From Thermosipho sp. (in: thermotogales) (lineage in GTDB: Bacteria > Thermotogota > Thermotogae > Thermotogales > Fervidobacteriaceae), in NCBI GenBank assembly GCA_030153605.1, contig JASKLO010000001.1, positions 1 through 64,000 of the forward strand: a stretch of 64,000 nucleotides of DNA, written 5' to 3'. The notes beneath the pieces are model-generated. The model did no database searches and had not been told where the DNA came from. It was given only the letters and a program-made list of their open reading frames with translations. The position numbers were made by a program, and so were the translations under genes. Position 1 is the stretch's first letter. The number at the start of each line of letters is the position of its first letter. This document shows positions 1 to 64,000 of the stretch, in pieces.

Positions 1-1719
1 TTCAAGCTTTATCCATTGGTTGAATTGAATGTGCCATGTTTCTCCACCAGGATATTTTATTTTGATGTATGCATATCCGTCTTTAACACCATATTCTCCA
101 ACTTTTGCATTGCTTATGTTGTAATCACTTGCTTGCCATATCCACCATCTATATGGATTTTCTGGATCATTTGCTATTGCTTCATCAAATGTTCCGTTAT
201 TAATAACACTTTTTGGAGCTTCTTCTTTCATTCTAATGTATCTTGGGGTATCATCATAAGATTCTATTTTACCATTTAATCCTTTTTGAATATATTCTAC
301 AACTACATCTGCAAGGACAAATCCTGTATCATATCCGGAATCTTTATTTTCTTTAAGAACGGTGTATCCATCACCGCCACCAGCCATGTAATTGTTTGTT
401 ACTACTGTGTAGACTTTATCTGGATCAAGCGGTTCACCGTTTACCATAACTTCAGTTACTTTTGCACCAACGCTCTTCCAAGTTAACCCTCCAACATGTA
501 GCCATGCACCTTTTCCTTCTTCAAGACTTGCTGCATATTCGAGAACTTTTAACAATTCAGAGCCTTTTAGTTTCATTACATATACTGTATTTCCAAAAGG
601 TAATACTGTTAAAATGTCTCTGATTGTAATTTTTCCAGGTTGAATTGACGCTCTTATACCTCCACCATTTTGAAGGGCAACGTCTGCACCAGTTTTCCAT
701 AACATTGCATCGGTAATTAAATGACCAAGATTTGTATCTCTTGACCTTACATGGCTTCTTTCACCATCAAGTAATATTTTTGTTTCGCCAATTACTGTAT
801 CTAACTTTTCTGAACCCATTTTCTTGAATACATCAAGAGGAACTTTTACATATAATGCTTCTTCAAAATCAGCTAACTTAACTGGAATTGGTGTCCAATT
901 CCAATCCACAATTTTTCCATCTTCAACATCTAGTTCTAATTTTCCTAAAATTTTACCCCATTCCCAAGCTTGAACAACAATTGTGTTATTAATTACTTTT
1001 GCTTCTTCTAATTTAGTATGACTATGACCATCTATAATTATATCTATACCTTCCACTTCTTGGGCAAGTTGTTCTGAAGTTGTATAATTACCCGCATGTT
1101 CCATACCCATTCCAAGATGAGTTAGAGCAATTACAACATCGGCTTCTTCTCTTAATTTTGGAACTAATTCTTTTGCAACTTCAACTACATTTTTGAATTC
1201 TAAATCGGAAGAATATAACGGTTCTAGAATAGCTGTTTCTTCAGTTGTAAATCCAATAATTGCTACTTTTACGCCACCAACATTTTTAATAATGTATGGA
1301 GTAAAGAATGGTTTTCCATCTTTATAAATATTAGCTGATAAGAAAGGAAATTTTGCTATACTCATTTGATATTCAAGAACTGATCTGTCTTTATCAAATT
1401 CGTGGTTTCCAACTGCCATTGCATCAAGTTTCATTCTGTTGAGTGCGAAAATGTCTGGTAATGCATTTAAAAGATCAGATTCTGGAACACCTGTGTTGAT
1501 ATCTCCCGCATGTAAAAATAAAACATTTGGATTTACAGCCCTTTCTTCATCGATTATTGAAGCAATTACTGCAAAACCCCCAATATCTGGATTTTTGTAC
1601 TCACTAAATGTCCAAGCATGACCATGTGTATCGTTAATATGAAAAACAGTGAGTTTTGTTGCAAAAAGACTAATAGCAACTAAAAGCAATAAAAATAACA
1701 CTAGCTTAGTCTTCCTCAT
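1..1719 (-). CDS. Secreted 5'-nucleotidase/metallophosphoesterase with C-terminal CBM4/9-like domain (3' end outside window)
   Basis: This UshA/CD73-family enzyme would remove phosphate from nucleotides outside the cytoplasm. The frame is open from the ATG at 1719, behind GGAGGTGTAC, to the window edge (573 codons, incomplete). Residues 1-20 form a signal peptide ending LFA. Metal-binding motifs follow: NDTHGH near residue 29, AGD near 71, GNHEFD near 104, and a later GHSH. The C-terminal nucleotidase domain carries QNGGGIRAS and NNYMAGGGDGY. After the usual end (TPRYIRM, about residue 490) a new domain begins with NNGTFDE and continues W-W-I-W-Q-A, GYAYIK and WHIQFNQW, the pattern of CBM4/9 carbohydrate-binding modules. 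Motifs are seen directly; export and substrate are family inference. Confidence 0.88.
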   Translation of the reverse strand, partial: MRKTKLVLFLLLLVAISLFATKLTVFHINDTHGHAWTFSEYKNPDIGGFAVIASIIDEERAVNPNVLFLHAGDINTGVPESDLLNALPDIFALNRMKLDAMAVGNHEFDKDRSVLEYQMSIAKFPFLSANIYKDGKPFFTPYIIKNVGGVKVAIIGFTTEETAILEPLYSSDLEFKNVVEVAKELVPKLREEADVVIALTHLGMGMEHAGNYTTSEQLAQEVEGIDIIIDGHSHTKLEEAKVINNTIVVQAWEWGKILGKLELDVEDGKIVDWNWTPIPVKLADFEEALYVKVPLDVFKKMGSEKLDTVIGETKILLDGERSHVRSRDTNLGHLITDAMLWKTGADVALQNGGGIRASIQPGKITIRDILTVLPFGNTVYVMKLKGSELLKVLEYAASLEEGKGAWLHVGGLTWKSVGAKVTEVMVNGEPLDPDKVYTVVTNNYMAGGGDGYTVLKENKDSGYDTGFVLADVVVEYIQKGLNGKIESYDDTPRYIRMKEEAPKSVINNGTFDEAIANDPENPYRWWIWQASDYNISNAKVGEYGVKDGYAYIKIKYPGGETWHIQFNQWIKLE

Positions 1720-1744
1720 ATGTACACCTCCTTTTGAAATGATA

Positions 1745-3469
1745 TTAAAGTTCTTCTTCAATTAATTGTTTCCTATACATTCTTGCATATAAACCTTCTT
1801 TTTTGAGCAAATCATCATGCTTACCTTTTTCAACAATTTCGCCATCATCAAATACATAAATAATATCAGCATCCTGCAACACTTTTAATCTATGGGTAAT
1901 AATAACCATCGTTTTATTTTGCATACTTCTTCTAAGGCTTTTTATAATTTGTTCTTCAGTTTCAGGATCAACAGCTGATAAACAATCATCAAAAATATAA
2001 ACGTCAGCATCTCTCATAAGAGCTCTTGCAATTGTAATTCTTTGTTTTTGGCCTCCTGAAAGTGTAACTCCCCTTTCACCAACTATTGTATCATAACCTT
2101 TTGGGAATTTTTCAATATCTCTATGCACAGCAGAAATCATTGCGTATTCTTTAACTTGCCACTCATCAAAATCTTCAAGCCCAAAAGCAATATTATTTTT
2201 AACAGAACTAGAGAATAAAAATGTTTCTTGCGGAACATAAGAAATTTTGGTTCTTACAATCTCGGAAGGTATATCGTTTATATCAACTCCATTGATATAA
2301 ACATGATTTCGTTCTACTGGATAAAGCTTACTTATAATCTTAACTATTGTTGATTTTCCACTTCCGACCGTTCCAACAATACCTACTAATTGCCCTTCTT
2401 CTATAATCATATTAATATTTTTTAATACCAATCTATTTGTCCCAGGATAAGCATAGTTTAAATTTTTAATCATAATGCTCTTAATCCTATCTATCTCCAC
2501 AGGTTGTAAAGGTTCCTTTACTTGAGGCTGTGTATCTAAAATCTTCTTTATTCTTGCATAAGAAGCTCTTCCATTTTGTAAAATATTAATTACCCAACCA
2601 AAGGCAGTTAAAGGCCAAACGATCATTCCAATGTAGTTATTAAAAGCAAAAAATTCTCCTAAAGTAATTTTAGAATTTATTACCATTGGCCCACCATAAA
2701 CAATTGTCAAAAAATAAGCTAAAGAACTAATAAAATGTATCAAAGGCCACATAATTCCCCAAATCTTTATCAACGAAATTGTTGCTTTGAAATTGTTTAA
2801 AGCACGTTTAGAAAAAATTTCTTGAAATTTAGGTAAAATAGAGAATGTCTTAACAACTCTTATCCCGTCTATAGTTTCCTCAGTAAAACCACTAAGGTCA
2901 GAAAAGGTATCTTGAACTTTTCTTGAACGTTTATAAATAAATTTACCAAAAGTCAAAGATATTAATGCAATTATTGGAAGAGGAATAAGTGCAATCAATG
3001 TAAGATGCCAACCAACACTTGTTGCCATGAAAAACAAAGTAATAGATGACATAAAAATTGCATCAACCATCATGACTATACCTGGTCCAAACATTCTTTC
3101 AATGTTATTCATATCATTAGTAAAATGTGCCATTAAATCTCCACTTCGATGCTTATCAAAAAACGACATATCAAGAGATAAAATTTTATCATATAAAACT
3201 TTTCTTGCTTCGTAAGAAAATTTTCTAGAACTACCCATTATAAATATTCTCCATAAAAATCTTGTTATAAACATTCCTATTGCTATTCCAACAATACCAA
3301 GTGCCATTAATTGTGCTAAAGAAATATCAGGAGTTTCTACGTTTAAACTGTCAATAGCCTTTGAAATAAACTTTGGAACAAATAATTGCAAAGTATCTAC
3401 AACAATAAGGGTTATAATTCCTGCTAGATAGAATGGCCACCTCTTTTTCAGAAACTCTTTTATCAACAA
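1745..3469 (-). CDS. ABC exporter half-transporter (MdlA/BmrC-like) with Asp in place of the catalytic Glu
   Basis: This 574-residue half-transporter has a six-helix membrane domain (about residues 1-310) and a nucleotide-binding domain. Walker A is GTVGSGKST near 365, the signature is LSGGQ near 468, and Walker B is VYIFDDCLSAVD near 488. The H-loop His is present in ITHRL. The residue after the Walker B aspartate is Asp rather than the catalytic Glu, as in the weaker subunit of heterodimeric exporters such as BmrC/BmrD. No partner half lies beside it: the upstream gene is an Fn3 protein 3 nt away and the downstream gene is the nucleotidase. Start is TTG at 3469, or a second TTG at 3466, behind GAGAGGTG. 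Drug or lipid export is the likely role, but the substrate is unknown. Confidence 0.88.
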   Translation of the reverse strand: MLIKEFLKKRWPFYLAGIITLIVVDTLQLFVPKFISKAIDSLNVETPDISLAQLMALGIVGIAIGMFITRFLWRIFIMGSSRKFSYEARKVLYDKILSLDMSFFDKHRSGDLMAHFTNDMNNIERMFGPGIVMMVDAIFMSSITLFFMATSVGWHLTLIALIPLPIIALISLTFGKFIYKRSRKVQDTFSDLSGFTEETIDGIRVVKTFSILPKFQEIFSKRALNNFKATISLIKIWGIMWPLIHFISSLAYFLTIVYGGPMVINSKITLGEFFAFNNYIGMIVWPLTAFGWVINILQNGRASYARIKKILDTQPQVKEPLQPVEIDRIKSIMIKNLNYAYPGTNRLVLKNINMIIEEGQLVGIVGTVGSGKSTIVKIISKLYPVERNHVYINGVDINDIPSEIVRTKISYVPQETFLFSSSVKNNIAFGLEDFDEWQVKEYAMISAVHRDIEKFPKGYDTIVGERGVTLSGGQKQRITIARALMRDADVYIFDDCLSAVDPETEEQIIKSLRRSMQNKTMVIITHRLKVLQDADIIYVFDDGEIVEKGKHDDLLKKEGLYARMYRKQLIEEEL

Positions 3470-3472
3470 AAA

Positions 3473-5791
3473 TCACCTCTCAATTTTCATATTTCCAATA
3501 AAAATATCAAAGCCACCATTATTAAAATCAAATTCGCCATTAGAAGATGAGCTATTTCCAACAAAAATTATATCATCACCATCAATTAAAGCTTTTTTTA
3601 TCATATCATAACCATATCCGCCAGAAACTCTTGACCATTCCAAATCCCCTTTAAAAATCTTTGAAATGAAAAAGTCATAATAGCCTTTTTTTGAATAATA
3701 ATTTGTATAAAAATCTCCAGAAGTCGAATTAGTATAGCCCAACAATAAGAATTCATCTTTACCAATCTTCAAAATATCGTTTGCTACATCATTACCGTTT
3801 CCCGATAATAAATATTCCTGAATTTTATTTCCTTTTTCATCTAAAACTATAATCCATATATTTGAGTTTTCATCAATTTCGTTATCTTTTTCTTTATATG
3901 TTTTACCAATTACATAAATCTTTCCATCAATTACTTTCATATTAGAAACTTCATCAGAATCTTTTGTTCCAAATACTCTTAACCATTTAAATTTTCCTTG
4001 TTTATCAATTGAAAAAATCCACATATCTTTTGAACCATAATTTTTTGGAACATCAAATTTTAAGGAAGTAGTATTAGCCGCAATCACATAACCATCATTC
4101 AATTTTTGAATTCTGAGCCCTTCATCATATTGTTCTCCACCGAATTTTTTAATCCATTTTATATTTCCTTGGAAATCGACCTTCATCAAAAATACATCAC
4201 ACCAACCATAAAGTTTGCCTATAAAATCATCTGACCAACTATATCCAAGTATCAAAAGCCCATCATCTTCAATCAACATATCAGAAGCAATATCTTTGAA
4301 AAAACCACCGTAATTTTTTATCCATTCAACTTTCCAATTATTCACAGATGCTAAAAATAAATCGCCATTATTTTTTTCTGAATTTCCTAGTATATACAAA
4401 CTTTCGTTATGTTCCAAGACTTTTACCCCTTGTCCCTTTTCATTTAAATTTAATTCAAATACATCTTCATCATTAAAATCTTTAATTTTTAATAAAAATG
4501 GCTCAATATTATTTCGTGTTCCTAAAATTACATAGCTATTTTCATATTTTATAAGATCGTTAACGATATCATCAGCAGCAGTACCATAAATGTTTTTTAT
4601 TTTAACAAGTGGACCAGTAGAAAATTTATATATTGGAGATTCTAATTTAGTAAATGAATCATAAATAATTATTTTCCAATAATAATCTGTGTTAGGTTGC
4701 AAATTTCGTACTTCAAAAATTTTTCCTTTATAATTTGAAACTTTCAATTTAAGCTCATTTGGAGTTTCCCCAAAGTAAAAATTAACGAAGGCATCATCAT
4801 CTGGATCGATAACTTCCCATCTAAAGACGATTTTGTCAGTTGCTCCTTTTAAATTATCAGGAGGAAATAGAATAGTAAATTTAGGTGGGGTGTTTTCTTT
4901 AGAAAATTCTTTAAATTCACTATATGCAGTACGTCCATATTCATCTTCAACCGTTAATCTGACTTTATATTTTACACCTGGAATAATATTAATATTATAA
5001 AATGATTCTTCTACAGGAATTGTTTTTATATTTCCATCTTCATACAATTCCAATGTATATTTAAGGTCTTCAGACTTTTCCCAAAAAACTTTTACATAAT
5101 TATCATGTTTTTCCAAGTTTAAAATTGGTATATTAATTTCTTCGCCAAGATATTCAAAAGAATAGATTTCACTTTCAGATTTTCCACCGAAAGAATCTTT
5201 TGCTACTACTTTCCAGTAATATCTTCCTGGAATCAAATCATTTATTATAATACGGTTCTCAGAAATTTCTTCAGCAAATTTCTCAGGAACTGAGTACTTG
5301 CCTAAATAAAAATCATATCTTAACTCATCGTTATCTGGATCATTAGCTACCCAAGTAAATTCTATAGGCATTTCAGTAATTTTAACTTCATTTTTTGGTG
5401 ATTGCAAAATAGGAATTTGAGGAGGAACATTAACAACAGTAAAGCTATAAATAGGACTTTCAATTTCCCTTTTTCCATACTTTAAAGCAACTTTCCAATA
5501 ATATGTTCCGGGTTTCAAATCGTTAATTGTATAAGAATTATCTAAGCCTTCATATACAATTTCGGTAGGAGTAGCTGAGCCAAAATATAGTGATTTAATA
5601 AAATTTATTTCTTTTTCATAACTAACTTTCCAAGAAAGAGTTACATTTCTTGTCTTTAAAAAAGAACCATTCTCAGGCTCTATCAAAATAATTTCTGGTG
5701 GTGTTGTTTTAGAATAATTTATAACTAATAAAATTCCGATTATAGCTGCAATTAAAAATGCAAAATATACATAAAATTTTATCTTCTTCAT
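3473..5791 (-). CDS. Membrane-anchored surface protein with Fn3-like modules and a propeller-like repeat domain
   Basis: This 772-residue protein starts with a membrane segment (residues 5-25) and no clear signal cleavage site, so it is probably anchored with the rest outside the cytoplasm. Residues of roughly 30-400 hold four fibronectin III-like modules with recurring phrases such as PGTYYWKV, PGRYYWKV and TDYYWKI. From about 400 to the end there are six or seven repeats of about 55 residues with the pattern W-x-K-x-F/Y-G-G ... D ... I/L-G-x-S/T, which suggests a beta-propeller. RBS is GAGGGGGG upstream of ATG 5791. It shares a run with the half ABC exporter. Domain types are read from repeat patterns; function is unknown. 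Confidence 0.75.
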   Translation of the reverse strand: MKKIKFYVYFAFLIAAIIGILLVINYSKTTPPEIILIEPENGSFLKTRNVTLSWKVSYEKEINFIKSLYFGSATPTEIVYEGLDNSYTINDLKPGTYYWKVALKYGKREIESPIYSFTVVNVPPQIPILQSPKNEVKITEMPIEFTWVANDPDNDELRYDFYLGKYSVPEKFAEEISENRIIINDLIPGRYYWKVVAKDSFGGKSESEIYSFEYLGEEINIPILNLEKHDNYVKVFWEKSEDLKYTLELYEDGNIKTIPVEESFYNINIIPGVKYKVRLTVEDEYGRTAYSEFKEFSKENTPPKFTILFPPDNLKGATDKIVFRWEVIDPDDDAFVNFYFGETPNELKLKVSNYKGKIFEVRNLQPNTDYYWKIIIYDSFTKLESPIYKFSTGPLVKIKNIYGTAADDIVNDLIKYENSYVILGTRNNIEPFLLKIKDFNDEDVFELNLNEKGQGVKVLEHNESLYILGNSEKNNGDLFLASVNNWKVEWIKNYGGFFKDIASDMLIEDDGLLILGYSWSDDFIGKLYGWCDVFLMKVDFQGNIKWIKKFGGEQYDEGLRIQKLNDGYVIAANTTSLKFDVPKNYGSKDMWIFSIDKQGKFKWLRVFGTKDSDEVSNMKVIDGKIYVIGKTYKEKDNEIDENSNIWIIVLDEKGNKIQEYLLSGNGNDVANDILKIGKDEFLLLGYTNSTSGDFYTNYYSKKGYYDFFISKIFKGDLEWSRVSGGYGYDMIKKALIDGDDIIFVGNSSSSNGEFDFNNGGFDIFIGNMKIER

Positions 5792-5813
5792 AGGGGACCC
5801 CCCTCAAATGTGG

Positions 5814-6425
5814 CTAAAAAATAAGCCCCTTCCATAAAATAGTAAATATTACTGCATATAATGGACTAATCCACCAAACGTGATCAAATTTCCTTATTTT
5901 CCAAATTCTGTACAAAAACCCAAGAGCTAGTGAAATAAACGCAAAAACAGGTTTATTAGCCAAGAAAAATACAAAAAAAGCAAGTCTTTCTGAGATTCCT
6001 TCTAAATCTTCAAAATCCTCAATCCCAGGATAGAAATTTCTAAATATGTAAGACAATAAAGTTGTTACTAAAGCCATTCCAAGAATATATAAAACAAATT
6101 CTTTTGAAAGATAAGATGTCTTAAAATAATCAGCTACAAAATAGTTGAAAATCAAAGCAATTAAGATGCCACTTAATTCAATAAGATGATAATGAAATTT
6201 TTTAGAAACTTTAATTCTCAGATAATCTAATACTAAATGTATAGCAATAAATGAAAATAAAATCACTGGCAATTCATATAATAAAGTATCAAATGTAAAA
6301 GCTAAAATAGCAAATATAGACCATATCATATGCTCAATTATTTTCCAACCCTTTAAGTGTCTTATTTTACTATTATTTGTAAAACCATGATCTGCTACAT
6401 AATGCCCTAAGAATAGATGTAACAT
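5814..6425 (-). CDS. DUF3307-family integral membrane protein
   Basis: A 203-residue, very hydrophobic protein with about six membrane segments. The N-terminus has the LGHYVADH phrase and following basic stretch (KIRHLKGW), and the middle has IHLVLDYLRIK. These match the DUF3307 family (membrane proteins with conserved H-x-x-x-D motifs near the N-terminus). No enzymatic function is established. RBS AAGGAGG precedes ATG 6425. The gene follows the bifunctional nuclease with an 18-nt gap and is probably cotranscribed with it. Family assignment is from motif recall and is moderately secure. Confidence 0.65.
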   Translation of the reverse strand: MLHLFLGHYVADHGFTNNSKIRHLKGWKIIEHMIWSIFAILAFTFDTLLYELPVILFSFIAIHLVLDYLRIKVSKKFHYHLIELSGILIALIFNYFVADYFKTSYLSKEFVLYILGMALVTTLLSYIFRNFYPGIEDFEDLEGISERLAFFVFFLANKPVFAFISLALGFLYRIWKIRKFDHVWWISPLYAVIFTILWKGLIF

Positions 6426-6443
6426 CTTATTCCTCCTTGCCTT

Positions 6444-6965
6444 TTAATTATCTTCATCTTTTTTTATTCTTTTTCTAAACTCATTAATATCTAGATTTTC
6501 GACAAACTTTTTAAATTCTTCATCTTCTGATTCAAAACTTTCACCCTCAAATTCAATTGTATGAGATTCTACTATTTCATTTGAAACAAATATCGGGGAA
6601 TTTGTTTTAAGAGCTAAAATTATACTGTCAGATGGACGTGCATCAAATTCTATATATTGTTCTTCATCATCTGGTGGAATTGTTAAATCTCTTAACACAA
6701 CTCTTGCATAAAATGTATTGTTTTCTATTTTATTAATAACTACATTTTCTACCTTTGCTTCTAAACCTTCTATAACATTTAACATTAAATCATGAGTAAG
6801 AGGCCTTTCAAATTCATTTTCTTCTAATATCATCGCTATTACACTTGCTTCACATGCTCCTATCCAAATCGGAAGTATTTTTTTTGTTCCTTCTATTTCA
6901 AGTAAAACAACAGGGGCATTATTTAACTTATCTAAAACAAGAGCTTTAACTTTTGCTTTTTTCAC
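6444..6965 (-). CDS. Bifunctional nuclease family protein (DUF151)
   Basis: A 173-residue protein of the DUF151/BFN fold, known from Thermotoga and from plant nucleases with DNase and RNase activity. Family hallmarks seen are VVLLEIEGTKKILPIWIG near residue 20, the LTHDLM motif near 57, and the DARPSDSIILAL motif near 108. The C-terminus is very acidic (many E/D after residue 125). Start is GTG 6965 behind GGAGGTATTATA, inside the last codons of plsC (20-nt overlap), so translation is probably coupled. Activity is inferred from the family; the in vivo role is not known. Confidence 0.85.
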   Translation of the reverse strand: MKKAKVKALVLDKLNNAPVVLLEIEGTKKILPIWIGACEASVIAMILEENEFERPLTHDLMLNVIEGLEAKVENVVINKIENNTFYARVVLRDLTIPPDDEEQYIEFDARPSDSIILALKTNSPIFVSNEIVESHTIEFEGESFESEDEEFKKFVENLDINEFRKRIKKDEDN

Positions 6966-7707
6966 TATAATACCTCCTTTCTAAAAACTCAACACCTTCT
7001 TTAATTATTTTTTCAATATAAATCCTAAATTCTTCTTCATTGGCAAAATCTGAAGGATCAACTAAATCATGTATTTTAAGATATACCGGATGTCTTTTTA
7101 TAAGAAAACTTTTTTTATTCCAAACTTTATGAAGCCCCCATAATGAGACAGGCAAAACCTTAATTTTATTTTTAAAAGCAAGTTCTAAACTTCTAGGTTT
7201 AAATGGAAGAACTTTTCCATCAACTGATCTAGTACCCTCAGGAAAAATCACAAAATGTACCCCTTCATTCATTTTTTTTACAACTTCTTTTAAAGCAAGA
7301 GCAGTCTGACGAATGTTTCCTCTGTCAATTAAAACACTGTTTAAATATTTTAAATACCAATTAATGCCAGGTATCTTCCCCAATTCTTTTTTTGCAATAA
7401 ACGCTGCAGGTGTCACATATCCTATAATTAAAGGTATATCAAGCGCACTTTGATGATTTGAAACAACCAAAAAATTATCATTTGTATTTTTCAACTCACC
7501 AAATTTATAAACCTTAATTCCCAATAGTTTAAAAGTCATCCTTCCAAATGTTTCTATTTGCCCAACTACAAATTTATTAGATAAATTCTTACTAAATATT
7601 CGCAATAGTCCACCAATTATTAACACTATTCCACCATAAAAAAATACATATATAGCTGCTCCAATAAATAAATAGAGGGTATAAAAAAACCTTAAAATTT
7701 TATTCAT
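6946..7707 (-). CDS. plsC: 1-acyl-sn-glycerol-3-phosphate acyltransferase (PlsC)
   Basis: This 253-residue enzyme would add the second acyl chain to lysophosphatidic acid, making phosphatidic acid at the inner face of the membrane. The acyltransferase H-x4-D motif is visible as NHQSALD near residue 83, with the second family motif FPEGTRS near 156. Two hydrophobic helices occupy residues 8-35. RBS GGAGGG precedes ATG 7707. It overlaps the nuclease gene downstream by 20 nt and follows thiI by 9 nt. Length and motifs fit the family well. Confidence 0.9.
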   Translation of the reverse strand: MNKILRFFYTLYLFIGAAIYVFFYGGIVLIIGGLLRIFSKNLSNKFVVGQIETFGRMTFKLLGIKVYKFGELKNTNDNFLVVSNHQSALDIPLIIGYVTPAAFIAKKELGKIPGINWYLKYLNSVLIDRGNIRQTALALKEVVKKMNEGVHFVIFPEGTRSVDGKVLPFKPRSLELAFKNKIKVLPVSLWGLHKVWNKKSFLIKRHPVYLKIHDLVDPSDFANEEEFRIYIEKIIKEGVEFLERRYYSEKSKS

Positions 7708-7716
7708 ATTTCCCTC

Positions 7717-8874
7717 CTAAAATACAAATTTTTCAGCTTTTTCCAAAACGCTATTTTCTAAATCAGATAATTTTTCCAAATCTTTTTCTATGTTTTTAAT
7801 TTCGCTAACATTAGAACTTGTAGCAGGATTTTTAGGTGCAAATGCTACACAACTATCAATATATGGAAGTATAGAGATCTCATATGTTTCAATTTCTTTA
7901 GCTTTCTCAACAATTTCCATCTTTTCAAAACCTATTAATGGCCTTAAAACTGGCAAATTTGAAGCTTCTTCAATACTATGCATATTTGTCAATGTTTGAC
8001 TTGCCACTTGTCCCAAATTTTCTCCGGTTATGAGAGCTTTAGCTTTAATCATTTTTGATAATTGGTTTGCTATTCTCATCATGCTTCTTCTTTGAATTAT
8101 TAATGAATATCTATCAGGAACATTTTGCTTAATATACTGTTGTACTTCCGTAAAAGGAATAATCCAAGCCCTTAAAGAATCAGGCATGTATCTTGAAAGT
8201 TTTTCAGCTAAATCAAGAATTTTTTTCACTGATTTTTCCGTTGTAAAGGGTGGGCTTAAAAAACTAATTGTTTCAATACTAACTCCTCTTTTCATCATAT
8301 ACCATCCAGCTACTGGACTATCAATACCTCCACTAAGTAAAAGCAATGCTTTCCCCGAAACTCCAACTGGTAAACCACCATATAATTTCTTTTTTCCAGC
8401 AAAAACAAAAACTTCTTTTTCTTTAATTTCTATACCAATAGTTAAATCAGGATTATGAACATCTACTTTTAGTTCTGGAAAATGTTCAAGTATAAAACCA
8501 CCTATAAATGCACTAAATTCAAGTGATTTCATTGGAAAATTCTTGAATGACCTTTTTGTTTCCACTTTAAAAGTTTTATAGTTATTTAAATTTAACTTAA
8601 CTAACTCATAAACAGCATTTTTAATTTCATCAATATTATGTGAAACTGCAAATGCATAACTATAATTTTGAATACCAAAAACATATTTTAGATTTTTCTC
8701 AATATTATCAAAATCCTGATTTTTTAACCTAATTACTATCCTGCCATATCTTTTATTTACTTCTGGAGGCCTTGCAATTTTTCTTATATTTTCGATTAAT
8801 TTCCTTTCAAAATAACCTCTATTTCTTCCTTTTAATCCGATTTCAGCATACCTTATGAGTATAACTTTTTCCAA
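7717..8874 (-). CDS. thiI: tRNA 4-thiouridine synthase ThiI
   Basis: ThiI activates U8 of tRNA with ATP and inserts sulfur; in some bacteria it also serves thiamine synthesis. The protein has a ferredoxin-like/THUMP N-terminal half starting IRYAEIGLKGRNR, then the PP-loop SGGIDSPVAGW near residue 187. A late CVAFAPKNPAT segment carries the conserved cysteine region, and no C-terminal rhodanese domain is present (385 residues). I place the start at TTG 8874, seven bases after GGGAGG; an ATG exists 33 nt upstream but has no RBS. A probable extended -10 (TGG-TAAAAT) lies just upstream, after the terminator of the ABC exporter genes, so thiI probably starts its own transcript. Confidence 0.92.
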   Translation of the reverse strand: MEKVILIRYAEIGLKGRNRGYFERKLIENIRKIARPPEVNKRYGRIVIRLKNQDFDNIEKNLKYVFGIQNYSYAFAVSHNIDEIKNAVYELVKLNLNNYKTFKVETKRSFKNFPMKSLEFSAFIGGFILEHFPELKVDVHNPDLTIGIEIKEKEVFVFAGKKKLYGGLPVGVSGKALLLLSGGIDSPVAGWYMMKRGVSIETISFLSPPFTTEKSVKKILDLAEKLSRYMPDSLRAWIIPFTEVQQYIKQNVPDRYSLIIQRRSMMRIANQLSKMIKAKALITGENLGQVASQTLTNMHSIEEASNLPVLRPLIGFEKMEIVEKAKEIETYEISILPYIDSCVAFAPKNPATSSNVSEIKNIEKDLEKLSDLENSVLEKAEKFVF

Positions 8875-8914
8875 ATCTATACCTCCCTTCATTTCATATT
8901 TTACCACAATTTCA

Positions 8915-8945
8915 ATAAAAAAAGGATGGCTTGAAAGCCATCCTT
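8915..8945 (-). terminator. Intrinsic terminator of the marR-ABC exporter operon
   Basis: On the minus strand the sequence AAGGATGGCT, a 4-nt loop and AGCCATCCTT form a perfect 10-bp stem followed by a T7 run. The stem begins within the last codon of the 615-residue ABC half-transporter, whose stop is at 8944-8946. The tract separates this operon from thiI. Confidence 0.9.
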
Positions 8946-10791
8946 AAACATACGCACCTAAAAATTGACTCTTATACAATTCTGCATAAAAGCCATTTTT
9001 AGCCATTAATTCTTTATGAGTACCCTTTTCAATTATCTGACCTTCATTCATTACAAGTATTATGTCAGCATCTACTATAGTTGATAACCTATGAGCAATT
9101 ACAAAATTGGTTCTACTATGCATTAAATTCCTCATTGCTTTTTGTATAAGCTTTTCAGTGAGTGTGTCAACATTACTTGTTGCTTCATCAAGAATCAATA
9201 TGTCAGGATCAGCTATAAAGGCTCTAGCTATTGTAATAAGTTGCTTTTCACCTTGAGAAATATTTGAAGCTTCCTCATTTATGATGGCATCATATCCACC
9301 CGGCAATGCCATAATAAAGTGGTGTGCGTGAGCCTTTTTGGCAGCATCAATAATTTCTTCTTCAGTAGCATTTTCTTTTCCGTAAGCTATATTTTCTTTA
9401 ACTGTTCCATTAAAAAGCCATGTATCTTGAAGTACCATTCCAAAAACTTTTCTCAGACTATCTCTTTTAATTTTTCTTATATCTATTCCATCTACTGTAA
9501 TTCTTCCACCTTGAATTTCATAGAATCTCATTAATAAATTTACAAGGGTTGTTTTTCCAGCACCCGTAGGTCCTACTATTGCAACTGTCTGACCACTTTT
9601 AACTTCAATATTCAAATCTTCAATTAATTTTTTATCAGGTCTATAGCTAAAATAAACGTGTTCAAAATTAACGTCTCCTTCTACCCTTGTAAGTTCAATA
9701 GCATCTGCTGGGTCGGGAATTTCTTCTTCTTCATCCAAAATTTCAAAAACTCTTTCTGCAGCTGCAATAGTTGATTGAATCATATTCATAATATTTGCTA
9801 CTTGAGTAATTGGTTGAGTAAATTGATTGGAATATTGAATAAATGCTTGAACATCTCCTAGTTCAATTGTTCGCTTTGTAACCATTATTCCACCAACTAC
9901 TGCAACAATTACATAACCTAAATTACTGATAAATCTCATTAAAGGCATTGTAATACCTGAAACAAATTGTGCTCTCCAGGCAGCATTATATAAGTCATTG
10001 TTATATTTCTCAAAAACTTTTATACTTTTTTCTTCCTGGTTATACGCTTTAACTACAACAAGTCCTCCAAACATTTCTTCAACATGTCCATTTACATCTC
10101 CCAAGGATTTTTGTTGCATTTTAAAATATTTTTGTGATCTTTTTATTATAAAACTTATTATTATTAAACTAATTGGCAGAATCACAAGAGTAGCTAAGGT
10201 CAATAAAGGACTTATAGTTAACATCATAATAGTAACTCCAACTATAGATACTATTGAGGTTACAAACTGAGTTAAACTCTGATTCAAAGTGTTACTTATC
10301 AGGTCAATATCATTTGTAACTCTACTCAGAATTTCCCCATGAGTTCTAGAATCATAAAATTTTAAAGGAAGTTTTGTCAACTTATCCATTACTTGCGTTC
10401 TTAGTTTTTTAACAATTTTTTGAGAAATTCCAGCCATCATGTATTGCTGAATATACATAAACAAAGAATATAAGCCGTATAAAATCCCAACTTTTATTAA
10501 AATTTGCAAAATTCCATCAAGATCAAGTTTTGCTTTTGGAAAGATTCTTTTTGCAAGAAAACCTTGAAATATTTTAGTTGTAGCTTGACCCAAAATTTTC
10601 GGTGCCATTATATTGAGAACTGTTCCTGTTATTGCAAGACCAAAAATTATGATCAATGGAATAATATATGGTTTTAAATATTTCATTAATCTCAAAAAAG
10701 TTTTTCTAAAATTTTTAGGTTTTTCAAAAGAAACTCTTATAGGTCCGTGGCCTCCACCTGCTCTGCTTGTAGATCTTTTATTTTCACTCAT
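8944..10791 (-). CDS. Heterodimeric ABC exporter, subunit with catalytic Glu (TM288-like)
   Basis: A 615-residue half-transporter with a basic 35-residue N-terminal extension, a membrane domain (about 40-335) and a nucleotide-binding domain. Walker A is GPTGAGKTT near 404, Walker B LILDEATSNVD keeps the catalytic Glu, and the H-loop IAHRLSTI keeps His. The signature is degenerate: ISQGE instead of LSGGQ. Together with the neighbour, which has LSGGQ but lacks Glu and His, this gives one competent and one degenerate ATP site, the arrangement of TM287/288 of Thermotoga maritima. It overlaps the partner by 4 nt (ATGA type). Likely drug or lipid export at the cytoplasmic membrane. Confidence 0.93.
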   Translation of the reverse strand: MSENKRSTSRAGGGHGPIRVSFEKPKNFRKTFLRLMKYLKPYIIPLIIIFGLAITGTVLNIMAPKILGQATTKIFQGFLAKRIFPKAKLDLDGILQILIKVGILYGLYSLFMYIQQYMMAGISQKIVKKLRTQVMDKLTKLPLKFYDSRTHGEILSRVTNDIDLISNTLNQSLTQFVTSIVSIVGVTIMMLTISPLLTLATLVILPISLIIISFIIKRSQKYFKMQQKSLGDVNGHVEEMFGGLVVVKAYNQEEKSIKVFEKYNNDLYNAAWRAQFVSGITMPLMRFISNLGYVIVAVVGGIMVTKRTIELGDVQAFIQYSNQFTQPITQVANIMNMIQSTIAAAERVFEILDEEEEIPDPADAIELTRVEGDVNFEHVYFSYRPDKKLIEDLNIEVKSGQTVAIVGPTGAGKTTLVNLLMRFYEIQGGRITVDGIDIRKIKRDSLRKVFGMVLQDTWLFNGTVKENIAYGKENATEEEIIDAAKKAHAHHFIMALPGGYDAIINEEASNISQGEKQLITIARAFIADPDILILDEATSNVDTLTEKLIQKAMRNLMHSRTNFVIAHRLSTIVDADIILVMNEGQIIEKGTHKELMAKNGFYAELYKSQFLGAYV

Positions 10792-12512
10792 GCTATCTCC
10801 TCCTCTGAAAGCTGAGAAGAAACAATTTCTCTATACACTTGAGATGTTTTCATCAATTCTTTGTGAGTTCCAATTCCTACTATTTTTCCATTATCAAGAA
10901 CAATTATTTTGTCTGAATTCATTATTGTTGCAACTCTTAATGAGACTATAATAACTGTTGAATCCTTTAATTTTTCTCTTAAAGCAAGTCTTACCTTAGA
11001 ATCAGTTTTAAAATCTAATGCTGAAAAACAATCATCAAAAATATAAATATCTTTTTTTCCTACTATTCCCCTTGCTATTGCAAGTCTCTGCTTTTGGCCA
11101 CCTGAAAGATTTGTACCACCCTGAGATACTTCTGTTTTAATACCTTTTGGTAGTTTAGAAACAAATTCCCAAGCTTGTGCTATTTTCAATGCTTCTATTA
11201 TCTCTTCTTCAGTTGCATCATCCTTTCCTATTCTTACATTATCTTCAATAGTTCCAGAAAAAATAACTGGCCTTGAAGGAACCAAAGAAATTCTTTTTCT
11301 TAATTCCTTTTGGGTTATCTTTCTTATATCTACACCATCTATTAATATTTCACCTTCTGAAACATCGTAAAACCTCAATAATAAATTAACCAAAGTACTT
11401 TTTCCCGAACCAGAGCTTCCAATAATTCCTATGAATTCACCTGGATGCGCTTCAAAAGAAATATTTTGTAATGCAGGTTCTTTTGCACCTTCAAAATAAA
11501 ATGTTACATTTTTGAATTCAATGTTTCCTTTTCCTTTTGGCAAAAGAGATTTTTCAGGATCCTTTATTTTTGATTGTGTTGTTAAAACTTCATATACCCT
11601 TTCTGCAGAGGCCGATGCTCTAGGAATAAAGATAAAGATCATTGAAATCATTATAAAAGAAAACAGTATTTGTAATACATACTGCATTACAGCCATTATA
11701 TCCCCTACTTGAAGTGCTCCTTTATCCACTTGAACAGCTCCTATCCAAAACAAAAAGATTATTGTAAAATTCATTATTAACATTATCAATGGAAAAACTA
11801 ATGCAAAAACACGATTTACCTTCAATGCAGTTTGCGTTAAATCTTCATTTGCTTCTTCAAATCTTTGTTTTTCATATTTAGTTTTATTAAATGCTCTTAT
11901 TACCCGAACACCAGTTAAATTTTCCCTTAATATCCTATTTATTCTATCTATCTTTTTTTGCATTGACCTAAAAAGTGGCATTGTGTATTTTGCAATAAAA
12001 TATACTGCTACAGACATTACTGGAATAGCAACTAGCAAAACCATTGTAAGTTTCGGGCTTTTTGAAATAGCCATTATTGTACCACCTATTGCAGTTACCG
12101 GAGCCAAAGCTACCAATCTTAAAAGCATAAAAACAACCATTTGAATTTGAGTTATATCATTAGTATTTCTAGTAATTAGAGTTGAAGTCCCAAATTTATC
12201 TATTTCATATAGTGAAAAATTCATTACTTTTTCAAACACCATACTTCTCAAATCTTTTCCAAATAACATAGCAACTTTCGCTGCAAAATAAGTTGAAATA
12301 ATGGCTGATAAAATGTTTAACAATGTAACAAAAAGCATTTTTCCACCAACACTTAAAATATAGTCTACATCCCCTCTAGTGACTCCTTTATTTACAATGT
12401 CTCCCATTAAATCTGGTAAGTATAAATTTAACAGGCCCTGAAAGGTAACAAAAGTTATTGCCAAAATTATGAAAAATGTATACTTTTTAAGATACTTAAA
12501 TAGTTTCATCAT
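10788..12512 (-). CDS. Heterodimeric ABC exporter, degenerate-site subunit (TM287-like)
   Basis: A 574-residue half-transporter: membrane domain to about residue 310, then Walker A GSSGSGKST near 363, intact signature LSGGQKQR near 464, and Walker B IYIFDDCFSALDF with Asp instead of Glu. The H-loop reads VSLRVATI, so Leu stands where His is expected. Its own Walker A/B site should therefore bind ATP but hydrolyse poorly, while its LSGGQ completes the active site of the partner. The gene starts inside the 3' end of marR (17-nt overlap), so regulator and pump are one operon. Confidence 0.93.
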   Translation of the reverse strand: MMKLFKYLKKYTFFIILAITFVTFQGLLNLYLPDLMGDIVNKGVTRGDVDYILSVGGKMLFVTLLNILSAIISTYFAAKVAMLFGKDLRSMVFEKVMNFSLYEIDKFGTSTLITRNTNDITQIQMVVFMLLRLVALAPVTAIGGTIMAISKSPKLTMVLLVAIPVMSVAVYFIAKYTMPLFRSMQKKIDRINRILRENLTGVRVIRAFNKTKYEKQRFEEANEDLTQTALKVNRVFALVFPLIMLIMNFTIIFLFWIGAVQVDKGALQVGDIMAVMQYVLQILFSFIMISMIFIFIPRASASAERVYEVLTTQSKIKDPEKSLLPKGKGNIEFKNVTFYFEGAKEPALQNISFEAHPGEFIGIIGSSGSGKSTLVNLLLRFYDVSEGEILIDGVDIRKITQKELRKRISLVPSRPVIFSGTIEDNVRIGKDDATEEEIIEALKIAQAWEFVSKLPKGIKTEVSQGGTNLSGGQKQRLAIARGIVGKKDIYIFDDCFSALDFKTDSKVRLALREKLKDSTVIIVSLRVATIMNSDKIIVLDNGKIVGIGTHKELMKTSQVYREIVSSQLSEEEIA

Positions 12513-12942
12513 TTTTCATCGCCTCCAGGTTTTTTAGCATTTTATTCAATAGATTTTTTAATGTTTCTATTTCTTCTTCACTAAAATTCTTTAAACTTTC
12601 TTTTTCAAAAATCTTCAATTTTCCTAATATTTTATCAATTAAATTATTAGCTTTCTCTGTCAAAAAAACTTTTAACTCTCTTTTATCTTTTTCATTTTTT
12701 TCTCTTTTTATTAATCCAACTTTTTCCATTCTTTTAATCATAATAGCTACAGTTGAAGGAAAAACTTTTAATTTTTCTGCAATTTCAATTTGAGATATTC
12801 CAGGATTTTTTGAAATTATAAAAAGCATTGGAATTTGACCGGGATGCACATGAAAAGCTTCTAATTCATTTTTTAAAATTTGAAATTTAACTTTTCCAAA
12901 TTCATTTAACAGCAAAAAAACTTCTGAAAATTCACGTTTCAA
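12496..12942 (-). CDS. MarR-family transcriptional regulator
   Basis: A 148-residue winged-helix repressor, probably controlling its own operon and the downstream exporter. The MarR fold is visible from PGQIPMLFIISKNPGISQIEIAEKL through PSTVAIMIKRMEKVGLI to the wing RREKNEKDKRELKVFLT. The start is TTG 12942 behind GAGGTGAGAGAC. A longer frame back to an ATG at 12996 is unlikely because that stretch holds the promoter -10 and the presumed transcription start. Ligand binding is by family analogy; members commonly respond to phenolic or hydrophobic compounds. Confidence 0.9.
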   Translation of the reverse strand: MKREFSEVFLLLNEFGKVKFQILKNELEAFHVHPGQIPMLFIISKNPGISQIEIAEKLKVFPSTVAIMIKRMEKVGLIKREKNEKDKRELKVFLTEKANNLIDKILGKLKIFEKESLKNFSEEEIETLKNLLNKMLKNLEAMKNDETI

Positions 12943-12968
12943 GTCTCTCACCTCACTTTTAAAAAAAA

Positions 12969-12990
12969 AATAGTTTGACATAAAACTATT
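12969..12990. promoter_or_regulatory. Candidate MarR operator (22-bp dyad)
   Basis: Two perfect 8-bp arms, AATAGTTT and AAACTATT, are separated by 6 bp (GACATA). The dyad overlaps the -10 box and the predicted start of marR transcription, so binding of the MarR product would block RNA polymerase. A second perfect repeat (TTTGACATAA at 12974-12983 and TTATGTCAAA at 13007-13016) shares one arm region and spans the whole promoter. Binding is inferred from symmetry and position. Confidence 0.6.
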
Positions 12991-13015
12991 ATACATCTAA
13001 TTAAAATTATGTCAA
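12988..13015 (-). promoter_or_regulatory. Promoter of the marR-ABC exporter operon
   Basis: On the minus strand a perfect TTGACA (-35) and a perfect TATAAT (-10) are separated by 16 bp. The start of transcription would fall near 12981. The -35 lies directly against the T run of the preceding pepF terminator. Confidence 0.85.
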
Positions 13016-13039
13016 AAAAAGATGGCCTAAAGGCCATCT
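13013..13039 (-). terminator. Intrinsic terminator of the MATE-pepF operon
   Basis: The minus strand reads AGATGGCC, loop TTTA, GGCCATCT, then T6-7: an 8-bp stem with a strong U tract. The T tract merges into the marR -35 box (TTTTTTTGACA), leaving no spacer between the two transcription units. Confidence 0.9.
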
Positions 13040-13064
13040 AAAATACTTTTTGAAAACTATTTTC

Positions 13065-14780
13065 TTACTTTTCAAGTTCTTCTATTCTGTGTTTTACAAA
13101 ATCAACAATCTCTCCTATGTAAGATTCGGAAAAATCTAATTTTATTCCGGCTACTTCATATACCTTATCTATTGGTAATTTATAACCGGTTTTCAAGAAG
13201 TTAATATAGTTTTCTATTGTTTTTTCAGGATTTTCCAAATAATTTTTGTATATAGACAAAGCACCCAATTGAGCAATGCCATATTCAATATAATAAAACG
13301 GAACTTGGAAAATGTGAAGTTGGAACAACCATCTGTATCTTTTTTCTTCATCAAGTGATGCCCAATCAACACCTTGATTGAATTTGTCCATTAATTTTCC
13401 AAAATAATTAGCTCTTTCTTCTGGAGTATGGTCTGGGTTTGTATATATCCAATGTTGAAAAGCATCTACAGTCATACACCACGGTAAAAATAGAACAGCA
13501 TTTTCAAGTTCTTCTATCATTGCCTTTCTAAAATCTTCTTCATCTTTATAATATTCATTCCAATAATGTAATGTTAAAAGTTCCATACTCATTGAAGCAA
13601 GTTCATTAATTTCTGAACGCGAAGGTCTATAATATATTATTGGAATATTTACTGTTTCAAATGTATGCATAGCATGTCCAGATTCATGTAGTAATGTTCT
13701 TACGTCGCTGCTCTGTCCTGTAGCATTCATAAAAATAAATGGAGCACCAGTTTCAGGTAAAGGATAATTGTATCCTCCAGGTGCCTTTCCTTTTCGATTT
13801 TCTAAATCCAATAACCCTGAATTCTTCATCAATTCTAATCTTTCACCGAAAAGAGGTTTAACTTTTCCTAAAACTCTAATAGCTTTATCCACAAACTCAT
13901 CAATTGTATTAAATGGTTTTAAAACTTTTCCATCTACATCTACAGATCTATCCCATGGTCTTAAAGTATCTATTCTTAATTTCTTAGCCCTTTTTTCCAT
14001 ACGTTCTTTGAAAAAGGGCATAACTTTTTTCTCAACTGACTCGTGAAATTTTAAAACATCTTCAACCGTATACTCTGTTCTACCTTTCAATTCATGCATG
14101 TAATCTCTATAATTTTCAAAACCCGCATTCTTTGCTTGTTTTATTCTCAAGTCTTTTAACTCATCAAAAATATTGTTAAATTCATCCTTTTTTGATAATA
14201 TCCCTTCAAATCTTTTTCTCCAGGCCAATTCTCTAGTTTCTCTGTCTGGAGATTTTAAATATGGTACTAACTGTTGAAGTGTTTTTTCTTCACCTCTAAA
14301 TTTAACTGTTATTGCTCCAAAAATAGCTCCATATTTATTTGCAATTTTTCTTTCTTCTATCTGCAAAGGAATGTTTTCTTCTTTGAATAACTCTATATTT
14401 TTAGATATAATTTTTATCATATGCTTATACTCATCAGAAATATTTTTCGAAATAGGTGAATCATATATTTTCTTTTCAAGTTTTACTGAATATGGTTTGG
14501 CTTTTGAAACAATATTTGCAAAATAGTCGTTAAACTTTTCAGCATACTCTTTTTTATCAGCAAACCTTGTCATATTGATGTATCTCCAGCCCATTTCTTC
14601 ACGGATAATGTCTTCCAACTCTGTAAATCTCTCAACAATTTCAATTAAATCTTTTTCATTTTCAATTTTAATATTAATAAGTTCATTTAATTTTGCAATA
14701 ATTGCATCAGCATCAGTTGAATCTAAATCTTTGTAAAACCTTCTTTCTTTCTTTTTTACCTTTTCACTCGTGTAAATCAT
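13065..14780 (-). CDS. pepF: M3-family oligoendopeptidase F
   Basis: A 571-residue cytoplasmic zinc metallopeptidase that trims short peptides. The M3 active site is LLHESGHAMHTFE (HExxH) near residue 365, with the third ligand glutamate expected in the following helix (SRSEINELASMSME). The N-terminal half is the helical PepF/M3 domain. RBS GGGGGG precedes ATG 14780. The start overlaps the stop of the MATE gene in an ATGA junction, so translation is coupled. A strong terminator follows the gene. Confidence 0.93.
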   Translation of the reverse strand: MIYTSEKVKKKERRFYKDLDSTDADAIIAKLNELINIKIENEKDLIEIVERFTELEDIIREEMGWRYINMTRFADKKEYAEKFNDYFANIVSKAKPYSVKLEKKIYDSPISKNISDEYKHMIKIISKNIELFKEENIPLQIEERKIANKYGAIFGAITVKFRGEEKTLQQLVPYLKSPDRETRELAWRKRFEGILSKKDEFNNIFDELKDLRIKQAKNAGFENYRDYMHELKGRTEYTVEDVLKFHESVEKKVMPFFKERMEKRAKKLRIDTLRPWDRSVDVDGKVLKPFNTIDEFVDKAIRVLGKVKPLFGERLELMKNSGLLDLENRKGKAPGGYNYPLPETGAPFIFMNATGQSSDVRTLLHESGHAMHTFETVNIPIIYYRPSRSEINELASMSMELLTLHYWNEYYKDEEDFRKAMIEELENAVLFLPWCMTVDAFQHWIYTNPDHTPEERANYFGKLMDKFNQGVDWASLDEEKRYRWLFQLHIFQVPFYYIEYGIAQLGALSIYKNYLENPEKTIENYINFLKTGYKLPIDKVYEVAGIKLDFSESYIGEIVDFVKHRIEELEK

Positions 14781-16153
14781 AATTTCCCCCCTTTATCTTG
14801 AATAATAGACTTTTTCCAATTAGCAAACTTAACAAACAACCAAGCAAGAATTAAAGCAGAAATATTGCTTATTATCATAGCAATAAATAATCCTTTAAAA
14901 CCAAAACGCGATGATAAAATAGCTATCAAAGGCACTCTAATTCCCCAAAGCCTTGTAATATCAACTATCATAGATAAATCTGTACGTCCAGCACCTATTA
15001 ATGTATTGGTAAAAACAGTCATAGATGTGAAAAAAGGAAGTGAAAAAGAAACAAATTTAAAAAATAAATTTCCGACTTGGATTACTTCGGGATCATTAAT
15101 AAAAAACTGTGTTAAATTACCTCCAAAGAAAAAAGTAAGCACACTTAAAGAAAAGACAATTGAAAAATTAGTAATAAAAGCTACTTTAACTGTCCTTTCT
15201 GCATTTTTAATATCATTAGCACCTAAGAATTGGCCTATCATTGTCGTTACTGAACTTCCAATCCCAAATGATATCATCGTAATGAAATTAATTATTCTAT
15301 TTCCAACTCCATATGCACTGATAACAGTTGGTCCAAAACTTGAAACAAACCTCATAATAACTACAAAACCTAAAGAAGTAAAAGTCATACTTATAGAACC
15401 AGGAAGACCTATCCTAAAAACCTTCTTAATTAAATTCAAATCAGGTATCAAACATTTTAGAGTGATTTTAAAACCTCTTTTTCCAGTAAACAAATGATTA
15501 AGAGATATAACTGCAGCCAAAATTCTGGCAATGGTTGTAGCTATAGCAGCTCCGTTCACTCCCATTTTTGGAAAGCCGAGCAATCCAAAAATTAAAATTG
15601 GATCCAAGATTATATTCAATATAGTTGAGATAAACATTATATTTAAAGTAAATTTTGAATCTCCCCAACCTCTCAAAATAGAAGAAGCTGAATTAAAAAT
15701 AAAACCAAATGGAAGCCCAAGCATTATTAGATTAAAATAAGAAACTGCATATTTAATCACTTCCTTACTTTCTTCACCTGCAATTAAAGTAATTACAGGT
15801 CGAGATACCATTATTCCAACTAATGAAAGTACTATACCAAAAATTATTGAAATCAATAAAACTTGCCCAGCGGATTTTTTAGCATTTTTTTCATCTTTAG
15901 CTCCAGTAAATTGAGCAACTAAAGTTACACCTGCTTGGGTAAAACCAATTGACAATGAAATAAAAACAAAGATCAAAGGCCAAACAATAGTAGGAGCCGA
16001 AAATTCAATTTTTCCCAATTTCCCTAAAAAGTAAGCATCAACAGCATTATAAAGAGTTTGCATTAGATTTGAAATAACTATTGGCCAACTTAAAAGAAAT
16101 AACGAAGAAAATATTCCTCTATTAAAAACATTAACTCTGTTTTTATGATCCAC
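14777..16153 (-). CDS. MATE-family multidrug/cation antiporter
   Basis: A 458-residue membrane protein with about twelve helices in two related halves. It has the typical N-terminal MATE phrases: WPIVISNLMQTLYNAVDAYF near residue 22, SIGFTQAGVTLVAQ, and GLPFGFIFNSASSILRGWG. Such pumps exchange Na+ or H+ for organic cations. The start is GTG 16153 behind GGAGGGGATTTT; an ATG 45 nt upstream would add residues with no RBS. Promoter elements are seen at 16189-16216. It heads a two-gene operon with pepF. Confidence 0.9.
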   Translation of the reverse strand: MDHKNRVNVFNRGIFSSLFLLSWPIVISNLMQTLYNAVDAYFLGKLGKIEFSAPTIVWPLIFVFISLSIGFTQAGVTLVAQFTGAKDEKNAKKSAGQVLLISIIFGIVLSLVGIMVSRPVITLIAGEESKEVIKYAVSYFNLIMLGLPFGFIFNSASSILRGWGDSKFTLNIMFISTILNIILDPILIFGLLGFPKMGVNGAAIATTIARILAAVISLNHLFTGKRGFKITLKCLIPDLNLIKKVFRIGLPGSISMTFTSLGFVVIMRFVSSFGPTVISAYGVGNRIINFITMISFGIGSSVTTMIGQFLGANDIKNAERTVKVAFITNFSIVFSLSVLTFFFGGNLTQFFINDPEVIQVGNLFFKFVSFSLPFFTSMTVFTNTLIGAGRTDLSMIVDITRLWGIRVPLIAILSSRFGFKGLFIAMIISNISALILAWLFVKFANWKKSIIQDKGGKL

Positions 16154-16188
16154 AAAATCCCCTCCAAATTTTATTCGTTTTCCTAACA

Positions 16189-16216
16189 ATTTTATCATAA
16201 TTTATGTTATAATCAA
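16189..16216 (-). promoter_or_regulatory. Promoter of the MATE-pepF operon
   Basis: Minus strand: TTGATT (-35), 16 bp, then TGA-TAAAAT, an extended -10. The -35 overlaps the -10 of the divergent aldo/keto reductase promoter. Confidence 0.55.
16205..16213 (+). promoter_or_regulatory. Extended -10 of the aldo/keto reductase-aminopeptidase operon
   Basis: TGT-TATAAT at 16205-16213 is an extended -10 with no good -35. It shares bases with the -35 of the divergent MATE promoter, so the two promoters should interfere with each other. Confidence 0.55.
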
Positions 16217-16235
16217 ATGATAGGAGGTGAGAAAT

Positions 16236-17198
16236 ATGAATTATAGAAAGGTTGGAAAATGGGGTTTAAAGATTAGTGAACTTTCACTTGGTTCTTGGCT
16301 TACTTTTGGAAATCAACTTGATATAGCTGGTGCTAAAGAAATTGTACGAGAAGCTTTTAAAAATGGGATCAACTTTTTTGATACTGCTGAAGCCTATGCA
16401 AATGGGATGGCTGAATCAATGCTTGGAGAAGTCTTAAAAGAGTTTAGAAGGAGTGATATTGTCGTTTCTACTAAAATCTTTTGGGGTGGAAACGGACCAA
16501 ACGATAGGGGATTATCAAGAAAACATCTCTTAGAAGGTACTTGGGCATCTTTAAAAAGGCTACAACTAGATTATGTTGATATTGTATATTGTCACAGACC
16601 TGATCCTGAAACACCAATTGAAGAAACAGTTCTTGCTATGGATTATATTATAAGAAATGGTTTAGCATTATACTGGGGAACTTCTGAATGGAGCGCTGAA
16701 CAACTTGAAAATGCTCATAGAGCATGCAAAGAATTAAATTGTATACCGCCAATTGTTGAACAACCACAATATAATATGCTAGTTAGAGACAGAGTAGAGA
16801 AAGAATATCTTCCGATATACGAAAAGTATGGTATGGGTCTCACAATTTGGAGTCCATTGGCTTCAGGTATTTTAACTGGAAAATACAATAATGGTATTCC
16901 AGAAGATTCTAGGCTAGCAAGATTTCCACATCTCAGAAAACATCTCGAAGAAAATGGAATTTTAAGTGAAAAAATATTTGAAAAACTTCGCAAATTACAA
17001 AAAATCGCAGATAGCTTAGATGCAAAACTTTCTCAACTTGCCATAGCTTGGTGTTTATTAAATCCACATGTAAGTAGTGTAATCCTTGGGGTATCTAGAA
17101 TTGAACAACTTCATGAAAATCTTAAAGCTATCGAAGTGAAAGAAAAGATAACTGATGAAATTGAAAAAGAAATTAGAAAAATCCTAGAGGAGGATTAA
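16236..17198 (+). CDS. Aldo/keto reductase (potassium channel beta-subunit-like branch)
   Basis: A 320-residue NADPH-dependent carbonyl reductase of the TIM-barrel aldo/keto reductase superfamily. The catalytic tetrad is visible: Asp in FFDTAEAYANG (with Tyr), Lys in VVSTKIFWGG, and His in YCHRPDPETPIEE. The WSAEQLENA and SPLASGILTGKY segments resemble the Kv-beta/YghZ branch. The start is ATG 16236, 8 bases after GGAGG; an upstream in-frame GTG lies within the RBS and is rejected. Two nucleotides separate it from the aminopeptidase. The physiological substrate is unknown. Confidence 0.9.
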   Translation: MNYRKVGKWGLKISELSLGSWLTFGNQLDIAGAKEIVREAFKNGINFFDTAEAYANGMAESMLGEVLKEFRRSDIVVSTKIFWGGNGPNDRGLSRKHLLEGTWASLKRLQLDYVDIVYCHRPDPETPIEETVLAMDYIIRNGLALYWGTSEWSAEQLENAHRACKELNCIPPIVEQPQYNMLVRDRVEKEYLPIYEKYGMGLTIWSPLASGILTGKYNNGIPEDSRLARFPHLRKHLEENGILSEKIFEKLRKLQKIADSLDAKLSQLAIAWCLLNPHVSSVILGVSRIEQLHENLKAIEVKEKITDEIEKEIRKILEED

Positions 17199-17200
17199 AA

Positions 17201-18403
17201 GTGGATATAAGAAAATATGCTGAGGTTATTCTTAAAATAGGTATTAATCTTCAAAAAGATCAAATTTTGTTTGTTAGAGCACCAATAGAAACTAAGGAAT
17301 TAGTTGAAGAAATTACCGATATTGCGTTTGATCTTGGAGCATATGATGTATACATTAAATGGAATGATGAAATCACAAATAAAATTCGACTAAAAAAAGC
17401 TTCAGAAAAAGCATTACAAGAAGTGCCATCTTGGGAAGTTACTGCTTTAAAAGAATTGTTAGATAAAAAAGCTGCCTTTTTAACTATATTAGGTGGTGAT
17501 CCAGATATTTATAAAGATGTTCCTCCTCAAAAAATTGGGGTAGCTGCAAAAGCAAGAAATATAGCAATGAAAGAGTTTTCAAGAAGATTAATGTCAAATG
17601 AAGCAAGTTGGTGTGTAGCTGCATATCCTACAGAAGCTTGGGCTAAAAAAGTTCTTGGAAAAGATGGAACTAAAGAAAAACTTTTAGAACTAATTTTAAA
17701 AGCTTCAAGAATAAATGGAAATCCTGTAAATAACTGGAAAAATCATATTTCAAAATTACAAAAAATAACTGATTTTCTAAACCAAATGCAATTTGACTAT
17801 TTGCATTATGAAGGTCCTGGAACCGACTTAAAAGTTGGACTTCCAGAAAATCATATATGGATATCTGGTGCTCAAGACAATGCAGATGGCGTTTCTTTTG
17901 TTCCAAATATTCCTACTGAAGAAATTTTTACTGCTCCACATAGAGAAAAAATCAATGGAATATTAAAAAACAGCTTACCATTAGTATATTCAGGAAATAT
18001 AATTGATAAATTCGAACTAGAATTCAAAGATGGAAAAGTTATCAATTTTAAAGTGGAAGTTGGTGAAGAAATATTAAAAACGATTCTCGAAACAGATGAA
18101 GGTGCAAAATACTTAGGTGAAGTGGCTTTAGTTTCGGTTGATTCTCCAATTTATCAAATGAAGAAAATCTTTTATAATACTTTATTCGATGAAAATGCCG
18201 CTTCTCACTTTGCTTTTGGAAGAGCATATACAAGTTGTATAAAAGGTGGAGAAAAATTAAATGAAGAAGAACTTAAAAACGCTGGATTAAATATAAGCAT
18301 TACTCACGTGGATTTTATGGTTGGAAATGAAAACATGAAAGTTACCGGATACAAAGATGGTGAAAAAGTAATTATCATGGAAAATGGAAGATGGGTCATT
18401 TAA
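17201..18403 (+). CDS. M29-family thermophilic metallo-aminopeptidase (AmpS/PepS type)
   Basis: A 400-residue dinuclear metal aminopeptidase that removes N-terminal residues from peptides in the cytoplasm. Family features are GPGTDLKVGLPE, the PTEEIFTAPHRE glutamates, LGEVALV, the histidine in NAASHFAFGRAY, and THVDFMVG (H-x-D). It starts with GTG 17201 behind GAGGAGG and ends at a strong terminator. It is the second gene of an operon with the aldo/keto reductase. Confidence 0.92.
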   Translation: MDIRKYAEVILKIGINLQKDQILFVRAPIETKELVEEITDIAFDLGAYDVYIKWNDEITNKIRLKKASEKALQEVPSWEVTALKELLDKKAAFLTILGGDPDIYKDVPPQKIGVAAKARNIAMKEFSRRLMSNEASWCVAAYPTEAWAKKVLGKDGTKEKLLELILKASRINGNPVNNWKNHISKLQKITDFLNQMQFDYLHYEGPGTDLKVGLPENHIWISGAQDNADGVSFVPNIPTEEIFTAPHREKINGILKNSLPLVYSGNIIDKFELEFKDGKVINFKVEVGEEILKTILETDEGAKYLGEVALVSVDSPIYQMKKIFYNTLFDENAASHFAFGRAYTSCIKGGEKLNEEELKNAGLNISITHVDFMVGNENMKVTGYKDGEKVIIMENGRWVI

Positions 18404-18404
18404 T

Positions 18405-18434
18405 GGGCAGATTTTTTTCTGCCCTTGTTTTTTT
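18405..18434 (+). terminator. Intrinsic terminator after the M29 aminopeptidase
   Basis: GGGCAGA, a T-rich loop and TCTGCCC form a 7-bp stem followed by TTG and T7. It starts two bases after the stop codon. Confidence 0.9.
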
Positions 18435-18490
18435 AATAATTCTTTTTTTATAAGATTAAAAAAATAGAAACAATCTATTGTGATGATAAC

Positions 18491-18637
18491 ATGTTTATTA
18501 ACTTTTTGAGTGATTTTGAGTTAACTACAGATCAAATAAATTTTCTGATTTTAGCACTAACAGGAAGAGCAGCTAAAATTCTGAAATTAAGCAAAATAAC
18601 GAAAATCTTGAATTTGGAAGTGGGAAATTGCATTTAA
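18491..18637 (+). pseudogene. Short frame that appears to be the N-terminal part of the RNase H gene
   Basis: ATG 18491 opens a 48-codon frame, ending TAA 18635-18637, with normal-looking coding sequence (TTDQINFLILALTGRAAKI is part of it). It ends just after the TTG used by the next frame. Joined with a -1 shift at 18622-18628, it continues smoothly into the downstream RNase H protein (EVG then LHLSFYSF). It may be the true N-terminus reached by ribosomal frameshifting, a gene broken by a one-base deletion, or a sequencing error. Its own RBS is weak (GTGAT). Function is not recognised. Confidence 0.5.
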
Positions 18638-19461
18638 GTTTTTACTCTTTTGACAAAATGAAAATACAAGAAGATTTCAATAAAAAGAAACAAATTGAAT
18701 TTTCTAATTCTCTTACTTTCCCTGATGATAGATTAAAAGAATTATATAAATCTTTCAATCAAATCTTTATGAAAAACTCATTTAAAATAGTTGGGGTTGA
18801 ACATTTTCAGTTTCAGGAAGTATATTTTATAAAAAAAGGTGAAAATTATCTCAAAGTACAGCTGTACTATAATAAAAAATTTGAACCAACTATTCTAAAA
18901 ATTTTAGAAACTACCAGTAAAGATAAAGCAATAGAATTTCTTAATATTTTCAGTTTAAAAAATCAAAATCAAAAAACAAAAAATGAAAAAGAAAAGAAAG
19001 AAATAACAGATGAAAACGAATGTATAAAAATATACATAGATGGAAGTTATGATCATGTCAAGAAAAAATTTGGAGCTGGCCTTGTAGTTTTGAAAAATGA
19101 TATAGAAAAATATTGGAAAGGTTATTACAACAAGGAATTTATAAAACATAGAAATGTTGCTGGAGAAATTTATGCAGCGTTATTGGCATTTGAATATGCA
19201 AAAAATGAAAATCTAAAGTGTGTAGAAATCAATTATGATTATGAAGGTATAGAAAAATGGGCATTAGGATTGTGGAAAACAAATACATTATTGACAAAGT
19301 TATATAAAGAAAAATACGATTATTATTCAAAATTTTTCAAAATTAAGTTTAATAAAATAAAATCACACTCAGGTGCAAAATTCAATGAAATAGCCGATCA
19401 ACTAGCTAAAAAAGCAATTATAGAGGAAAGCTCGAACGTTAAATACGATATAAATCTTTAA
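18628..19461 (+). CDS. RNase HI-domain protein (possibly expressed by -1 frameshift from 18491)
   Basis: A 277-codon frame whose C-terminal half is an RNase H fold that would cut the RNA strand of RNA-DNA hybrids. Catalytic residues seen are Asp in YIDGSY near residue 137, Glu in AGEIYAA, Asp in NYDYEG, and Asp in NEIADQLAKKA, with His in KSHSGAKF. The first 110 residues plus the preceding short frame make an N-terminal region I do not recognise, joined by a Lys/Glu-rich linker near residue 115. The only in-frame starts are TTG 18628 and ATG 18658, both with poor RBS. The 3' end overlaps the convergent macrodomain gene by 23 nt. Confidence 0.75.
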   Translation: MHLSFYSFDKMKIQEDFNKKKQIEFSNSLTFPDDRLKELYKSFNQIFMKNSFKIVGVEHFQFQEVYFIKKGENYLKVQLYYNKKFEPTILKILETTSKDKAIEFLNIFSLKNQNQKTKNEKEKKEITDENECIKIYIDGSYDHVKKKFGAGLVVLKNDIEKYWKGYYNKEFIKHRNVAGEIYAALLAFEYAKNENLKCVEINYDYEGIEKWALGLWKTNTLLTKLYKEKYDYYSKFFKIKFNKIKSHSGAKFNEIADQLAKKAIIEESSNVKYDINL

Positions 19462-20014
19462 ATTTTTCCTCAAAAACTTTCATAAAAATATTTGTAGTAT
19501 ATTCATCTATATTTGTTAATCTTATTAGTTCTAAACTCGTCTTGTTATTTTTTAAAAAATTTTCGATTTCTTCAGCAAAAATCTGTGCACATAGTTTCTT
19601 TGGAAATCCAAATATTCCACTACTAATTGCGGGAATAGAGATTGATTTTAATTTTAGCTCGTTTGCCTTTTTTAAAACATTTCTTATAGCCTTTGCAAGT
19701 AATTCTTTTTCGTTTTCTTTTTCACCTTTCCAAATTGGGCCAACTGCATGTATCACATACTTAGCAGGTAAACTTCCAGCACTAGTAACAGCTACTTCAC
19801 CAGTTTCAACAGGACCATGATTTTTTACATATTCATTACTTTCCTCTTGAATAATCCTTCCGCCGGCTCTTACTATTGCGCCTGCCACACCTCCTCCGTG
19901 GCTCAAATGAGAATTTGCAGCATTTACTATTGCTTCCGTTTCTTCTTTTGTAATATCACCATTAACTACTTCAACAATTGTATTATTTATTTTCATCCTT
20001 AGATATGTTTTCAT
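19439..20014 (-). CDS. Macrodomain protein (ADP-ribose / O-acetyl-ADP-ribose hydrolase family)
   Basis: A 191-residue single macrodomain, a fold that binds ADP-ribose and often hydrolyses ADP-ribosyl esters. Motifs seen are NGDITKEETEAIVNAANSHL near residue 18, GGGVAGAI, SLPAKYVIHAVGP and the loop ISSGIFGFPK near 130. It begins with ATG 20014 behind GGGGG, inside the 3' end of rarA (32-nt overlap), and closes the UDG4-regulator-epimerase-rarA operon. The context suggests a role in DNA damage or ADP-ribose metabolism, but this is inference. Confidence 0.88.
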   Translation of the reverse strand: MKTYLRMKINNTIVEVVNGDITKEETEAIVNAANSHLSHGGGVAGAIVRAGGRIIQEESNEYVKNHGPVETGEVAVTSAGSLPAKYVIHAVGPIWKGEKENEKELLAKAIRNVLKKANELKLKSISIPAISSGIFGFPKKLCAQIFAEEIENFLKNNKTSLELIRLTNIDEYTTNIFMKVFEEKFKDLYRI

Positions 20015-21230
20015 AATTTTTGACCCCCTTCCAGAGAGTCTCCAAAATTTCCTTTATTTTCTTTTCCTTGCCAATTGATTTAGGGACATAAAAAATTTTG
20101 TCATTTAATTCTTTAGGCAGATAACTTTTTTTAATGAAACCACCAAATTCATGTGGATACTGATATCCGCTGTTTGGAACATTCAACAAATTTCTGGGTA
20201 CATTAACATCCCTAGTTTTCTTAGCTACTTCCATTGCTTCACCTAAAGCTTTAGTCGATGAATTACTTTTTGGTGCAGAGGATAAATATATTACACATTC
20301 TGAAAGATTCAATAAACATTCGGGGAGGCCAACATAATCAACTGCATAAGCTGTAGAAGTTGCAATTAGTAATGCCATTGGATCAGCAAGACCTATATCT
20401 TCACTTGCTAGAATTATTAATCTTCTTGCTATAAATCTTGGATCTTCTCCACCTTCAATCATTCTTGCCATATAATACAAAGCAGCATCTGGATCGCTAC
20501 CGCGTATACTTTTTATAAATGCTGAAGCAAGGTTATAATGCTCTTTATCATTGTAAACATATTTTTCTTCTCCCGAATATAAAGATAAAATTTCTTTATC
20601 TATTATGTCTTTTCCTTCAGCTTTAGCAATTAAACTTAATACTTCATAAAGATTTATTGCAAATCTAGCATCACCATTTGAAACATTCGAAATAAAACTT
20701 ATTGCTTCTTCGGTTAATGAAACTCTTTGAATTTCTTTTGCTTTATTTAATAGTGCTTGAATATCATTTTTTGTAAGCTTTTTAAAGGCAATTACCCTTA
20801 CCCTTGATAGAAGAGCCTCGTTTATCATTTTATAAGGATTTTCTGTAGTTGCTCCTATAAGAACATAGTCCCCAGCTTCAACTCCAGGTAAAAATACATC
20901 CTGCTGTTTTTTATTAAATCTATGAATTTCATCTACAAAAATTAGAATTTTTTTTATTCCTTTAACTTTTTTTGCATATTCAAGTATTTTTTTTATTTCA
21001 GATACTGATGCAAATGCTCCATTAAAATGATAGACTTCATAATCCGTATATGTTTTTATTAACTCCATTGTAGAAGTTTTACCACACCCTGGAGGTCCGT
21101 AAAAGATCATAGAAAATAATTCGCCATTTTCTATAGCTATCCTTAAAATAGCTCCTTTTCCTAATATATGATTTTGCCCTACAATATCATCAAACGTCTT
21201 TGGTCTTAAAATTTCGCTTAAACCACTCAA
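19983..21230 (-). CDS. rarA: Replication-associated recombination AAA+ ATPase RarA (MgsA/WRNIP1 family)
   Basis: A 415-residue AAA+ ATPase acting at stalled replication forks. It has the LRPKTFDDIVGQ clamp-loader-like start, Walker A GPPGCGKTS near residue 46, Walker B FVDEIHRFNKKQQD near 97, sensor 1 GATTENP, and the RarA-specific C-terminal tetramerisation region beginning SDPDAALYYMARMIEGGEDP. The start lies inside the epimerase gene (41-nt overlap). It belongs to a five-gene minus-strand operon with UDG4 and the macrodomain protein. Confidence 0.93.
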   Translation of the reverse strand: MSGLSEILRPKTFDDIVGQNHILGKGAILRIAIENGELFSMIFYGPPGCGKTSTMELIKTYTDYEVYHFNGAFASVSEIKKILEYAKKVKGIKKILIFVDEIHRFNKKQQDVFLPGVEAGDYVLIGATTENPYKMINEALLSRVRVIAFKKLTKNDIQALLNKAKEIQRVSLTEEAISFISNVSNGDARFAINLYEVLSLIAKAEGKDIIDKEILSLYSGEEKYVYNDKEHYNLASAFIKSIRGSDPDAALYYMARMIEGGEDPRFIARRLIILASEDIGLADPMALLIATSTAYAVDYVGLPECLLNLSECVIYLSSAPKSNSSTKALGEAMEVAKKTRDVNVPRNLLNVPNSGYQYPHEFGGFIKKSYLPKELNDKIFYVPKSIGKEKKIKEILETLWKGVKNYENISKDENK

Positions 21231-22131
21231 TTGTAAGCTTCAACCCCTTTTCCAAATCTACTTTTGGTTCCCATCTTAATTCTTCTTTAGCTCTTGTATA
21301 ACAAAGAAGACTTGTTCTTATATCTCCTTTTCTAGGTGGACCATAAATAGGCTCTTTACTATAATCTATAAATTTTTTCAGGTAATAAAAAAGTTGATTT
21401 ACAGATGTTCCTCTTGAAGTTCCTATATTTATTTCAAGACCGTCACCTTTTTTCATTGCTCTAATATTTGCATCAACAACATCAGAAACATAAACGTAAT
21501 CTCTTATATATTCTCCATCTCCATTTATAATAACTTCTTCATTATTTAACATTCTAGAAATAAAAATCGCAATAACACCAGCTTCGCCAAAAGGATCCTG
21601 TCGTGGTCCATATACATTGGCATATCTTAATACTGTATAATTTAAACCAAATTCTCTTTTGGCAAATTTTAAATAGTTTTCTACTGAAAATTTTGCAATT
21701 CCATATGGTGAAATAGGATTAGGATACACACTTTCAGGAGTAGGAAAAATTTCTACATTATCCCCATATATTGCTCCACCAGTTGAAGAAAATATAAATT
21801 TTTTAACGCCATAATCAATAGAATTTTTAATTAAGTTGAGACTTCCAATTATATTTACATTTGCATCTTCAACGGGATCTTTCACTGACACTGATACACT
21901 TGCTTGTGCTGCAAGATGAAAAACATAATCAAATTTGTGTTCTTCAAAAATTCTTTTAATACTTTCTCCATCCCTTATATCTGCTATAACCAATTGTGCC
22001 TTTTCATTTACATTTTCTTTCTTTCCTCTAATAAGATTGTCAACAACAACAACTTCTAGACCAAGCTCGATCAATTTATCAACCAGATGAGAACCTATAA
22101 ATCCAGCTCCACCAGTTACTAGTGCTTTCAT
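21190..22131 (-). CDS. NAD-dependent nucleotide-sugar epimerase (UDP-glucose 4-epimerase-like)
   Basis: A 313-residue extended short-chain dehydrogenase that would interconvert UDP-sugars for surface polysaccharide. It shows GGAGFIGSHLVDKL at the N-terminus (NAD-binding), the active-site Ser-Thr in FSSTGGAIYG, and Tyr-x3-Lys in PYGIAKFS. The start is ATG 22131, sharing one base with the stop of the upstream regulator (TGATG), behind GGAGGATGAT. A TTG three bases earlier is less likely. Exact sugar specificity cannot be read from the sequence. Confidence 0.88.
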   Translation of the reverse strand: MKALVTGGAGFIGSHLVDKLIELGLEVVVVDNLIRGKKENVNEKAQLVIADIRDGESIKRIFEEHKFDYVFHLAAQASVSVSVKDPVEDANVNIIGSLNLIKNSIDYGVKKFIFSSTGGAIYGDNVEIFPTPESVYPNPISPYGIAKFSVENYLKFAKREFGLNYTVLRYANVYGPRQDPFGEAGVIAIFISRMLNNEEVIINGDGEYIRDYVYVSDVVDANIRAMKKGDGLEINIGTSRGTSVNQLFYYLKKFIDYSKEPIYGPPRKGDIRTSLLCYTRAKEELRWEPKVDLEKGLKLTIEWFKRNFKTKDV

Positions 22132-22634
22132 CAATCATCCTCCTTTAATCTCATCTTTAATTTTAAAGCCTCTTTTGGTATTTTTTTAACTCCTAGTTTT
22201 TCTCTTTGTTCCTTTAGAAAATCAATCAATTTTTTGGTTTTACTTTCATCAAAGTCAATCATTAATGCATAAAACCTTCTAAGTTGTTTTCGAGTTTCGT
22301 GATCCAAGCCATATATAAGCATTTCTGCAATTTGTTGAGATCGATTTTCTGGAAAACCAATTACGTACATAAAGAAATATTTCACTCTAAGTTCTCCGTT
22401 ATAAATTGTTATCGCAAGTCTCTTTCCCTTACGTGTAAGTTTAATAAATCCATATCGTTCATGTTCAACATATCCTAAATCTACAAGTTTTCTTACTGCA
22501 GTAGTAACACTTGGATAACTAACATTCTTAACTTTTGCCACTTCTGAAACCCTTGTAACTCCATCATTTTTTGATAACTTATAAATTGTCACAAGATAGC
22601 TTTCAAGTGCAGGAGTAAGCTTTTTATCACTCAT
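22131..22634 (-). CDS. DtxR/MntR-fold regulator lacking most metal ligands
   Basis: A 167-residue winged-helix protein with the DtxR/MntR layout: LESYLVTIYKLS, the recognition region RVSEVAKVKNVSYPSVTTAV, wing KLTRKGKR, then a dimerisation helix. Hand alignment with Bacillus MntR puts Ser at Asp8, Val at Glu11, Gly at His77, Tyr at Glu99 and Asp at Glu102, while His103 is kept. Most primary metal ligands are therefore missing. It overlaps UDG by 8 nt upstream and the epimerase by 1 nt downstream. It may regulate its own operon in response to something other than Mn or Fe. The alignment is by eye. Confidence 0.8.
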   Translation of the reverse strand: MSDKKLTPALESYLVTIYKLSKNDGVTRVSEVAKVKNVSYPSVTTAVRKLVDLGYVEHERYGFIKLTRKGKRLAITIYNGELRVKYFFMYVIGFPENRSQQIAEMLIYGLDHETRKQLRRFYALMIDFDESKTKKLIDFLKEQREKLGVKKIPKEALKLKMRLKEDD

Positions 22635-23229
22635 TTACTTTCCTCTCCTTTAAAAATTGATCATAATATTTTCTAACCCTTTTAATATCTTGCCAAGTTA
22701 AATCTTTAGGAGAACCTTTTTCTTTTGAAGGATTGCGCAAAAGATAACTAGGATGAAACATTGGAAATACTATTATTCCTGCCTTCCATTCAAATTCTTG
22801 ACCTCTAACCTTGGTTATTGGTAAACTTTTGCCTGCAAAGAAATCTAATGCTGCTTTCCCTAACGTCACAATCATTTTTGGATTTATAATTTCAATTTGC
22901 GCAAGTAAAAAGTGGGAACATGTATTAGCTTCTTCCTTGGTCGGGGTTCTGTTGTTTGGTGGTCTACATTTAACAATGTTAGTTATATATACATCTTCTC
23001 TTTTAATATTTACAGATTCTAAAATTTTTGTTAATAACTGCCCTGCGCGACCTACAAAAGGTCTGCCACTTAAATCTTCTTCCTCGCCTGGACCTTCACC
23101 AACAAACATAATAGGTGTATCCAAACTTCCTTCACCAGGTACAACATTTGTCCTTTCCTTGTGCAATGGACATGCTTTACAATTTTTGATTCTTTCCACC
23201 ACAATTTTCATTAATTCTTCTTTCTGCAT
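22627..23229 (-). CDS. Family 4 uracil-DNA glycosylase with Fe-S cluster
   Basis: A 200-residue thermophile-type UDG that excises uracil from DNA after cytosine deamination. Iron-sulfur ligands are C17 and C20 (NCKACPLHKERT) and the later pair in KCRP...TCSHF (C-x15-C). Catalytic motifs are GEGPGEEED near residue 43 and HPSYLLRN near 156. Starts at ATG 23229 behind GGGGG. First gene of the operon; a TGG-TATAAT extended -10 lies upstream at 23281-23288. Confidence 0.95.
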   Translation of the reverse strand: MQKEELMKIVVERIKNCKACPLHKERTNVVPGEGSLDTPIMFVGEGPGEEEDLSGRPFVGRAGQLLTKILESVNIKREDVYITNIVKCRPPNNRTPTKEEANTCSHFLLAQIEIINPKMIVTLGKAALDFFAGKSLPITKVRGQEFEWKAGIIVFPMFHPSYLLRNPSKEKGSPKDLTWQDIKRVRKYYDQFLKERKVNE

Positions 23230-23280
23230 TATTTAACCCCCATAAAAATTTTAACATTATTTAACTTTGTTAGCATTAGA

Positions 23281-23289
23281 ATTATACCA
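23281..23289 (-). promoter_or_regulatory. Extended -10 promoter of the UDG-regulator-epimerase-rarA-macrodomain operon
   Basis: Minus strand TGG-TATAAT with no strong -35. It lies between two 11-bp direct copies of ATTTAACTTTG (23259-23269 and 23297-23307, plus strand), which could be operator sites. Confidence 0.55.
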
Positions 23290-23383
23290 TATTAAAATTT
23301 AACTTTGATTATTTCAAATTATATTTTTTGTTTTATTTTTCTTTACAAAACAGAAAAATAGAATTATCAATTATTAACCGTTA

Positions 23384-23412
23384 TTGACATTTTTATATGT
23401 TAAAATTACATT
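23384..23412 (+). promoter_or_regulatory. Promoter of ppdK
   Basis: TTGACA at 23384-23389 and TACATT at 23407-23412 with a 17-bp spacer. The RBS AAGGAGGTG follows at about 23429. Confidence 0.65.
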
Positions 23413-23441
23413 AGACTTAAAATAGTCAAGGAGGTGTAAAA

Positions 23442-26087
23442 ATGTCAAAGAAATGGGTATACTTTTTCGCTAATGGTAAAGCTGAAGGAAGAGCTGATAT
23501 GAAAGATATTCTTGGCGGAAAAGGTGCAAATCTTGCAGAAATGACAAATTTGGGAATTCCAGTTCCGCCTGGTTTCACTATTTCTACTGAAGTTTGTAAA
23601 TATTATTATGATCACGGAAAAACTTATCCAGAAGATTTAAAACAACAAGTAGACGAGGCTTTGAAAAGATTAGAAGAAGTAACAGGTAAAAGATTGGGAG
23701 ATCCTGAAAGACCCTTATTAGTCTCCGTCAGATCTGGTGCAGCAGTTTCAATGCCAGGTATGATGGATACAATCTTAAATCTTGGTTTAAACGATGAAAC
23801 TGTAAAAGGTTTAGCAAAATTAACAAATAACGAAAGATTTGCTTATGATGCTTACAGAAGATTTTTACAAATGTTTGGAGATACTGCTCTTGGTATTCCA
23901 CACGCAGAATTTGAAAAAGCTTTAGAAGCAAGAAAAGAAGCAAAAGGTGTCAAATTAGATGTTGAACTTGATGCAAACGATCTTAAAGCATTAGTTGAAG
24001 ACTACAAGAAAATTTATGAAAAATATGGAAAAGAATTCCCACAAGACACTTACAAACAACTTTGGGCTGCAATTGACGCTGTCTTTGGCTCATGGATGAA
24101 TGAAAGAGCTATTAAATACAGACAAATTAACAATATTAAAGAAGGAGAACTTCTTGGTACTGCTGTTAATATAGTTACAATGGTATTTGGTAACATGGGT
24201 GATGATTGTGGAACAGGAGTATGTTTCACTAGAGATCCAAATACTGGTGAAAAGAAACCATACGGGGAATTCTTACAAAATGCTCAAGGTGAAGACGTTG
24301 TTGCTGGAATTAGAACCCCTGTACCTCTAGAAGAGCTTAAGAAAATAAACGAAAAAGTTTATTTTGAACTTCTTGAAATAATGGATAGACTCGAAAAACA
24401 TTATAGAGATATGCAAGATATTGAATTTACAATCGAAAAAGGTAAACTTTATATTCTTCAAACAAGAAATGGTAAAAGAACTAGTCAAGCAGCAATTAAA
24501 ATAGCAGTTGATCTTGTACACGAAGGTCTTATTGATAAAGAAACAGCTATAATGAGAGTAAAACCTGAAGATGTTGAAAGAGTACTTCACGCAAAATTTG
24601 ATGAAAATGAACTTAAAAATTCCAAAGTTATTGCTAAAGGTCTTCCTGCATCTCCAGGAGCTGCTACTGGAAGAGTATACTTTGATGCAAGTAAAGCTGA
24701 AGAAATGGCAAAACAAGGTGAAAAAGTTATTCTTGTTAGACCTGAAACTAGCCCTGAAGATGTTGGTGGTATGAATGCAGCCGAAGGAATTTTAACTGCA
24801 AGAGGAGGTATGACTTCACACGCTGCTGTTGTCGCAAGAGGAATGGGTAAACCAGCTGTAGTTGGTGCTGAAGAAATTCTTGTTGACGAAAACGCTTTAG
24901 AGTTTAGAGTTGGCGATGTAGTTGTTAAAGAAGGAGATTGGATTTCAATTGATGGAACAACAGGAAATGTCTATCTTGGAAAAATAACAACTGTTAAACC
25001 TCAAGGACTTGAAGGACCTGTGGCGGAATTACTTTCTTGGGCAGATGAAATCAGAAGACTTGGAGTTAGAACAAATGCTGACGTTCCAAGAGATGCTAAA
25101 GTAGCTAGAGATTTTGGAGCAGAAGGTATTGGACTTTGTAGAACAGAACACATGTTCTTTGAAAAAGACAGAATCCCTAAAGTTAGAAGAATGATAGTTG
25201 CAAAGACTAAAGAACAAAGAGAAGCTGCTCTTGAAGAATTGCTACCACTTCAAAAAGAAGACTTCAAAGGTTTATTTAGAACAATGAAAGGATTACCTGT
25301 AACTATAAGGTTAATAGATCCTCCTCTACATGAATTTTTACCAAACGACGAAGAACAAATGAAAGAAGTTGCTGAACAAATTGGAATTACAGTTGAAGAA
25401 TTAAAATCTGTTGTTGAACAACTTCACGAATTAAACCCAATGCTTGGACACAGAGGATGTAGGCTCACAATTACATATCCAGAAATTGCAGTAATGCAAA
25501 CAAAAGCAATCATTGGAGCTGCTATTGAACTCAAAAAAGAAGAAGGAATTGATGTAATACCTGAAATTATGATTCCATTGGTTGGTCATTTAAACGAATT
25601 AAAGTACGTTAAAAAGGTTGTAACAGAAACCGCAGATGCTCTCATAAAAGAATCAGGTGTTGAACTTACTTATAAAGTTGGTACAATGATTGAAATCCCA
25701 AGAGCTGCTCTAACAGCCGATCAAATTGCACAAGAAGCTGAATTCTTCAGCTTTGGTACTAACGACTTAACACAAATGACATTTGGATTTAGCCGTGATG
25801 ATGTTGGAAAATTCTTACCTGAATACTTAGAAAAAGGTATTCTTGAACATGATCCATTTAAGAGTTTAGACTGGGAAGGCGTTGGACAATTAGTTAAGAT
25901 GGGAACAGAAAAGGGTAAAAATGCAAGAAAAGATCTAAAAGTGGGAGTCTGTGGAGAACATGGTGGAGACCCAAGATCTATACTCTTCTTTGACGCAGCT
26001 GGATTAGATTATGTAAGTTGTTCACCATACAGAGTTCCTGTAGCAAGAATAGCTGCTGCACAAGCAACAATAAAAAATAGAAAATAA
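23442..26087 (+). CDS. ppdK: Pyruvate, phosphate dikinase
   Basis: An 881-residue enzyme converting pyruvate, ATP and phosphate to PEP, AMP and pyrophosphate. In anaerobic thermophiles it can run in the glycolytic direction to save ATP. Domain order is the N-terminal ATP-grasp (GGKGANLAEMT near residue 26, VRSGAAVSMPGMMDT near 90), the swivelling domain with the catalytic His in GGMTSHAAVVARG near 450, and the C-terminal PEP/pyruvate barrel with GHRGCRL and the catalytic Cys in VGVCGEHGGDP near 830. RBS is AAGGAGGTG. It appears to be a single-gene unit with a hairpin after the stop. Confidence 0.97.
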   Translation: MSKKWVYFFANGKAEGRADMKDILGGKGANLAEMTNLGIPVPPGFTISTEVCKYYYDHGKTYPEDLKQQVDEALKRLEEVTGKRLGDPERPLLVSVRSGAAVSMPGMMDTILNLGLNDETVKGLAKLTNNERFAYDAYRRFLQMFGDTALGIPHAEFEKALEARKEAKGVKLDVELDANDLKALVEDYKKIYEKYGKEFPQDTYKQLWAAIDAVFGSWMNERAIKYRQINNIKEGELLGTAVNIVTMVFGNMGDDCGTGVCFTRDPNTGEKKPYGEFLQNAQGEDVVAGIRTPVPLEELKKINEKVYFELLEIMDRLEKHYRDMQDIEFTIEKGKLYILQTRNGKRTSQAAIKIAVDLVHEGLIDKETAIMRVKPEDVERVLHAKFDENELKNSKVIAKGLPASPGAATGRVYFDASKAEEMAKQGEKVILVRPETSPEDVGGMNAAEGILTARGGMTSHAAVVARGMGKPAVVGAEEILVDENALEFRVGDVVVKEGDWISIDGTTGNVYLGKITTVKPQGLEGPVAELLSWADEIRRLGVRTNADVPRDAKVARDFGAEGIGLCRTEHMFFEKDRIPKVRRMIVAKTKEQREAALEELLPLQKEDFKGLFRTMKGLPVTIRLIDPPLHEFLPNDEEQMKEVAEQIGITVEELKSVVEQLHELNPMLGHRGCRLTITYPEIAVMQTKAIIGAAIELKKEEGIDVIPEIMIPLVGHLNELKYVKKVVTETADALIKESGVELTYKVGTMIEIPRAALTADQIAQEAEFFSFGTNDLTQMTFGFSRDDVGKFLPEYLEKGILEHDPFKSLDWEGVGQLVKMGTEKGKNARKDLKVGVCGEHGGDPRSILFFDAAGLDYVSCSPYRVPVARIAAAQATIKNRK

Positions 26088-26101
26088 AAAGTTCTTACTT
26101 T

Positions 26102-26122
26102 AAGGGCCCTTTAGGGGCCCTT
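26102..26122 (+). terminator. GC-rich hairpin after ppdK (weak terminator or attenuator)
   Basis: AAGGGCCC, loop TTTAG, GGGCCCTT: a perfect 8-bp stem. Only TTTCATTATT follows, so the U tract is poor and partial read-through into the next gene is likely. Confidence 0.65.
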
Positions 26123-26145
26123 TCATTATTTGGAGGTGTTTTTTA

Positions 26146-26601
26146 ATGAGTTTTTTATTACTATCTATTGCCTCTTCCATAGTTCTATATGTGTTAACTA
26201 AATCTTTTATATATTTATTTTTAATTTTAATTGGTGTATACTATTTAATAAGGGAAAATATTAAAATACAAAATTTTTTAAGCTTAACTTTTATTTTAAT
26301 GATGGCACTTGCATTATTTTCAAAACTCAGAGGTTATGAACCAAAAGGTTTAAATATACTTTTTTACGCTTCATTAACTTCAATTTTATATGATTTATTT
26401 AAAAAAACAATTTGGAGTATTCCTTTTTTTACTTTACTTGGATTAGGCATTTCGTTTATAGGTTCAATAAAATATGGTACTTTGGGATATTTATTTGGTT
26501 TCCTAATAATCCCTATTTTTATCAGAGAACTTAAAAAAAGGGGGAATAATGTTGAAAATATTGATCTTAGCAGCAGGACTAGGAAAAAGGATGAAATCTA
26601 A
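26146..26601 (+). CDS. Small integral membrane protein of unknown function
   Basis: A 151-residue hydrophobic protein with four or five membrane helices and a basic C-terminal tail (RELKKRG...SRTRKKDEI). RBS TTGGAGGTG precedes ATG 26146. Its last 53 nt overlap the start of glmU in another frame. This is a long overlap, but the gene has clear coding character and its own RBS. I do not recognise a family. It may be cotranscribed with glmU and prs. Confidence 0.65.
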   Translation: MSFLLLSIASSIVLYVLTKSFIYLFLILIGVYYLIRENIKIQNFLSLTFILMMALALFSKLRGYEPKGLNILFYASLTSILYDLFKKTIWSIPFFTLLGLGISFIGSIKYGTLGYLFGFLIIPIFIRELKKRGNNVENIDLSSRTRKKDEI

Positions 26602-27913
26602 ATATCCTAAAGTAGTTCATAAAATCTTAGGAAAACCAATGATAAGTTGGGTTGTTGAAACAGCAAAAAATTTTGGAAAAGTAGGAGTCATTTTAGGATA
26701 TAAAGCAGAAATTGTACAAAATTTCTTACCTGATGATGTGGATATTTTTATACAAAATGAACAGCTTGGAACTGGACATGCTGTTATGTGCGCAAAAAAT
26801 TTTATAGATGAAAATGATGACCTGCTTATTTTATATGGTGATGTTCCTTTTATAAGTAAAAATACTTTAGAAAAACTCATTGACGAGCACAAAAATAAAA
26901 ATAATGAAGTGACAATTTTAACTGCTATTTTAGAAAATCCTTCAGGATATGGAAGGATATTAAAAGAAAAAAATGGAAAAATTAGAATCGTTGAAGAAAA
27001 AGATGCTGATGAAAATATTAGAAAAATTAAAGAGATAAATACAGGTATTTATGTTTTTAATGGAAATTTTATAAAGAAAAATTTAGATAATCTTAACAAC
27101 AAAAATGCGCAAGGAGAGTATTATTTAACTGATGTAATATCATTTGCAAATAAAGTTTCTACAATAATGGTAGATGATTTTATTGAAGTAACTGGTATTA
27201 ATGACAGAGTTCAACTTGCAAAAGTCGAAAAAGAAATAAGAAAAAGAATAAATACAAAATTAATGTACGAAGGTGTAAGGATCATAGATCCAGATTCTAC
27301 TTTTATTGACCCTAGTGTTGTAATTGGAAAAGATACTGTTATTTACCCATTTACTATTATAGAAGGTAATACTATTATTGGTGAAGATTGTGAAATAGGT
27401 CCAATGACACACATTAAAGATTCAAAAATAGGAAATAATGTAAAAGTAATTCGTTCTGAAGTTGAAAAAGCTTATATAGATGATGATGTTTCTGTTGGAC
27501 CATTTTCTAGGTTAAGAGAAGGAACTCATTTAAAAACAAAAGTAAAAATTGGAAATTTTGTTGAAGTCAAAAAGACAACTGTGGGTGAAAATAGCAAAGC
27601 ACAACACTTAACATATTTAGGTGATGCAACAATTGGAAAAAACGTAAATGTCGGTGCTGGTACAATTACTTGTAACTATGATGGTAAAAATAAACATCCT
27701 ACTTTTATTGATGATAACTCATTTATCGGAAGTAACAGTTCACTAGTAGCTCCAATTAAAATTGGAAAGAATTCACTTATTGGAGCAGGTTCAGTTATAA
27801 CTGAAGATGTCCCGGATGATTCCCTGGCACTTGGAAGGGCAAGACAAATTATTAAAGAAAATTGGGTTAAAATAAAAAGGGAGGAAAGTAAAAATGCAAA
27901 TAACAAAAAATGA
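26549..27913 (+). CDS. glmU: Bifunctional UDP-N-acetylglucosamine pyrophosphorylase / glucosamine-1-phosphate acetyltransferase
   Basis: A 454-residue enzyme making UDP-GlcNAc for peptidoglycan and other glycans. The N-terminal uridyltransferase half has LAAGLGKRMKSKYPKV near residue 7, EQLGTGHA near 71 and YGDVPF near 97. The C-terminal left-handed beta-helix starts around 250 with hexapeptide repeats and contains NFVEVKK, HLTYLGDA and GAGTITCNYDG. RBS is AAAGGGGG before ATG 26549. It overlaps prs by 20 nt, linking nucleotide-sugar and PRPP synthesis in one operon. Confidence 0.95.
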   Translation: MLKILILAAGLGKRMKSKYPKVVHKILGKPMISWVVETAKNFGKVGVILGYKAEIVQNFLPDDVDIFIQNEQLGTGHAVMCAKNFIDENDDLLILYGDVPFISKNTLEKLIDEHKNKNNEVTILTAILENPSGYGRILKEKNGKIRIVEEKDADENIRKIKEINTGIYVFNGNFIKKNLDNLNNKNAQGEYYLTDVISFANKVSTIMVDDFIEVTGINDRVQLAKVEKEIRKRINTKLMYEGVRIIDPDSTFIDPSVVIGKDTVIYPFTIIEGNTIIGEDCEIGPMTHIKDSKIGNNVKVIRSEVEKAYIDDDVSVGPFSRLREGTHLKTKVKIGNFVEVKKTTVGENSKAQHLTYLGDATIGKNVNVGAGTITCNYDGKNKHPTFIDDNSFIGSNSSLVAPIKIGKNSLIGAGSVITEDVPDDSLALGRARQIIKENWVKIKREESKNANNKK

Positions 27914-28844
27914 AATGAAAATATTCTCAGGTAATGCTAATAAACAATTAGCAATGAAAGTAGCTGATTATATAGGCCTTAGGCTTTCTGATTGTGAGAT
28001 AGGTAGGTTTGCTGATGGTGAAATAAACGTTAAGATTGGTGAAACTGTTAGAGGGCATGATACATTTATTATTCAACCTACTTGCCCCCCAGTTAATGAA
28101 AATTTGATGGAATTGTTAATAATGATAGACGCATTAAAAAGAGCATCAGCTAATAGTATTGCTGTTGTAATCCCTTATTATGGTTATGCAAGACAAGATA
28201 GAAAAGCTAAAGGAAGAGACCCGATTACTGCAAAACTTGTTGCAAATTTATTGACTGTAGCTGGTGCAACAAGAGTTATGACTGTCGATTTACATTCTGA
28301 ACAAATCCAAGGATTTTTCGATATTCCCCTTGACAATTTACTTTCTTTCCCAATATTTACTAAAATATTAAAAGAGGATAAAATAATCGAAGATGATTTT
28401 GTGATTGTTTCACCTGATGTTGGTGGAGTAAAAAGAGCAAGACAATTTGCCGAAAAGCTAGGCGGACCACTTGCAATACTAGATAAAAGAAGACCGAAAG
28501 ATAATGTAGCTGAAATTCTAAACGTTATAGGAGATGTTGAAGGAAAAACAGCTATAATTGTTGACGATATTGTTGATACCGCTAGATCATTAGTTAGTTC
28601 CGCTAGTGCTTTAATTGAAAAAGGTGCAAAAAGAGTTATAGCATGTATAACTCATCCTGTACTTTCAGATAATGCTGTAGAAAGAATAAATGAATCTGTT
28701 ATTGAAAAAATTTATATATCTGACTCGATTTATAAAGAAAACTTACCAGAAAAATTTAAAGTTGTTTCATTAGCACCACTTCTTGGTGAAGCTATTATGA
28801 GAGTTAGAAAGAATCTTTCTGTAAGTATCTTATTTAGACAATAA
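27894..28844 (+). CDS. prs: Ribose-phosphate pyrophosphokinase (PRPP synthase)
   Basis: A 316-residue enzyme making PRPP from ribose-5-phosphate and ATP for nucleotide, His and Trp synthesis. Motifs are FADGEINVKIGE near residue 41, YGYARQDRK near 98, VDLHSEQIQGFFD near 128, VSPDVGGVKRA and the PRPP loop IIVDDIVDTA near 223. ATG 27894 lies behind GGGAGG within the 3' end of glmU. The glmU-prs pairing is common in Firmicutes and Thermotogae. Confidence 0.96.
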   Translation: MQITKNEMKIFSGNANKQLAMKVADYIGLRLSDCEIGRFADGEINVKIGETVRGHDTFIIQPTCPPVNENLMELLIMIDALKRASANSIAVVIPYYGYARQDRKAKGRDPITAKLVANLLTVAGATRVMTVDLHSEQIQGFFDIPLDNLLSFPIFTKILKEDKIIEDDFVIVSPDVGGVKRARQFAEKLGGPLAILDKRRPKDNVAEILNVIGDVEGKTAIIVDDIVDTARSLVSSASALIEKGAKRVIACITHPVLSDNAVERINESVIEKIYISDSIYKENLPEKFKVVSLAPLLGEAIMRVRKNLSVSILFRQ

Positions 28845-28879
28845 TAAAACCCATAAAATAAAAAAAAGGAGGTTAAATT

Positions 28880-29533
28880 ATGGAACACAGGCTTGAATGC
28901 CTTAGTAGGTCTATTGTAGGCAAGAAGAGAGCAGTGAGAAGACTTAGAAAGCAAGGTTTTGTACCTGGTGTAGTATATGGTCCAGATGTAGAACCACTTT
29001 CTATTTCAATTAAAAAAACTGATTTGATTAAGCTTCTTCATGAAGTTACAGAATCAAGTGTTATTAAGCTAACAGTAAAAGATGAAAACGGTAAAGAATT
29101 ATTTTCTCATGATGTTTTCATCAAAAATGTACAATACGACAAGCTAACTGACGATGTAAAACATATTGACTTTTATGTTCCTGAAAAAGGACATAAAATG
29201 TCTATCAACATTCCTATTGAAATTGTGGGAAAACCAATTGGTGTTGAAAAAGGTGGCATTCTTGAAATTATCCACCATGAACTACCTGTTGAAACTCTTC
29301 CTTCAGCTGTAGTTGAAAAACTTGAAATTGATGTTTCAAATCTTGATTTAGGTCAATCAATACATGTTGGAGACTTAAAGCTTCCAGAAGGTATGACTCC
29401 TGAAATTCCAGAAGATGAACCAATTGTTACAGTAGCTGCTCCAAGAGGCTTAGAAGTCGAAGAAGAAGTTGAAACTGAAGAAGAAAATGTAGAACCTGAA
29501 GTAATTGAAAAAGGTAAAAAGGAGGAAGAATAA
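28880..29533 (+). CDS. rplY: 50S ribosomal protein L25 (CTC family)
   Basis: A 217-residue long-form L25 that binds 5S rRNA. The N-terminal L25 domain (residues 1-90) begins with [20 protein letters not shown] and contains FVPGVVYG. The CTC C-terminal domain includes [20 protein letters not shown] and ends in an acidic tail of alternating Glu-rich runs (after residue 190). RBS AAGGAGG precedes ATG 28880. The gene is followed by pth with no space; a large hairpin in the first codons of pth could terminate part of its mRNA. Confidence 0.94.
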
Positions 29534-29534
29534 T

Positions 29535-30083
29535 ATAACACTTGTAATTGGACTTGGAAATCCTGGCCCACGTTATGCCTTTACAAGGCATAACGTGGGT
29601 TTTATGTTTCTTGATAGATTGGCTTCAAATTGGAAGAAAAAATATAACTTTGAAGAAGCAAAAATGAAAATTGAAAATGTCGATGTTTTACTTGTAAAAC
29701 CTTTAACATACATGAACTTGAGCGGGGAAATTTTTAATTTTATTAAAATTGAAAATTTTGATGATATAATTGTTGTATACGACGATGTAAGTATTCCTTT
29801 AGGAAAGATTAGAATTCGAAAAAATGGCTCTGATGGAGGACATAATGGTCTAAAGTCAATTATTTCTTTCATTGGCAATCAATTTCCTAGAATAAGAATT
29901 GGAATTGGTCCAAAACCTGAAGGAATTGGTTTAGCTGACTTTGTTCTATCTGAGTTTTCCAATGAAGAATTAGAGATTTTAGATAAGGTTCTTAATTTGA
30001 CAAAGGAAGCATTGGAATGTATTTTGACTGAAGGTATAGAAAAAGCAATGAGCAAGTATAATTCTTTAGAGGTGTCGAAATGA
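29535..30083 (+). CDS. pth: Peptidyl-tRNA hydrolase (apparent ATA start)
   Basis: A 182-residue enzyme releasing tRNA from peptidyl-tRNA dropped by ribosomes. Family motifs are [19 protein letters not shown] at the N-terminus with the catalytic His, PLTYMNLSG near residue 58, [14 protein letters not shown] near 80 and GGHNGLKSI near 100. Homologues begin right at T-L-V-I-G-L-G. The codon at that place is ATA 29535, nine bases after GGAGG. The only canonical upstream start (TTG 29505) adds ten mostly basic residues, lies upstream of that GGAGG, and has no RBS. A perfect hairpin covers 29567-29599. Overlaps the next gene by 4 nt. Confidence 0.92.
29567..29603 (+). promoter_or_regulatory. Perfect 15-bp hairpin with T run inside the 5' coding region of pth
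   Basis: CCCACGTTATGCCTT, loop TAC, AAGGCATAACGTGGG, then TTTT. It begins 34 nt after the rplY stop and lies over pth codons for [11 protein letters not shown], the conserved substrate-binding segment. Codons used there (CGT, GCC, AGG, GTG) are unusual for this A+T-rich sequence. It looks like a terminator or attenuator embedded in coding sequence. Confidence 0.7.
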
Positions 30084-30514
30084 AGTGTTCTAGATGCGGA
30101 AAATTAGGAGAACGTTTTTATAAAGTCCATATTGACGGTGTAGAAAAACATATATCATTATGTAAAAAATGTTTATTAGAAACCATTAAATATGATGTTT
30201 CTAATTATGTTGGTGCCGGTGTTGAACTGTTATCTGCTCATATTACTTTTGCTGAAGAAATAAAAACTAAATATAATCCTAAAAACCTTATTACTAATAA
30301 TTTAGAAATATTAACCTTGATGCCTCTTGCTATACAGACTGTCCTTTTTAAAAGTGATGAACTTACCAAAGCAAGAATGATTAAAGAAATTAATAATAGA
30401 CAAATCTTTTTTTTAAAACAACGGCTTAAAAAAGCTCTAAAAAATGAAAATTATGAATTAGCTAGTATTCTAAAAAAGCAAATAGAACATCTTGAAAATA
30501 TGTCCGAAATTTGA
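30080..30514 (+). CDS. McsA-like protein with paired CxxC motifs and C-terminal UVR motif
   Basis: A 144-residue protein with CSRCGK at residues 3-8 and CKKC near 28, forming one likely zinc site. The C-terminal helix [18 protein letters not shown] near 122 matches the UvrB/UvrC (UVR) motif. This is the layout of McsA, the adaptor in Clp protein quality control of Firmicutes. No McsB or CtsR is beside it; it follows pth with an ATGA overlap. The middle (residues 40-110) is not recognised. Role by analogy only. Confidence 0.72.
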
Positions 30515-30593
30515 ACTTTTAATTACTTCTCTTCATTATCTTCCTTTCCTTAATTTTATTTTTTCAAATTCCCTTTAAATGGTAAAATATTAT

Positions 30594-32225
30594 ATGATGG
30601 ATATATTGATAATAACACTCGTATTTGTTTTTATTCTCATTTTTACTATTTTCCCGGCGATATATGCTATTTTATCAGCGTTCATAAGCAATAACGGCAT
30701 TTCGTTTGGTTTGTTATACCAAACATTAAAGGCTTCATATTTTTATCAAAGCCTTTTTATTTCTTTTGCCTATTCTTTAACGGTTACATTGATTAGTACC
30801 TTTGTATCTTTTTTCTTGGCAAAATGGATGAAAAAGTACAAAACAATTACGTTTCTTCTTGCAGTCGTTTGGATAATTCCACCATACATTGGAATCCCAA
30901 TTTGGAGGGCAATGCTAGAGAATACCAAATTTATTAATCTCTATTCAAACCCTTTTCACACTTTTTTTTCTGCATCCTTAGTCTCTAGTTGGTTTTTAAT
31001 CCCGTTTTCTGCATTTTTTATATACTCTGTAGTCGAAAAAATCAACAAAAAGTACTTTGAAGCTTTTTCGTTAGAATCAAACAATTTCACCATTTACTAT
31101 TTGAAAATTGTTTTTCCAAATATCAAAAATGAATTTTACTCAATTCTTCTTTTAAATTTTATTAACGCATTTAAAGATTTCCAAACACCTTGGCTTCTCA
31201 CTGAAGGAGGTGCTCCTACTAAATTTGGCCTCACAGCTAAAGGAATAATCGGTTCAACTACAAATCTTGAGGTATTAATCTACAAATTTTTTAATTCCGA
31301 AATTAATATAAATGAATTAGGAGCAATTTCTACATTAACAATTTTCTTTATTTCCTTTCTGATTTTCGTCTGGTACAAATTAAAAAACAAACAAATTAAA
31401 ACTACAAAAAAAACCATTTCCTTAATAAGATTAAATTTACTTTCTTATTTTGAAGTAATTTTAATAATTCTTTGGATTTTCTCAATTATTGTAATATTAT
31501 ATTCTATCTTACATCTTTCTTTTTCAGATTCTACTAATATTTTTTTAAAAGGTAATTTTACATTAAATAACTTTAGATACATTATTTCTGATAATTTTTT
31601 AACTGCAATTAAAAACTCTCTATTTATTGCTGTTTTCACAGGCTTTTTTACAACTTTTTTATCTTCAATATTTGCCTTTAAACTCTCTAATTACAAAAAT
31701 GGCGAAAAATTTATTTCATTTCTGAATTCTTTAAAAATAATTACTGGTATACATTTACTTGTATTTATCTTTTTCTTAATGGCAAAAGTTCATCTTTTAA
31801 ATACTTTAACTTCTATCATACTTCTCTCTGTTTCTAGAGAGCTTCCTTTGGGAACTCTATTGTTTTTTTCATTTTATAAAGAGTTTCCAAGAGATTTGTT
31901 TTACTTGTCTAAACTTGATGGAGTTTCAAGTAATATCTTTTTCTGGAAAATCCTTATTCCTAACAGTATTCCTATAATGATTTCTATTTTTCTTTTAGGT
32001 TTTTTGGCAAGTTTCAATGCTTTTATTTCTCCATTAATACTGTTATTTGATGAAGCAAAGTACCCTATAAGTATAAAATTGTTTAATTATGTAGGAACCA
32101 TAAGCAATCATTATCCTGAATGGAATTATTTTTCAGCAGGTTCCATTTTAAATTTACTCATATTATTAGTTATAATTTTTATACTTAGAAAGTTTGTTAA
32201 CTTCTCATATCTAAAAGATCTATAG
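30594..32225 (+). CDS. Sugar-type ABC transporter permease, MalF-MalG fusion
   Basis: A 543-residue membrane protein with about twelve helices and two permease modules in tandem. The first has the EAA-like loop FEAFSLESNNFTIYYLKIVFP (in part) and MalF-like FQTPWLLTEGGAP; the second has DLFYLSKLDGVSSNIFFWKI, a MalG-like EAA loop, near residue 450. A single chain therefore supplies both halves. No SD precedes either ATG 30579 or ATG 30594, but a TGG-TAAAAT -10 at 30580-30588 would start the RNA at about 30595, suggesting a leaderless message. It forms an operon with the binding protein. No ATPase gene is present. Confidence 0.82.
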   Translation: MMDILIITLVFVFILIFTIFPAIYAILSAFISNNGISFGLLYQTLKASYFYQSLFISFAYSLTVTLISTFVSFFLAKWMKKYKTITFLLAVVWIIPPYIGIPIWRAMLENTKFINLYSNPFHTFFSASLVSSWFLIPFSAFFIYSVVEKINKKYFEAFSLESNNFTIYYLKIVFPNIKNEFYSILLLNFINAFKDFQTPWLLTEGGAPTKFGLTAKGIIGSTTNLEVLIYKFFNSEININELGAISTLTIFFISFLIFVWYKLKNKQIKTTKKTISLIRLNLLSYFEVILIILWIFSIIVILYSILHLSFSDSTNIFLKGNFTLNNFRYIISDNFLTAIKNSLFIAVFTGFFTTFLSSIFAFKLSNYKNGEKFISFLNSLKIITGIHLLVFIFFLMAKVHLLNTLTSIILLSVSRELPLGTLLFFSFYKEFPRDLFYLSKLDGVSSNIFFWKILIPNSIPIMISIFLLGFLASFNAFISPLILLFDEAKYPISIKLFNYVGTISNHYPEWNYFSAGSILNLLILLVIIFILRKFVNFSYLKDL

Positions 32226-32237
32226 GAGGTGTTGAAA

Positions 32238-33509
32238 GTGAGAAAAAAACTTATAATTTTAGTAATTATGTTTTCTATGTTAACATTCGCTTTTCAAGTA
32301 ATCATTAACAAAATCCCCTATAATATTTCACTTAACAAAGAAAAGTTTGCTGCAATTGAAATCATTCCTCCCTTTCAAAATATTTCTTATATTAAAGTTA
32401 TTACCGAGTCTGGAACGTATTTAGCAGATAAATATGACGTTTTTGAAAATTCAAATGGAGCGATTAAATATAAGGGTTCTATGGTCAAAAACATTGAAAT
32501 TGTTGCAGATTTACTAAATAACAAAGAAAGAGAGGTATGGATTTCTTGGGAAGGTACTGATTTTATAAAAAATTATTTAGAAAACTATTCTAAATTGTTT
32601 AATGTTTCATTAAAAATATTAGAAATGCCAAAAATCTCGACAAAACTTGTAACTATGAGCAAATCCGGACTTAAACTACCTGATGTTGTTATGGTCAGCG
32701 CTTTTGATTTCCCAACATATAAGGAATTGGGAATTTTAAAAGATAATTCATTTATACCTTTTTATTACGATACACAAGTAGTCTATGTTAATGCTGATCT
32801 TGTTAATTTGAATAAACTTGAATGGACAATTGATGAATTTGAAAGCATCTGTAATTCATTGATTAAAAACAATATAAAACCTGTTGCCATAAATCCTATT
32901 AGTGCTTATTGGTTTTCTACTTTTTTGATGGGATATGGAAAAATTCCTCTTATAAATAATAATTTCATTTTAACTGATGATTCTACTAAAAAAGCAATTC
33001 AACTAATTATGAAATGGTATAATAAAGACTTTTTTGACTTTAGTTTTCTTAATAGAGATGCTCAATTAGCGGCATTTATGGATGGTAAAGTGGGATTTTT
33101 ATTCCAAGGTTCCTTTTTATTACCCAAAATTTTAGAAAAAATGGATAATATTAGAATTTTACCGCTTCCAAAACCTATGATACCTTTTAAAGATTATAAA
33201 GGATTTGCTACTACTAAAGATGGGAGCTTAGAGTTTACAATGTGGTTATCAACCTTCTTAAAAAATCCTCTATTCGAAGAAGAGTTCTCTAAAAAATACG
33301 TTAAATTTTTTGATAATTATATCTCTGAAAGTATTCCCTTTAGAGATACTTTTATATATACATCCAAGATTGCTCAACCTATTCCCTACGATGAAAGGTA
33401 TGTTAAATTCCATAAAAATATAAAAGATATATTAATTTTGATTATAAATGGCTCTATTTCAATTGAAGAAGGGACTACAAAATTGGAGGAAATTGTTAAT
33501 AATGAATAA
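32238..33509 (+). CDS. Extracellular solute-binding protein (sugar ABC transporter, family 1)
   Basis: A 423-residue secreted binding protein presumed to deliver a sugar to the fusion permease 12 nt upstream. It has an N-terminal signal segment (RKKLIILVIMFSMLTFAF) without a lipobox Cys. The typical family 1 layout follows: FYYDTQVVYVNADL near residue 175, an MWLSTFL-type hinge and AAFMDGKVGFLFQGSF near 280. The start is GTG 32238, 8 bases after GGAGG; GTG 32229 and TTG 32232 are too close to the RBS. Substrate cannot be read. It overlaps the next gene by 8 nt. Confidence 0.85.
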   Translation: MRKKLIILVIMFSMLTFAFQVIINKIPYNISLNKEKFAAIEIIPPFQNISYIKVITESGTYLADKYDVFENSNGAIKYKGSMVKNIEIVADLLNNKEREVWISWEGTDFIKNYLENYSKLFNVSLKILEMPKISTKLVTMSKSGLKLPDVVMVSAFDFPTYKELGILKDNSFIPFYYDTQVVYVNADLVNLNKLEWTIDEFESICNSLIKNNIKPVAINPISAYWFSTFLMGYGKIPLINNNFILTDDSTKKAIQLIMKWYNKDFFDFSFLNRDAQLAAFMDGKVGFLFQGSFLLPKILEKMDNIRILPLPKPMIPFKDYKGFATTKDGSLEFTMWLSTFLKNPLFEEEFSKKYVKFFDNYISESIPFRDTFIYTSKIAQPIPYDERYVKFHKNIKDILILIINGSISIEEGTTKLEEIVNNE

Positions 33510-34014
33510 TTTTATTATTTGGATTACTGGAAAGAGTAAAACTGGCAAATCGACAATTGCTAAAGAATTGAAAAAATATTTTGATGCAATCGAAACTAAA
33601 TCATACGTCTTAGAAGGAAAATTCATAATGAATTTATTCAATGATATAGGATTTAATACTTTATTTATTAGGGAAAGAATAAGACGACTTGGCATTATTT
33701 CTTATATCTTAGCAGATGCTGGTATCATTCCCATTGTCCCTAGTGTTTCACCAATAAGAGAAGAAAGGGAAAAGATCAAACAAAATTCCCCTGTCCCTTT
33801 TATAGAAGTCTATCTAAAATGCCATGAATTAACTAGAAAATCTAGATCGACGACTTCAAATGACTTTATTGACTTTGTTAATAAAATATTTGTTCCTCCT
33901 GAAAAACCAAATATAGAAATTGATACCTCTATTCACAATATAGAAGAAAGTGTTAAAATTATAATTGAATATTTAAAAGTAAACAAATATATATATAAAG
34001 GGAGAATAGTATGA
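33502..34014 (+). CDS. Divergent adenylylsulfate kinase-like P-loop protein
   Basis: A 170-residue P-loop protein starting at ATG 33502 behind GGAGG. Walker A is GKSKTGKST near residue 9, and [19 protein letters not shown] and SPIREEREK near 80-95 match CysC (APS kinase). The CysC signature region around D-P-K-G-L-Y is replaced by [16 protein letters not shown], so APS may not be the substrate. It is translated with the sugar-binding protein gene and overlaps uvrA by 4 nt. No other sulfate assimilation gene is nearby. A kinase for another small molecule is possible. Confidence 0.68.
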
Positions 34015-36782
34015 GTTATATAGTGGTAAAAGGTGCAAAAGTTCATAATTTAAAAAATATAACTGTTAAAATCCCTAAAAATACTTTAACAGTAATTACT
34101 GGTATGTCAGGCTCTGGAAAAAGCTCTCTTGCTCTTGATACAATATACGTCGAAGGCCAAAGAAGATACCTTGAAAGTCTTTCTTCATATGCGCGTCAAT
34201 TTATAGGTGAACTAAAAAAACCTGATGTTGAAAGTATAGAAGGGTTATCACCTTCAATTGCAATTGATCAAAAAAGTGTTTCTCATAACCCAAGATCCAC
34301 TATTGGTACTGTAACTGAAATATATGATTATTTGAGAGTCTTATATGCTCAGATTGGCACCCCATATTGCTATAAATGTGGTAGACCATTAGAATCGAAA
34401 AGCATAGATGAAATTGTAAGTGATATTTTTGAACAATTTAAAGGCAAAAAAATATACATAGAAGCTCCAATAGCTACAGAAAAAAAGGGAACATTCAAGG
34501 ATGTTTTTGAGAAATTCTTAAAAAAAGGATATCTAAGAATAGAAATTGATGGACAAACATACAGATTAGAAGAAGTGCCAGAATTAAATAAAAACGTCAG
34601 ACACAACATAAATCTTGTTATTGACAGATTAATTCTCAATGAAGATGAAGAAATAAAACATAGAATATTTGATTCAGTTGAACTTGCTCTCAAAGAAGGA
34701 AACGGTTTTGTTATTATAAAAGATATTGATAATAATGAAATTAAATTTTATTCTGAAAAAATGATGTGCCCTGTTTGTGGAATTTCCATGCCTGAAATAA
34801 ATCCTAAGCTATTTTCATTCAACAGCCCTTATGGTGCTTGTCCAAGATGCCATGGATTAGGTTTTACTCTTGAAGTAGACGAAAAGAAAGTTATTGATTA
34901 TGATAAACCCGTTCTTGAAGCAATAAATATTGGTCATAAAGAAAATGGATGGATACCAAGGAGAATTGCAAGAATAATCAATCAATATGGTGGCGATTTC
35001 AATACTCCTTTTAAAGAGCTTCCAGAAGAAACACAAGAGGCTATTCTTTATGGAACTTCTTATTTCGATGGTCTAGTCGAAATCTTGCGCCAAAGATATG
35101 ATGAATATACTTCAGAAGACACAAGACAATGGCTAGTTGATAAGTTTTTCGTCGAAAAACAATGTCATGAATGTGGGGGGCAAAGACTCCGAAAAGAAGC
35201 CTTAGCTGTTAAAATTGAAGGTTTGAATATAATGGAATTTACAAATTTGCCAATTTCAAAAGAATTGGAATTTGTAAAAAACTTAAAAACAACACTTTCG
35301 TCAAAAAAATTAGAAATTGTTAAAGAATTACTTGAGGAATTAGAAAAGAGATTACAATTTTTAAATGAAGTTGGCTTAGGATATCTAACACTTTCAAGAA
35401 CCGTTAAAACATTATCTGGTGGCGAAGCTCAAAGGATTCGTCTTGCAACACAAATTGGTTCAGGACTAACAGGTGTTACATATGTTTTAGATGAACCAAC
35501 TATTGGACTACACCAAAGTGACAATGATAGACTAATAAAAACTCTTAAAAAACTAAGAGATCTTGGAAACACAGTTATTGTAGTTGAACATGATGAAGAA
35601 GTTATTAGAAATGCTGATTATATAATTGATATAGGCCCTGCAGCTGGTGTAAATGGTGGTAAAGTAATTTATCAAGGCCCTGTTAATGAAATTGACAAAG
35701 TACTTGATAAATCAATTACTGCTCAATATTTAAAAGGCATTAAAAAAATTCCAGTTCCAAAATCTAGAAGAAAAGGTAATGGAAAATTTTTAACAATCAA
35801 AGGAGCTAGACACAATAATTTAAAAAATTTGAATGTTGAATTTCCATTAGGTACTTTTATTTGTATCACTGGTGTATCTGGTTCCGGAAAAAGTTCACTT
35901 GTAATAGATACTTTATATCCAGCTTTAATGAATAAATTTCACAAGTCTCATTTAGTTGAAGGTGAATATGATAGTATTGAAGGATTGGAATTCATTGATA
36001 AAGTTATTGCAATAGATCAGTCTCCAATAGGAAGAACACCTAGAAGTAACCCAGCTACCTATACAAAGGTCTTTGATGAAATTAGAAAACTTTTTGCTAT
36101 GACTCCCGAAGCTAAAGCTAGAGGATATACTCCTGGAAGATTTAGTTTTAATGTAAAAGGTGGTAGATGTGAACACTGTAAAGGGCAAGGGATTATTAAA
36201 GTTGAAATGTTATTTTTACCAGATGTCTATGTAGAATGTGAGGTTTGTAAAGGCAAAAGATTTAATAGTGAAACTTTAGAAGTTACATACAAAAATAAGA
36301 ATATTTCTGATATATTAGAAATGACAGTAGATGAGGCTCTTGAATTTTTCAAAAATATACCCTCAATCTATAATACACTTAAAGTTTTATCAGACGTTGG
36401 TTTAGGCTACATTAAACTTGGACAACCTGCAACAACTTTATCTGGTGGAGAAGCTCAACGTGTTAAATTAGCTTCTGAATTGAAAAAACGCTCAACAGGT
36501 AATACTTTATATATATTAGATGAACCCACAGTTGGTTTGCACTTTGAAGACGTTAAAAAACTTATCGATGTATTAAACAGATTAGTTGATAAAGGAAACA
36601 CTGTTATTGTTATTGAACATAATCTTGATGTTATTAAAAGCGCAGATTATATCATAGATCTTGGCCCAGTAGGTGGAGATGATGGTGGATTTATTGTTGC
36701 AAAAGGAACGCCAGAAGAAATAATAAAATCTAAAAGGTCTTTAACAGGAAAATACCTAAAAAAAATTTTATTGGAGGAATAA
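34011..36782 (+). CDS. uvrA: Excinuclease ABC subunit A
   Basis: A 923-residue DNA damage sensor of nucleotide excision repair with two ABC ATPase modules. Walker A motifs are [13 protein letters not shown] near residue 32 and [13 protein letters not shown] near 625; signatures are [12 protein letters not shown] near 470 and [12 protein letters not shown] near 813. Zinc motifs include CPVCG...CPRCHG in module one and CEHCKGQG...CEVCKGKR in module two. RBS GGGAG. Overlap with the kinase-like gene is ATGA; xer starts 1 nt after its stop. uvrB and uvrC are not in the window. Confidence 0.97.
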
Positions 36783-36783
36783 C

Positions 36784-37635
36784 ATGGAAGAAATTCTTGA
36801 CAGTTTCAAAGAATATCTTGAACATGTAAGAAGGCATTCAGAAAATACTGTTAAAGCATACTTAAAGGATGTAAGAAAGTTACTTCAATTTTTGAAAAAA
36901 GATGTCAAAAATATTTCAAGAAAAGATATTGAAGAATTTTTGAAAGCTTTATCTAAAGGAGAATTAATAGGTATTAATCCTAGGGAAACTACTATCTCTA
37001 GATATATTTCTAGCCTTTCTACTTTCTTTAATTATCTTGAATTATCTGGCAATATTTCTTCAAATCCAATGGAAAGAATTAAACATCCACGTATCAGAAG
37101 AAAAATTCCGGATTTTTTAACCGAAGATGAGGTTAAAAATCTAATTGAATCATTTAATGAAGAAAATGAATTAAAACAAAAAACTGCTATTTCTTTACTT
37201 TATTTTGGAGGTCTTAGAATAAGTGAATTATGTAATATGAGAGTTTCTGATATTTCTTTTTTACCCCCATTCTTAAGAGTTGAAATGGGAAAAGGAAGAA
37301 AGGATAGACTTGTTCCACTACCAGAAAGAGTAGTACCTCTATTAAAAAAATATATAGAAACTTTTGAACCCAAAATTTATGTTTTTGAAAATGGTAAAAA
37401 ACATGTTCATCCTTCAACTGTGTTTAGATGGGTAAAAGAAGGTGTTAAGCGGGCAAATATTAAAAAAGATGTACATCCTCATACCTTACGTCATTCATAT
37501 GCCACCCACTTAATCAGAAGAGGTGTAAATATCAAAGTTGTTCAAGAGCTTTTAGGCCATACAAATCTTAGTACTACAAGCATTTATTTACATGTAGCTG
37601 ACCAGGAAAAATTTGATGCTGTAAGGAATTTATAA
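36784..37635 (+). CDS. xerC: Tyrosine recombinase of the Xer family
   Basis: A 283-residue site-specific recombinase, probably resolving chromosome dimers at dif. The SAM-like N-terminal domain (YLEHVRRHSENTVKAYLKDV) is followed by the catalytic domain with Arg in FGGLRISEL, Lys in MGKGRKDRLVPL, HTLRHSYATHL, and the nucleophile Tyr in NLSTTSIYLHV. Starts at ATG 36784 right after uvrA with RBS TTGGAGG. No dif-like site was recognised in the window. Single-Xer systems occur in this order, so the C/D label is uncertain. Confidence 0.9.
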   Translation: MEEILDSFKEYLEHVRRHSENTVKAYLKDVRKLLQFLKKDVKNISRKDIEEFLKALSKGELIGINPRETTISRYISSLSTFFNYLELSGNISSNPMERIKHPRIRRKIPDFLTEDEVKNLIESFNEENELKQKTAISLLYFGGLRISELCNMRVSDISFLPPFLRVEMGKGRKDRLVPLPERVVPLLKKYIETFEPKIYVFENGKKHVHPSTVFRWVKEGVKRANIKKDVHPHTLRHSYATHLIRRGVNIKVVQELLGHTNLSTTSIYLHVADQEKFDAVRNL

Positions 37636-37644
37636 GGATATAAT

Positions 37645-37688
37645 ATAGAAAACTGCCCCCTATTTCTTAAAATGGGGGCAGTTTTTTT
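37645..37688. terminator. Bidirectional terminator between xer and enolase
   Basis: AAAACTGCCCCC and GGGGGCAGTTTT form a 12-bp stem with a 13-nt loop. T7 follows on the plus strand, and TTTTC on the minus strand, so it serves both convergent genes. Confidence 0.88.
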
Positions 37689-37700
37689 ATCTGTATAATT

Positions 37701-39011
<1,311 letters not shown>

Positions 39012-39067
39012 TTATATTCACATTTATTTTACACCATTTATGTTTCAAATATTATATCTTTTGTTTA

Positions 39068-39097
39068 CAAAATAAAACCCCGCCATAAGGCGGGGTT
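39068..39097 (-). terminator. Terminator of the toga protein operon
   Basis: Minus strand AACCCCGCC, loop TTAT, GGCGGGGTT, then TTATTTTG: a perfect 9-bp G+C-rich stem about 25 nt after the stop of the barrel protein. Confidence 0.9.
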
Positions 39098-39121
39098 AAT
39101 TTAAATTTTATTATTTCAATA

Positions 39122-40531
39122 TTAGAAGCTTGTACTCCATGCAAGTTTGAGGTACCATTGTGCATCTGTATCATTGATATCGAGTGCTCCATCTCCATCT
39201 TTATCATAAAGTGTTCCGTAGAATGCACTAAATGTTGTATTTGCATCAATTGTGTAGGTAAGTCCTGCATTGTATCCAAATACTCCACCTGCATATTTAA
39301 CTGCACCAGTTAATACTAATTCTTCAAGTGGTGTTACTGATACGTCTAATGTTGCTACAACGTCTGTTGCATTTGAAACATCTTCCCAGTAAAGTTCAGC
39401 TGAACCTTCAACCATATCAACTGCAAAATCAGCTGTTAAATCAAGTTCGATTGCTGATGGTGCTCCAACAAGGTCAGCCCATACTGCACTTAAACCAAGA
39501 TTGAACATATCAGCTTCATAACCTGCATGTACTTCTGCTTCAATTGCTGTTGCTGCTCCAACAACATCTGCCCATGAAACTGACATTCCTGCGCTAAAGC
39601 TATTTGCATATTCAACACCAAAGCTAACTGGAACTGTAAAGTTAGTTGCTGCTGTAAGATCAGAAATTACAAATCCTAAGCTTCCGTTTACAGAAACTTC
39701 ATCTGTTACATTATAATCTGCTGAAACTGTAACATCAAATGATTTACCTGTTGTTGCATCGTCACCTTTGTAGGTAAGTAAATTAACATTTTCAAACCAT
39801 TTGAAGTTTTGTGTTAATGTTACGAAATCAAAAGTTCCAGTAAATCCTTCTTTTACACCATATACTGGAGATGCTGCCATTGCTACAACACCTTCAAGTG
39901 CTACTGTACCAAAATCAAGTTCTAAACTTGTATCGGCATAAACACCAAATTCCAAAGTGTTTGTTGAAGGATCGGTTCCTTCTGCATCATATACTGCTGC
40001 TGCAAGGTTTACACCAGCTACACTATATTTTACACCAAGAAAATCATCAAACCATGCATGTCCTGTTGCATCACCGGTGGTGTAATCAACTTCTGGTACA
40101 ACATCCATGAAAACTACTTCTAAACCTTCAACAGCTTTTACGTTTACATCAACGTAATCTGTTGCTGGAACAACTGGTGTATCAGGTACACCATCTGAAT
40201 TTGTATCAGTTAATCCACCAAAGAATTTGTTGAATCCTACTGCTCCTGGAGCATACTTAAGTCCAAAGTAATCATTTTCAAATGTTAAACTGTTAAAGCC
40301 CGATGTGCCTGCTATAAAATCAAACCAAAAGCTTACACCCATTTGTGTATCTCCTGTTGGTGATACAGACAAACTAAAGTCACTTAAACCTCCATCAACG
40401 TCAATACCTTTTTCGTCAACACCCAATGTAAAATATGCCGAACCTGACCAACTTACTTCGGGTGTTGCAGTAACAGCAAACAATGCCGAAAAAACAAACA
40501 ATGCTAAAACTACTGCTAATAATTTCTTCAT
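39122..40531 (-). CDS. Outer membrane (toga) beta-barrel protein, Omp-beta-like
   Basis: A 469-residue secreted protein with an 18-19 residue signal peptide (MKKLLAVVLALFVFSALFA), then alternating hydrophobic and polar beta-strands throughout. Two near-copies of a strand-turn unit appear (SWADVVGAATAIE and VWADLVGAPSAIE). It ends W-Y-L-K-L-A-W-S-T-S-F, with the terminal Phe expected of barrels inserted by the BAM machinery. It follows the SLH/coiled-coil protein with a 38-nt gap and no terminator, the pairing known for Thermotoga Omp-alpha and Omp-beta. A porin-like role in the toga is inferred. Confidence 0.82.
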   Translation of the reverse strand: MKKLLAVVLALFVFSALFAVTATPEVSWSGSAYFTLGVDEKGIDVDGGLSDFSLSVSPTGDTQMGVSFWFDFIAGTSGFNSLTFENDYFGLKYAPGAVGFNKFFGGLTDTNSDGVPDTPVVPATDYVDVNVKAVEGLEVVFMDVVPEVDYTTGDATGHAWFDDFLGVKYSVAGVNLAAAVYDAEGTDPSTNTLEFGVYADTSLELDFGTVALEGVVAMAASPVYGVKEGFTGTFDFVTLTQNFKWFENVNLLTYKGDDATTGKSFDVTVSADYNVTDEVSVNGSLGFVISDLTAATNFTVPVSFGVEYANSFSAGMSVSWADVVGAATAIEAEVHAGYEADMFNLGLSAVWADLVGAPSAIELDLTADFAVDMVEGSAELYWEDVSNATDVVATLDVSVTPLEELVLTGAVKYAGGVFGYNAGLTYTIDANTTFSAFYGTLYDKDGDGALDINDTDAQWYLKLAWSTSF

Positions 40532-40569
40532 ACTAATACCTCCCTCTTTTTAATAAAGTTGATTTTATT

Positions 40570-41631
40570 TTATATTATACCAAACGCTTTTAATAAAGCA
40601 ACTATTGATAATCCTACACCTGTTACTCCAAGTAACAATCCAAATGTTGATTTTGTCTTTACTGAATTTACTTCATTTGCTAATGCTTCAACTTCTTCTT
40701 TATCAGCCTTTGTTTCTATATTAGCGTTGATTCCTTCAACATCCTTTTCAACATTTTCAATTCTCTTTCTTAATGAATATTCAAATTCTCCAAGTTTCAT
40801 AGCTAAACCATTTAATGTATCAACATTAAATTCAGCCATTTCTTTAACTTCATCTATGTTTTTGCTTATACTGTTTACTTTTACATTTATATACTTCATG
40901 AGTTTAACTTCTAAGTTCTTTATATTTGTTGAATTTTGGTAAACAAGGTCTCTTAATACTGGTAAACCATCATTTACTGTAGATTCAATATTCAATACCT
41001 TTCCTTTTAATTCATTTACTTTTTCATCAGCATAAGCTTTTACGTTTTCTTCAGAAAGGTTAATCTTTTTATACAAGAATTCAATTTGTCCATTAACATT
41101 GGCTAAAGAATCGTTTAATGATTTTTCTAATGCTTCAATGGAAAGGTTAACTTTACCAAGATCTTTCTTTAATTTTCCAGAAATATCATAAAGTGCTGTG
41201 ATATCTCCTTCATGTACATCAACTGTTACTTTTAAGCTTTCAACCATTGCTAATGTTTTTGAAAATTCTTCAAGCTTTGCATTTAATTCATCCAATTTGT
41301 CTGAGTTTCCCTTTACTACCTTATAAAGCGAACTAATTTGATCTTTATTTGTGTTTATAAGTTTCAAGGAATTTAAGTATCTGTTCTTAATTACTTCACC
41401 TAAATCAAGTTCAATCTTTTCCATAAGTCTTGAAAGTAAAACAGCAGCCTCATAACGAGTAACGCTTGATGCACCCCTAAATGTCCCATCAGGATAACCT
41501 GTAATTATACCAGCATTAACTAATGCCTCAACTGATTCGTATGCCCAATGATCTGTTGGAACGTCCTTTAATTGGGCAAATGCAAATGCTGAAACTAAAA
41601 TAGCAATGATAATAACAAAATACTTTTTCAT
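40570..41631 (-). CDS. Toga anchor protein with SLH domain and long coiled coil (Omp-alpha-like)
   Basis: A 353-residue protein: signal peptide (residues 1-19), one SLH domain (KDVPTDHWAYESVEALVNAG to SSVTRYEAAVLLSRL), a long heptad-rich coiled coil (about 70-325), and a C-terminal hydrophobic anchor (FGLLLGVTGVGLSIVALLKAF). This is the architecture of Thermotoga Omp-alpha, which spans the periplasm and ties the toga to the cell. Start is ATG 41631 behind GGGAGG; an in-frame ATG 51 nt upstream has no RBS. A good promoter lies at 41687-41716. Confidence 0.88.
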   Translation of the reverse strand: MKKYFVIIIAILVSAFAFAQLKDVPTDHWAYESVEALVNAGIITGYPDGTFRGASSVTRYEAAVLLSRLMEKIELDLGEVIKNRYLNSLKLINTNKDQISSLYKVVKGNSDKLDELNAKLEEFSKTLAMVESLKVTVDVHEGDITALYDISGKLKKDLGKVNLSIEALEKSLNDSLANVNGQIEFLYKKINLSEENVKAYADEKVNELKGKVLNIESTVNDGLPVLRDLVYQNSTNIKNLEVKLMKYINVKVNSISKNIDEVKEMAEFNVDTLNGLAMKLGEFEYSLRKRIENVEKDVEGINANIETKADKEEVEALANEVNSVKTKSTFGLLLGVTGVGLSIVALLKAFGII

Positions 41632-41686
41632 ACAAAATACCTCCCTTCCTGATTTGTGTTCCCTTAAAAAATCCACATACATTTTT

Positions 41687-41716
41687 ATTATATCATTTTT
41701 TGTAAACTCATTTCAA
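41687..41716 (-). promoter_or_regulatory. Promoter of the toga protein operon
   Basis: Minus strand TTGAAA (-35) and TATAAT (-10) with an 18-bp spacer. No terminator is seen between tyrS and this promoter, so read-through from tyrS may add to it. Confidence 0.7.
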
Positions 41717-41734
41717 GTGTTTTTTCAAATTTTC

Positions 41735-42940
41735 TTAACTTTTTGCCTTGATTTTATAAAACTTTCTTTTGCCAACCCTTATTAAATGTTCATTTTCGAT
41801 TTTTACATTATCTTTAAAATTGCTAACTCTTTGGCCGTCGAAATAGACTCCACCTTGCATAACTGTTCTTTTAATTTCGCTTCTACTTGGTAAAATTTTT
41901 AATTTTTCTATTAAATCAACTATATTATAAACACCAGCTGCCAAACTAATCTCTGGCATTTCATCGGGAATCTCTTTTTTTCTAAAAACTTTTATAAAGT
42001 TTTCTTCAGCTTTTTTTGCTAAATCTTCATTATAGAAGAATGAAACAATCTCACGAGCTAATCTCATTTTAACATCTCTAGGGTTTATTTTACCACAAGA
42101 CATTTCTTTTTCAAAATTTTCTATTTCTTCTTCTGGAATATCTGTAAGTAATCTCATATATTTTGTGATTAAACTATCAGGAATCGACATTATTTTACCA
42201 TACATTTCGTTAGGATCGTCATTAAAAGCAACATAATTACCATAACTTTTGCTCATTTTAAGTTTTCCATCTGTTCCTTCAATTATAGGCATTGTAATTA
42301 CAACTTGAGGTTTTTGACCATATTCTTCCTGAATTTTCCTTCCAACAAGCAAATTAAATAGCTGATCTGTGCCGCCTAATTCAACATCTGCCTCAATTGC
42401 AACTGAATCGTAAGCCTGAGCAAGGGGATATAAAAATTCCGATATACTAATTGGAACACCTTCTTTTAGTCTTTTTGCAAAATCATCTCTTTCGAGCATT
42501 CTTGCAACGGTATATTTCCCGGCTAGAGAAATGACATCTGCAAAAGTCATTTTACCGAGCCATTCATCGTTAAATCTAATTTCTGTTTTTTCTTTATCAA
42601 GAATTTTAAATGCCTGCTCAGCATAAGATTTGGCGTTTGCTTTAACTTCCTCTTCGGAAAGCATGGGGCGAGTAGAATTTCTACCGGAAGGATCACCTAT
42701 TCGAGCCGTAAAATCACCAATTATTAAAATAACATGATGACCTAAATCCTGGAATTCCTTTAATTTTCTTAAAACAACAGCATGTCCTAAATGAAGATCT
42801 GGTCTAGAAGGATCAACACCTAATTTTATTCTCAGAGCTCTTTTTTCTTTTAGTTTTTCTAAGAGCTCACTTTCTGAAACAAGGTCAACAACATTCCTTT
42901 TTAATATTTGCAATTGTTTTTCTGGATCTAAAAAACTCAA
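41735..42940 (-). CDS. tyrS: Tyrosyl-tRNA synthetase
   Basis: A 401-residue class I synthetase of the TyrRS type found in Thermotoga and proteobacterial TyrZ. It has the HIGH-like HLGHAVVL near residue 53, [25 protein letters not shown], the KMSKS signature near 230, and a C-terminal S4 RNA-binding domain ([21 protein letters not shown] in part). The start is unclear: TTG 42940 fits GGGGTGG at 7 nt spacing, while GTG codons at 42946 and 42949 overlap the RBS. It follows secG by about 20 nt. Confidence 0.95.
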
Positions 42941-42961
42941 ATACACCACCCCAAAAATTCT

Positions 42962-43192
42962 TTATCTTGAAATAAAGAAAGAAGTTAAAATACTTGATAC
43001 AAAGAACAATACGCCAAACAATACAGTAATTTTACCTTCTTTGTCAAGACCTTTTTCTCTTCCAAAAACAGTATTCATAGCACCTGAACCAAAAGCTCCT
43101 CCAAGTTCAGCAAATTTTCCCATTTGTTTTAAAGATAAATAAATCAATGCAGCAGAAATAATTGAATGAATTATTAACATAACCTTTGCCAT
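42962..43192 (-). CDS. secG: Protein translocase subunit SecG
   Basis: A 76-residue membrane protein with two helices (IIHSIISAALIYLSL and ITVLFGVLFFVSSILTSFF). The SecG linker has AFGSGAMNTVFGREKG. It assists protein export through SecYE. Start is ATG 43192 behind GGAGGTGTAGAA; the in-frame upstream ATG is part of the leader. Cotranscribed with tyrS. Confidence 0.9.
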   Translation of the reverse strand: MAKVMLIIHSIISAALIYLSLKQMGKFAELGGAFGSGAMNTVFGREKGLDKEGKITVLFGVLFFVSSILTSFFISR

Positions 43193-43263
43193 TTCTACAC
43201 CTCCATGCTTCATTTTTCAAAAGGTATTATAACACAATTAAACTTACTTAGCAAACATTTATT

Positions 43264-45048
43264 CTATTTTTTCACAATGTTTTTAACTTTATATATTTGA
43301 CATACTCCGCAATAAGTACAACTATTCCATCTACAATCTAAAGAACTTTCGCTTTTAAAGTATTTTTGATATTCACTCCACAAATATGCTTTTGTAACTC
43401 CTGAATCAATATGATCCCATGGAAAATCTGAATTAAAATCATATGGTCCTTGATATTCTTTTAAATTTATTCCACTTTCCAAAAATGCATTATTCCAATC
43501 TTCAAAACTGAAAAATTCGTTCCAATCATCAAAAAACGACTTTTTATATTTTCTCAGAAGAACTTCAAATATTTTTCTATCTCCTCTTGATAAAATTCCT
43601 TCTATAAAACTTTTTTTACCATCACTTATATCTATTCTTGCATATTTTTTATATGGTTTTAAAACCTCGCTAACAAAATCCACATATTCATAAGACTGTA
43701 ATTTAGCAAATTGAAAAGCGCTATGTGGTTTTGGGACAAGCAAATTAATCGACGCTGTAATATTTTTAAACCTTAATTTTTTTATTTCTTTAAGAAGTTC
43801 ACCAATTTCACGAATATCATTTTCTTTTTCATCAGGAAAGCCAACCATAAAATAAAGCTTTATCCTATTCCAACCAGCATTTCTTGCATTTAAAGCACTT
43901 TCATAAATTTCTTCAAAACTTATATTTTTATTAATTTTATTTCTCATTAGTTGTGAACCCGCTTCTGGTGCTAAAGTTATACCTGTTTTTCTTACTGAAG
44001 CAATATTCGATGCAATTTCAACATTAAATGCATCAACTCTTGTAGAAGGAACAGAAATAGATACACGAAATTGTTTTGAAAAAGGCAAAAGACCTTCTAC
44101 AATTTTAACTATTGAGCTGTGATCCATAGCTGATAAAGAAAGTAACGAAATTTCTTCATAACCAGTTTCTTCGATCATATTAATTGCAGAATTTATGACA
44201 TTCTTTGCACTTCTTTCTCTAACAGGCCTGTAAATATATCCTGCTTGACAAAATCTACAACCCCTTGTACATCCTCGACTAATCTCAACTACGGCTCTAT
44301 CATGGATACTCTCTACATTAGGTAAAATTTTCTTAATTGGAATTAAACCTTCCTCTAAATCTTCTATAATATTTCTTCGAATAATTTTAGGAACATTATT
44401 AATTGGAACAATTTTTTTACCATTTTGCTCATAAAAAATGGGAACGTAAATTCCATTTAATTTACTCACTTCTTTTAATCTTTCCAATCTCTTTTCACCT
44501 TTTGATTCAATTAGCAAACTAATCAATTTTTCAAGATTTTTTTCCCCATCACCAATAAAAATAATATCAAAGGCTTGTGAAATAGGTTCAAGATTATAAA
44601 CAACTGGACCCCCGCCAATTATTAAAGGATCACTTTCATTTCTATCTGCTGCTCGAAGAGGAATTTGAGAAAGTTCAAGAAGTTTTAAAACATTGGTATA
44701 AGCTAATTCATACTCCAAAGATATACCTATTGCATCTAAAAATTTAAGCGGAGTTTTCGTTTCTAAAGTAAAAAGAGGTATTTTTCTTTCTTCCATTAGT
44801 TCAATCATATCAACCCATGGTAAATAAACTCTTTCTGCATAAACATTTTCCATAGAATTCAGAAGATGATATAGAATTTCTAAACCATAATGAGACATAC
44901 CTATTTCATATATATCTGGAAATGCTAATGCAATCCTAAATTTTCCCGCTGGATCTTTATAAATCGAATTATACTCATAGCCAATATACCTTGCAGGCTT
45001 TTGAACTTTTAAACCATCTTCACTTAAAAACTTCAAAATATTATCCAT
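43264..45048 (-). CDS. B12-binding/radical SAM protein (TIGR03960-like)
   Basis: A 594-residue radical SAM protein. The cluster ligands are C-x3-C-x2-C in RGCTRGCRFCQAGY near residue 257. The N-terminal 200 residues look like a degenerate B12-binding (Rossmann) domain (ALAFPDIYEIGMSHYGLEIL, GGGPVVYNLEPI). SAM-binding glycine-rich and GFPDEKENDI motifs follow. The C-terminus has another Cys cluster (CRWNSCTYCGVCQ), which may hold a second Fe-S centre. It groups with the TIGR03960 family, usually beside a DUF2344 protein that is not seen here. Substrate unknown. RBS GGAGG. Confidence 0.85.
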   Translation of the reverse strand: MDNILKFLSEDGLKVQKPARYIGYEYNSIYKDPAGKFRIALAFPDIYEIGMSHYGLEILYHLLNSMENVYAERVYLPWVDMIELMEERKIPLFTLETKTPLKFLDAIGISLEYELAYTNVLKLLELSQIPLRAADRNESDPLIIGGGPVVYNLEPISQAFDIIFIGDGEKNLEKLISLLIESKGEKRLERLKEVSKLNGIYVPIFYEQNGKKIVPINNVPKIIRRNIIEDLEEGLIPIKKILPNVESIHDRAVVEISRGCTRGCRFCQAGYIYRPVRERSAKNVINSAINMIEETGYEEISLLSLSAMDHSSIVKIVEGLLPFSKQFRVSISVPSTRVDAFNVEIASNIASVRKTGITLAPEAGSQLMRNKINKNISFEEIYESALNARNAGWNRIKLYFMVGFPDEKENDIREIGELLKEIKKLRFKNITASINLLVPKPHSAFQFAKLQSYEYVDFVSEVLKPYKKYARIDISDGKKSFIEGILSRGDRKIFEVLLRKYKKSFFDDWNEFFSFEDWNNAFLESGINLKEYQGPYDFNSDFPWDHIDSGVTKAYLWSEYQKYFKSESSLDCRWNSCTYCGVCQIYKVKNIVKK

Positions 45049-45057
45049 AGAAACCTC

Positions 45058-46122
45058 CTAATAAAACATGTAATACCAAACCCAAATGCCACTATTTTGA
45101 AATCTTATTTTTTTCGTTGATTTTCTACCGACCTTTTTCTCAAATTTACTATCTGGTGAAAGAATATAAACATTAGCTTTGGGGAATTTTTGAAAAATTT
45201 TAGAAAAATCAATATTAGATTTTATTCTTTCTCCATATGGAGGATTAGTTATTATGTATAATCTATTATTATTTCCTTGAAGATCCTCAAAATCTTTCAT
45301 TTTAAACTCTATAAACTCTAGATTAAGCTTTTTCGAAATCTCCTTTGCAACATCTAAAACCTTATTATCCCTATCAAAACCAATGATCTTTGGTTGAAAA
45401 AAGTTATTTTTATAAGAATTAGAAACGTTTTTCCGCTCTAAAAGCCAGTAATTACGCAAAAATTTCCAATTTTCCGATATAAAATCTCTATTTAAACCTG
45501 GTGGAATACCTAAAACCATCAAAGCAGATTCAAAAAGTATTGTTCCACTACCGCAAAATGGATCTATTAACGGTAAATCGCCTTTCCATCTAGATAATAA
45601 AACCATTGCTGCTGCTATTGTTTCTCTTAAAGGAGCTTTTGAGGTTTTTATTCGATAACCTCTTTTACTTAAAGCTTTCGGACCAGTAGTATCCAATAAA
45701 ACTAGTAAATTATCGTTTTTTATAATTAACCTTACTGGATATACATTTTCATCAGACTTTTTCTTGATCCTCTTATTTATAGCTGCTGAAGCTACAGAAA
45801 TAATTGCTCCTTTAGCTGAAAGCTGAGAATTTCTGGTACTTACATTACTTATTAAAACTTTACCATTATCTATAAAACGTTCCCATTCAATTTCATAAAT
45901 TGCTTCAAAAAGCTCATCAAAATTTTTTACTTTTTTCTCATTTAATATTACATAAACTCTTTCAGCAGTTCTAAGCCAAAGGTTTAACTTTGGGATATCC
46001 TTTAATTCGGCTTTAATAGCAATTCTTCCAGCAGTTGAATTTATAATTTTAAAACCCATTCTTTTTACTTCTAATGAAGTAGCTGCTTCTAAACCTGTTG
46101 TACATGTTAAAAGCAATTTCAT
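45058..46122 (-). CDS. THUMP-domain RNA methyltransferase (RlmL N-terminal/Trm14 type)
   Basis: A 354-residue SAM-dependent RNA N2-guanine methyltransferase. It has an N-terminal ferredoxin-like/THUMP domain (residues 1-155), the UPF0020 motif [15 protein letters not shown] near 190 and the catalytic TNPPYGERI near 283. RlmL (23S rRNA G2445) or a tRNA target are both possible. ATG 46122 overlaps the DUF190 gene by 4 nt (ATGA). Confidence 0.85.
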
Positions 46123-46436
46123 TTTTCATTCTCCACATAAAACGCATTAACTGGAATTTCAACTATTAAGCCATCAAAATTCAAATCTTTAATTTTATTA
46201 ACAAAACTTTCTATTTTTTCTTTTTCATCAACAATATCTATAACTATTGGCAAATCTTCAGAAAGTGTAAAGAAATCACTTCTATGTAAATGTCTTTTTT
46301 TACCAAATCCCATTATTCCTTTACAAACAGTAATTCCTGTCATTTTCTCTTTATATGCAAGCTCCACAATATATTCAGCTAGAGGTTTACCACCCTTTGA
46401 ATCTTTTTCACCAAGATAAATTCTCAGCAATTTCAA
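46119..46436 (-). CDS. DUF190 family protein (CrcB-associated)
   Basis: A 105-residue protein with the DUF190 layout: [24 protein letters not shown] at the N-terminus, [20 protein letters not shown]-type core (here [13 protein letters not shown]), and [16 protein letters not shown]. These small PII-like proteins are often coupled to crcB fluoride channel genes. Start is TTG 46436, overlapping the crcB stop by 4 nt, behind GGGGGAAGGG. A regulatory or accessory role in fluoride resistance is inferred from context. Confidence 0.85.
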
Positions 46437-46811
46437 AATCCCTTCCCCCTTCCAAGCAACATACCAAAATAAGCAGCTGAAAATCCAAGAGCAATGTTTA
46501 CAATAAAATAAACGAAACCTCTAATTGGAGTTTCAATATATAACGTTAAAGTTTCGTATGTAAAAGTAGAAAAAGTAGTAAATGCACCTAAAAATCCTGT
46601 TCCCAAAAAAAAGTAAAAGGTTTGAAGAAATTTCAAATCTTTCAATAGAAGTAAAGATCAAAAAACTCAAAACAAATGCCCCAATAGTATTAACAACCAC
46701 TGTCCCCCATGGAATAAAACTAAAAGAAAAAGTTGAATTTACAATTTTAGAAGTATAATATCTAAAAAGTGCACCTAATGCCCCTCCAATAGCAATCAAA
46801 ACTATCTTCAT
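46433..46811 (-). pseudogene. crcB: Fluoride channel gene crcB interrupted by a frameshift at a T8 run
   Basis: Two overlapping frames together make one Fluc/CrcB protein of about 125 residues, a membrane F- exporter. The first (46533-46811) gives KIVLIAIGGALGALFRYY and WGTVVVNTIGAFVLSF. The second (46433-46645) gives GTGFLGAFTTFSTFTYE and two more helices. The join lies at a run of eight A on the plus strand (46605-46612, T8 in the mRNA). One T fewer would restore LLLF-LGTGFLGAF. It could be a true mutation, RNA slippage on the T8 tract, or a sequencing error. RBS GGAGG is intact. Confidence 0.85.
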
Positions 46812-46824
46812 TGAATTCCTCCAA

Positions 46825-47406
46825 TTAATCCTTTAACTTTAAAATTAAAGAAAATAATTTTCTAAAAGCCCTACTTCTATGACTTATTTCTCTTTTGATT
46901 TCTTCACCAAGTTCTCCAAAAGTTTTGTTATATCCTTCGGGAATAAAAATTGGATCATATCCAAACCCACCATTTCCTCTAATTTCATTAGCAATTCTGC
47001 CTTCGATTACTCCTTCGGTTGATATTAAAATTTCATTTATAGGATCATAGTAACTTGCAACACAAACAAATCTTGCACTTCGATCTTTTATGCCATTTAA
47101 CTTTCTTAATATTTCTCTCATTTTTTCTTCATAGCTTTTTTCCTTCATAAATCGCGCGCTCATTACTCCAGGAAATCCTCCAAGATAATCAATTATTAAT
47201 CCTGAATCATCTGCTACAACTGGCATATTTAATACATTTCCATAATAATATGCCTTTTTAACAGAATTTTCTAAAAATGTTTTGCCATCTTCTTCTTCCT
47301 CAACTATTTTTGGAGATTTTTCAATCTCTACATTAAAATTTTTTAATATTTCCTTTATTTCTTGAACCTTATGATCATTAGAAGTAGCCACAACTATTTT
47401 TAACAT
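46825..47406 (-). CDS. rdgB: XTP/dITP pyrophosphatase (RdgB/HAM1)
   Basis: A 193-residue house-cleaning nucleotide hydrolase that removes dITP, ITP and XTP. The family start [39 protein letters not shown] near residue 64, [15 protein letters not shown] near 147 and HRSRAFRKL at the C-terminus are all visible. RBS GGAGGG precedes ATG 47406. Part of a long minus-strand operon with rlmH upstream. Confidence 0.95.
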
Positions 47407-47415
47407 AAAACCCTC

Positions 47416-47874
47416 CTAATAATGGTATTTTTCATTATTTAATATTTTAAAACCTCTAAAAATTTGCTCCAAAACCAAAATTAACGCTAATTCATGAGTA
47501 AAGGTTAAATCGGAAAGAGATATTCTTTTTTTAGCTTTATTAATTAATTCTTCATCAATCCCAAGAGGTCCACCAATTACTAAATTCATTTCCCCGTTTA
47601 ACTTTTGTTCTTCTAAAATTTTTGAAAATTGAATACTATCCAATTTCTGACCATGAAGATCTATTAAATAAAATTCTTTTCCATTCAACTTTTTAAGTAT
47701 ATCTTCAGCTTCTTTTTTTAGTATCACTTCTTTAGATAGAGTATTTACATCTCCACCTAATTTAGTGAAAATGACTTTTATTTTTGAAAATCTTTTAATT
47801 TTATTAAGATAAAAATCAAATGCCTCTTTTAGATGTCTGGAAATTTTTCCTGGAATAAATATTTCAATTTTCAT
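47416..47874 (-). CDS. rlmH: 23S rRNA pseudouridine-1915 N3-methyltransferase
   Basis: A 152-residue SPOUT methyltransferase modifying helix 69 of 23S rRNA. The motifs [19 protein letters not shown] near residue 72, [10 protein letters not shown] near 104 and [24 protein letters not shown] at the C-terminus, ending YHY, are typical. RBS AAGGAG. Starts within the 3' end of the DUF501 gene (11-nt overlap). Confidence 0.95.
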
Positions 47875-48415
47875 TTTCTATCTCCTTTTTAAATCTTGAA
47901 CAATACTCATCATCACAGTTTAAATTCTTAATCATATTAAAAATTTCTCTTCCTATTGGGTTATCTATCCCAGCCAAATAATCAGCAAAATGCAAATGCA
48001 AACATTTAACTTTTGTCCAATCTCTTATTCCACCTGTTCCTACCTTATTTAATTGCTCTTTCCAAATTTGAAAATTTTTAATTTCAGAAATCTCATTAAA
48101 CATTTTGTTTCTTTTTTTTATAACTTCTTCATGAGCTTTAAAAACCTTTTTTCTAAAATTTTCATCTTTTTGAATTTTTTCTTCGAAATATTTGATATAT
48201 CCTTTTTCTTCTAACCTTGAAATTTCTTTAATCAAAAATGGACAAGTTAAATAATGAATAGTCGGAAAAGGTTTACCGTTTTTGACTGGAAGGCTTTCAA
48301 TAACTACTGGGAAGTTAAAAATACAAAAATAGGCAACTTTGTGAAAATTTGTTGCCTTTGCCCTAAGCTGTTTATTTACAATTTCCTTTAAAATTTTATT
48401 ACTATTGAATTCCAT
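47864..48415 (-). CDS. DUF501 family protein
   Basis: A 183-residue protein with the DUF501 core: [23 protein letters not shown] near residue 50, and [23 protein letters not shown] near 127. The conserved His and Cys residues ([16 protein letters not shown]) could bind a metal. Function is not established. ATG 48415 follows GGAGGAGCGGTGA, within the 3' end of prmA (28-nt overlap). Confidence 0.78.
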
Positions 48416-49191
48416 TCACCGCTCCTCCGATGATCAACTATATTAAAATTCTTAAACAAATCAAGTTTTGAATTAATAATACCTGATAAAATTACTACTC
48501 CATCTTTTTTCAAAAATTCTTCAATATTTTTAAGAGCCTCTATTAAAACTTCTGCAATTATATTCGAAACTATAATATCAAATTTTCCATCAACATTTTT
48601 AAGCAAATCTGATTCTCTTATTTCAATATTATCAACATCATTTAATTGAATATTTTCTTTAGCTACTTCAACTGCAATTTTATCATTATCAACACCAAGA
48701 ACGTAAGACGCTCCGAGTTTTCTAGCTAAAATACTTAAAATTCCACTCCCACATCCCAAATCAAGTACATTCATTCCAGGTTTTAAATATTTTCTCAAAA
48801 ATTCTGCCGCTAATTTTGTGGTTGCATGCAATCCTGTTCCAAAAGCAAGTCCAGGAATAATTCTTATAACATATTCAGCTTCAATCTCGTTATGATCAGG
48901 ATCTATGTATACTCCGTCAATAAACTCAAAAGGTTTAGTTATTATATTTTTAATCCAATCATCTGAAGAAGTCGTTCTAAGTTCGATAAATTCTAACTTA
49001 AATGGAAGCCTAGATTCTAAATTTTCTAGTTCTTTTGAATCATCAGAAACCAGAACTAAGAATTTTCCCTCATTATTTTCCAAAAAATAAAAATTATTGA
49101 AATCTAATTCATATAATAATTCGGATATTTTTTCAAAATCATCTTCGGTTTTAAAGACCTTTTCATAGTATATCTTGTTTGACAACCTCAT
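48388..49191 (-). CDS. prmA: Ribosomal protein L11 methyltransferase
   Basis: A 267-residue SAM-dependent enzyme methylating L11. The C-terminal Rossmann domain has GLAFGTGLHATTKL near residue 115, VLDLGCGSGILSILARKLG near 141, and SNIIAEVLI near 205. The N-terminal substrate-binding domain is present. ATG 49191 overlaps the peptidase stop (ATGA). Confidence 0.92.
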   Translation of the reverse strand: MRLSNKIYYEKVFKTEDDFEKISELLYELDFNNFYFLENNEGKFLVLVSDDSKELENLESRLPFKLEFIELRTTSSDDWIKNIITKPFEFIDGVYIDPDHNEIEAEYVIRIIPGLAFGTGLHATTKLAAEFLRKYLKPGMNVLDLGCGSGILSILARKLGASYVLGVDNDKIAVEVAKENIQLNDVDNIEIRESDLLKNVDGKFDIIVSNIIAEVLIEALKNIEEFLKKDGVVILSGIINSKLDLFKNFNIVDHRRSGEWNSIVIKF

Positions 49192-50006
49192 TCACCACCA
49201 ACATAAATGTTATCACTTTTCAGCACATACATTCTATTGTAGGAAGGAAGAAAAACAATTGGATTTGTATGATTTCCATTAATTCTAACTTCAAAATGTA
49301 AATGAGGGCCAGTACTTACACCTGTTGAACCCACTCTACCAATCAATTCTCCTTCAGAAATTGTCTGACCTTTGTATACACAAACTTTTGATAAATGGCC
49401 ATAGACTATTTCATATTTTCCATATCTAACTATTACTGCAAGTCCATATCCTCCATATGGACCTGCAAGTTCAACAACACCTTTTGTTGCAGAAAAAATT
49501 GGCGTTCCTTCTGGAGCTGCAAGATCAATACCTGTATGAAAAGATACTTTATGATAAATTGGATGTTCCCTCATTCCATAAGTAGATGTTAATCTTCCAA
49601 AAACAGGCCAAATAAAATCCTTATCATATACATTAAATGCTAATCCTATTTTACTTGTAGGAACAAATAGTTTTTGACCAACATATATATAATTGTTTTT
49701 CAAATTATTTGCTGATTTTATTGCATCTATTGTAGTAAAAAATCTTAAAGAAATATCATACAAAGTATCACCTTGCTTAACTTCGTATAAAATACCTTCA
49801 GGTTGTGGAATTTTTATAACCTGCCCTATTTTTAAACTATAAGGATCTATATCATTCCAATCCAAAATTATAGAAGGAGAAACAGAAAACTTCTTAGATA
49901 GAGTATATATTGTATCCCCAGACTGAACATAATAATTGACAATATAATAATTTCCAAAAATTACTATATTTACCAAAAGTATAATAATAAATATGAACTT
50001 TTTCAT
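49188..50006 (-). CDS. Secreted LysM/M23 murein peptidase
   Basis: A 272-residue envelope protein: signal peptide (residues 1-18), two LysM peptidoglycan-binding modules (YYVQSGDTIYTLSKKF at 26 and YEVKQGDTLYDISLRF at 73), then an M23 LytM-type domain. Zinc ligands seen are H and D in FHTGIDLAAPEG, with HLHFEVRING near 238; the first HxxxD and the last HxH are intact, so it should be active. It would cut peptide crosslinks or activate them in cell division. A TGG-TAGAAT -10 lies upstream at 50040-50048. Confidence 0.92.
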   Translation of the reverse strand: MKKFIFIIILLVNIVIFGNYYIVNYYVQSGDTIYTLSKKFSVSPSIILDWNDIDPYSLKIGQVIKIPQPEGILYEVKQGDTLYDISLRFFTTIDAIKSANNLKNNYIYVGQKLFVPTSKIGLAFNVYDKDFIWPVFGRLTSTYGMREHPIYHKVSFHTGIDLAAPEGTPIFSATKGVVELAGPYGGYGLAVIVRYGKYEIVYGHLSKVCVYKGQTISEGELIGRVGSTGVSTGPHLHFEVRINGNHTNPIVFLPSYNRMYVLKSDNIYVGGE

Positions 50007-50039
50007 TTGAACACTCCTTAAATAAATTTTGGCAACAAT

Positions 50040-50048
50040 ATTCTACCA
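50040..50048 (-). promoter_or_regulatory. Extended -10 promoter of the M23 peptidase operon
   Basis: Minus strand TGG-TAGAAT, about 35 nt upstream of the start codon; no clear -35 hexamer. Confidence 0.5.
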
Positions 50049-50147
50049 TATTAAAATTAAGATATGCAAATTTATTTATAACAAATTATTAAACAAATGA
50101 TATAATATTTTAAGTAATAACATGAAACTTAATTTGGAGGTGTTAAA

Positions 50148-50467
50148 ATAAGGAAGGCAGTTATATTTATTCTTATAATTTTTTCCTTACAACTGTTTTT
50201 TCTTCAAGACTTCCATTTGATAAATTTTTACATCTTAATGCTAGTCTTATAATTACTTCGTTTTTTGCACCTATATTGGGCGAAAATTCAAAACCCTTTA
50301 CTTTAATGATTGGGATCGGTAAAGAAATTTTTGATTATGTTTCTAAAACAGGAACATGTGAATTTTATGATCTTCTTGCAGATATATATGGTATTTTTTT
50401 AATTTATGATTTTAACCTTGATTTTAAAAATTCAAAATTTTCAATTGCTTTTAGCTTAATATTCTAA
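50148..50467 (+). pseudogene. Small membrane protein (VanZ/YfiM-like), frame broken at a T6 run, apparent ATA start
   Basis: GGAGG at 50136 is followed, 7 bases on, by ATA 50148 and a signal or membrane segment (RKAVIFILIIFSLQLFF). That frame stops soon after. The continuing protein lies in the -1 frame: SSRLPFDKFLHLNASLII...GIGKEIFDYVSKTG...DLLADIYGIFL, with the D-K-x-x-H, G-x-x-K-E-x-x-D and D-x-x-A-D pattern of VanZ/YfiM-like small proteins. The frames join if the T6 run at 50196-50201 is read as T7. An extended -10 TGA-TATAAT lies at 50098-50106. It converges on the MFS gene with 4-nt overlap. Confidence 0.6.
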
Positions 50468-51630
50468 GACCTATTTTTATACAACTTTTTTAAAAAAAGA
50501 AATTGTACTCCAAAAACAATTATACTCAAAATAATTCCCATTAATCCCAAACCTTTTATCCCTCTAAAAATATCTAAAAATATTCCTCCCATTAAAGGAC
50601 CAAAACCAAATAACATTCCAATAGTAGCTTCATGGAACCCTCCTTGTTTACCTTGATCATTTTCCTGAGTACTCAGACCATAATAAATTGCAAATGTATA
50701 AGGAATTGCATAACACATGCCTCCTAAAAAGGAAATTAATGAGAATAAAAATAAATTCATTTTTGCAAACATTAAAACTGAAGTTAAAGGTAATACTGAA
50801 AGAAAAAGAAGTGAAATTTTTGGATTATTTGCCCAAATTTTCAACTTACCCATAAATAAAAATGTTAAAAAAACGGATATATTCGCAAAAACTATAACAA
50901 AACCAGTTATTTTTAAAGGAAATCCGGACACACTAATTAATTTAGGAAACAAAGAAAGAATTGATGTATATAATAAACCTGAAAAAAAGAGAGTAATTCT
51001 GTACACAAGTCGAAATAACTTTATATTCTTAAAATCTATATGTATAGATTCAGAATACAAAGTCGGTTTTGGATGAAATTTTATTTTTTCTCCATGAGCA
51101 TTTAAATCTCGAAAAATATAAAAACCCGATAAAAGATTCAAGATAAACCCGAAAATAAAAATAAATTGGGGCATCTTAACAGTCAAAAATGGCCCAAATG
51201 CCATTCCAAAGATATTCCCTAAACTCCATGATAAATTAAATCTTGTAATAATTTTTGTATGATCAACTTTTAATAAACTTTCGTTCCTTACTATTAGACC
51301 TTCAACTTGCGGATAAAAACTTCCGAAAAATAAATTTGCAACTATTGCAAAAACAAAAAGAAATAAAACCCCACTAAAATTCATAAAAATCAACAATAAA
51401 ATTGAAAAAATAAATATCTCCATTATTAAAAACTTTTTGTGCCCTATTTTATCACCAATATGACCAAAAATTAAACTACCAGTTATATAAGAAACTGCTC
51501 CCAAAAAATTTATTAAACCAATCGTAGAATATGAAAGTCCTATTTTCGCAGCACTTGAATTAATAAAAGATGAAATAAGATATGCTAGTACAGAATAAAC
51601 ATTAGAAAAAAGATGATAAATATGGAACAT
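50464..51630 (-). CDS. Major facilitator superfamily transporter
   Basis: A 388-residue protein with about twelve membrane helices. The MFS A-like loop is seen after helix 2 (GHIGDKIGHKKFLI, residues 56-69). A central cytoplasmic loop (residues 172-200) separates the two six-helix halves, and EATIGMLFGFGPLMGG marks the second half. The substrate is unknown; sugar or drug efflux are both possible. RBS AAAGGGTG before ATG 51630 is modest. The tRNA terminator lies 44 nt upstream of the start. Confidence 0.85.
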   Translation of the reverse strand: MFHIYHLFSNVYSVLAYLISSFINSSAAKIGLSYSTIGLINFLGAVSYITGSLIFGHIGDKIGHKKFLIMEIFIFSILLLIFMNFSGVLFLFVFAIVANLFFGSFYPQVEGLIVRNESLLKVDHTKIITRFNLSWSLGNIFGMAFGPFLTVKMPQFIFIFGFILNLLSGFYIFRDLNAHGEKIKFHPKPTLYSESIHIDFKNIKLFRLVYRITLFFSGLLYTSILSLFPKLISVSGFPLKITGFVIVFANISVFLTFLFMGKLKIWANNPKISLLFLSVLPLTSVLMFAKMNLFLFSLISFLGGMCYAIPYTFAIYYGLSTQENDQGKQGGFHEATIGMLFGFGPLMGGIFLDIFRGIKGLGLMGIILSIIVFGVQFLFLKKLYKNRS

Positions 51631-51673
51631 TTATCTTCACCCTTTCAAAGATGTTAAATAGACATTTGAATAT

Positions 51674-51704
51674 ATTAAAAAGGAGCGGAAATTTTTCCGC
51701 TCCT
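51674..51704 (-). terminator. Terminator of the tRNA-Leu/tRNA-fMet unit
   Basis: Minus strand AGGAGCGGAAA, 2-nt loop, TTTCCGCTCCT, then T4: an 11-bp perfect stem beginning five bases after the CCA end of tRNA-fMet. Confidence 0.9.
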
Positions 51705-51708
51705 CTTC

Positions 51709-51785
<77 letters not shown>

Positions 51786-51824
51786 ACGTATAAATCTATA
51801 ACTTTAAAAATATTATTTTTCTAG

Positions 51825-51914
51825 TGGTGCCGGGGATCGGACTCGAACCGACACGGAGGTGTAACCCCCAGCGGATTTTAAGTCCGCTGCGTCTCCCAAT
51901 TCCGCCACCCCGGC
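51825..51914 (-). tRNA. tRNA-Leu (anticodon TAA)
   Basis: A 90-nt class II tRNA with long variable arm and encoded CCA. Acceptor stem GCCGGGG/CCCCGGC, anticodon stem GCGGA/TCCGC with loop CTTAAAA, TTCGAGT T-loop. Cotranscribed with tRNA-fMet downstream. Confidence 0.95.
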
Positions 51915-51927
51915 GCCATCGTTTTAA

Positions 51928-51955
51928 ATTCTACCATAAAATCTAATTTAGTCAA
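51928..51955 (-). promoter_or_regulatory. Promoter of the tRNA-Leu/tRNA-fMet unit
   Basis: Minus strand TTGACT (-35), 16 bp, TAGAAT (-10) preceded by TGG (extended -10). The -35 overlaps the last codon of the radical SAM gene. The RNA would start about 7 nt before the tRNA-Leu. Confidence 0.8.
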
Positions 51956-53363
51956 TATCTTTTTTAGAATAAGTTTTTAAAACAGCTTCCTTTACTTCTT
52001 CTTCACTTAAAATATTGTATAAATATTGTTTTTTAGAATATTTATAACTTTCAAAATGAAATTTTACACCTTTAATATTTGTTCTCATCCATTTTATTAT
52101 ATTGTTATACTGTTTTTCTTCAATCAGTTTTTTACCAAAAAAGGGGGTACCTTTTTTAGGAATTAGAGGGTTCACACTCATTGAGATGTTTGTATATCCT
52201 AATTCTTTTACTTTATCTATAAATATTTTTAACTCTTCATAATCATTTAAGTCTTCGTTTTCAAAACCCACTATATAATAAAATTTTATATTCTTAAATC
52301 CATTATTTCTTCCAAGTTCTAATGCTTTAAACAAATCATCACCAGTAATGTCCTTGTTTATTTCATCTCTAATTTTTTGAGAAACACCTTCAGGGGCTAT
52401 GGTAAAGGTATTTTGTCCACCTTTTTTTAACAATTTTAGCAACTTATCCGTTATCCCATCAGCTCTCATTGAAGAAACAGAAAAACTTACTGCATATTTT
52501 TCCAAAATCTCTAAAAGCTGATCTAACCAAGGATAATCTGTAATTGTAGCACTTATAATACCTAGTGAATTTTTTTCATTTTTTACAAAATTTTCTATCA
52601 CTTGCGGGGGAACAAATTTCACAGGTTTCTTAGTATGTCCCATAACACAAAAAGCACAACGTCTAATACATCCTCTACCAATTTCAATAAGTCTTTTATT
52701 TTTAAACTCTGAAAAAGGTGTTATGAAATGAGAAACTGGAATTTTTTGACTTATATCATAATTTTTCAAATTTATTTTTTCTAAAGTGTTTTTCCTCAAA
52801 GTAATTACATTACTTAATTCTTCAAAATACCTTAAACCTTCTTCTTTGTCTTTTAACAAGATTCTAATTCCTTCTGAAATATCTTCAATGTTATACTCTA
52901 AATCGCCCGCTACAATTACATCAGCAATTGGTTTTACTAGCTCAATGTTAAAAAATGTAATCGGCCCTCCTATTATAACTATAGGATGATGATTTTCTCT
53001 CAATTCAGCTACTGGTGGAATCCCTAGTTTCAATAAAATATCAATTATATTCTCGAAATCTAGTTCAAAATGAAATGTAAACATAAGTACCTTAAATTGG
53101 TCTAAAGGTGTAAAAGATTCAATTGAATAGAACTTTGAAAACCATTTTTCATAAAAAAATCTTTCAACTGGTATGTTTTTTTCCAAAAACAATTGTTGAA
53201 CCCAACTCCATGCTAAAGATGCTGAAGCAACCCTATAATTATTAGGAAAAATTAAGGCAACCTCTTGGTTGCCTTTAAATTCTTTAAACCTAATCTCAGA
53301 ATCGCTAAATTTTTTCACATAAGAAAATTCTTTGAAATCTTGAGCTCTACGTGGTCTTCTCAA
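51948..53363 (-). CDS. Radical SAM protein of the B12-binding-domain type (second copy in window)
   Basis: A 471-residue radical SAM protein with ligands in GRGCIRRCAFCVMGHTKKP near residue 236. It has a Rossmann-like N-terminal domain (EVALIFPNNYRVASASLAW, GGPITFFNIELV) similar in layout to the protein at 43264-45048, but it lacks the C-terminal Cys cluster. The start is TTG 53363, 7 bases after TAGGAGG; the in-frame upstream ATG would overlap more of the thioesterase gene and has no RBS. The reaction is unknown. Confidence 0.82.
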   Translation of the reverse strand: MRRPRRAQDFKEFSYVKKFSDSEIRFKEFKGNQEVALIFPNNYRVASASLAWSWVQQLFLEKNIPVERFFYEKWFSKFYSIESFTPLDQFKVLMFTFHFELDFENIIDILLKLGIPPVAELRENHHPIVIIGGPITFFNIELVKPIADVIVAGDLEYNIEDISEGIRILLKDKEEGLRYFEELSNVITLRKNTLEKINLKNYDISQKIPVSHFITPFSEFKNKRLIEIGRGCIRRCAFCVMGHTKKPVKFVPPQVIENFVKNEKNSLGIISATITDYPWLDQLLEILEKYAVSFSVSSMRADGITDKLLKLLKKGGQNTFTIAPEGVSQKIRDEINKDITGDDLFKALELGRNNGFKNIKFYYIVGFENEDLNDYEELKIFIDKVKELGYTNISMSVNPLIPKKGTPFFGKKLIEEKQYNNIIKWMRTNIKGVKFHFESYKYSKKQYLYNILSEEEVKEAVLKTYSKKDID

Positions 53364-53742
53364 TTGCTTTCCTCCTAAGATAATCTTTCGAAACAATTAT
53401 TCTAGTAAATGATACTTCAAAAATTTTGTTGTTTTTACTAGTTATCAATCCAGTAAACTTTATTTTATTTTCTCTAACTTCTGTTACTCTTACACCAACT
53501 ACTACTGTTTCACCAACTACACTTGTATCAAAATGCTTTAATGAAGCTTCAATAACTACTGAAACTAAATCTTCAGGCAACACATCATCCAACAATTGTG
53601 AAGAAACTTTAAAAACAATTTTCAAAAGACCAGTTGTTGAAGCAAGATGTAAAGGAAGCATTTCATCATTTTCATCCCAAATTAAAGATTCATCTAAATA
53701 GTAATCAATTGTCTTGCTCAGACCTTCTATGTTCCTCCACAT
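53347..53742 (-). CDS. Hotdog-fold thioesterase (FlK-like)
   Basis: A 131-residue acyl-CoA thioesterase-like protein. The central segment PLHLASTTGLLKIVF and the helix plus strand EASLKHFDTSVVGETVVVGVRVTEV (shown in part) resemble the fluoroacetyl-CoA thioesterase branch, with a possible catalytic Thr and His. I use ATG 53742, nine bases after GGAG; ATG 53751 abuts the RBS. Overlaps ftsH by 38 nt upstream and the radical SAM gene by 17 nt downstream. Substrate not known. Confidence 0.75.
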   Translation of the reverse strand: MWRNIEGLSKTIDYYLDESLIWDENDEMLPLHLASTTGLLKIVFKVSSQLLDDVLPEDLVSVVIEASLKHFDTSVVGETVVVGVRVTEVRENKIKFTGLITSKNNKIFEVSFTRIIVSKDYLRRKAIEKTT

Positions 53743-55558
53743 TGTCTTCATCTCCTTTAAGAAGTTCCCTTAATTCTTCTCCACTTATCTCTTCTTTTTC
53801 TAACAATATTTTTGCTAGTTCATCTAATTTCTTTCTTCTTTTTATAAGAATTTCCTTTGCCTTATTGTAGCAGGAATTTACAATATTTTGAACTTCACTA
53901 TCTATCATTTTTGCAACTTCCTCACTATAATTTCTCATCCTTGTTATTTCTTTTCCCAAAAATACTTCTTGTTCAGTTTTTCCCCAAGCAAGAGGGCCAA
54001 AATTATCACTCATTCCAAGTTCACAAACCATTTTTCTCGCCATTTCCGTTGCTCTTTCAATATCATTAGCAGCACCACTTGTTACATCTCCAAATACTAA
54101 TTCTTCAGCTGCTCTTCCACCAAGAAGTGCAGTTATATTATCTAATAATTCATTTTTGCTTATCAAATATTTGTCTTCAACAGGTAAATGAAGAGTAAAA
54201 CCTAAAGCTCTGTGTCCTCTTGGAATGATTGATACTTTATGAACAGGATCAGAATTTGGAAGAGCAGTTCCAACTATAGCATGTCCTAATTCATGATATG
54301 CGACAATTTCTTTTTGTTTCTCAGAAATAATCCTTGATCTTCTTGCCGGACCAGCTATTACCCTATCAATAGCTTCTTCAAAGTCAGACATTTTCATTTT
54401 TTCTCTACCCTCTTTTGCTGCTAAAAGAGCAGCTTCATTAACCAAGTTTTCAAGATCTGCTCCAACAAATCCCGTGGTTCTTTTAGCTAAAACTTTTACA
54501 TCTACATCATCATCAATTGGCTTGCCTCTCAAATGAATTTTTAAAATTTCCTCTCTACCCTTAACATCAGGTGGATCTACAACAACTTTTTTATCGAATC
54601 GACCAGGTCTTAAAAGAGCAGGATCCAATATATCAGGTCTATTTGTTGCAGCCATAACTATTATTCCTTCACGTACATCAAATCCATCCATTTCAACTAA
54701 TAATTGGTTTAATGTCTGTTCCCGTTCATCATGTCCGCCGCCAAGACCGGCACCTCTGTGCCTTCCAACTGCATCAATCTCATCAATGAAAACTATACAA
54801 GGTGCATTAGCTTTTGCTTGATTAAATAAATCTCTAACACGGGCAGCACCAACACCAACAAACAATTCTACAAAATCAGAACCACTTATATGGAAAAATG
54901 GAACATTAGCTTCACCTGCTACAGCTCTTGCAAGTAATGTTTTACCTGTTCCAGGAGGCCCTACCAAAAGAACTCCTTTTGGCATTCTTGCTCCAATTTT
55001 ATTAAACTTATTTGGATTTTTTAAAAACTCAACAATTTCCTGCAACTCTTCAACAGCTTCATCCACACCTGCTACATCTTTGAACGTAACTCTTTTTTTG
55101 CCTGGAAGTACTTTTTCAGCTCGACTTTTAGTAAAACTAAACGCCTGGTTATTACCTCGGCCAAGTCCTCTAATTAAAAATCCAAACATGATTAGCATCA
55201 GGACAAAAAATAATAGATTACCTACAATATTTACCCAAAATGAACTATCTACTCCTTTTTCTCCGACAACTCTAATTCCTTTATCAACCAAATTATTAAT
55301 TAACTCCATATCATACTTTACCCAAGGAGCATAAACGTTATACTTTCTGCCCGAAATAGTTGTTAATAAAATATTACCATCATCTTTTATAGTAATTTCC
55401 GCTATATCAGAAGAATCTGATTCAACTCTCTTAAGAAAATCACTGTAATACATTGTAGTTGTCGCTGAACTGTTATTAAAAAAGACACTTTCAAATATCC
55501 AGAAAAGAGAAAGAACAATTAAAAGACCGATTATTATAGTTCCTATTCCTTTATTCAA
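53705..55558 (-). CDS. ftsH: ATP-dependent zinc metalloprotease FtsH
   Basis: A 617-residue membrane-anchored AAA+ protease degrading damaged membrane proteins. Two membrane helices (residues 5-25 and about 108-130) flank the periplasmic domain. Then come Walker [15 protein letters not shown] near 200, Walker [12 protein letters not shown], the SRH region [19 protein letters not shown], and the protease site HELGH near 423. The C-terminus is a charged coiled-coil tail. Start is TTG 55558 behind GGAGG, overlapping the tilS stop by 4 nt. Confidence 0.97.
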
Positions 55559-56865
55559 AACAAAAAACCTCCTTTCAACTGTACACTTATTCCAACAAAA
55601 TCTTTATTTTTTTCATTTTCTTTACAAATATAAGCTTTATTTAAGTAAATCTTAGGAATATAAATTATCTCCTCCCTATCACATAAAATAGGAATAATCC
55701 TTCTAATAAAAGAAGGAATCTTCTTGTTAACAAACAACTCTTTTAATTTTTTATCTTTCTGAATTCTATCACCGTTTCTCCAATTTCTCAAAACTAAATC
55801 ACCTTTTATTTTCTCTTTGTTTATAATTATACCATCTTTTCCTATTTTAACCACAAATGGATCTAAATCAATTGTTTCATTTTGGCTAATTAAAATTTCA
55901 AAATTATCGTTTGGCAGAAACTCACCTAACAAAGCTTTTCCATATGAAATTTCTATTCCAAAATTATTCCAGAAACTTACTTTAAAGGTTGTTTTGTTTT
56001 TTATTGTCTTTTTTATTCTATCTAATTTTTCCTTATCAGGTGCTTTACCTTTCAATTTTATAGTTAACCTTCTTACAAATTCTATTAAAAGATATATGTC
56101 CTCTGGAACTTCAAAATAAATTCTTCCTCTTAAGTTAAAAACTGATATGTTTAGTTTCCTATCAACAAAGTCATCTAATTCCCATATATTTTCAACTAAT
56201 CGCATCACAGAATTTTCAAAATTCGGATTTAATTTTTTAAAAAGAGGAATTATTTCACGTCGAATAAAATTTCTAGTATAAACTGTGTCGAAATTAGTTT
56301 CGTCCTCCACATATTCAATATTATGTTTAAAAGCAAAATTCATTATTTCATCTTTTGTATAAAATAATAAAGGACGGATTATATTCCCATTTTTTGGTTT
56401 CATACCTGGAAGTCCAAATGGTCCTGCACCTCGGGTTAATCTAAATAAAACATTTTCAACCAAATCGTTTAAATTATGAGCAACTGCTAGTTTATTAAAA
56501 CCTGTATCTTTTAAAACTTTGTCTAAAAACTGATATCTTAATATCCTAGCTGATTCTTCAATAGAAAGTTTATTTTTGACCGAATATTTTACAGCATCAA
56601 CTTTTCCGGTTACGCATTTAATACCTAGTTTTTTTGAAAAATTAACAACATGTTCTACGTCTTTTTGTGAATTATCTCTTATACCATGATCAAGAGTTGC
56701 ACATAATAGATCAAGATCTAAATCTTCTCTTAATAAATATAAAAGATAAAGCAGTGTAAGAGAATCAACACCACCGGATACAGCAATAACAATTTTGTCA
56801 TTTTTTGATATTAAATCCCACTTTTTTACATTTTTCAAAAATTTTTCTTTGTTTAACATATTCAT
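55555..56865 (-). CDS. tilS: tRNA(Ile)-lysidine synthase
   Basis: A 436-residue enzyme making lysidine at C34 of tRNA-Ile(CAU). The PP-loop is SGGVDSLTLLYLL near residue 30. The TilS motifs LDHGIRDNSQKD and VAHNLNDLVENVLFRLTRGAG follow, with GMKPKNGNIIRPLL near 152, and a C-terminal substrate domain has LRNWRNGDRI near 370. No RBS is present; a TGA-TATAAT -10 at 56875-56883 would start the RNA at about 56868, three bases before ATG 56865, which suggests a leaderless message. First gene of the tilS-ftsH-thioesterase-radical SAM operon. Confidence 0.94.
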   Translation of the reverse strand: MNMLNKEKFLKNVKKWDLISKNDKIVIAVSGGVDSLTLLYLLYLLREDLDLDLLCATLDHGIRDNSQKDVEHVVNFSKKLGIKCVTGKVDAVKYSVKNKLSIEESARILRYQFLDKVLKDTGFNKLAVAHNLNDLVENVLFRLTRGAGPFGLPGMKPKNGNIIRPLLFYTKDEIMNFAFKHNIEYVEDETNFDTVYTRNFIRREIIPLFKKLNPNFENSVMRLVENIWELDDFVDRKLNISVFNLRGRIYFEVPEDIYLLIEFVRRLTIKLKGKAPDKEKLDRIKKTIKNKTTFKVSFWNNFGIEISYGKALLGEFLPNDNFEILISQNETIDLDPFVVKIGKDGIIINKEKIKGDLVLRNWRNGDRIQKDKKLKELFVNKKIPSFIRRIIPILCDREEIIYIPKIYLNKAYICKENEKNKDFVGISVQLKGGFLF

Positions 56866-56874
56866 ATCTTTAGT

Positions 56875-56883
56875 ATTATATCA
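56875..56883 (-). promoter_or_regulatory. Extended -10 promoter of the tilS-ftsH operon
   Basis: Minus strand TGA-TATAAT ending seven bases from the predicted start of RNA at about 56868, so the 5' leader would be only about 3 nt. Confidence 0.6.
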
Positions 56884-56914
56884 TTAAAAACTTAAAACCA
56901 AATTAAAATCCTAT

Positions 56915-56944
56915 TTGCTAAAAAATTGTTTATTAGTGTATAAT
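56915..56944 (+). promoter_or_regulatory. Promoter of the M42 peptidase operon
   Basis: TTGCTA at 56915-56920 and TATAAT at 56939-56944 with an 18-bp spacer; RBS AAGGAGGG follows at about 56963. Confidence 0.6.
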
Positions 56945-56977
56945 TAGATTGAATAAACATTAAAAGGAGGGCATATA

Positions 56978-57982
56978 ATGAGGGATCTAATTAAAAAACT
57001 TACTGAAATTTCCAGTCCTAGTGGTCGTGAAGATTCTATAAGAAATGCTATTTTAGAGGAATTAAACGGTTATATTGACGGGTATGAAATTGATAAACTG
57101 GGAAATTTAATTGTGTGGAAAAATGGTAAAACGAATAAAAAGGTACTTTTAGATGCTCATATGGATGAAATAGGTGTAGTCGTTACAAATATCGATGATA
57201 ACGGCTTTTTAAGAATAGATATGGTAGGAGGTGTTTCACCTTATACTATCTTAAATTCAAAAATAAGATTTGGCAATGTAGTTGGTATAGTTGGAATGGA
57301 AGGCGAAACAGTAAATGAATTAAGAAGCAATTTAAAAGAACTTTCTTTTGATAAATTATTTGTAGATATAGGTGCAAAAAACAGAGAAGAAGCGGAAAAA
57401 ATTTGTCCAATAGGCTCTTTTGGTACATTTGATGGTCATTTTATTGAACAAGGCGATTTTTATGTTTCAAAATCAATGGACGATAGGATTGGTTGTGTGG
57501 CAATAATAGAAGTTTTCAAGAGATTACAACAACCTACTAATACATTATACGGTGTATTTGCAGTTCAAGAAGAAATCGGTCTTGTAGGAGCTCGTGTGGC
57601 AGGTTATAACATTGATCCTGATGTTGCTATTGCTATTGATGTTACAGGTGCTGGTGACACTCCAAAAGCAAATAAAAGAACTTCAATGAAATTAGGAAAG
57701 GGTGCTTGTATAAAAGTTAAAGATGGTTATTCAATTAGTGATAGAAAAATCGTAGAAACTTTAAAAGAATTAGCCAAAAAGTATAATATTCCATACCAGA
57801 TGGAAGTTCTAATATACGGTGGAACAGATGCTAGAGGATATCAAAATACAAAAGCAGGCATCCCAAGTGCCACTGTTTCAATAGCAACAAGGTATATTCA
57901 CACTCCTAACGAAATGGTTCATAAAGACGATGTAGAAGCAACAATTCAATTGTTAACTAAATACGTTGAGGAGGGAATCTAA
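56978..57982 (+). CDS. M42-family metallo-aminopeptidase (FrvX/tetrahedral aminopeptidase type)
   Basis: A 334-residue dinuclear metallopeptidase that forms tetrahedral dodecamers in thermophiles. Metal ligands are visible: H in LLDAHMDEIG near residue 63, D in KSMDDRIGC near 168, EE in AVQEEIGLVGA near 200, D in AIDVTGAGD near 223, and H in RYIHTPNEM near 309. RBS AAGGAGGG precedes ATG 56978. Some relatives are annotated as cellulases, but the ligands fit a peptidase. Confidence 0.93.
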   Translation: MRDLIKKLTEISSPSGREDSIRNAILEELNGYIDGYEIDKLGNLIVWKNGKTNKKVLLDAHMDEIGVVVTNIDDNGFLRIDMVGGVSPYTILNSKIRFGNVVGIVGMEGETVNELRSNLKELSFDKLFVDIGAKNREEAEKICPIGSFGTFDGHFIEQGDFYVSKSMDDRIGCVAIIEVFKRLQQPTNTLYGVFAVQEEIGLVGARVAGYNIDPDVAIAIDVTGAGDTPKANKRTSMKLGKGACIKVKDGYSISDRKIVETLKELAKKYNIPYQMEVLIYGGTDARGYQNTKAGIPSATVSIATRYIHTPNEMVHKDDVEATIQLLTKYVEEGI

Positions 57983-57983
57983 G

Positions 57984-58682
57984 CTGCCTAGAAGATCTAT
58001 TAAACCTTTTGAATTAAAAGTTTTAAGTTTTTTGATTTTTATTTTGTCTTTGTCATCACTTTTGCTTTTAATATCTACAATTTATTTGTATGTCAAAAAA
58101 ACATCAGTAGATGTTAATGTTGTATATATTCCAAAACCTTTTGAATTTAAGTTTCCAGAAACTTGTGAAAACAATTTACCAGATTTTTCAGTAAGTTCTA
58201 CTGATACAATGGTAGAAATTGAAAAATTTGATTACGAAACACTTTTAGCTTATTCTATGGATTTCATTGAAGCCTCTACAGAGGTTTCAACTTTTGTTTT
58301 AAAGCAGGAAGATGCTTTGAAAATTATTAAAGTTAATGAAGAATATTTAATAAACAAACTTGACGAAAATAATTATTTTGTAGTTGTTTTAGGAGACAAA
58401 ACATATCCTGGGCTTATTCCAGGGAAATCTTTATATACTATATTTCTAAAAACTGGCGAAAATTCTTCAAAATTATTTGAAGACATGGTAAATTTAAGAA
58501 CTCTTGGATATGAATCTTATGTTATTACCTTTGAAAGAAATGGGAAAACTTATTATACATTATGTCTTGGAGCTTTCCCTGATAAAGATGCCGGGACTAA
58601 AGCTTTTAATGAAATTAATTGGGATGAAATCAGAAAGTATGTTTACACTTATGGACCATATGTCGGAAGAGTTTCGCCATAG
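57984..58682 (+). CDS. SPOR-domain membrane protein (apparent CTG start)
   Basis: A 232-residue protein with one N-terminal membrane helix (FLIFILSLSSLLLLISTIYL), an extended middle part, and a C-terminal SPOR-like repeat (YTIFLKTGENSSKLFEDM ... YYTLCLGAFPDKDAG), which binds denuded peptidoglycan at division sites. The best start is CTG 57984, nine bases after GGAGG and two bases after the M42 stop. TTG 57966 is upstream of that RBS and lacks its own. Probably part of the envelope operon with uppP. Confidence 0.75.
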   Translation: MPRRSIKPFELKVLSFLIFILSLSSLLLLISTIYLYVKKTSVDVNVVYIPKPFEFKFPETCENNLPDFSVSSTDTMVEIEKFDYETLLAYSMDFIEASTEVSTFVLKQEDALKIIKVNEEYLINKLDENNYFVVVLGDKTYPGLIPGKSLYTIFLKTGENSSKLFEDMVNLRTLGYESYVITFERNGKTYYTLCLGAFPDKDAGTKAFNEINWDEIRKYVYTYGPYVGRVSP

Positions 58683-58694
58683 GAGGTAATAATC

Positions 58695-59441
58695 TTGGAA
58701 AAAATTGTTCTTGGAATAATCCAAGGAGCTACTGAATTTTTGCCTGTTTCTAGTTCTGGTCATCTTACTTTATTTTCCAAACTTATTGATATTGAACCCA
58801 ATTTACCTTTTTTTGCTTTTCTTCATTTGGCAACTTTATTTGCAATTTTAATATTTGTATGGAAAGAAATTTTTGAAATTATTAATGGTCTTATAAAATT
58901 TGATAAGAAATATTATTTTTTAGTTTTAAAAATAATTATTTCAACCTTACCTGCTGGAATATTTGGGATTTTATTCAATTCAAAAATAGAAAATTCTTTT
59001 AATTCTCTTAAATTAGTTGGATTTTTTTTCCTTTTAACAAGTACAATTTTATTTTTATCTGACAAACTTGGAAAAAATAAAGACTTTTTTTCAATCAGTT
59101 ATTTAGACGCCCTTTTTATAGGGCTTTTTCAAATGGTAGCTATATTTCCTGGAATTTCAAGAAGTGGTTTTACACTTTTTGGTGCTCTTTTAGTTGGAAT
59201 GGAAAGAGAAAAAGCTTTAAAATACTCCTTTTTGATGAGTGTTCCTGTTATATTTGGAGCAGGTATTCTTGAATTTGAAAACGTTCGATTTGACATTACC
59301 ATATTTATTTCAGTTTTATTAGCCTTCTTTGTAGGACTTTTAAGTCTTTACATTCTTAAAAAGGTTACAATCACAAAGAATTTAAAAATATTTGGATACT
59401 ATTGTCTAATAATTGCAATGGTATCTTTTTTATTGAGGTGA
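58695..59441 (+). CDS. uppP: Undecaprenyl-diphosphatase
   Basis: A 248-residue membrane phosphatase recycling undecaprenyl pyrophosphate for cell wall synthesis. The active-site motifs GATEFLPVSSSGH near residue 10 and PGISRSGFTL near 152 are intact, with about eight helices. Start is TTG 58695 behind AGGAGG. It follows the SPOR gene by 12 nt. Confidence 0.95.
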   Translation: MEKIVLGIIQGATEFLPVSSSGHLTLFSKLIDIEPNLPFFAFLHLATLFAILIFVWKEIFEIINGLIKFDKKYYFLVLKIIISTLPAGIFGILFNSKIENSFNSLKLVGFFFLLTSTILFLSDKLGKNKDFFSISYLDALFIGLFQMVAIFPGISRSGFTLFGALLVGMEREKALKYSFLMSVPVIFGAGILEFENVRFDITIFISVLLAFFVGLLSLYILKKVTITKNLKIFGYYCLIIAMVSFLLR

Positions 59442-59447
59442 AACACC

Positions 59448-60644
59448 ATGTTCAAAATACATGCTGATCATCTTTTAACACCTATTGGTAAAGCTCCAAA
59501 AAAAGGACATGAAATGAAAAAAATATATGAAGATTTTGATGTCGATATTTATATCGATAACGGAATGATAATTGATATTAAAAAACATACTATAACTGAA
59601 CACGTTGAATTTAAAGCAAAACTCGTAACTCCTGCATTTACAGATGCACACACTCATATTCCTTTTATTGGTAAAAGAGCAAATGAATTTTACCTAAGGG
59701 CTAAAGGAAAAACTTACTCAGAGATTCACAAAGAAGGCGGAGGAATTTATAATACTGTAAATCAGGTGCGAACTGCTTCAATAGATACAATTGTCAAGGA
59801 AAATTTAAAATTTTTGAATTTATTTGAAAAATTTGGTGTTACTACAATTGAAGGAAAAAGTGGATACGGTTTAGATATTCAAACTGAGTTAAAACAGCTA
59901 AAAGTCATTAAATATCTAAATGAAATTAGTAATATAAAAGTAATTCCAACATTCTTGGGATTACATGCAATCCCACATAATAAAACAAAAGAAGAATATA
60001 TAAATGAAATTTTACAAAGTTTAGATGTCTTTAAAGAATTCACCAACACAATTGATGTATTTTGCGACAAAGGCGTATATTCTCCAGAAGACATTGAAGA
60101 TTTCTTTGTTCTTGCAAAAACTCGCGGATTTAAATTAAGATTCCACGCTGATGAGATTGAAAATGTTGGGGCAACAAAACTTGCTGTAAAACTTGGAGCA
60201 ATTTCTGCTGATCATTTACTTAAAATTTCTGATGAAGAAATTAGTCTTCTTTCCAATTCTTCTACCATAGCAACTTTAATGCCTGGAACAAGTTTTTATC
60301 TAGGAGAATCTTTCGCGCCTGCAAGAAAATTAATTGATAACGGTGTAGGTGTAGCTTTAGGTTCTGATTTTAATCCCGGATCTTGCCCCATATTTAATCC
60401 ATCTTTTATTATGCATTTAGCTCTTAGATTTTTAAAAATGGAACCAGAAGAAATATTAACTGCATACACAGTAAATTCTTCATATGTCCTGGGCTTTGAA
60501 AATAAAACGTTAGAACCTGGAAACGCTTGTGATATAGCATTATGGAACACTGGTGATTTTATTGATCTTATTTATATGTTTGACATTAATTTCTTATCAG
60601 GAATAATCATTAATGGTAAGGTGAAATTTTATGAAACTGTTTAA
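59448..60644 (+). CDS. hutI: Imidazolonepropionase
   Basis: A 398-residue amidohydrolase, third step of histidine breakdown (imidazolonepropionate to formiminoglutamate). Metal ligands are in TDAHTHIPF near residue 66, FHADEIE near 231, SADHLLK and GSDFNPGSCP near 305. AKGKTYSEIHKEGGGIYNTV is a HutI-specific segment. No other hut gene is nearby, so it may be part of a dispersed pathway or act on a related cyclic substrate. RBS GAGGTG. Confidence 0.85.
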   Translation: MFKIHADHLLTPIGKAPKKGHEMKKIYEDFDVDIYIDNGMIIDIKKHTITEHVEFKAKLVTPAFTDAHTHIPFIGKRANEFYLRAKGKTYSEIHKEGGGIYNTVNQVRTASIDTIVKENLKFLNLFEKFGVTTIEGKSGYGLDIQTELKQLKVIKYLNEISNIKVIPTFLGLHAIPHNKTKEEYINEILQSLDVFKEFTNTIDVFCDKGVYSPEDIEDFFVLAKTRGFKLRFHADEIENVGATKLAVKLGAISADHLLKISDEEISLLSNSSTIATLMPGTSFYLGESFAPARKLIDNGVGVALGSDFNPGSCPIFNPSFIMHLALRFLKMEPEEILTAYTVNSSYVLGFENKTLEPGNACDIALWNTGDFIDLIYMFDINFLSGIIINGKVKFYETV

Positions 60645-60984
60645 AAAAAGCGATTTTTTAATTATTTTCTTTGTTTTATTGGTTCTTTTGATTTTTTTTA
60701 CTGTAAAAACAACTGGGAATGAAAAAGGAAACTTTGTTGTTAAGTTAGATGGAAAAGAAATATTAGAACTTAAAGATCCAGGAGAATATGAAATAAAAAA
60801 TGAAAATGGTGAGCTTCTAACAATAGTACATTTCGATGGGGAATATGCTTGGGTAACAAATTCATCATGCCCCTTAAAAATTTGCGAAAAGACAGGTAAA
60901 ATTTCAAAAGGAGGAGAAATAATCTGCGTTCCCAACAAAATAGTAATAGAATCGAAGAACACTCAAGAATTACAAACGTGGTAA
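60631..60984 (+). CDS. NusG domain II-containing exported protein
   Basis: A 117-residue protein with an N-terminal membrane segment (SDFLIIFFVLLVLLIFF) and a small beta domain containing WVTNSSCPLKICEKTGKIS and GGEIICVPNKIVIE. This is the NusG-II type domain found alone beside Gx transporters in many anaerobes; it is not transcription factor NusG. RBS AAGGTG; overlaps hutI by 14 nt. Function unknown. Confidence 0.82.
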   Translation: MKLFKKSDFLIIFFVLLVLLIFFTVKTTGNEKGNFVVKLDGKEILELKDPGEYEIKNENGELLTIVHFDGEYAWVTNSSCPLKICEKTGKISKGGEIICVPNKIVIESKNTQELQTW

Positions 60985-61481
60985 TATATTCAACATTAAT
61001 TTCTATTGCATCTGTAATGTTTATCGTAGAAAAATATATCCCATATCCTGTGCCAGCTGGAAAATGGGGGTTTTCTAATTTTGTTGTGTTATTTGCAGCA
61101 ATTAATTTAGGGATTATACCGGCTATAATTGTTGGAGCTCTTAAGTCTATAATAGGATCAATTTTTACAGGAACAATATTTACTCCTACATTTTTTATGG
61201 GATTTTTTGGGATTATTGTAGCTGGATTAGTCGAAGGAGCTCTTTCTAAAACCAAATTTTTTGGATATTTTGGTTTAAGTTTTCTTGGAATGTTATTTAA
61301 TAATTTAACTCAAGTATATGTTGGTTCTTTCTTAATCTCAAGCAATGCAATTTTTTCATTCTTGCCGGTTATGATTGTACTTGGTTCTATCTCTTCAATT
61401 GCAAATGCTTTTCTTGCAAAAAAAATGGAGGAAGTATTGTATGAAAATAATTTTGGCATCAAGTTCTCCAAGAAGAATTGA
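60924..61481 (+). CDS. Gx transporter family membrane protein (apparent CTG start)
   Basis: A 185-residue protein of the family once called heptaprenyl diphosphate synthase component I. About five helices; the hallmark is YPVPAGKWGFSNFVVLFA and GALKSIIGSIFTGT. The only canonical start, GTG 60978, lies inside the first helix region and has no RBS. CTG 60924 sits nine bases after AAAGGAGG and would add an 18-residue basic/polar N-terminus (RSQQNSNRIEEHSRITN). Substrate unknown; probably a small molecule uptake component. Overlaps the NusG-II gene by 61 nt and maf by 41 nt. Confidence 0.72.
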   Translation: MRSQQNSNRIEEHSRITNVVIYSTLISIASVMFIVEKYIPYPVPAGKWGFSNFVVLFAAINLGIIPAIIVGALKSIIGSIFTGTIFTPTFFMGFFGIIVAGLVEGALSKTKFFGYFGLSFLGMLFNNLTQVYVGSFLISSNAIFSFLPVMIVLGSISSIANAFLAKKMEEVLYENNFGIKFSKKN

Positions 61482-62031
61482 GCTTTTAAAAAAGCTAAAT
61501 TTAAAATTTAAAGTTATTCCTGCAGAAATAGATGAAAACATAGAAGAAAAAGATCCCATTAAACATGTATTAACATTATCTAAATTGAAGGCTCAAAATG
61601 TTGCAAATAAGAGTATAGGAGATATTATAATTGCTGCTGATACTATTGTTTTTTACAAACAAATTTTAGGTAAACCCAAAAGTTATGTCGATGCATACAA
61701 AACTCTTAAAAACCTATCAGGAAAATGGCATAGTGTGTTTACTGGAGTTTGTATTGTTTTTCCAAAAGAGACCATTTCATTTTATGAAAAGACTGATGTA
61801 AAATTCAAAAAGCTTTCAAATGAATTAATTGAATTTTATCTTTCAACAGGAGAAGCTTTTGATAAAGCTGGTGCATATGGGATTCAAGGTTATGGAAGTA
61901 TTTTGGTAGAAAAAATCAGAGGAGATTTTTTTAATGTTATGGGATTACCAATTTCAAAGTTATGGGACTTACTTTGGGATAGGGGGATAATTAATGAAAC
62001 CAAGGGAAAAACTAATAAACGAAGGACCTGA
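61441..62031 (+). CDS. maf: Maf-like nucleotide pyrophosphatase
   Basis: A 196-residue house-cleaning enzyme acting on modified dTTP/UTP or CTP. Motifs are ASSSPRRIELLKKL at the N-terminus, AADTIVFYKQILGKP near residue 68, and AGAYGIQGYGSILV near 143. The start is ATG 61441 behind GGAGG, in an overlap with the Gx gene; an in-frame upstream TTG/ATG would add residues from the other gene. Confidence 0.93.
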   Translation: MKIILASSSPRRIELLKKLNLKFKVIPAEIDENIEEKDPIKHVLTLSKLKAQNVANKSIGDIIIAADTIVFYKQILGKPKSYVDAYKTLKNLSGKWHSVFTGVCIVFPKETISFYEKTDVKFKKLSNELIEFYLSTGEAFDKAGAYGIQGYGSILVEKIRGDFFNVMGLPISKLWDLLWDRGIINETKGKTNKRRT

Positions 62032-62635
62032 AAATTTAAGTACTGAAGAGCTTATAGCAATTCTTTTGAGAACCGGAAGTAAAGGACAAGATGTTTTAAA
62101 AACTTCTAAACTTTTATTGGAAACTTTTGATAATAGTCTAGTAAAAATAAGCAAAGCAACTATAAATGAACTAAATAAAATAAAGGGAATGGGAGAAGCA
62201 AAAGCAACAACAATTTTTGCTGCAATGGAACTTGCCAAAAGATTCTTAAAAGAAGATAGATCTGGAAAAATGTTAAACACCCCAGAAAAAGTATATGAAT
62301 ACTGTCTAGATATGAAACATCTAGATCAAGAAGTAGTTAGAGTTATTTTTTTGAATTCAAAACTATATGAAATTTCATTTAAGGATATTTCAATAGGTTT
62401 AGCAGATTCAAGCTTAGCTCACCCTAGAGAAATATTTAAAGAAGCTATCAAAAATGGGGCAGTTTATATAATACTTGTTCACAATCATCCTTCAGGTGAT
62501 GTATTACCAAGTAAAGATGATAAAATTCTTACACAAAAAGTAAAAGAAGCTGGACATATTATCGGTATAAAGCTTTTAGATCACATAATAATCGGAAACG
62601 GTTTTTATAGTTTTAAACATAATAATCTAATTTAA
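61994..62635 (+). CDS. radC: RadC/JAB-domain DNA repair-like protein
   Basis: A 213-residue protein: helix-hairpin-helix-like N-terminal region (TINELNKIKGMGEAKATTI) and JAMM metal motif VHNHPSGDVLPSKDD near residue 161. The family is often called DNA repair protein RadC but its exact role is unsettled. ATG 61994 lies behind GGGGG and overlaps maf by 38 nt. Confidence 0.93.
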   Translation: MKPREKLINEGPENLSTEELIAILLRTGSKGQDVLKTSKLLLETFDNSLVKISKATINELNKIKGMGEAKATTIFAAMELAKRFLKEDRSGKMLNTPEKVYEYCLDMKHLDQEVVRVIFLNSKLYEISFKDISIGLADSSLAHPREIFKEAIKNGAVYIILVHNHPSGDVLPSKDDKILTQKVKEAGHIIGIKLLDHIIIGNGFYSFKHNNLI

Positions 62636-62668
62636 AATAATTAAAAAATTTATTTGGAGGTGAAGTCT

Positions 62669-62683
62669 TTGCTTAAAACCTAG
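62669..62683 (+). other. Possible four-codon leader frame ahead of the secreted protein
   Basis: GGAGGTGAAG is followed by TTG CTT AAA ACC TAG. The stop codon overlaps the second RBS (GGAGGTGA) of the next gene. Two RBS copies in tandem suggest either translational coupling or a remnant of an altered start. Confidence 0.35.
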
Positions 62684-62694
62684 GAGGTGAAAAT

Positions 62695-64000
62695 ATGAAA
62701 AAAATTGTTATTTTTATGCTATTCTTTTTCTCTGTCTTAACATTTTCAGAATTTATCTATAACTCTTATGTTTCACCTATACCCATAGAATGGCTTTCTA
62801 CTGAACAAAACGATATATATAAAATCAACTTAAATTTTACACCTTGGGTTGCATATGGAAATTGGAATTCAACTTTCGTTACTAACAACCCATGGGGATG
62901 GGGAAATCCTACAAATCCTGCCGAAAATGTTTTTTATTTATTTAATAAAATTCCTCCTCTAATGAATCTTTCTTTTGAATTTTCTAAAAATGGTTTTACT
63001 ATTTTTTCAGATGTAAAAATTCAAAAAGAACCCATCACTAGAACAAAGGATTTTGAAAACAACCTTATCATCCAGGGGTTTAATTTTGACACTTTTTCAT
63101 TTGATATGAACTTCCCTGAAATGTTTTACATTTATTATGCTAACCAGACTTCATTTATTTCAATTGGAAGATATCCTTTGAAATGGGGTGCATCAAAATA
63201 TCCAATTACAATTTCAGATACTACTTTCCAAGATAATTTAACTTTTTCTACCAAAATTGACAATTTCCGATATACCTATCATTTTATTTCTTCATTTCCT
63301 TTGCTTTCAGCCGAAGAACAGAATATACAAAGCACATATTCAGACGGACATACTCCGGGAGTTATATTTGACGAACCCTATAAATCAATTATTGCACATA
63401 GATTTGACTTTTCATTTGAAAAATTTAGATTTGGTATTGGTGAATTAAATGTTGTTGGAGGAAAGTTTCCAGATATCGTTGATATGAATCCACTTATGTT
63501 TTTCCATAACACATACGGAGAAGGATACTCAAATGTACTCGCATCCTTAGATTTTAATTATTCAATTAATGAAAATATTTCAATATACGGTGAATTTTCA
63601 ATGGACGATTTTGAAGTACCATGGACTGAGGGGGGTTCAAATTATAAACCAGGCGCAAATGGATATAACCTCGGAGGAAATTTTAAATTTGATAAATTGT
63701 CTTTCTGGATTGAATATGATCATACAAGTGAATGGATGTACATTACGAATTATCTTCCATATTTAAGAATTAATGTAAGACACTTCTATTTGGACAATTT
63801 AACTTCTCCAAAAAGAGCCCTTATGGATTTCCCATTAGGTTTTATTTATGGACCAGATGCTACCATGGTTTCTGCTGGTTTTAACTATTCTACAAATGAT
63901 TTTAATGTGGAATTTGAATATAATCTACTTTTCAAGGGAACTGTTATTGATAACGGAGTTCAGAGATGGAAATGGTTCTGGGATAGTTGGTATGGAAATG
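62695..64000 (+). CDS. Secreted beta-rich protein, possibly a Wzi-like outer membrane barrel (3' end outside window)
   Basis: The open frame runs from ATG 62695, behind GGAGGTGAAAAT, to the window edge (435 codons, incomplete). It has a signal peptide (KKIVIFMLFFFSVLTFS), then many amphipathic beta strands rich in Phe, Tyr, Trp and Asn, with little helix. Segments such as ISIGRYPLKWGASKY and TLMFFHNTYGEGYSN-like phrases resemble the capsule assembly Wzi family. The fold and outer membrane location are inferred; the family is uncertain without the C-terminus. Confidence 0.65.
   Translation, partial: MKKIVIFMLFFFSVLTFSEFIYNSYVSPIPIEWLSTEQNDIYKINLNFTPWVAYGNWNSTFVTNNPWGWGNPTNPAENVFYLFNKIPPLMNLSFEFSKNGFTIFSDVKIQKEPITRTKDFENNLIIQGFNFDTFSFDMNFPEMFYIYYANQTSFISIGRYPLKWGASKYPITISDTTFQDNLTFSTKIDNFRYTYHFISSFPLLSAEEQNIQSTYSDGHTPGVIFDEPYKSIIAHRFDFSFEKFRFGIGELNVVGGKFPDIVDMNPLMFFHNTYGEGYSNVLASLDFNYSINENISIYGEFSMDDFEVPWTEGGSNYKPGANGYNLGGNFKFDKLSFWIEYDHTSEWMYITNYLPYLRINVRHFYLDNLTSPKRALMDFPLGFIYGPDATMVSAGFNYSTNDFNVEFEYNLLFKGTVIDNGVQRWKWFWDSWYGN

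Follow-up and report, generated by a model that had tools for sequence, protein, structure and literature searches.

A candidate two-box MarR operator at the promoter of a marR-ABC exporter operon in Thermosipho, with a fixed 15-bp register in two families of Thermotogota

Introduction

The regulators that come closest to the system described here are SlyA, ZitR/AdcR, QacR and MepR, the last of which we take to be a member of the MarR family. As described in excerpts of the published accounts, SlyA is associated with a 12-bp palindrome of the form TTA-N6-TAA, with TTAGCAAGCTAA as the proposed site (PMC5797941), and in the ZitR/AdcR systems of lactococci and streptococci two imperfect TTAACYRGTTAA palindromes overlap the -35 and the -10 of one promoter (PMC6372160). 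Part of a further account has MepR of Staphylococcus aureus repressing itself and the drug pump mepA, probably as one or two dimers over the -35/-10 region or the start site (PMC3617543), and at QacR IR1 two dimers are placed on opposite sides of ~28 bp over a drug-pump start site (excerpts of PMC3617543 and PMC6018408). Among the literature matches listed, the titles and abstract openings contained no report pointing to the operator that is the subject of this paper.

The DNA analyzed was a stretch of 64,000 nucleotides from Thermosipho sp. (contig JASKLO010000001.1 of assembly GCA_030153605.1, positions 1 to 64,000), referred to as the window. Upstream of its marR gene lies a well-defined candidate operator that two families of thermophiles have in common. 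The regulator concerned is that of a multidrug-type exporter similar to TM287/288, whose structure has been studied. Relatives were drawn from the same family (f1, 20 genomes) and a second family (f2, 11 genomes), and the comparison set comprised 32 sites.

Results

Gene content of the locus

All genes of the locus are on the minus strand, and their order along transcription is a MATE transporter (14777-16198), an M3 oligoendopeptidase (13065-14780), the MarR-family regulator (12496-12942; Pfam PF01047 at 55.9 bits, cut-off 24.6) and two ABC exporter halves, of which half 1 (TM287-like, 10788-12512) overlaps marR and is followed by half 2 (TM288-like, 8944-10791). PDB profile matches of the MarR product include SlyA proteins. 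For exporter half 2 the best PDB match was 3qf4 chain B (TM_0288), and half 1 matched 3qf4 chain A at 503 bits, fourth behind 8wcw_A, 9iqe_A and 9kwi_A; we take 3qf4 to be the TM287/288 heterodimeric ABC exporter. The marR start in the list of open reading frames (ATG 12996) falls inside the operator, and the likely start, judging from the ribosome site AGGTGAG (12953-12947) and in agreement with the relative L006, is TTG 12942. The MATE and M3 oligoendopeptidase genes share four bases (14777-14780), an overlap that may couple translation of exporter and peptidase. Elsewhere in the window, two adjacent tRNA genes, Met (cat) and Leu (taa), occupy 51709-51914 on the minus strand.

Anatomy of the promoter region

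Every element named in the first-pass annotation of this DNA is present in the sequence, and all lie on the minus strand. The marR promoter comprises a -35 box TTGACA (13010-13015) and a -10 box TATAAT (12988-12993) separated by 16 bp, with 12/12 matches to the consensus and a transcription start predicted from the -10 box at ~12981; as that annotation had it, the promoter lies directly against the T run of the preceding intrinsic terminator, which merges into the -35 box. The terminator stem-loop (13020-13039) reads AGATGGCC-TTTA-GGCCATCT from 13039 to 13020, is followed by TTTTTTGACA, and as folded RNA reaches -13.1 kcal/mol (z -3.7). Its assignment to pepF was mistaken, the upstream gene scoring 636 bits against TIGR02289 'M3_not_pepF' (cut-off 442) and only 124 bits against the pepF model (cut-off 490).

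A perfect TTGACA occurred within the scanned range of 18 of the 20 f1 sites. Among nine Thermosipho-type promoters (genera g1, g4 and g5), a scripted search detected a hairpin and T run ending at most 15 bp from the -35 in L005, L007, L009, L010, L011 and L013; the hairpins of L006 and L008 were missed by the script and are visible by eye, and L012 has none near the -35. Since the peptidase gene lies upstream of marR only in the window and in L006, this packing of terminator and promoter recurs with different neighbours. Within the window, one of nine scripted terminators has a promoter this near. The arrangement seems to be a compact one in which the promoter is also insulated.

Two operator boxes and the dyad

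Relatives carry, upstream of marR, a recurrent near-palindrome of 12 bp that reads TTATACGTATAA in f1 and TTAGACGTCTAA in f2; both consensus boxes fit TTA-N6-TAA. The window carries two copies on the minus strand: box 1, with halves TTAGAT and GTATAA (TTAGATGTATAA, 12989-13000), and box 2, with halves TTTTAT and GTCAAA (TTTTATGTCAAA, 12974-12985), which score 16.8 and 19.7 bits, respectively, when left out of the matrix. Together they form a 27-bp operator, TTAGATGTATAA-TAG-TTTTATGTCAAA (13000-12974), with 3 bp between the copies and box centres 15 bp apart, box 1 overlying the -10 and box 2 the predicted +1 of marR's own promoter. Both copies are degenerate (18/24 matches to the consensus); box 1 fits TTA-N6-TAA, and box 2 has neither TTA nor TAA at its ends.

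A 22-bp dyad over the -10 and start site had been reported at first pass, and it is indeed present at 12990-12969 (AATAGTTT-TATGTC-AAACTATT), extending over the last part of the -10 and the predicted +1, but it amounts only to box 2, its core, plus flanks and is thus one part of a two-box operator. Several relatives retain the flank CTATT. The same reading had left room for two dimers, and the conserved boxes do provide it, although the second site is the box centred 15 bp upstream and overlapping the -10 instead of a wider repeat around the promoter. The unit is better described as two 12-bp SlyA-like boxes than as the dyads originally proposed. In the AT-rich DNA of the window bare dyads are not rare: there are 10 with perfect 8-bp arms around a 6-bp spacer, and eight first-order Markov sequences contain 4.75 on average. 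It is conservation that makes the dyads credible.

Ten T residues follow the dyad, which folds at -3.7 kcal/mol, and the two together could be read as a second, back-up terminator or a leader attenuator acting as RNA. The dyad was rejected as an RNA element on account of its weak fold (z -1.9); moreover, marR transcripts would begin inside the dyad, and L007 and L010 are without the T run while the dyad stays, leaving this reading extremely improbable.

Conservation and spacing of the boxes

A marR match was found in all 20 f1 genomes, and the marR-ABC half 1 order was intact in 19 of the 20 loci, the twentieth stopping at a contig end. In leave-one-out scoring, both boxes reached at least 9.5 bits in 18 of the 20 f1 sites and at least 11 bits in all 11 f2 sites, counts in which duplicate loci of the same genomes entered once and which, the sequences of a family being related, do not represent many independent events. 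The array and its register were the same in all of these, so that the site is conserved in related species, as the first-pass annotation had expected of a real operator; the other two f1 sites, both from genus g3 (L019 and L020), keep box 2 only, with box 1 at -12.1 and -18.6 bits. G021 has a box 1 of 10.9 bits and a poor box 2 (-1.5), and L007 and L017 carry a third box at the same 15-bp spacing (12.8 and 18.6 bits). Across eight Thermosipho-type promoters, mean column identity was 0.89 within the 27-bp operator versus 0.51 further upstream and 0.57 downstream. When all positions on both strands were scored with a matrix built from the 11 f2 sites alone, the window's 27-bp site came top, at 14.1 versus 6.8 for the best match elsewhere.

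With the f2 box matrix applied to the 16 f1 upstream regions left after close relatives had been dropped from the 20, 15 bp was the favoured spacing (z 26.2, versus at most z 12.5 for other spacings from 6 to 40 bp); smaller peaks at 16-17 and 30-32 bp probably reflect the -35 box and the third boxes. The spacing bears directly on a simpler reading, in which one dimer on the box 2 dyad is the whole operator and box 1 is promoter sequence that resembles a box by chance. Box 1 does share sequence with the -10 (GTATAAT), the g3 promoters and those of genus g14 described below have one clear box, and one dimer sitting on the start site would be enough for repression. A chance resemblance to the -10 accounts poorly, however, for a spacing with a z of 26 or for three boxes at 15-bp intervals in L007 and L017, and in Fervidobacterium-type and f2 promoters the -10, as located by eye, falls upstream of box 1 or on its outer edge, without loss of the 15-bp register. 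We therefore regard a one-box operator as unlikely, while giving it some weight, and favour the two-box array.

The 15-bp pair was found in none of 19 more distant MarR homologues (L083-L097 and L045-L048), for which the best pair scored 1.4 bits; the array thus belongs to near orthologues and not to the MarR proteins of the phylum at large. One of these distant homologues, in a contig labelled Spirochaetaceae (L048, DBTK01000052.1), has a lone strong box upstream (18.4 bits). The pair does occur, with a score of 20.0, in L038 (JAPWUU010000009.1), a contig labelled Candidatus Caldatribacterium that carries marR-ABC-ABC with two boxes at 15 bp, through either transfer or misbinning.

The wide inverted repeat

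The first-pass annotation had also described a wide 10-bp inverted repeat bracketing the promoter (12974-13016, minus strand). Its arms, TTTGACATAA (13016-13007) and TTATGTCAAA (12983-12974), are perfect, but they are not conserved, as the -35 arm is identical at 10/10 positions only in this genome; in the 31 further sites compared, the best match at the -35 reaches no more than 8/10, the -35 assignment itself being uncertain in several f2 sites. The window has 12 repeats with 10-bp arms and a spacer of 10-30 bp, where Markov sequences give 8.0. As a conserved site the repeat was rejected on these near-chance counts and on an arm identity private to this genome. The remark that one arm reuses the -35 in reverse was accurate: TTGACA is the reverse complement of the box word TGTCAA, and for this reason the repeat comes largely free. 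What catches the eye is thus explained by promoter and operator words being reverse complements, and the repeat is probably, to judge from these words, a by-product of a -35 that resembles half a box.

In addition to its perfect arms, a functional second site bracketing the promoter could call on the -35 arm (13007-13016) as a weak third box of 7.8 bits, and similar weak scores (5.1-9.4 bits) occur at the -35 in the Thermosipho-type promoters L009, L012 and L013. This arm nevertheless lies 16 bp upstream of box 1 and so outside the 15-bp register, and with near-chance numbers, poor identity at the other sites and the reverse complementarity of the two words to account for it, such a site is very improbable. 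A weak extra contact at the -35 arm may occur alongside the two-box operator.

Searches in the genome and across the phylum

A sequence profile, R1, was built from 23 of the 32 site sequences. Among the candidates scored (150 first-look candidates per f1 genome), R1 recovered the marR promoter in 20/20 f1 genomes and matched one other place at E <= 0.1 (G016, E 0.054). In a search of 103 phylum genomes, with 66 candidates scored per genome, 42 genomes had a match at E <= 0.05: in all 20 f1 and 11 f2 genomes it fell at marR, in G068 at a copy of marR and in G099 at the promoter of the exporter, and the remaining nine, from families f6, f8 and f10, matched weakly (best E per genome 0.009-0.045). 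All matches at E <= 0.01 among these candidates were at marR promoters, bar one in G061 (E 0.009), and the candidates scored in seven g13 genomes, in which no close orthologue of marR was detected, included none. Double sites away from marR are therefore scarce, with the qualification that the search could miss single-box targets; it gave no match in G097, G098 or G021. Eight f1/f2 sites held out of the training set were recovered, relatives of training members though they are.

Two further sites deserve mention. The sequence upstream of marR in L067 (G068:C1:1276760-1277119) is identical at 239/240 bases to that of a g4 locus (L010) despite belonging to another family, which indicates horizontal transfer or contamination. 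The f2 genome G079 has a second double-box-like match away from marR and near a contig end (G079:C2:136-164, E 0.014).

The proposal that the dyad be sought elsewhere in the genome and at related loci had a divided outcome: the boxes recur at related marR loci, and the only exact copy of the dyad pattern elsewhere in its own genome is at C46:12606, within a coding sequence. Of the four loci from the dyad search, the two for which open reading frames were listed (L002 and L003) have their sites inside coding sequences, and among nine loci inspected for weak profile matches in this genome (E 0.9 and above), several of them inside open reading frames, none was accepted as a target. One weak palindromic match, at C20:1883-1907 (L101), lies between genes that by eye are Fur/PerR-like and ABC ATPase-like and is possibly that regulator's own operator.

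Relatives in which marR and the exporter are apart

In all three g14 genomes (G099, G097 and G098) the contig with the marR orthologue is not the one with the exporter. The gene after marR in G099 (L144) and G097 (L145) encodes an RND efflux permease (PF00873) in place of the ABC pair, which makes the separation from the exporter genuine; the G098 copy of marR is truncated at a contig end. A box was nonetheless present at both promoters, with one clear box each: upstream of marR it scored 16.7, 14.2 and 16.0 bits in G099, G097 and G098 (P <0.0005, 0.0025 and <0.0005, respectively), and upstream of the exporter 18.7, 20.3 and 20.3 bits (0 of 2000 randomised sequences in each case). The exporter promoter of G099 was the only R1 match in that genome at E <= 0.05 among the candidates scored.

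Six exporter homologues from g12 and g13 served as a contrast, a weak one in that they are 42-43% identical and may be paralogues and that the 200 bp upstream are coding in g13; within those 200 bp the scores were -7 to -10 (P 0.82-0.93), and no close marR orthologue was found in these genera (best E 1.8e-12 to 9.7e-15). Extending the search to 1500 bp upstream of the six loci gave no operator-strength box (best 7.2 bits, P 0.056-0.86), and three of the loci share a borderline site. The g13 exporter is preceded by a PadR-type regulator gene running up to the exporter (PF03551; tested in L138, G090:C1, 974-1498), so that the same kind of pump may stand under a different regulator family there, PadR-type as opposed to MarR.

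The separated g14 loci also bear on the identity of the regulator. Palindromes of this sort suit several winged-helix families, and the pairing of MarR with the boxes is itself read from sequence, so that another regulator might be the one that uses them. Such a regulator would have to account for R1 matches at E <= 0.01 that, among the candidates scored in 103 genomes, fall at marR promoters with the single exception in G061, for their absence among those scored in the seven g13 genomes, which yielded no close marR orthologue, and for a box at each promoter when marR and exporter are separated. We consider it improbable and retain this MarR, with which the boxes co-occur, as the likely regulator.

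Discussion

The region is very probably, as far as sequence comparison can tell, the operator-promoter of the marR-ABC exporter operon, at which MarR would repress its own synthesis through one dimer or a pair on two boxes. The core proposal of the first-pass annotation, an autoregulatory MarR operator with room for one or two dimers, is well supported because of the conservation of the array and because of the relatives in which marR stands apart from the exporter. We infer MarR binding, a stoichiometry of two dimers, repression and induction along the following lines. The MarR protein made from the first gene would bind as a dimer to each 12-bp box; 15 bp correspond to ~1.4 turns, or ~154 degrees at 10.5 bp per turn, which would place two dimers on nearly opposite faces of the DNA. 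A dimer on box 1 would bury the -10 and one on box 2 the start site, so that occupation of either or both should block RNA polymerase and repression would extend over the whole operon of marR and the two exporter genes. Release of MarR, and with it expression of the pump, would be brought about by a ligand, probably one of the pump's substrates, and the terminator directly upstream would insulate the promoter from transcription of the peptidase gene. Two dimers would not be obligatory, because g3 promoters are without box 1, G021 has a poor box 2 and g14 promoters have one clear box.

More tentatively, and as a possibility that we hold open to either outcome, the MarR subfamily of two Thermotogota families may bind cooperatively, two dimers at a time and sometimes three, held 15 bp apart on alternating sides of the DNA. 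On this view the register survived changes in box sequence, in promoter position and in the genes upstream, and in one lineage the regulator moved beside an RND pump with the ABC pump kept as a distant target. The operator lends itself to testing whether MarR dimers cooperate by way of a constant 15-bp phase, and how a regulator passes from one pump to another with its box retained.

The exporter pair compares with TM287/288 as a heterodimeric ABC pair whose halves resemble chains A and B of 3qf4; half 1 is only 42-43% identical to the g12/g13 homologues, upstream of which the scans gave no operator-strength box. With SlyA and other MarR-family operators the site shares the TTA-N6-TAA box format, and the marR product is MarR-family by Pfam; it differs in having two boxes in a fixed 15-bp register around a core of TTATACGTATAA or TTAGACGTCTAA, and in an own box 2 that is off TTA/TAA at both ends. 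ZitR/AdcR, also of the MarR superfamily, likewise has two palindromes over one promoter, but belongs to a zinc-responsive uptake system. MepR is similar as a repressor of itself and a drug pump, whereas its pump gene has its own promoter and its motif is GTTAG. QacR offers the parallel of two dimers on opposite sides of the DNA over a start site, as proposed here, although it is a TetR family protein on one extended palindrome and not on two repeated boxes. Set against these systems, the operator is ordinary in kind, and its interesting details are the fixed register and the re-wiring in g14.
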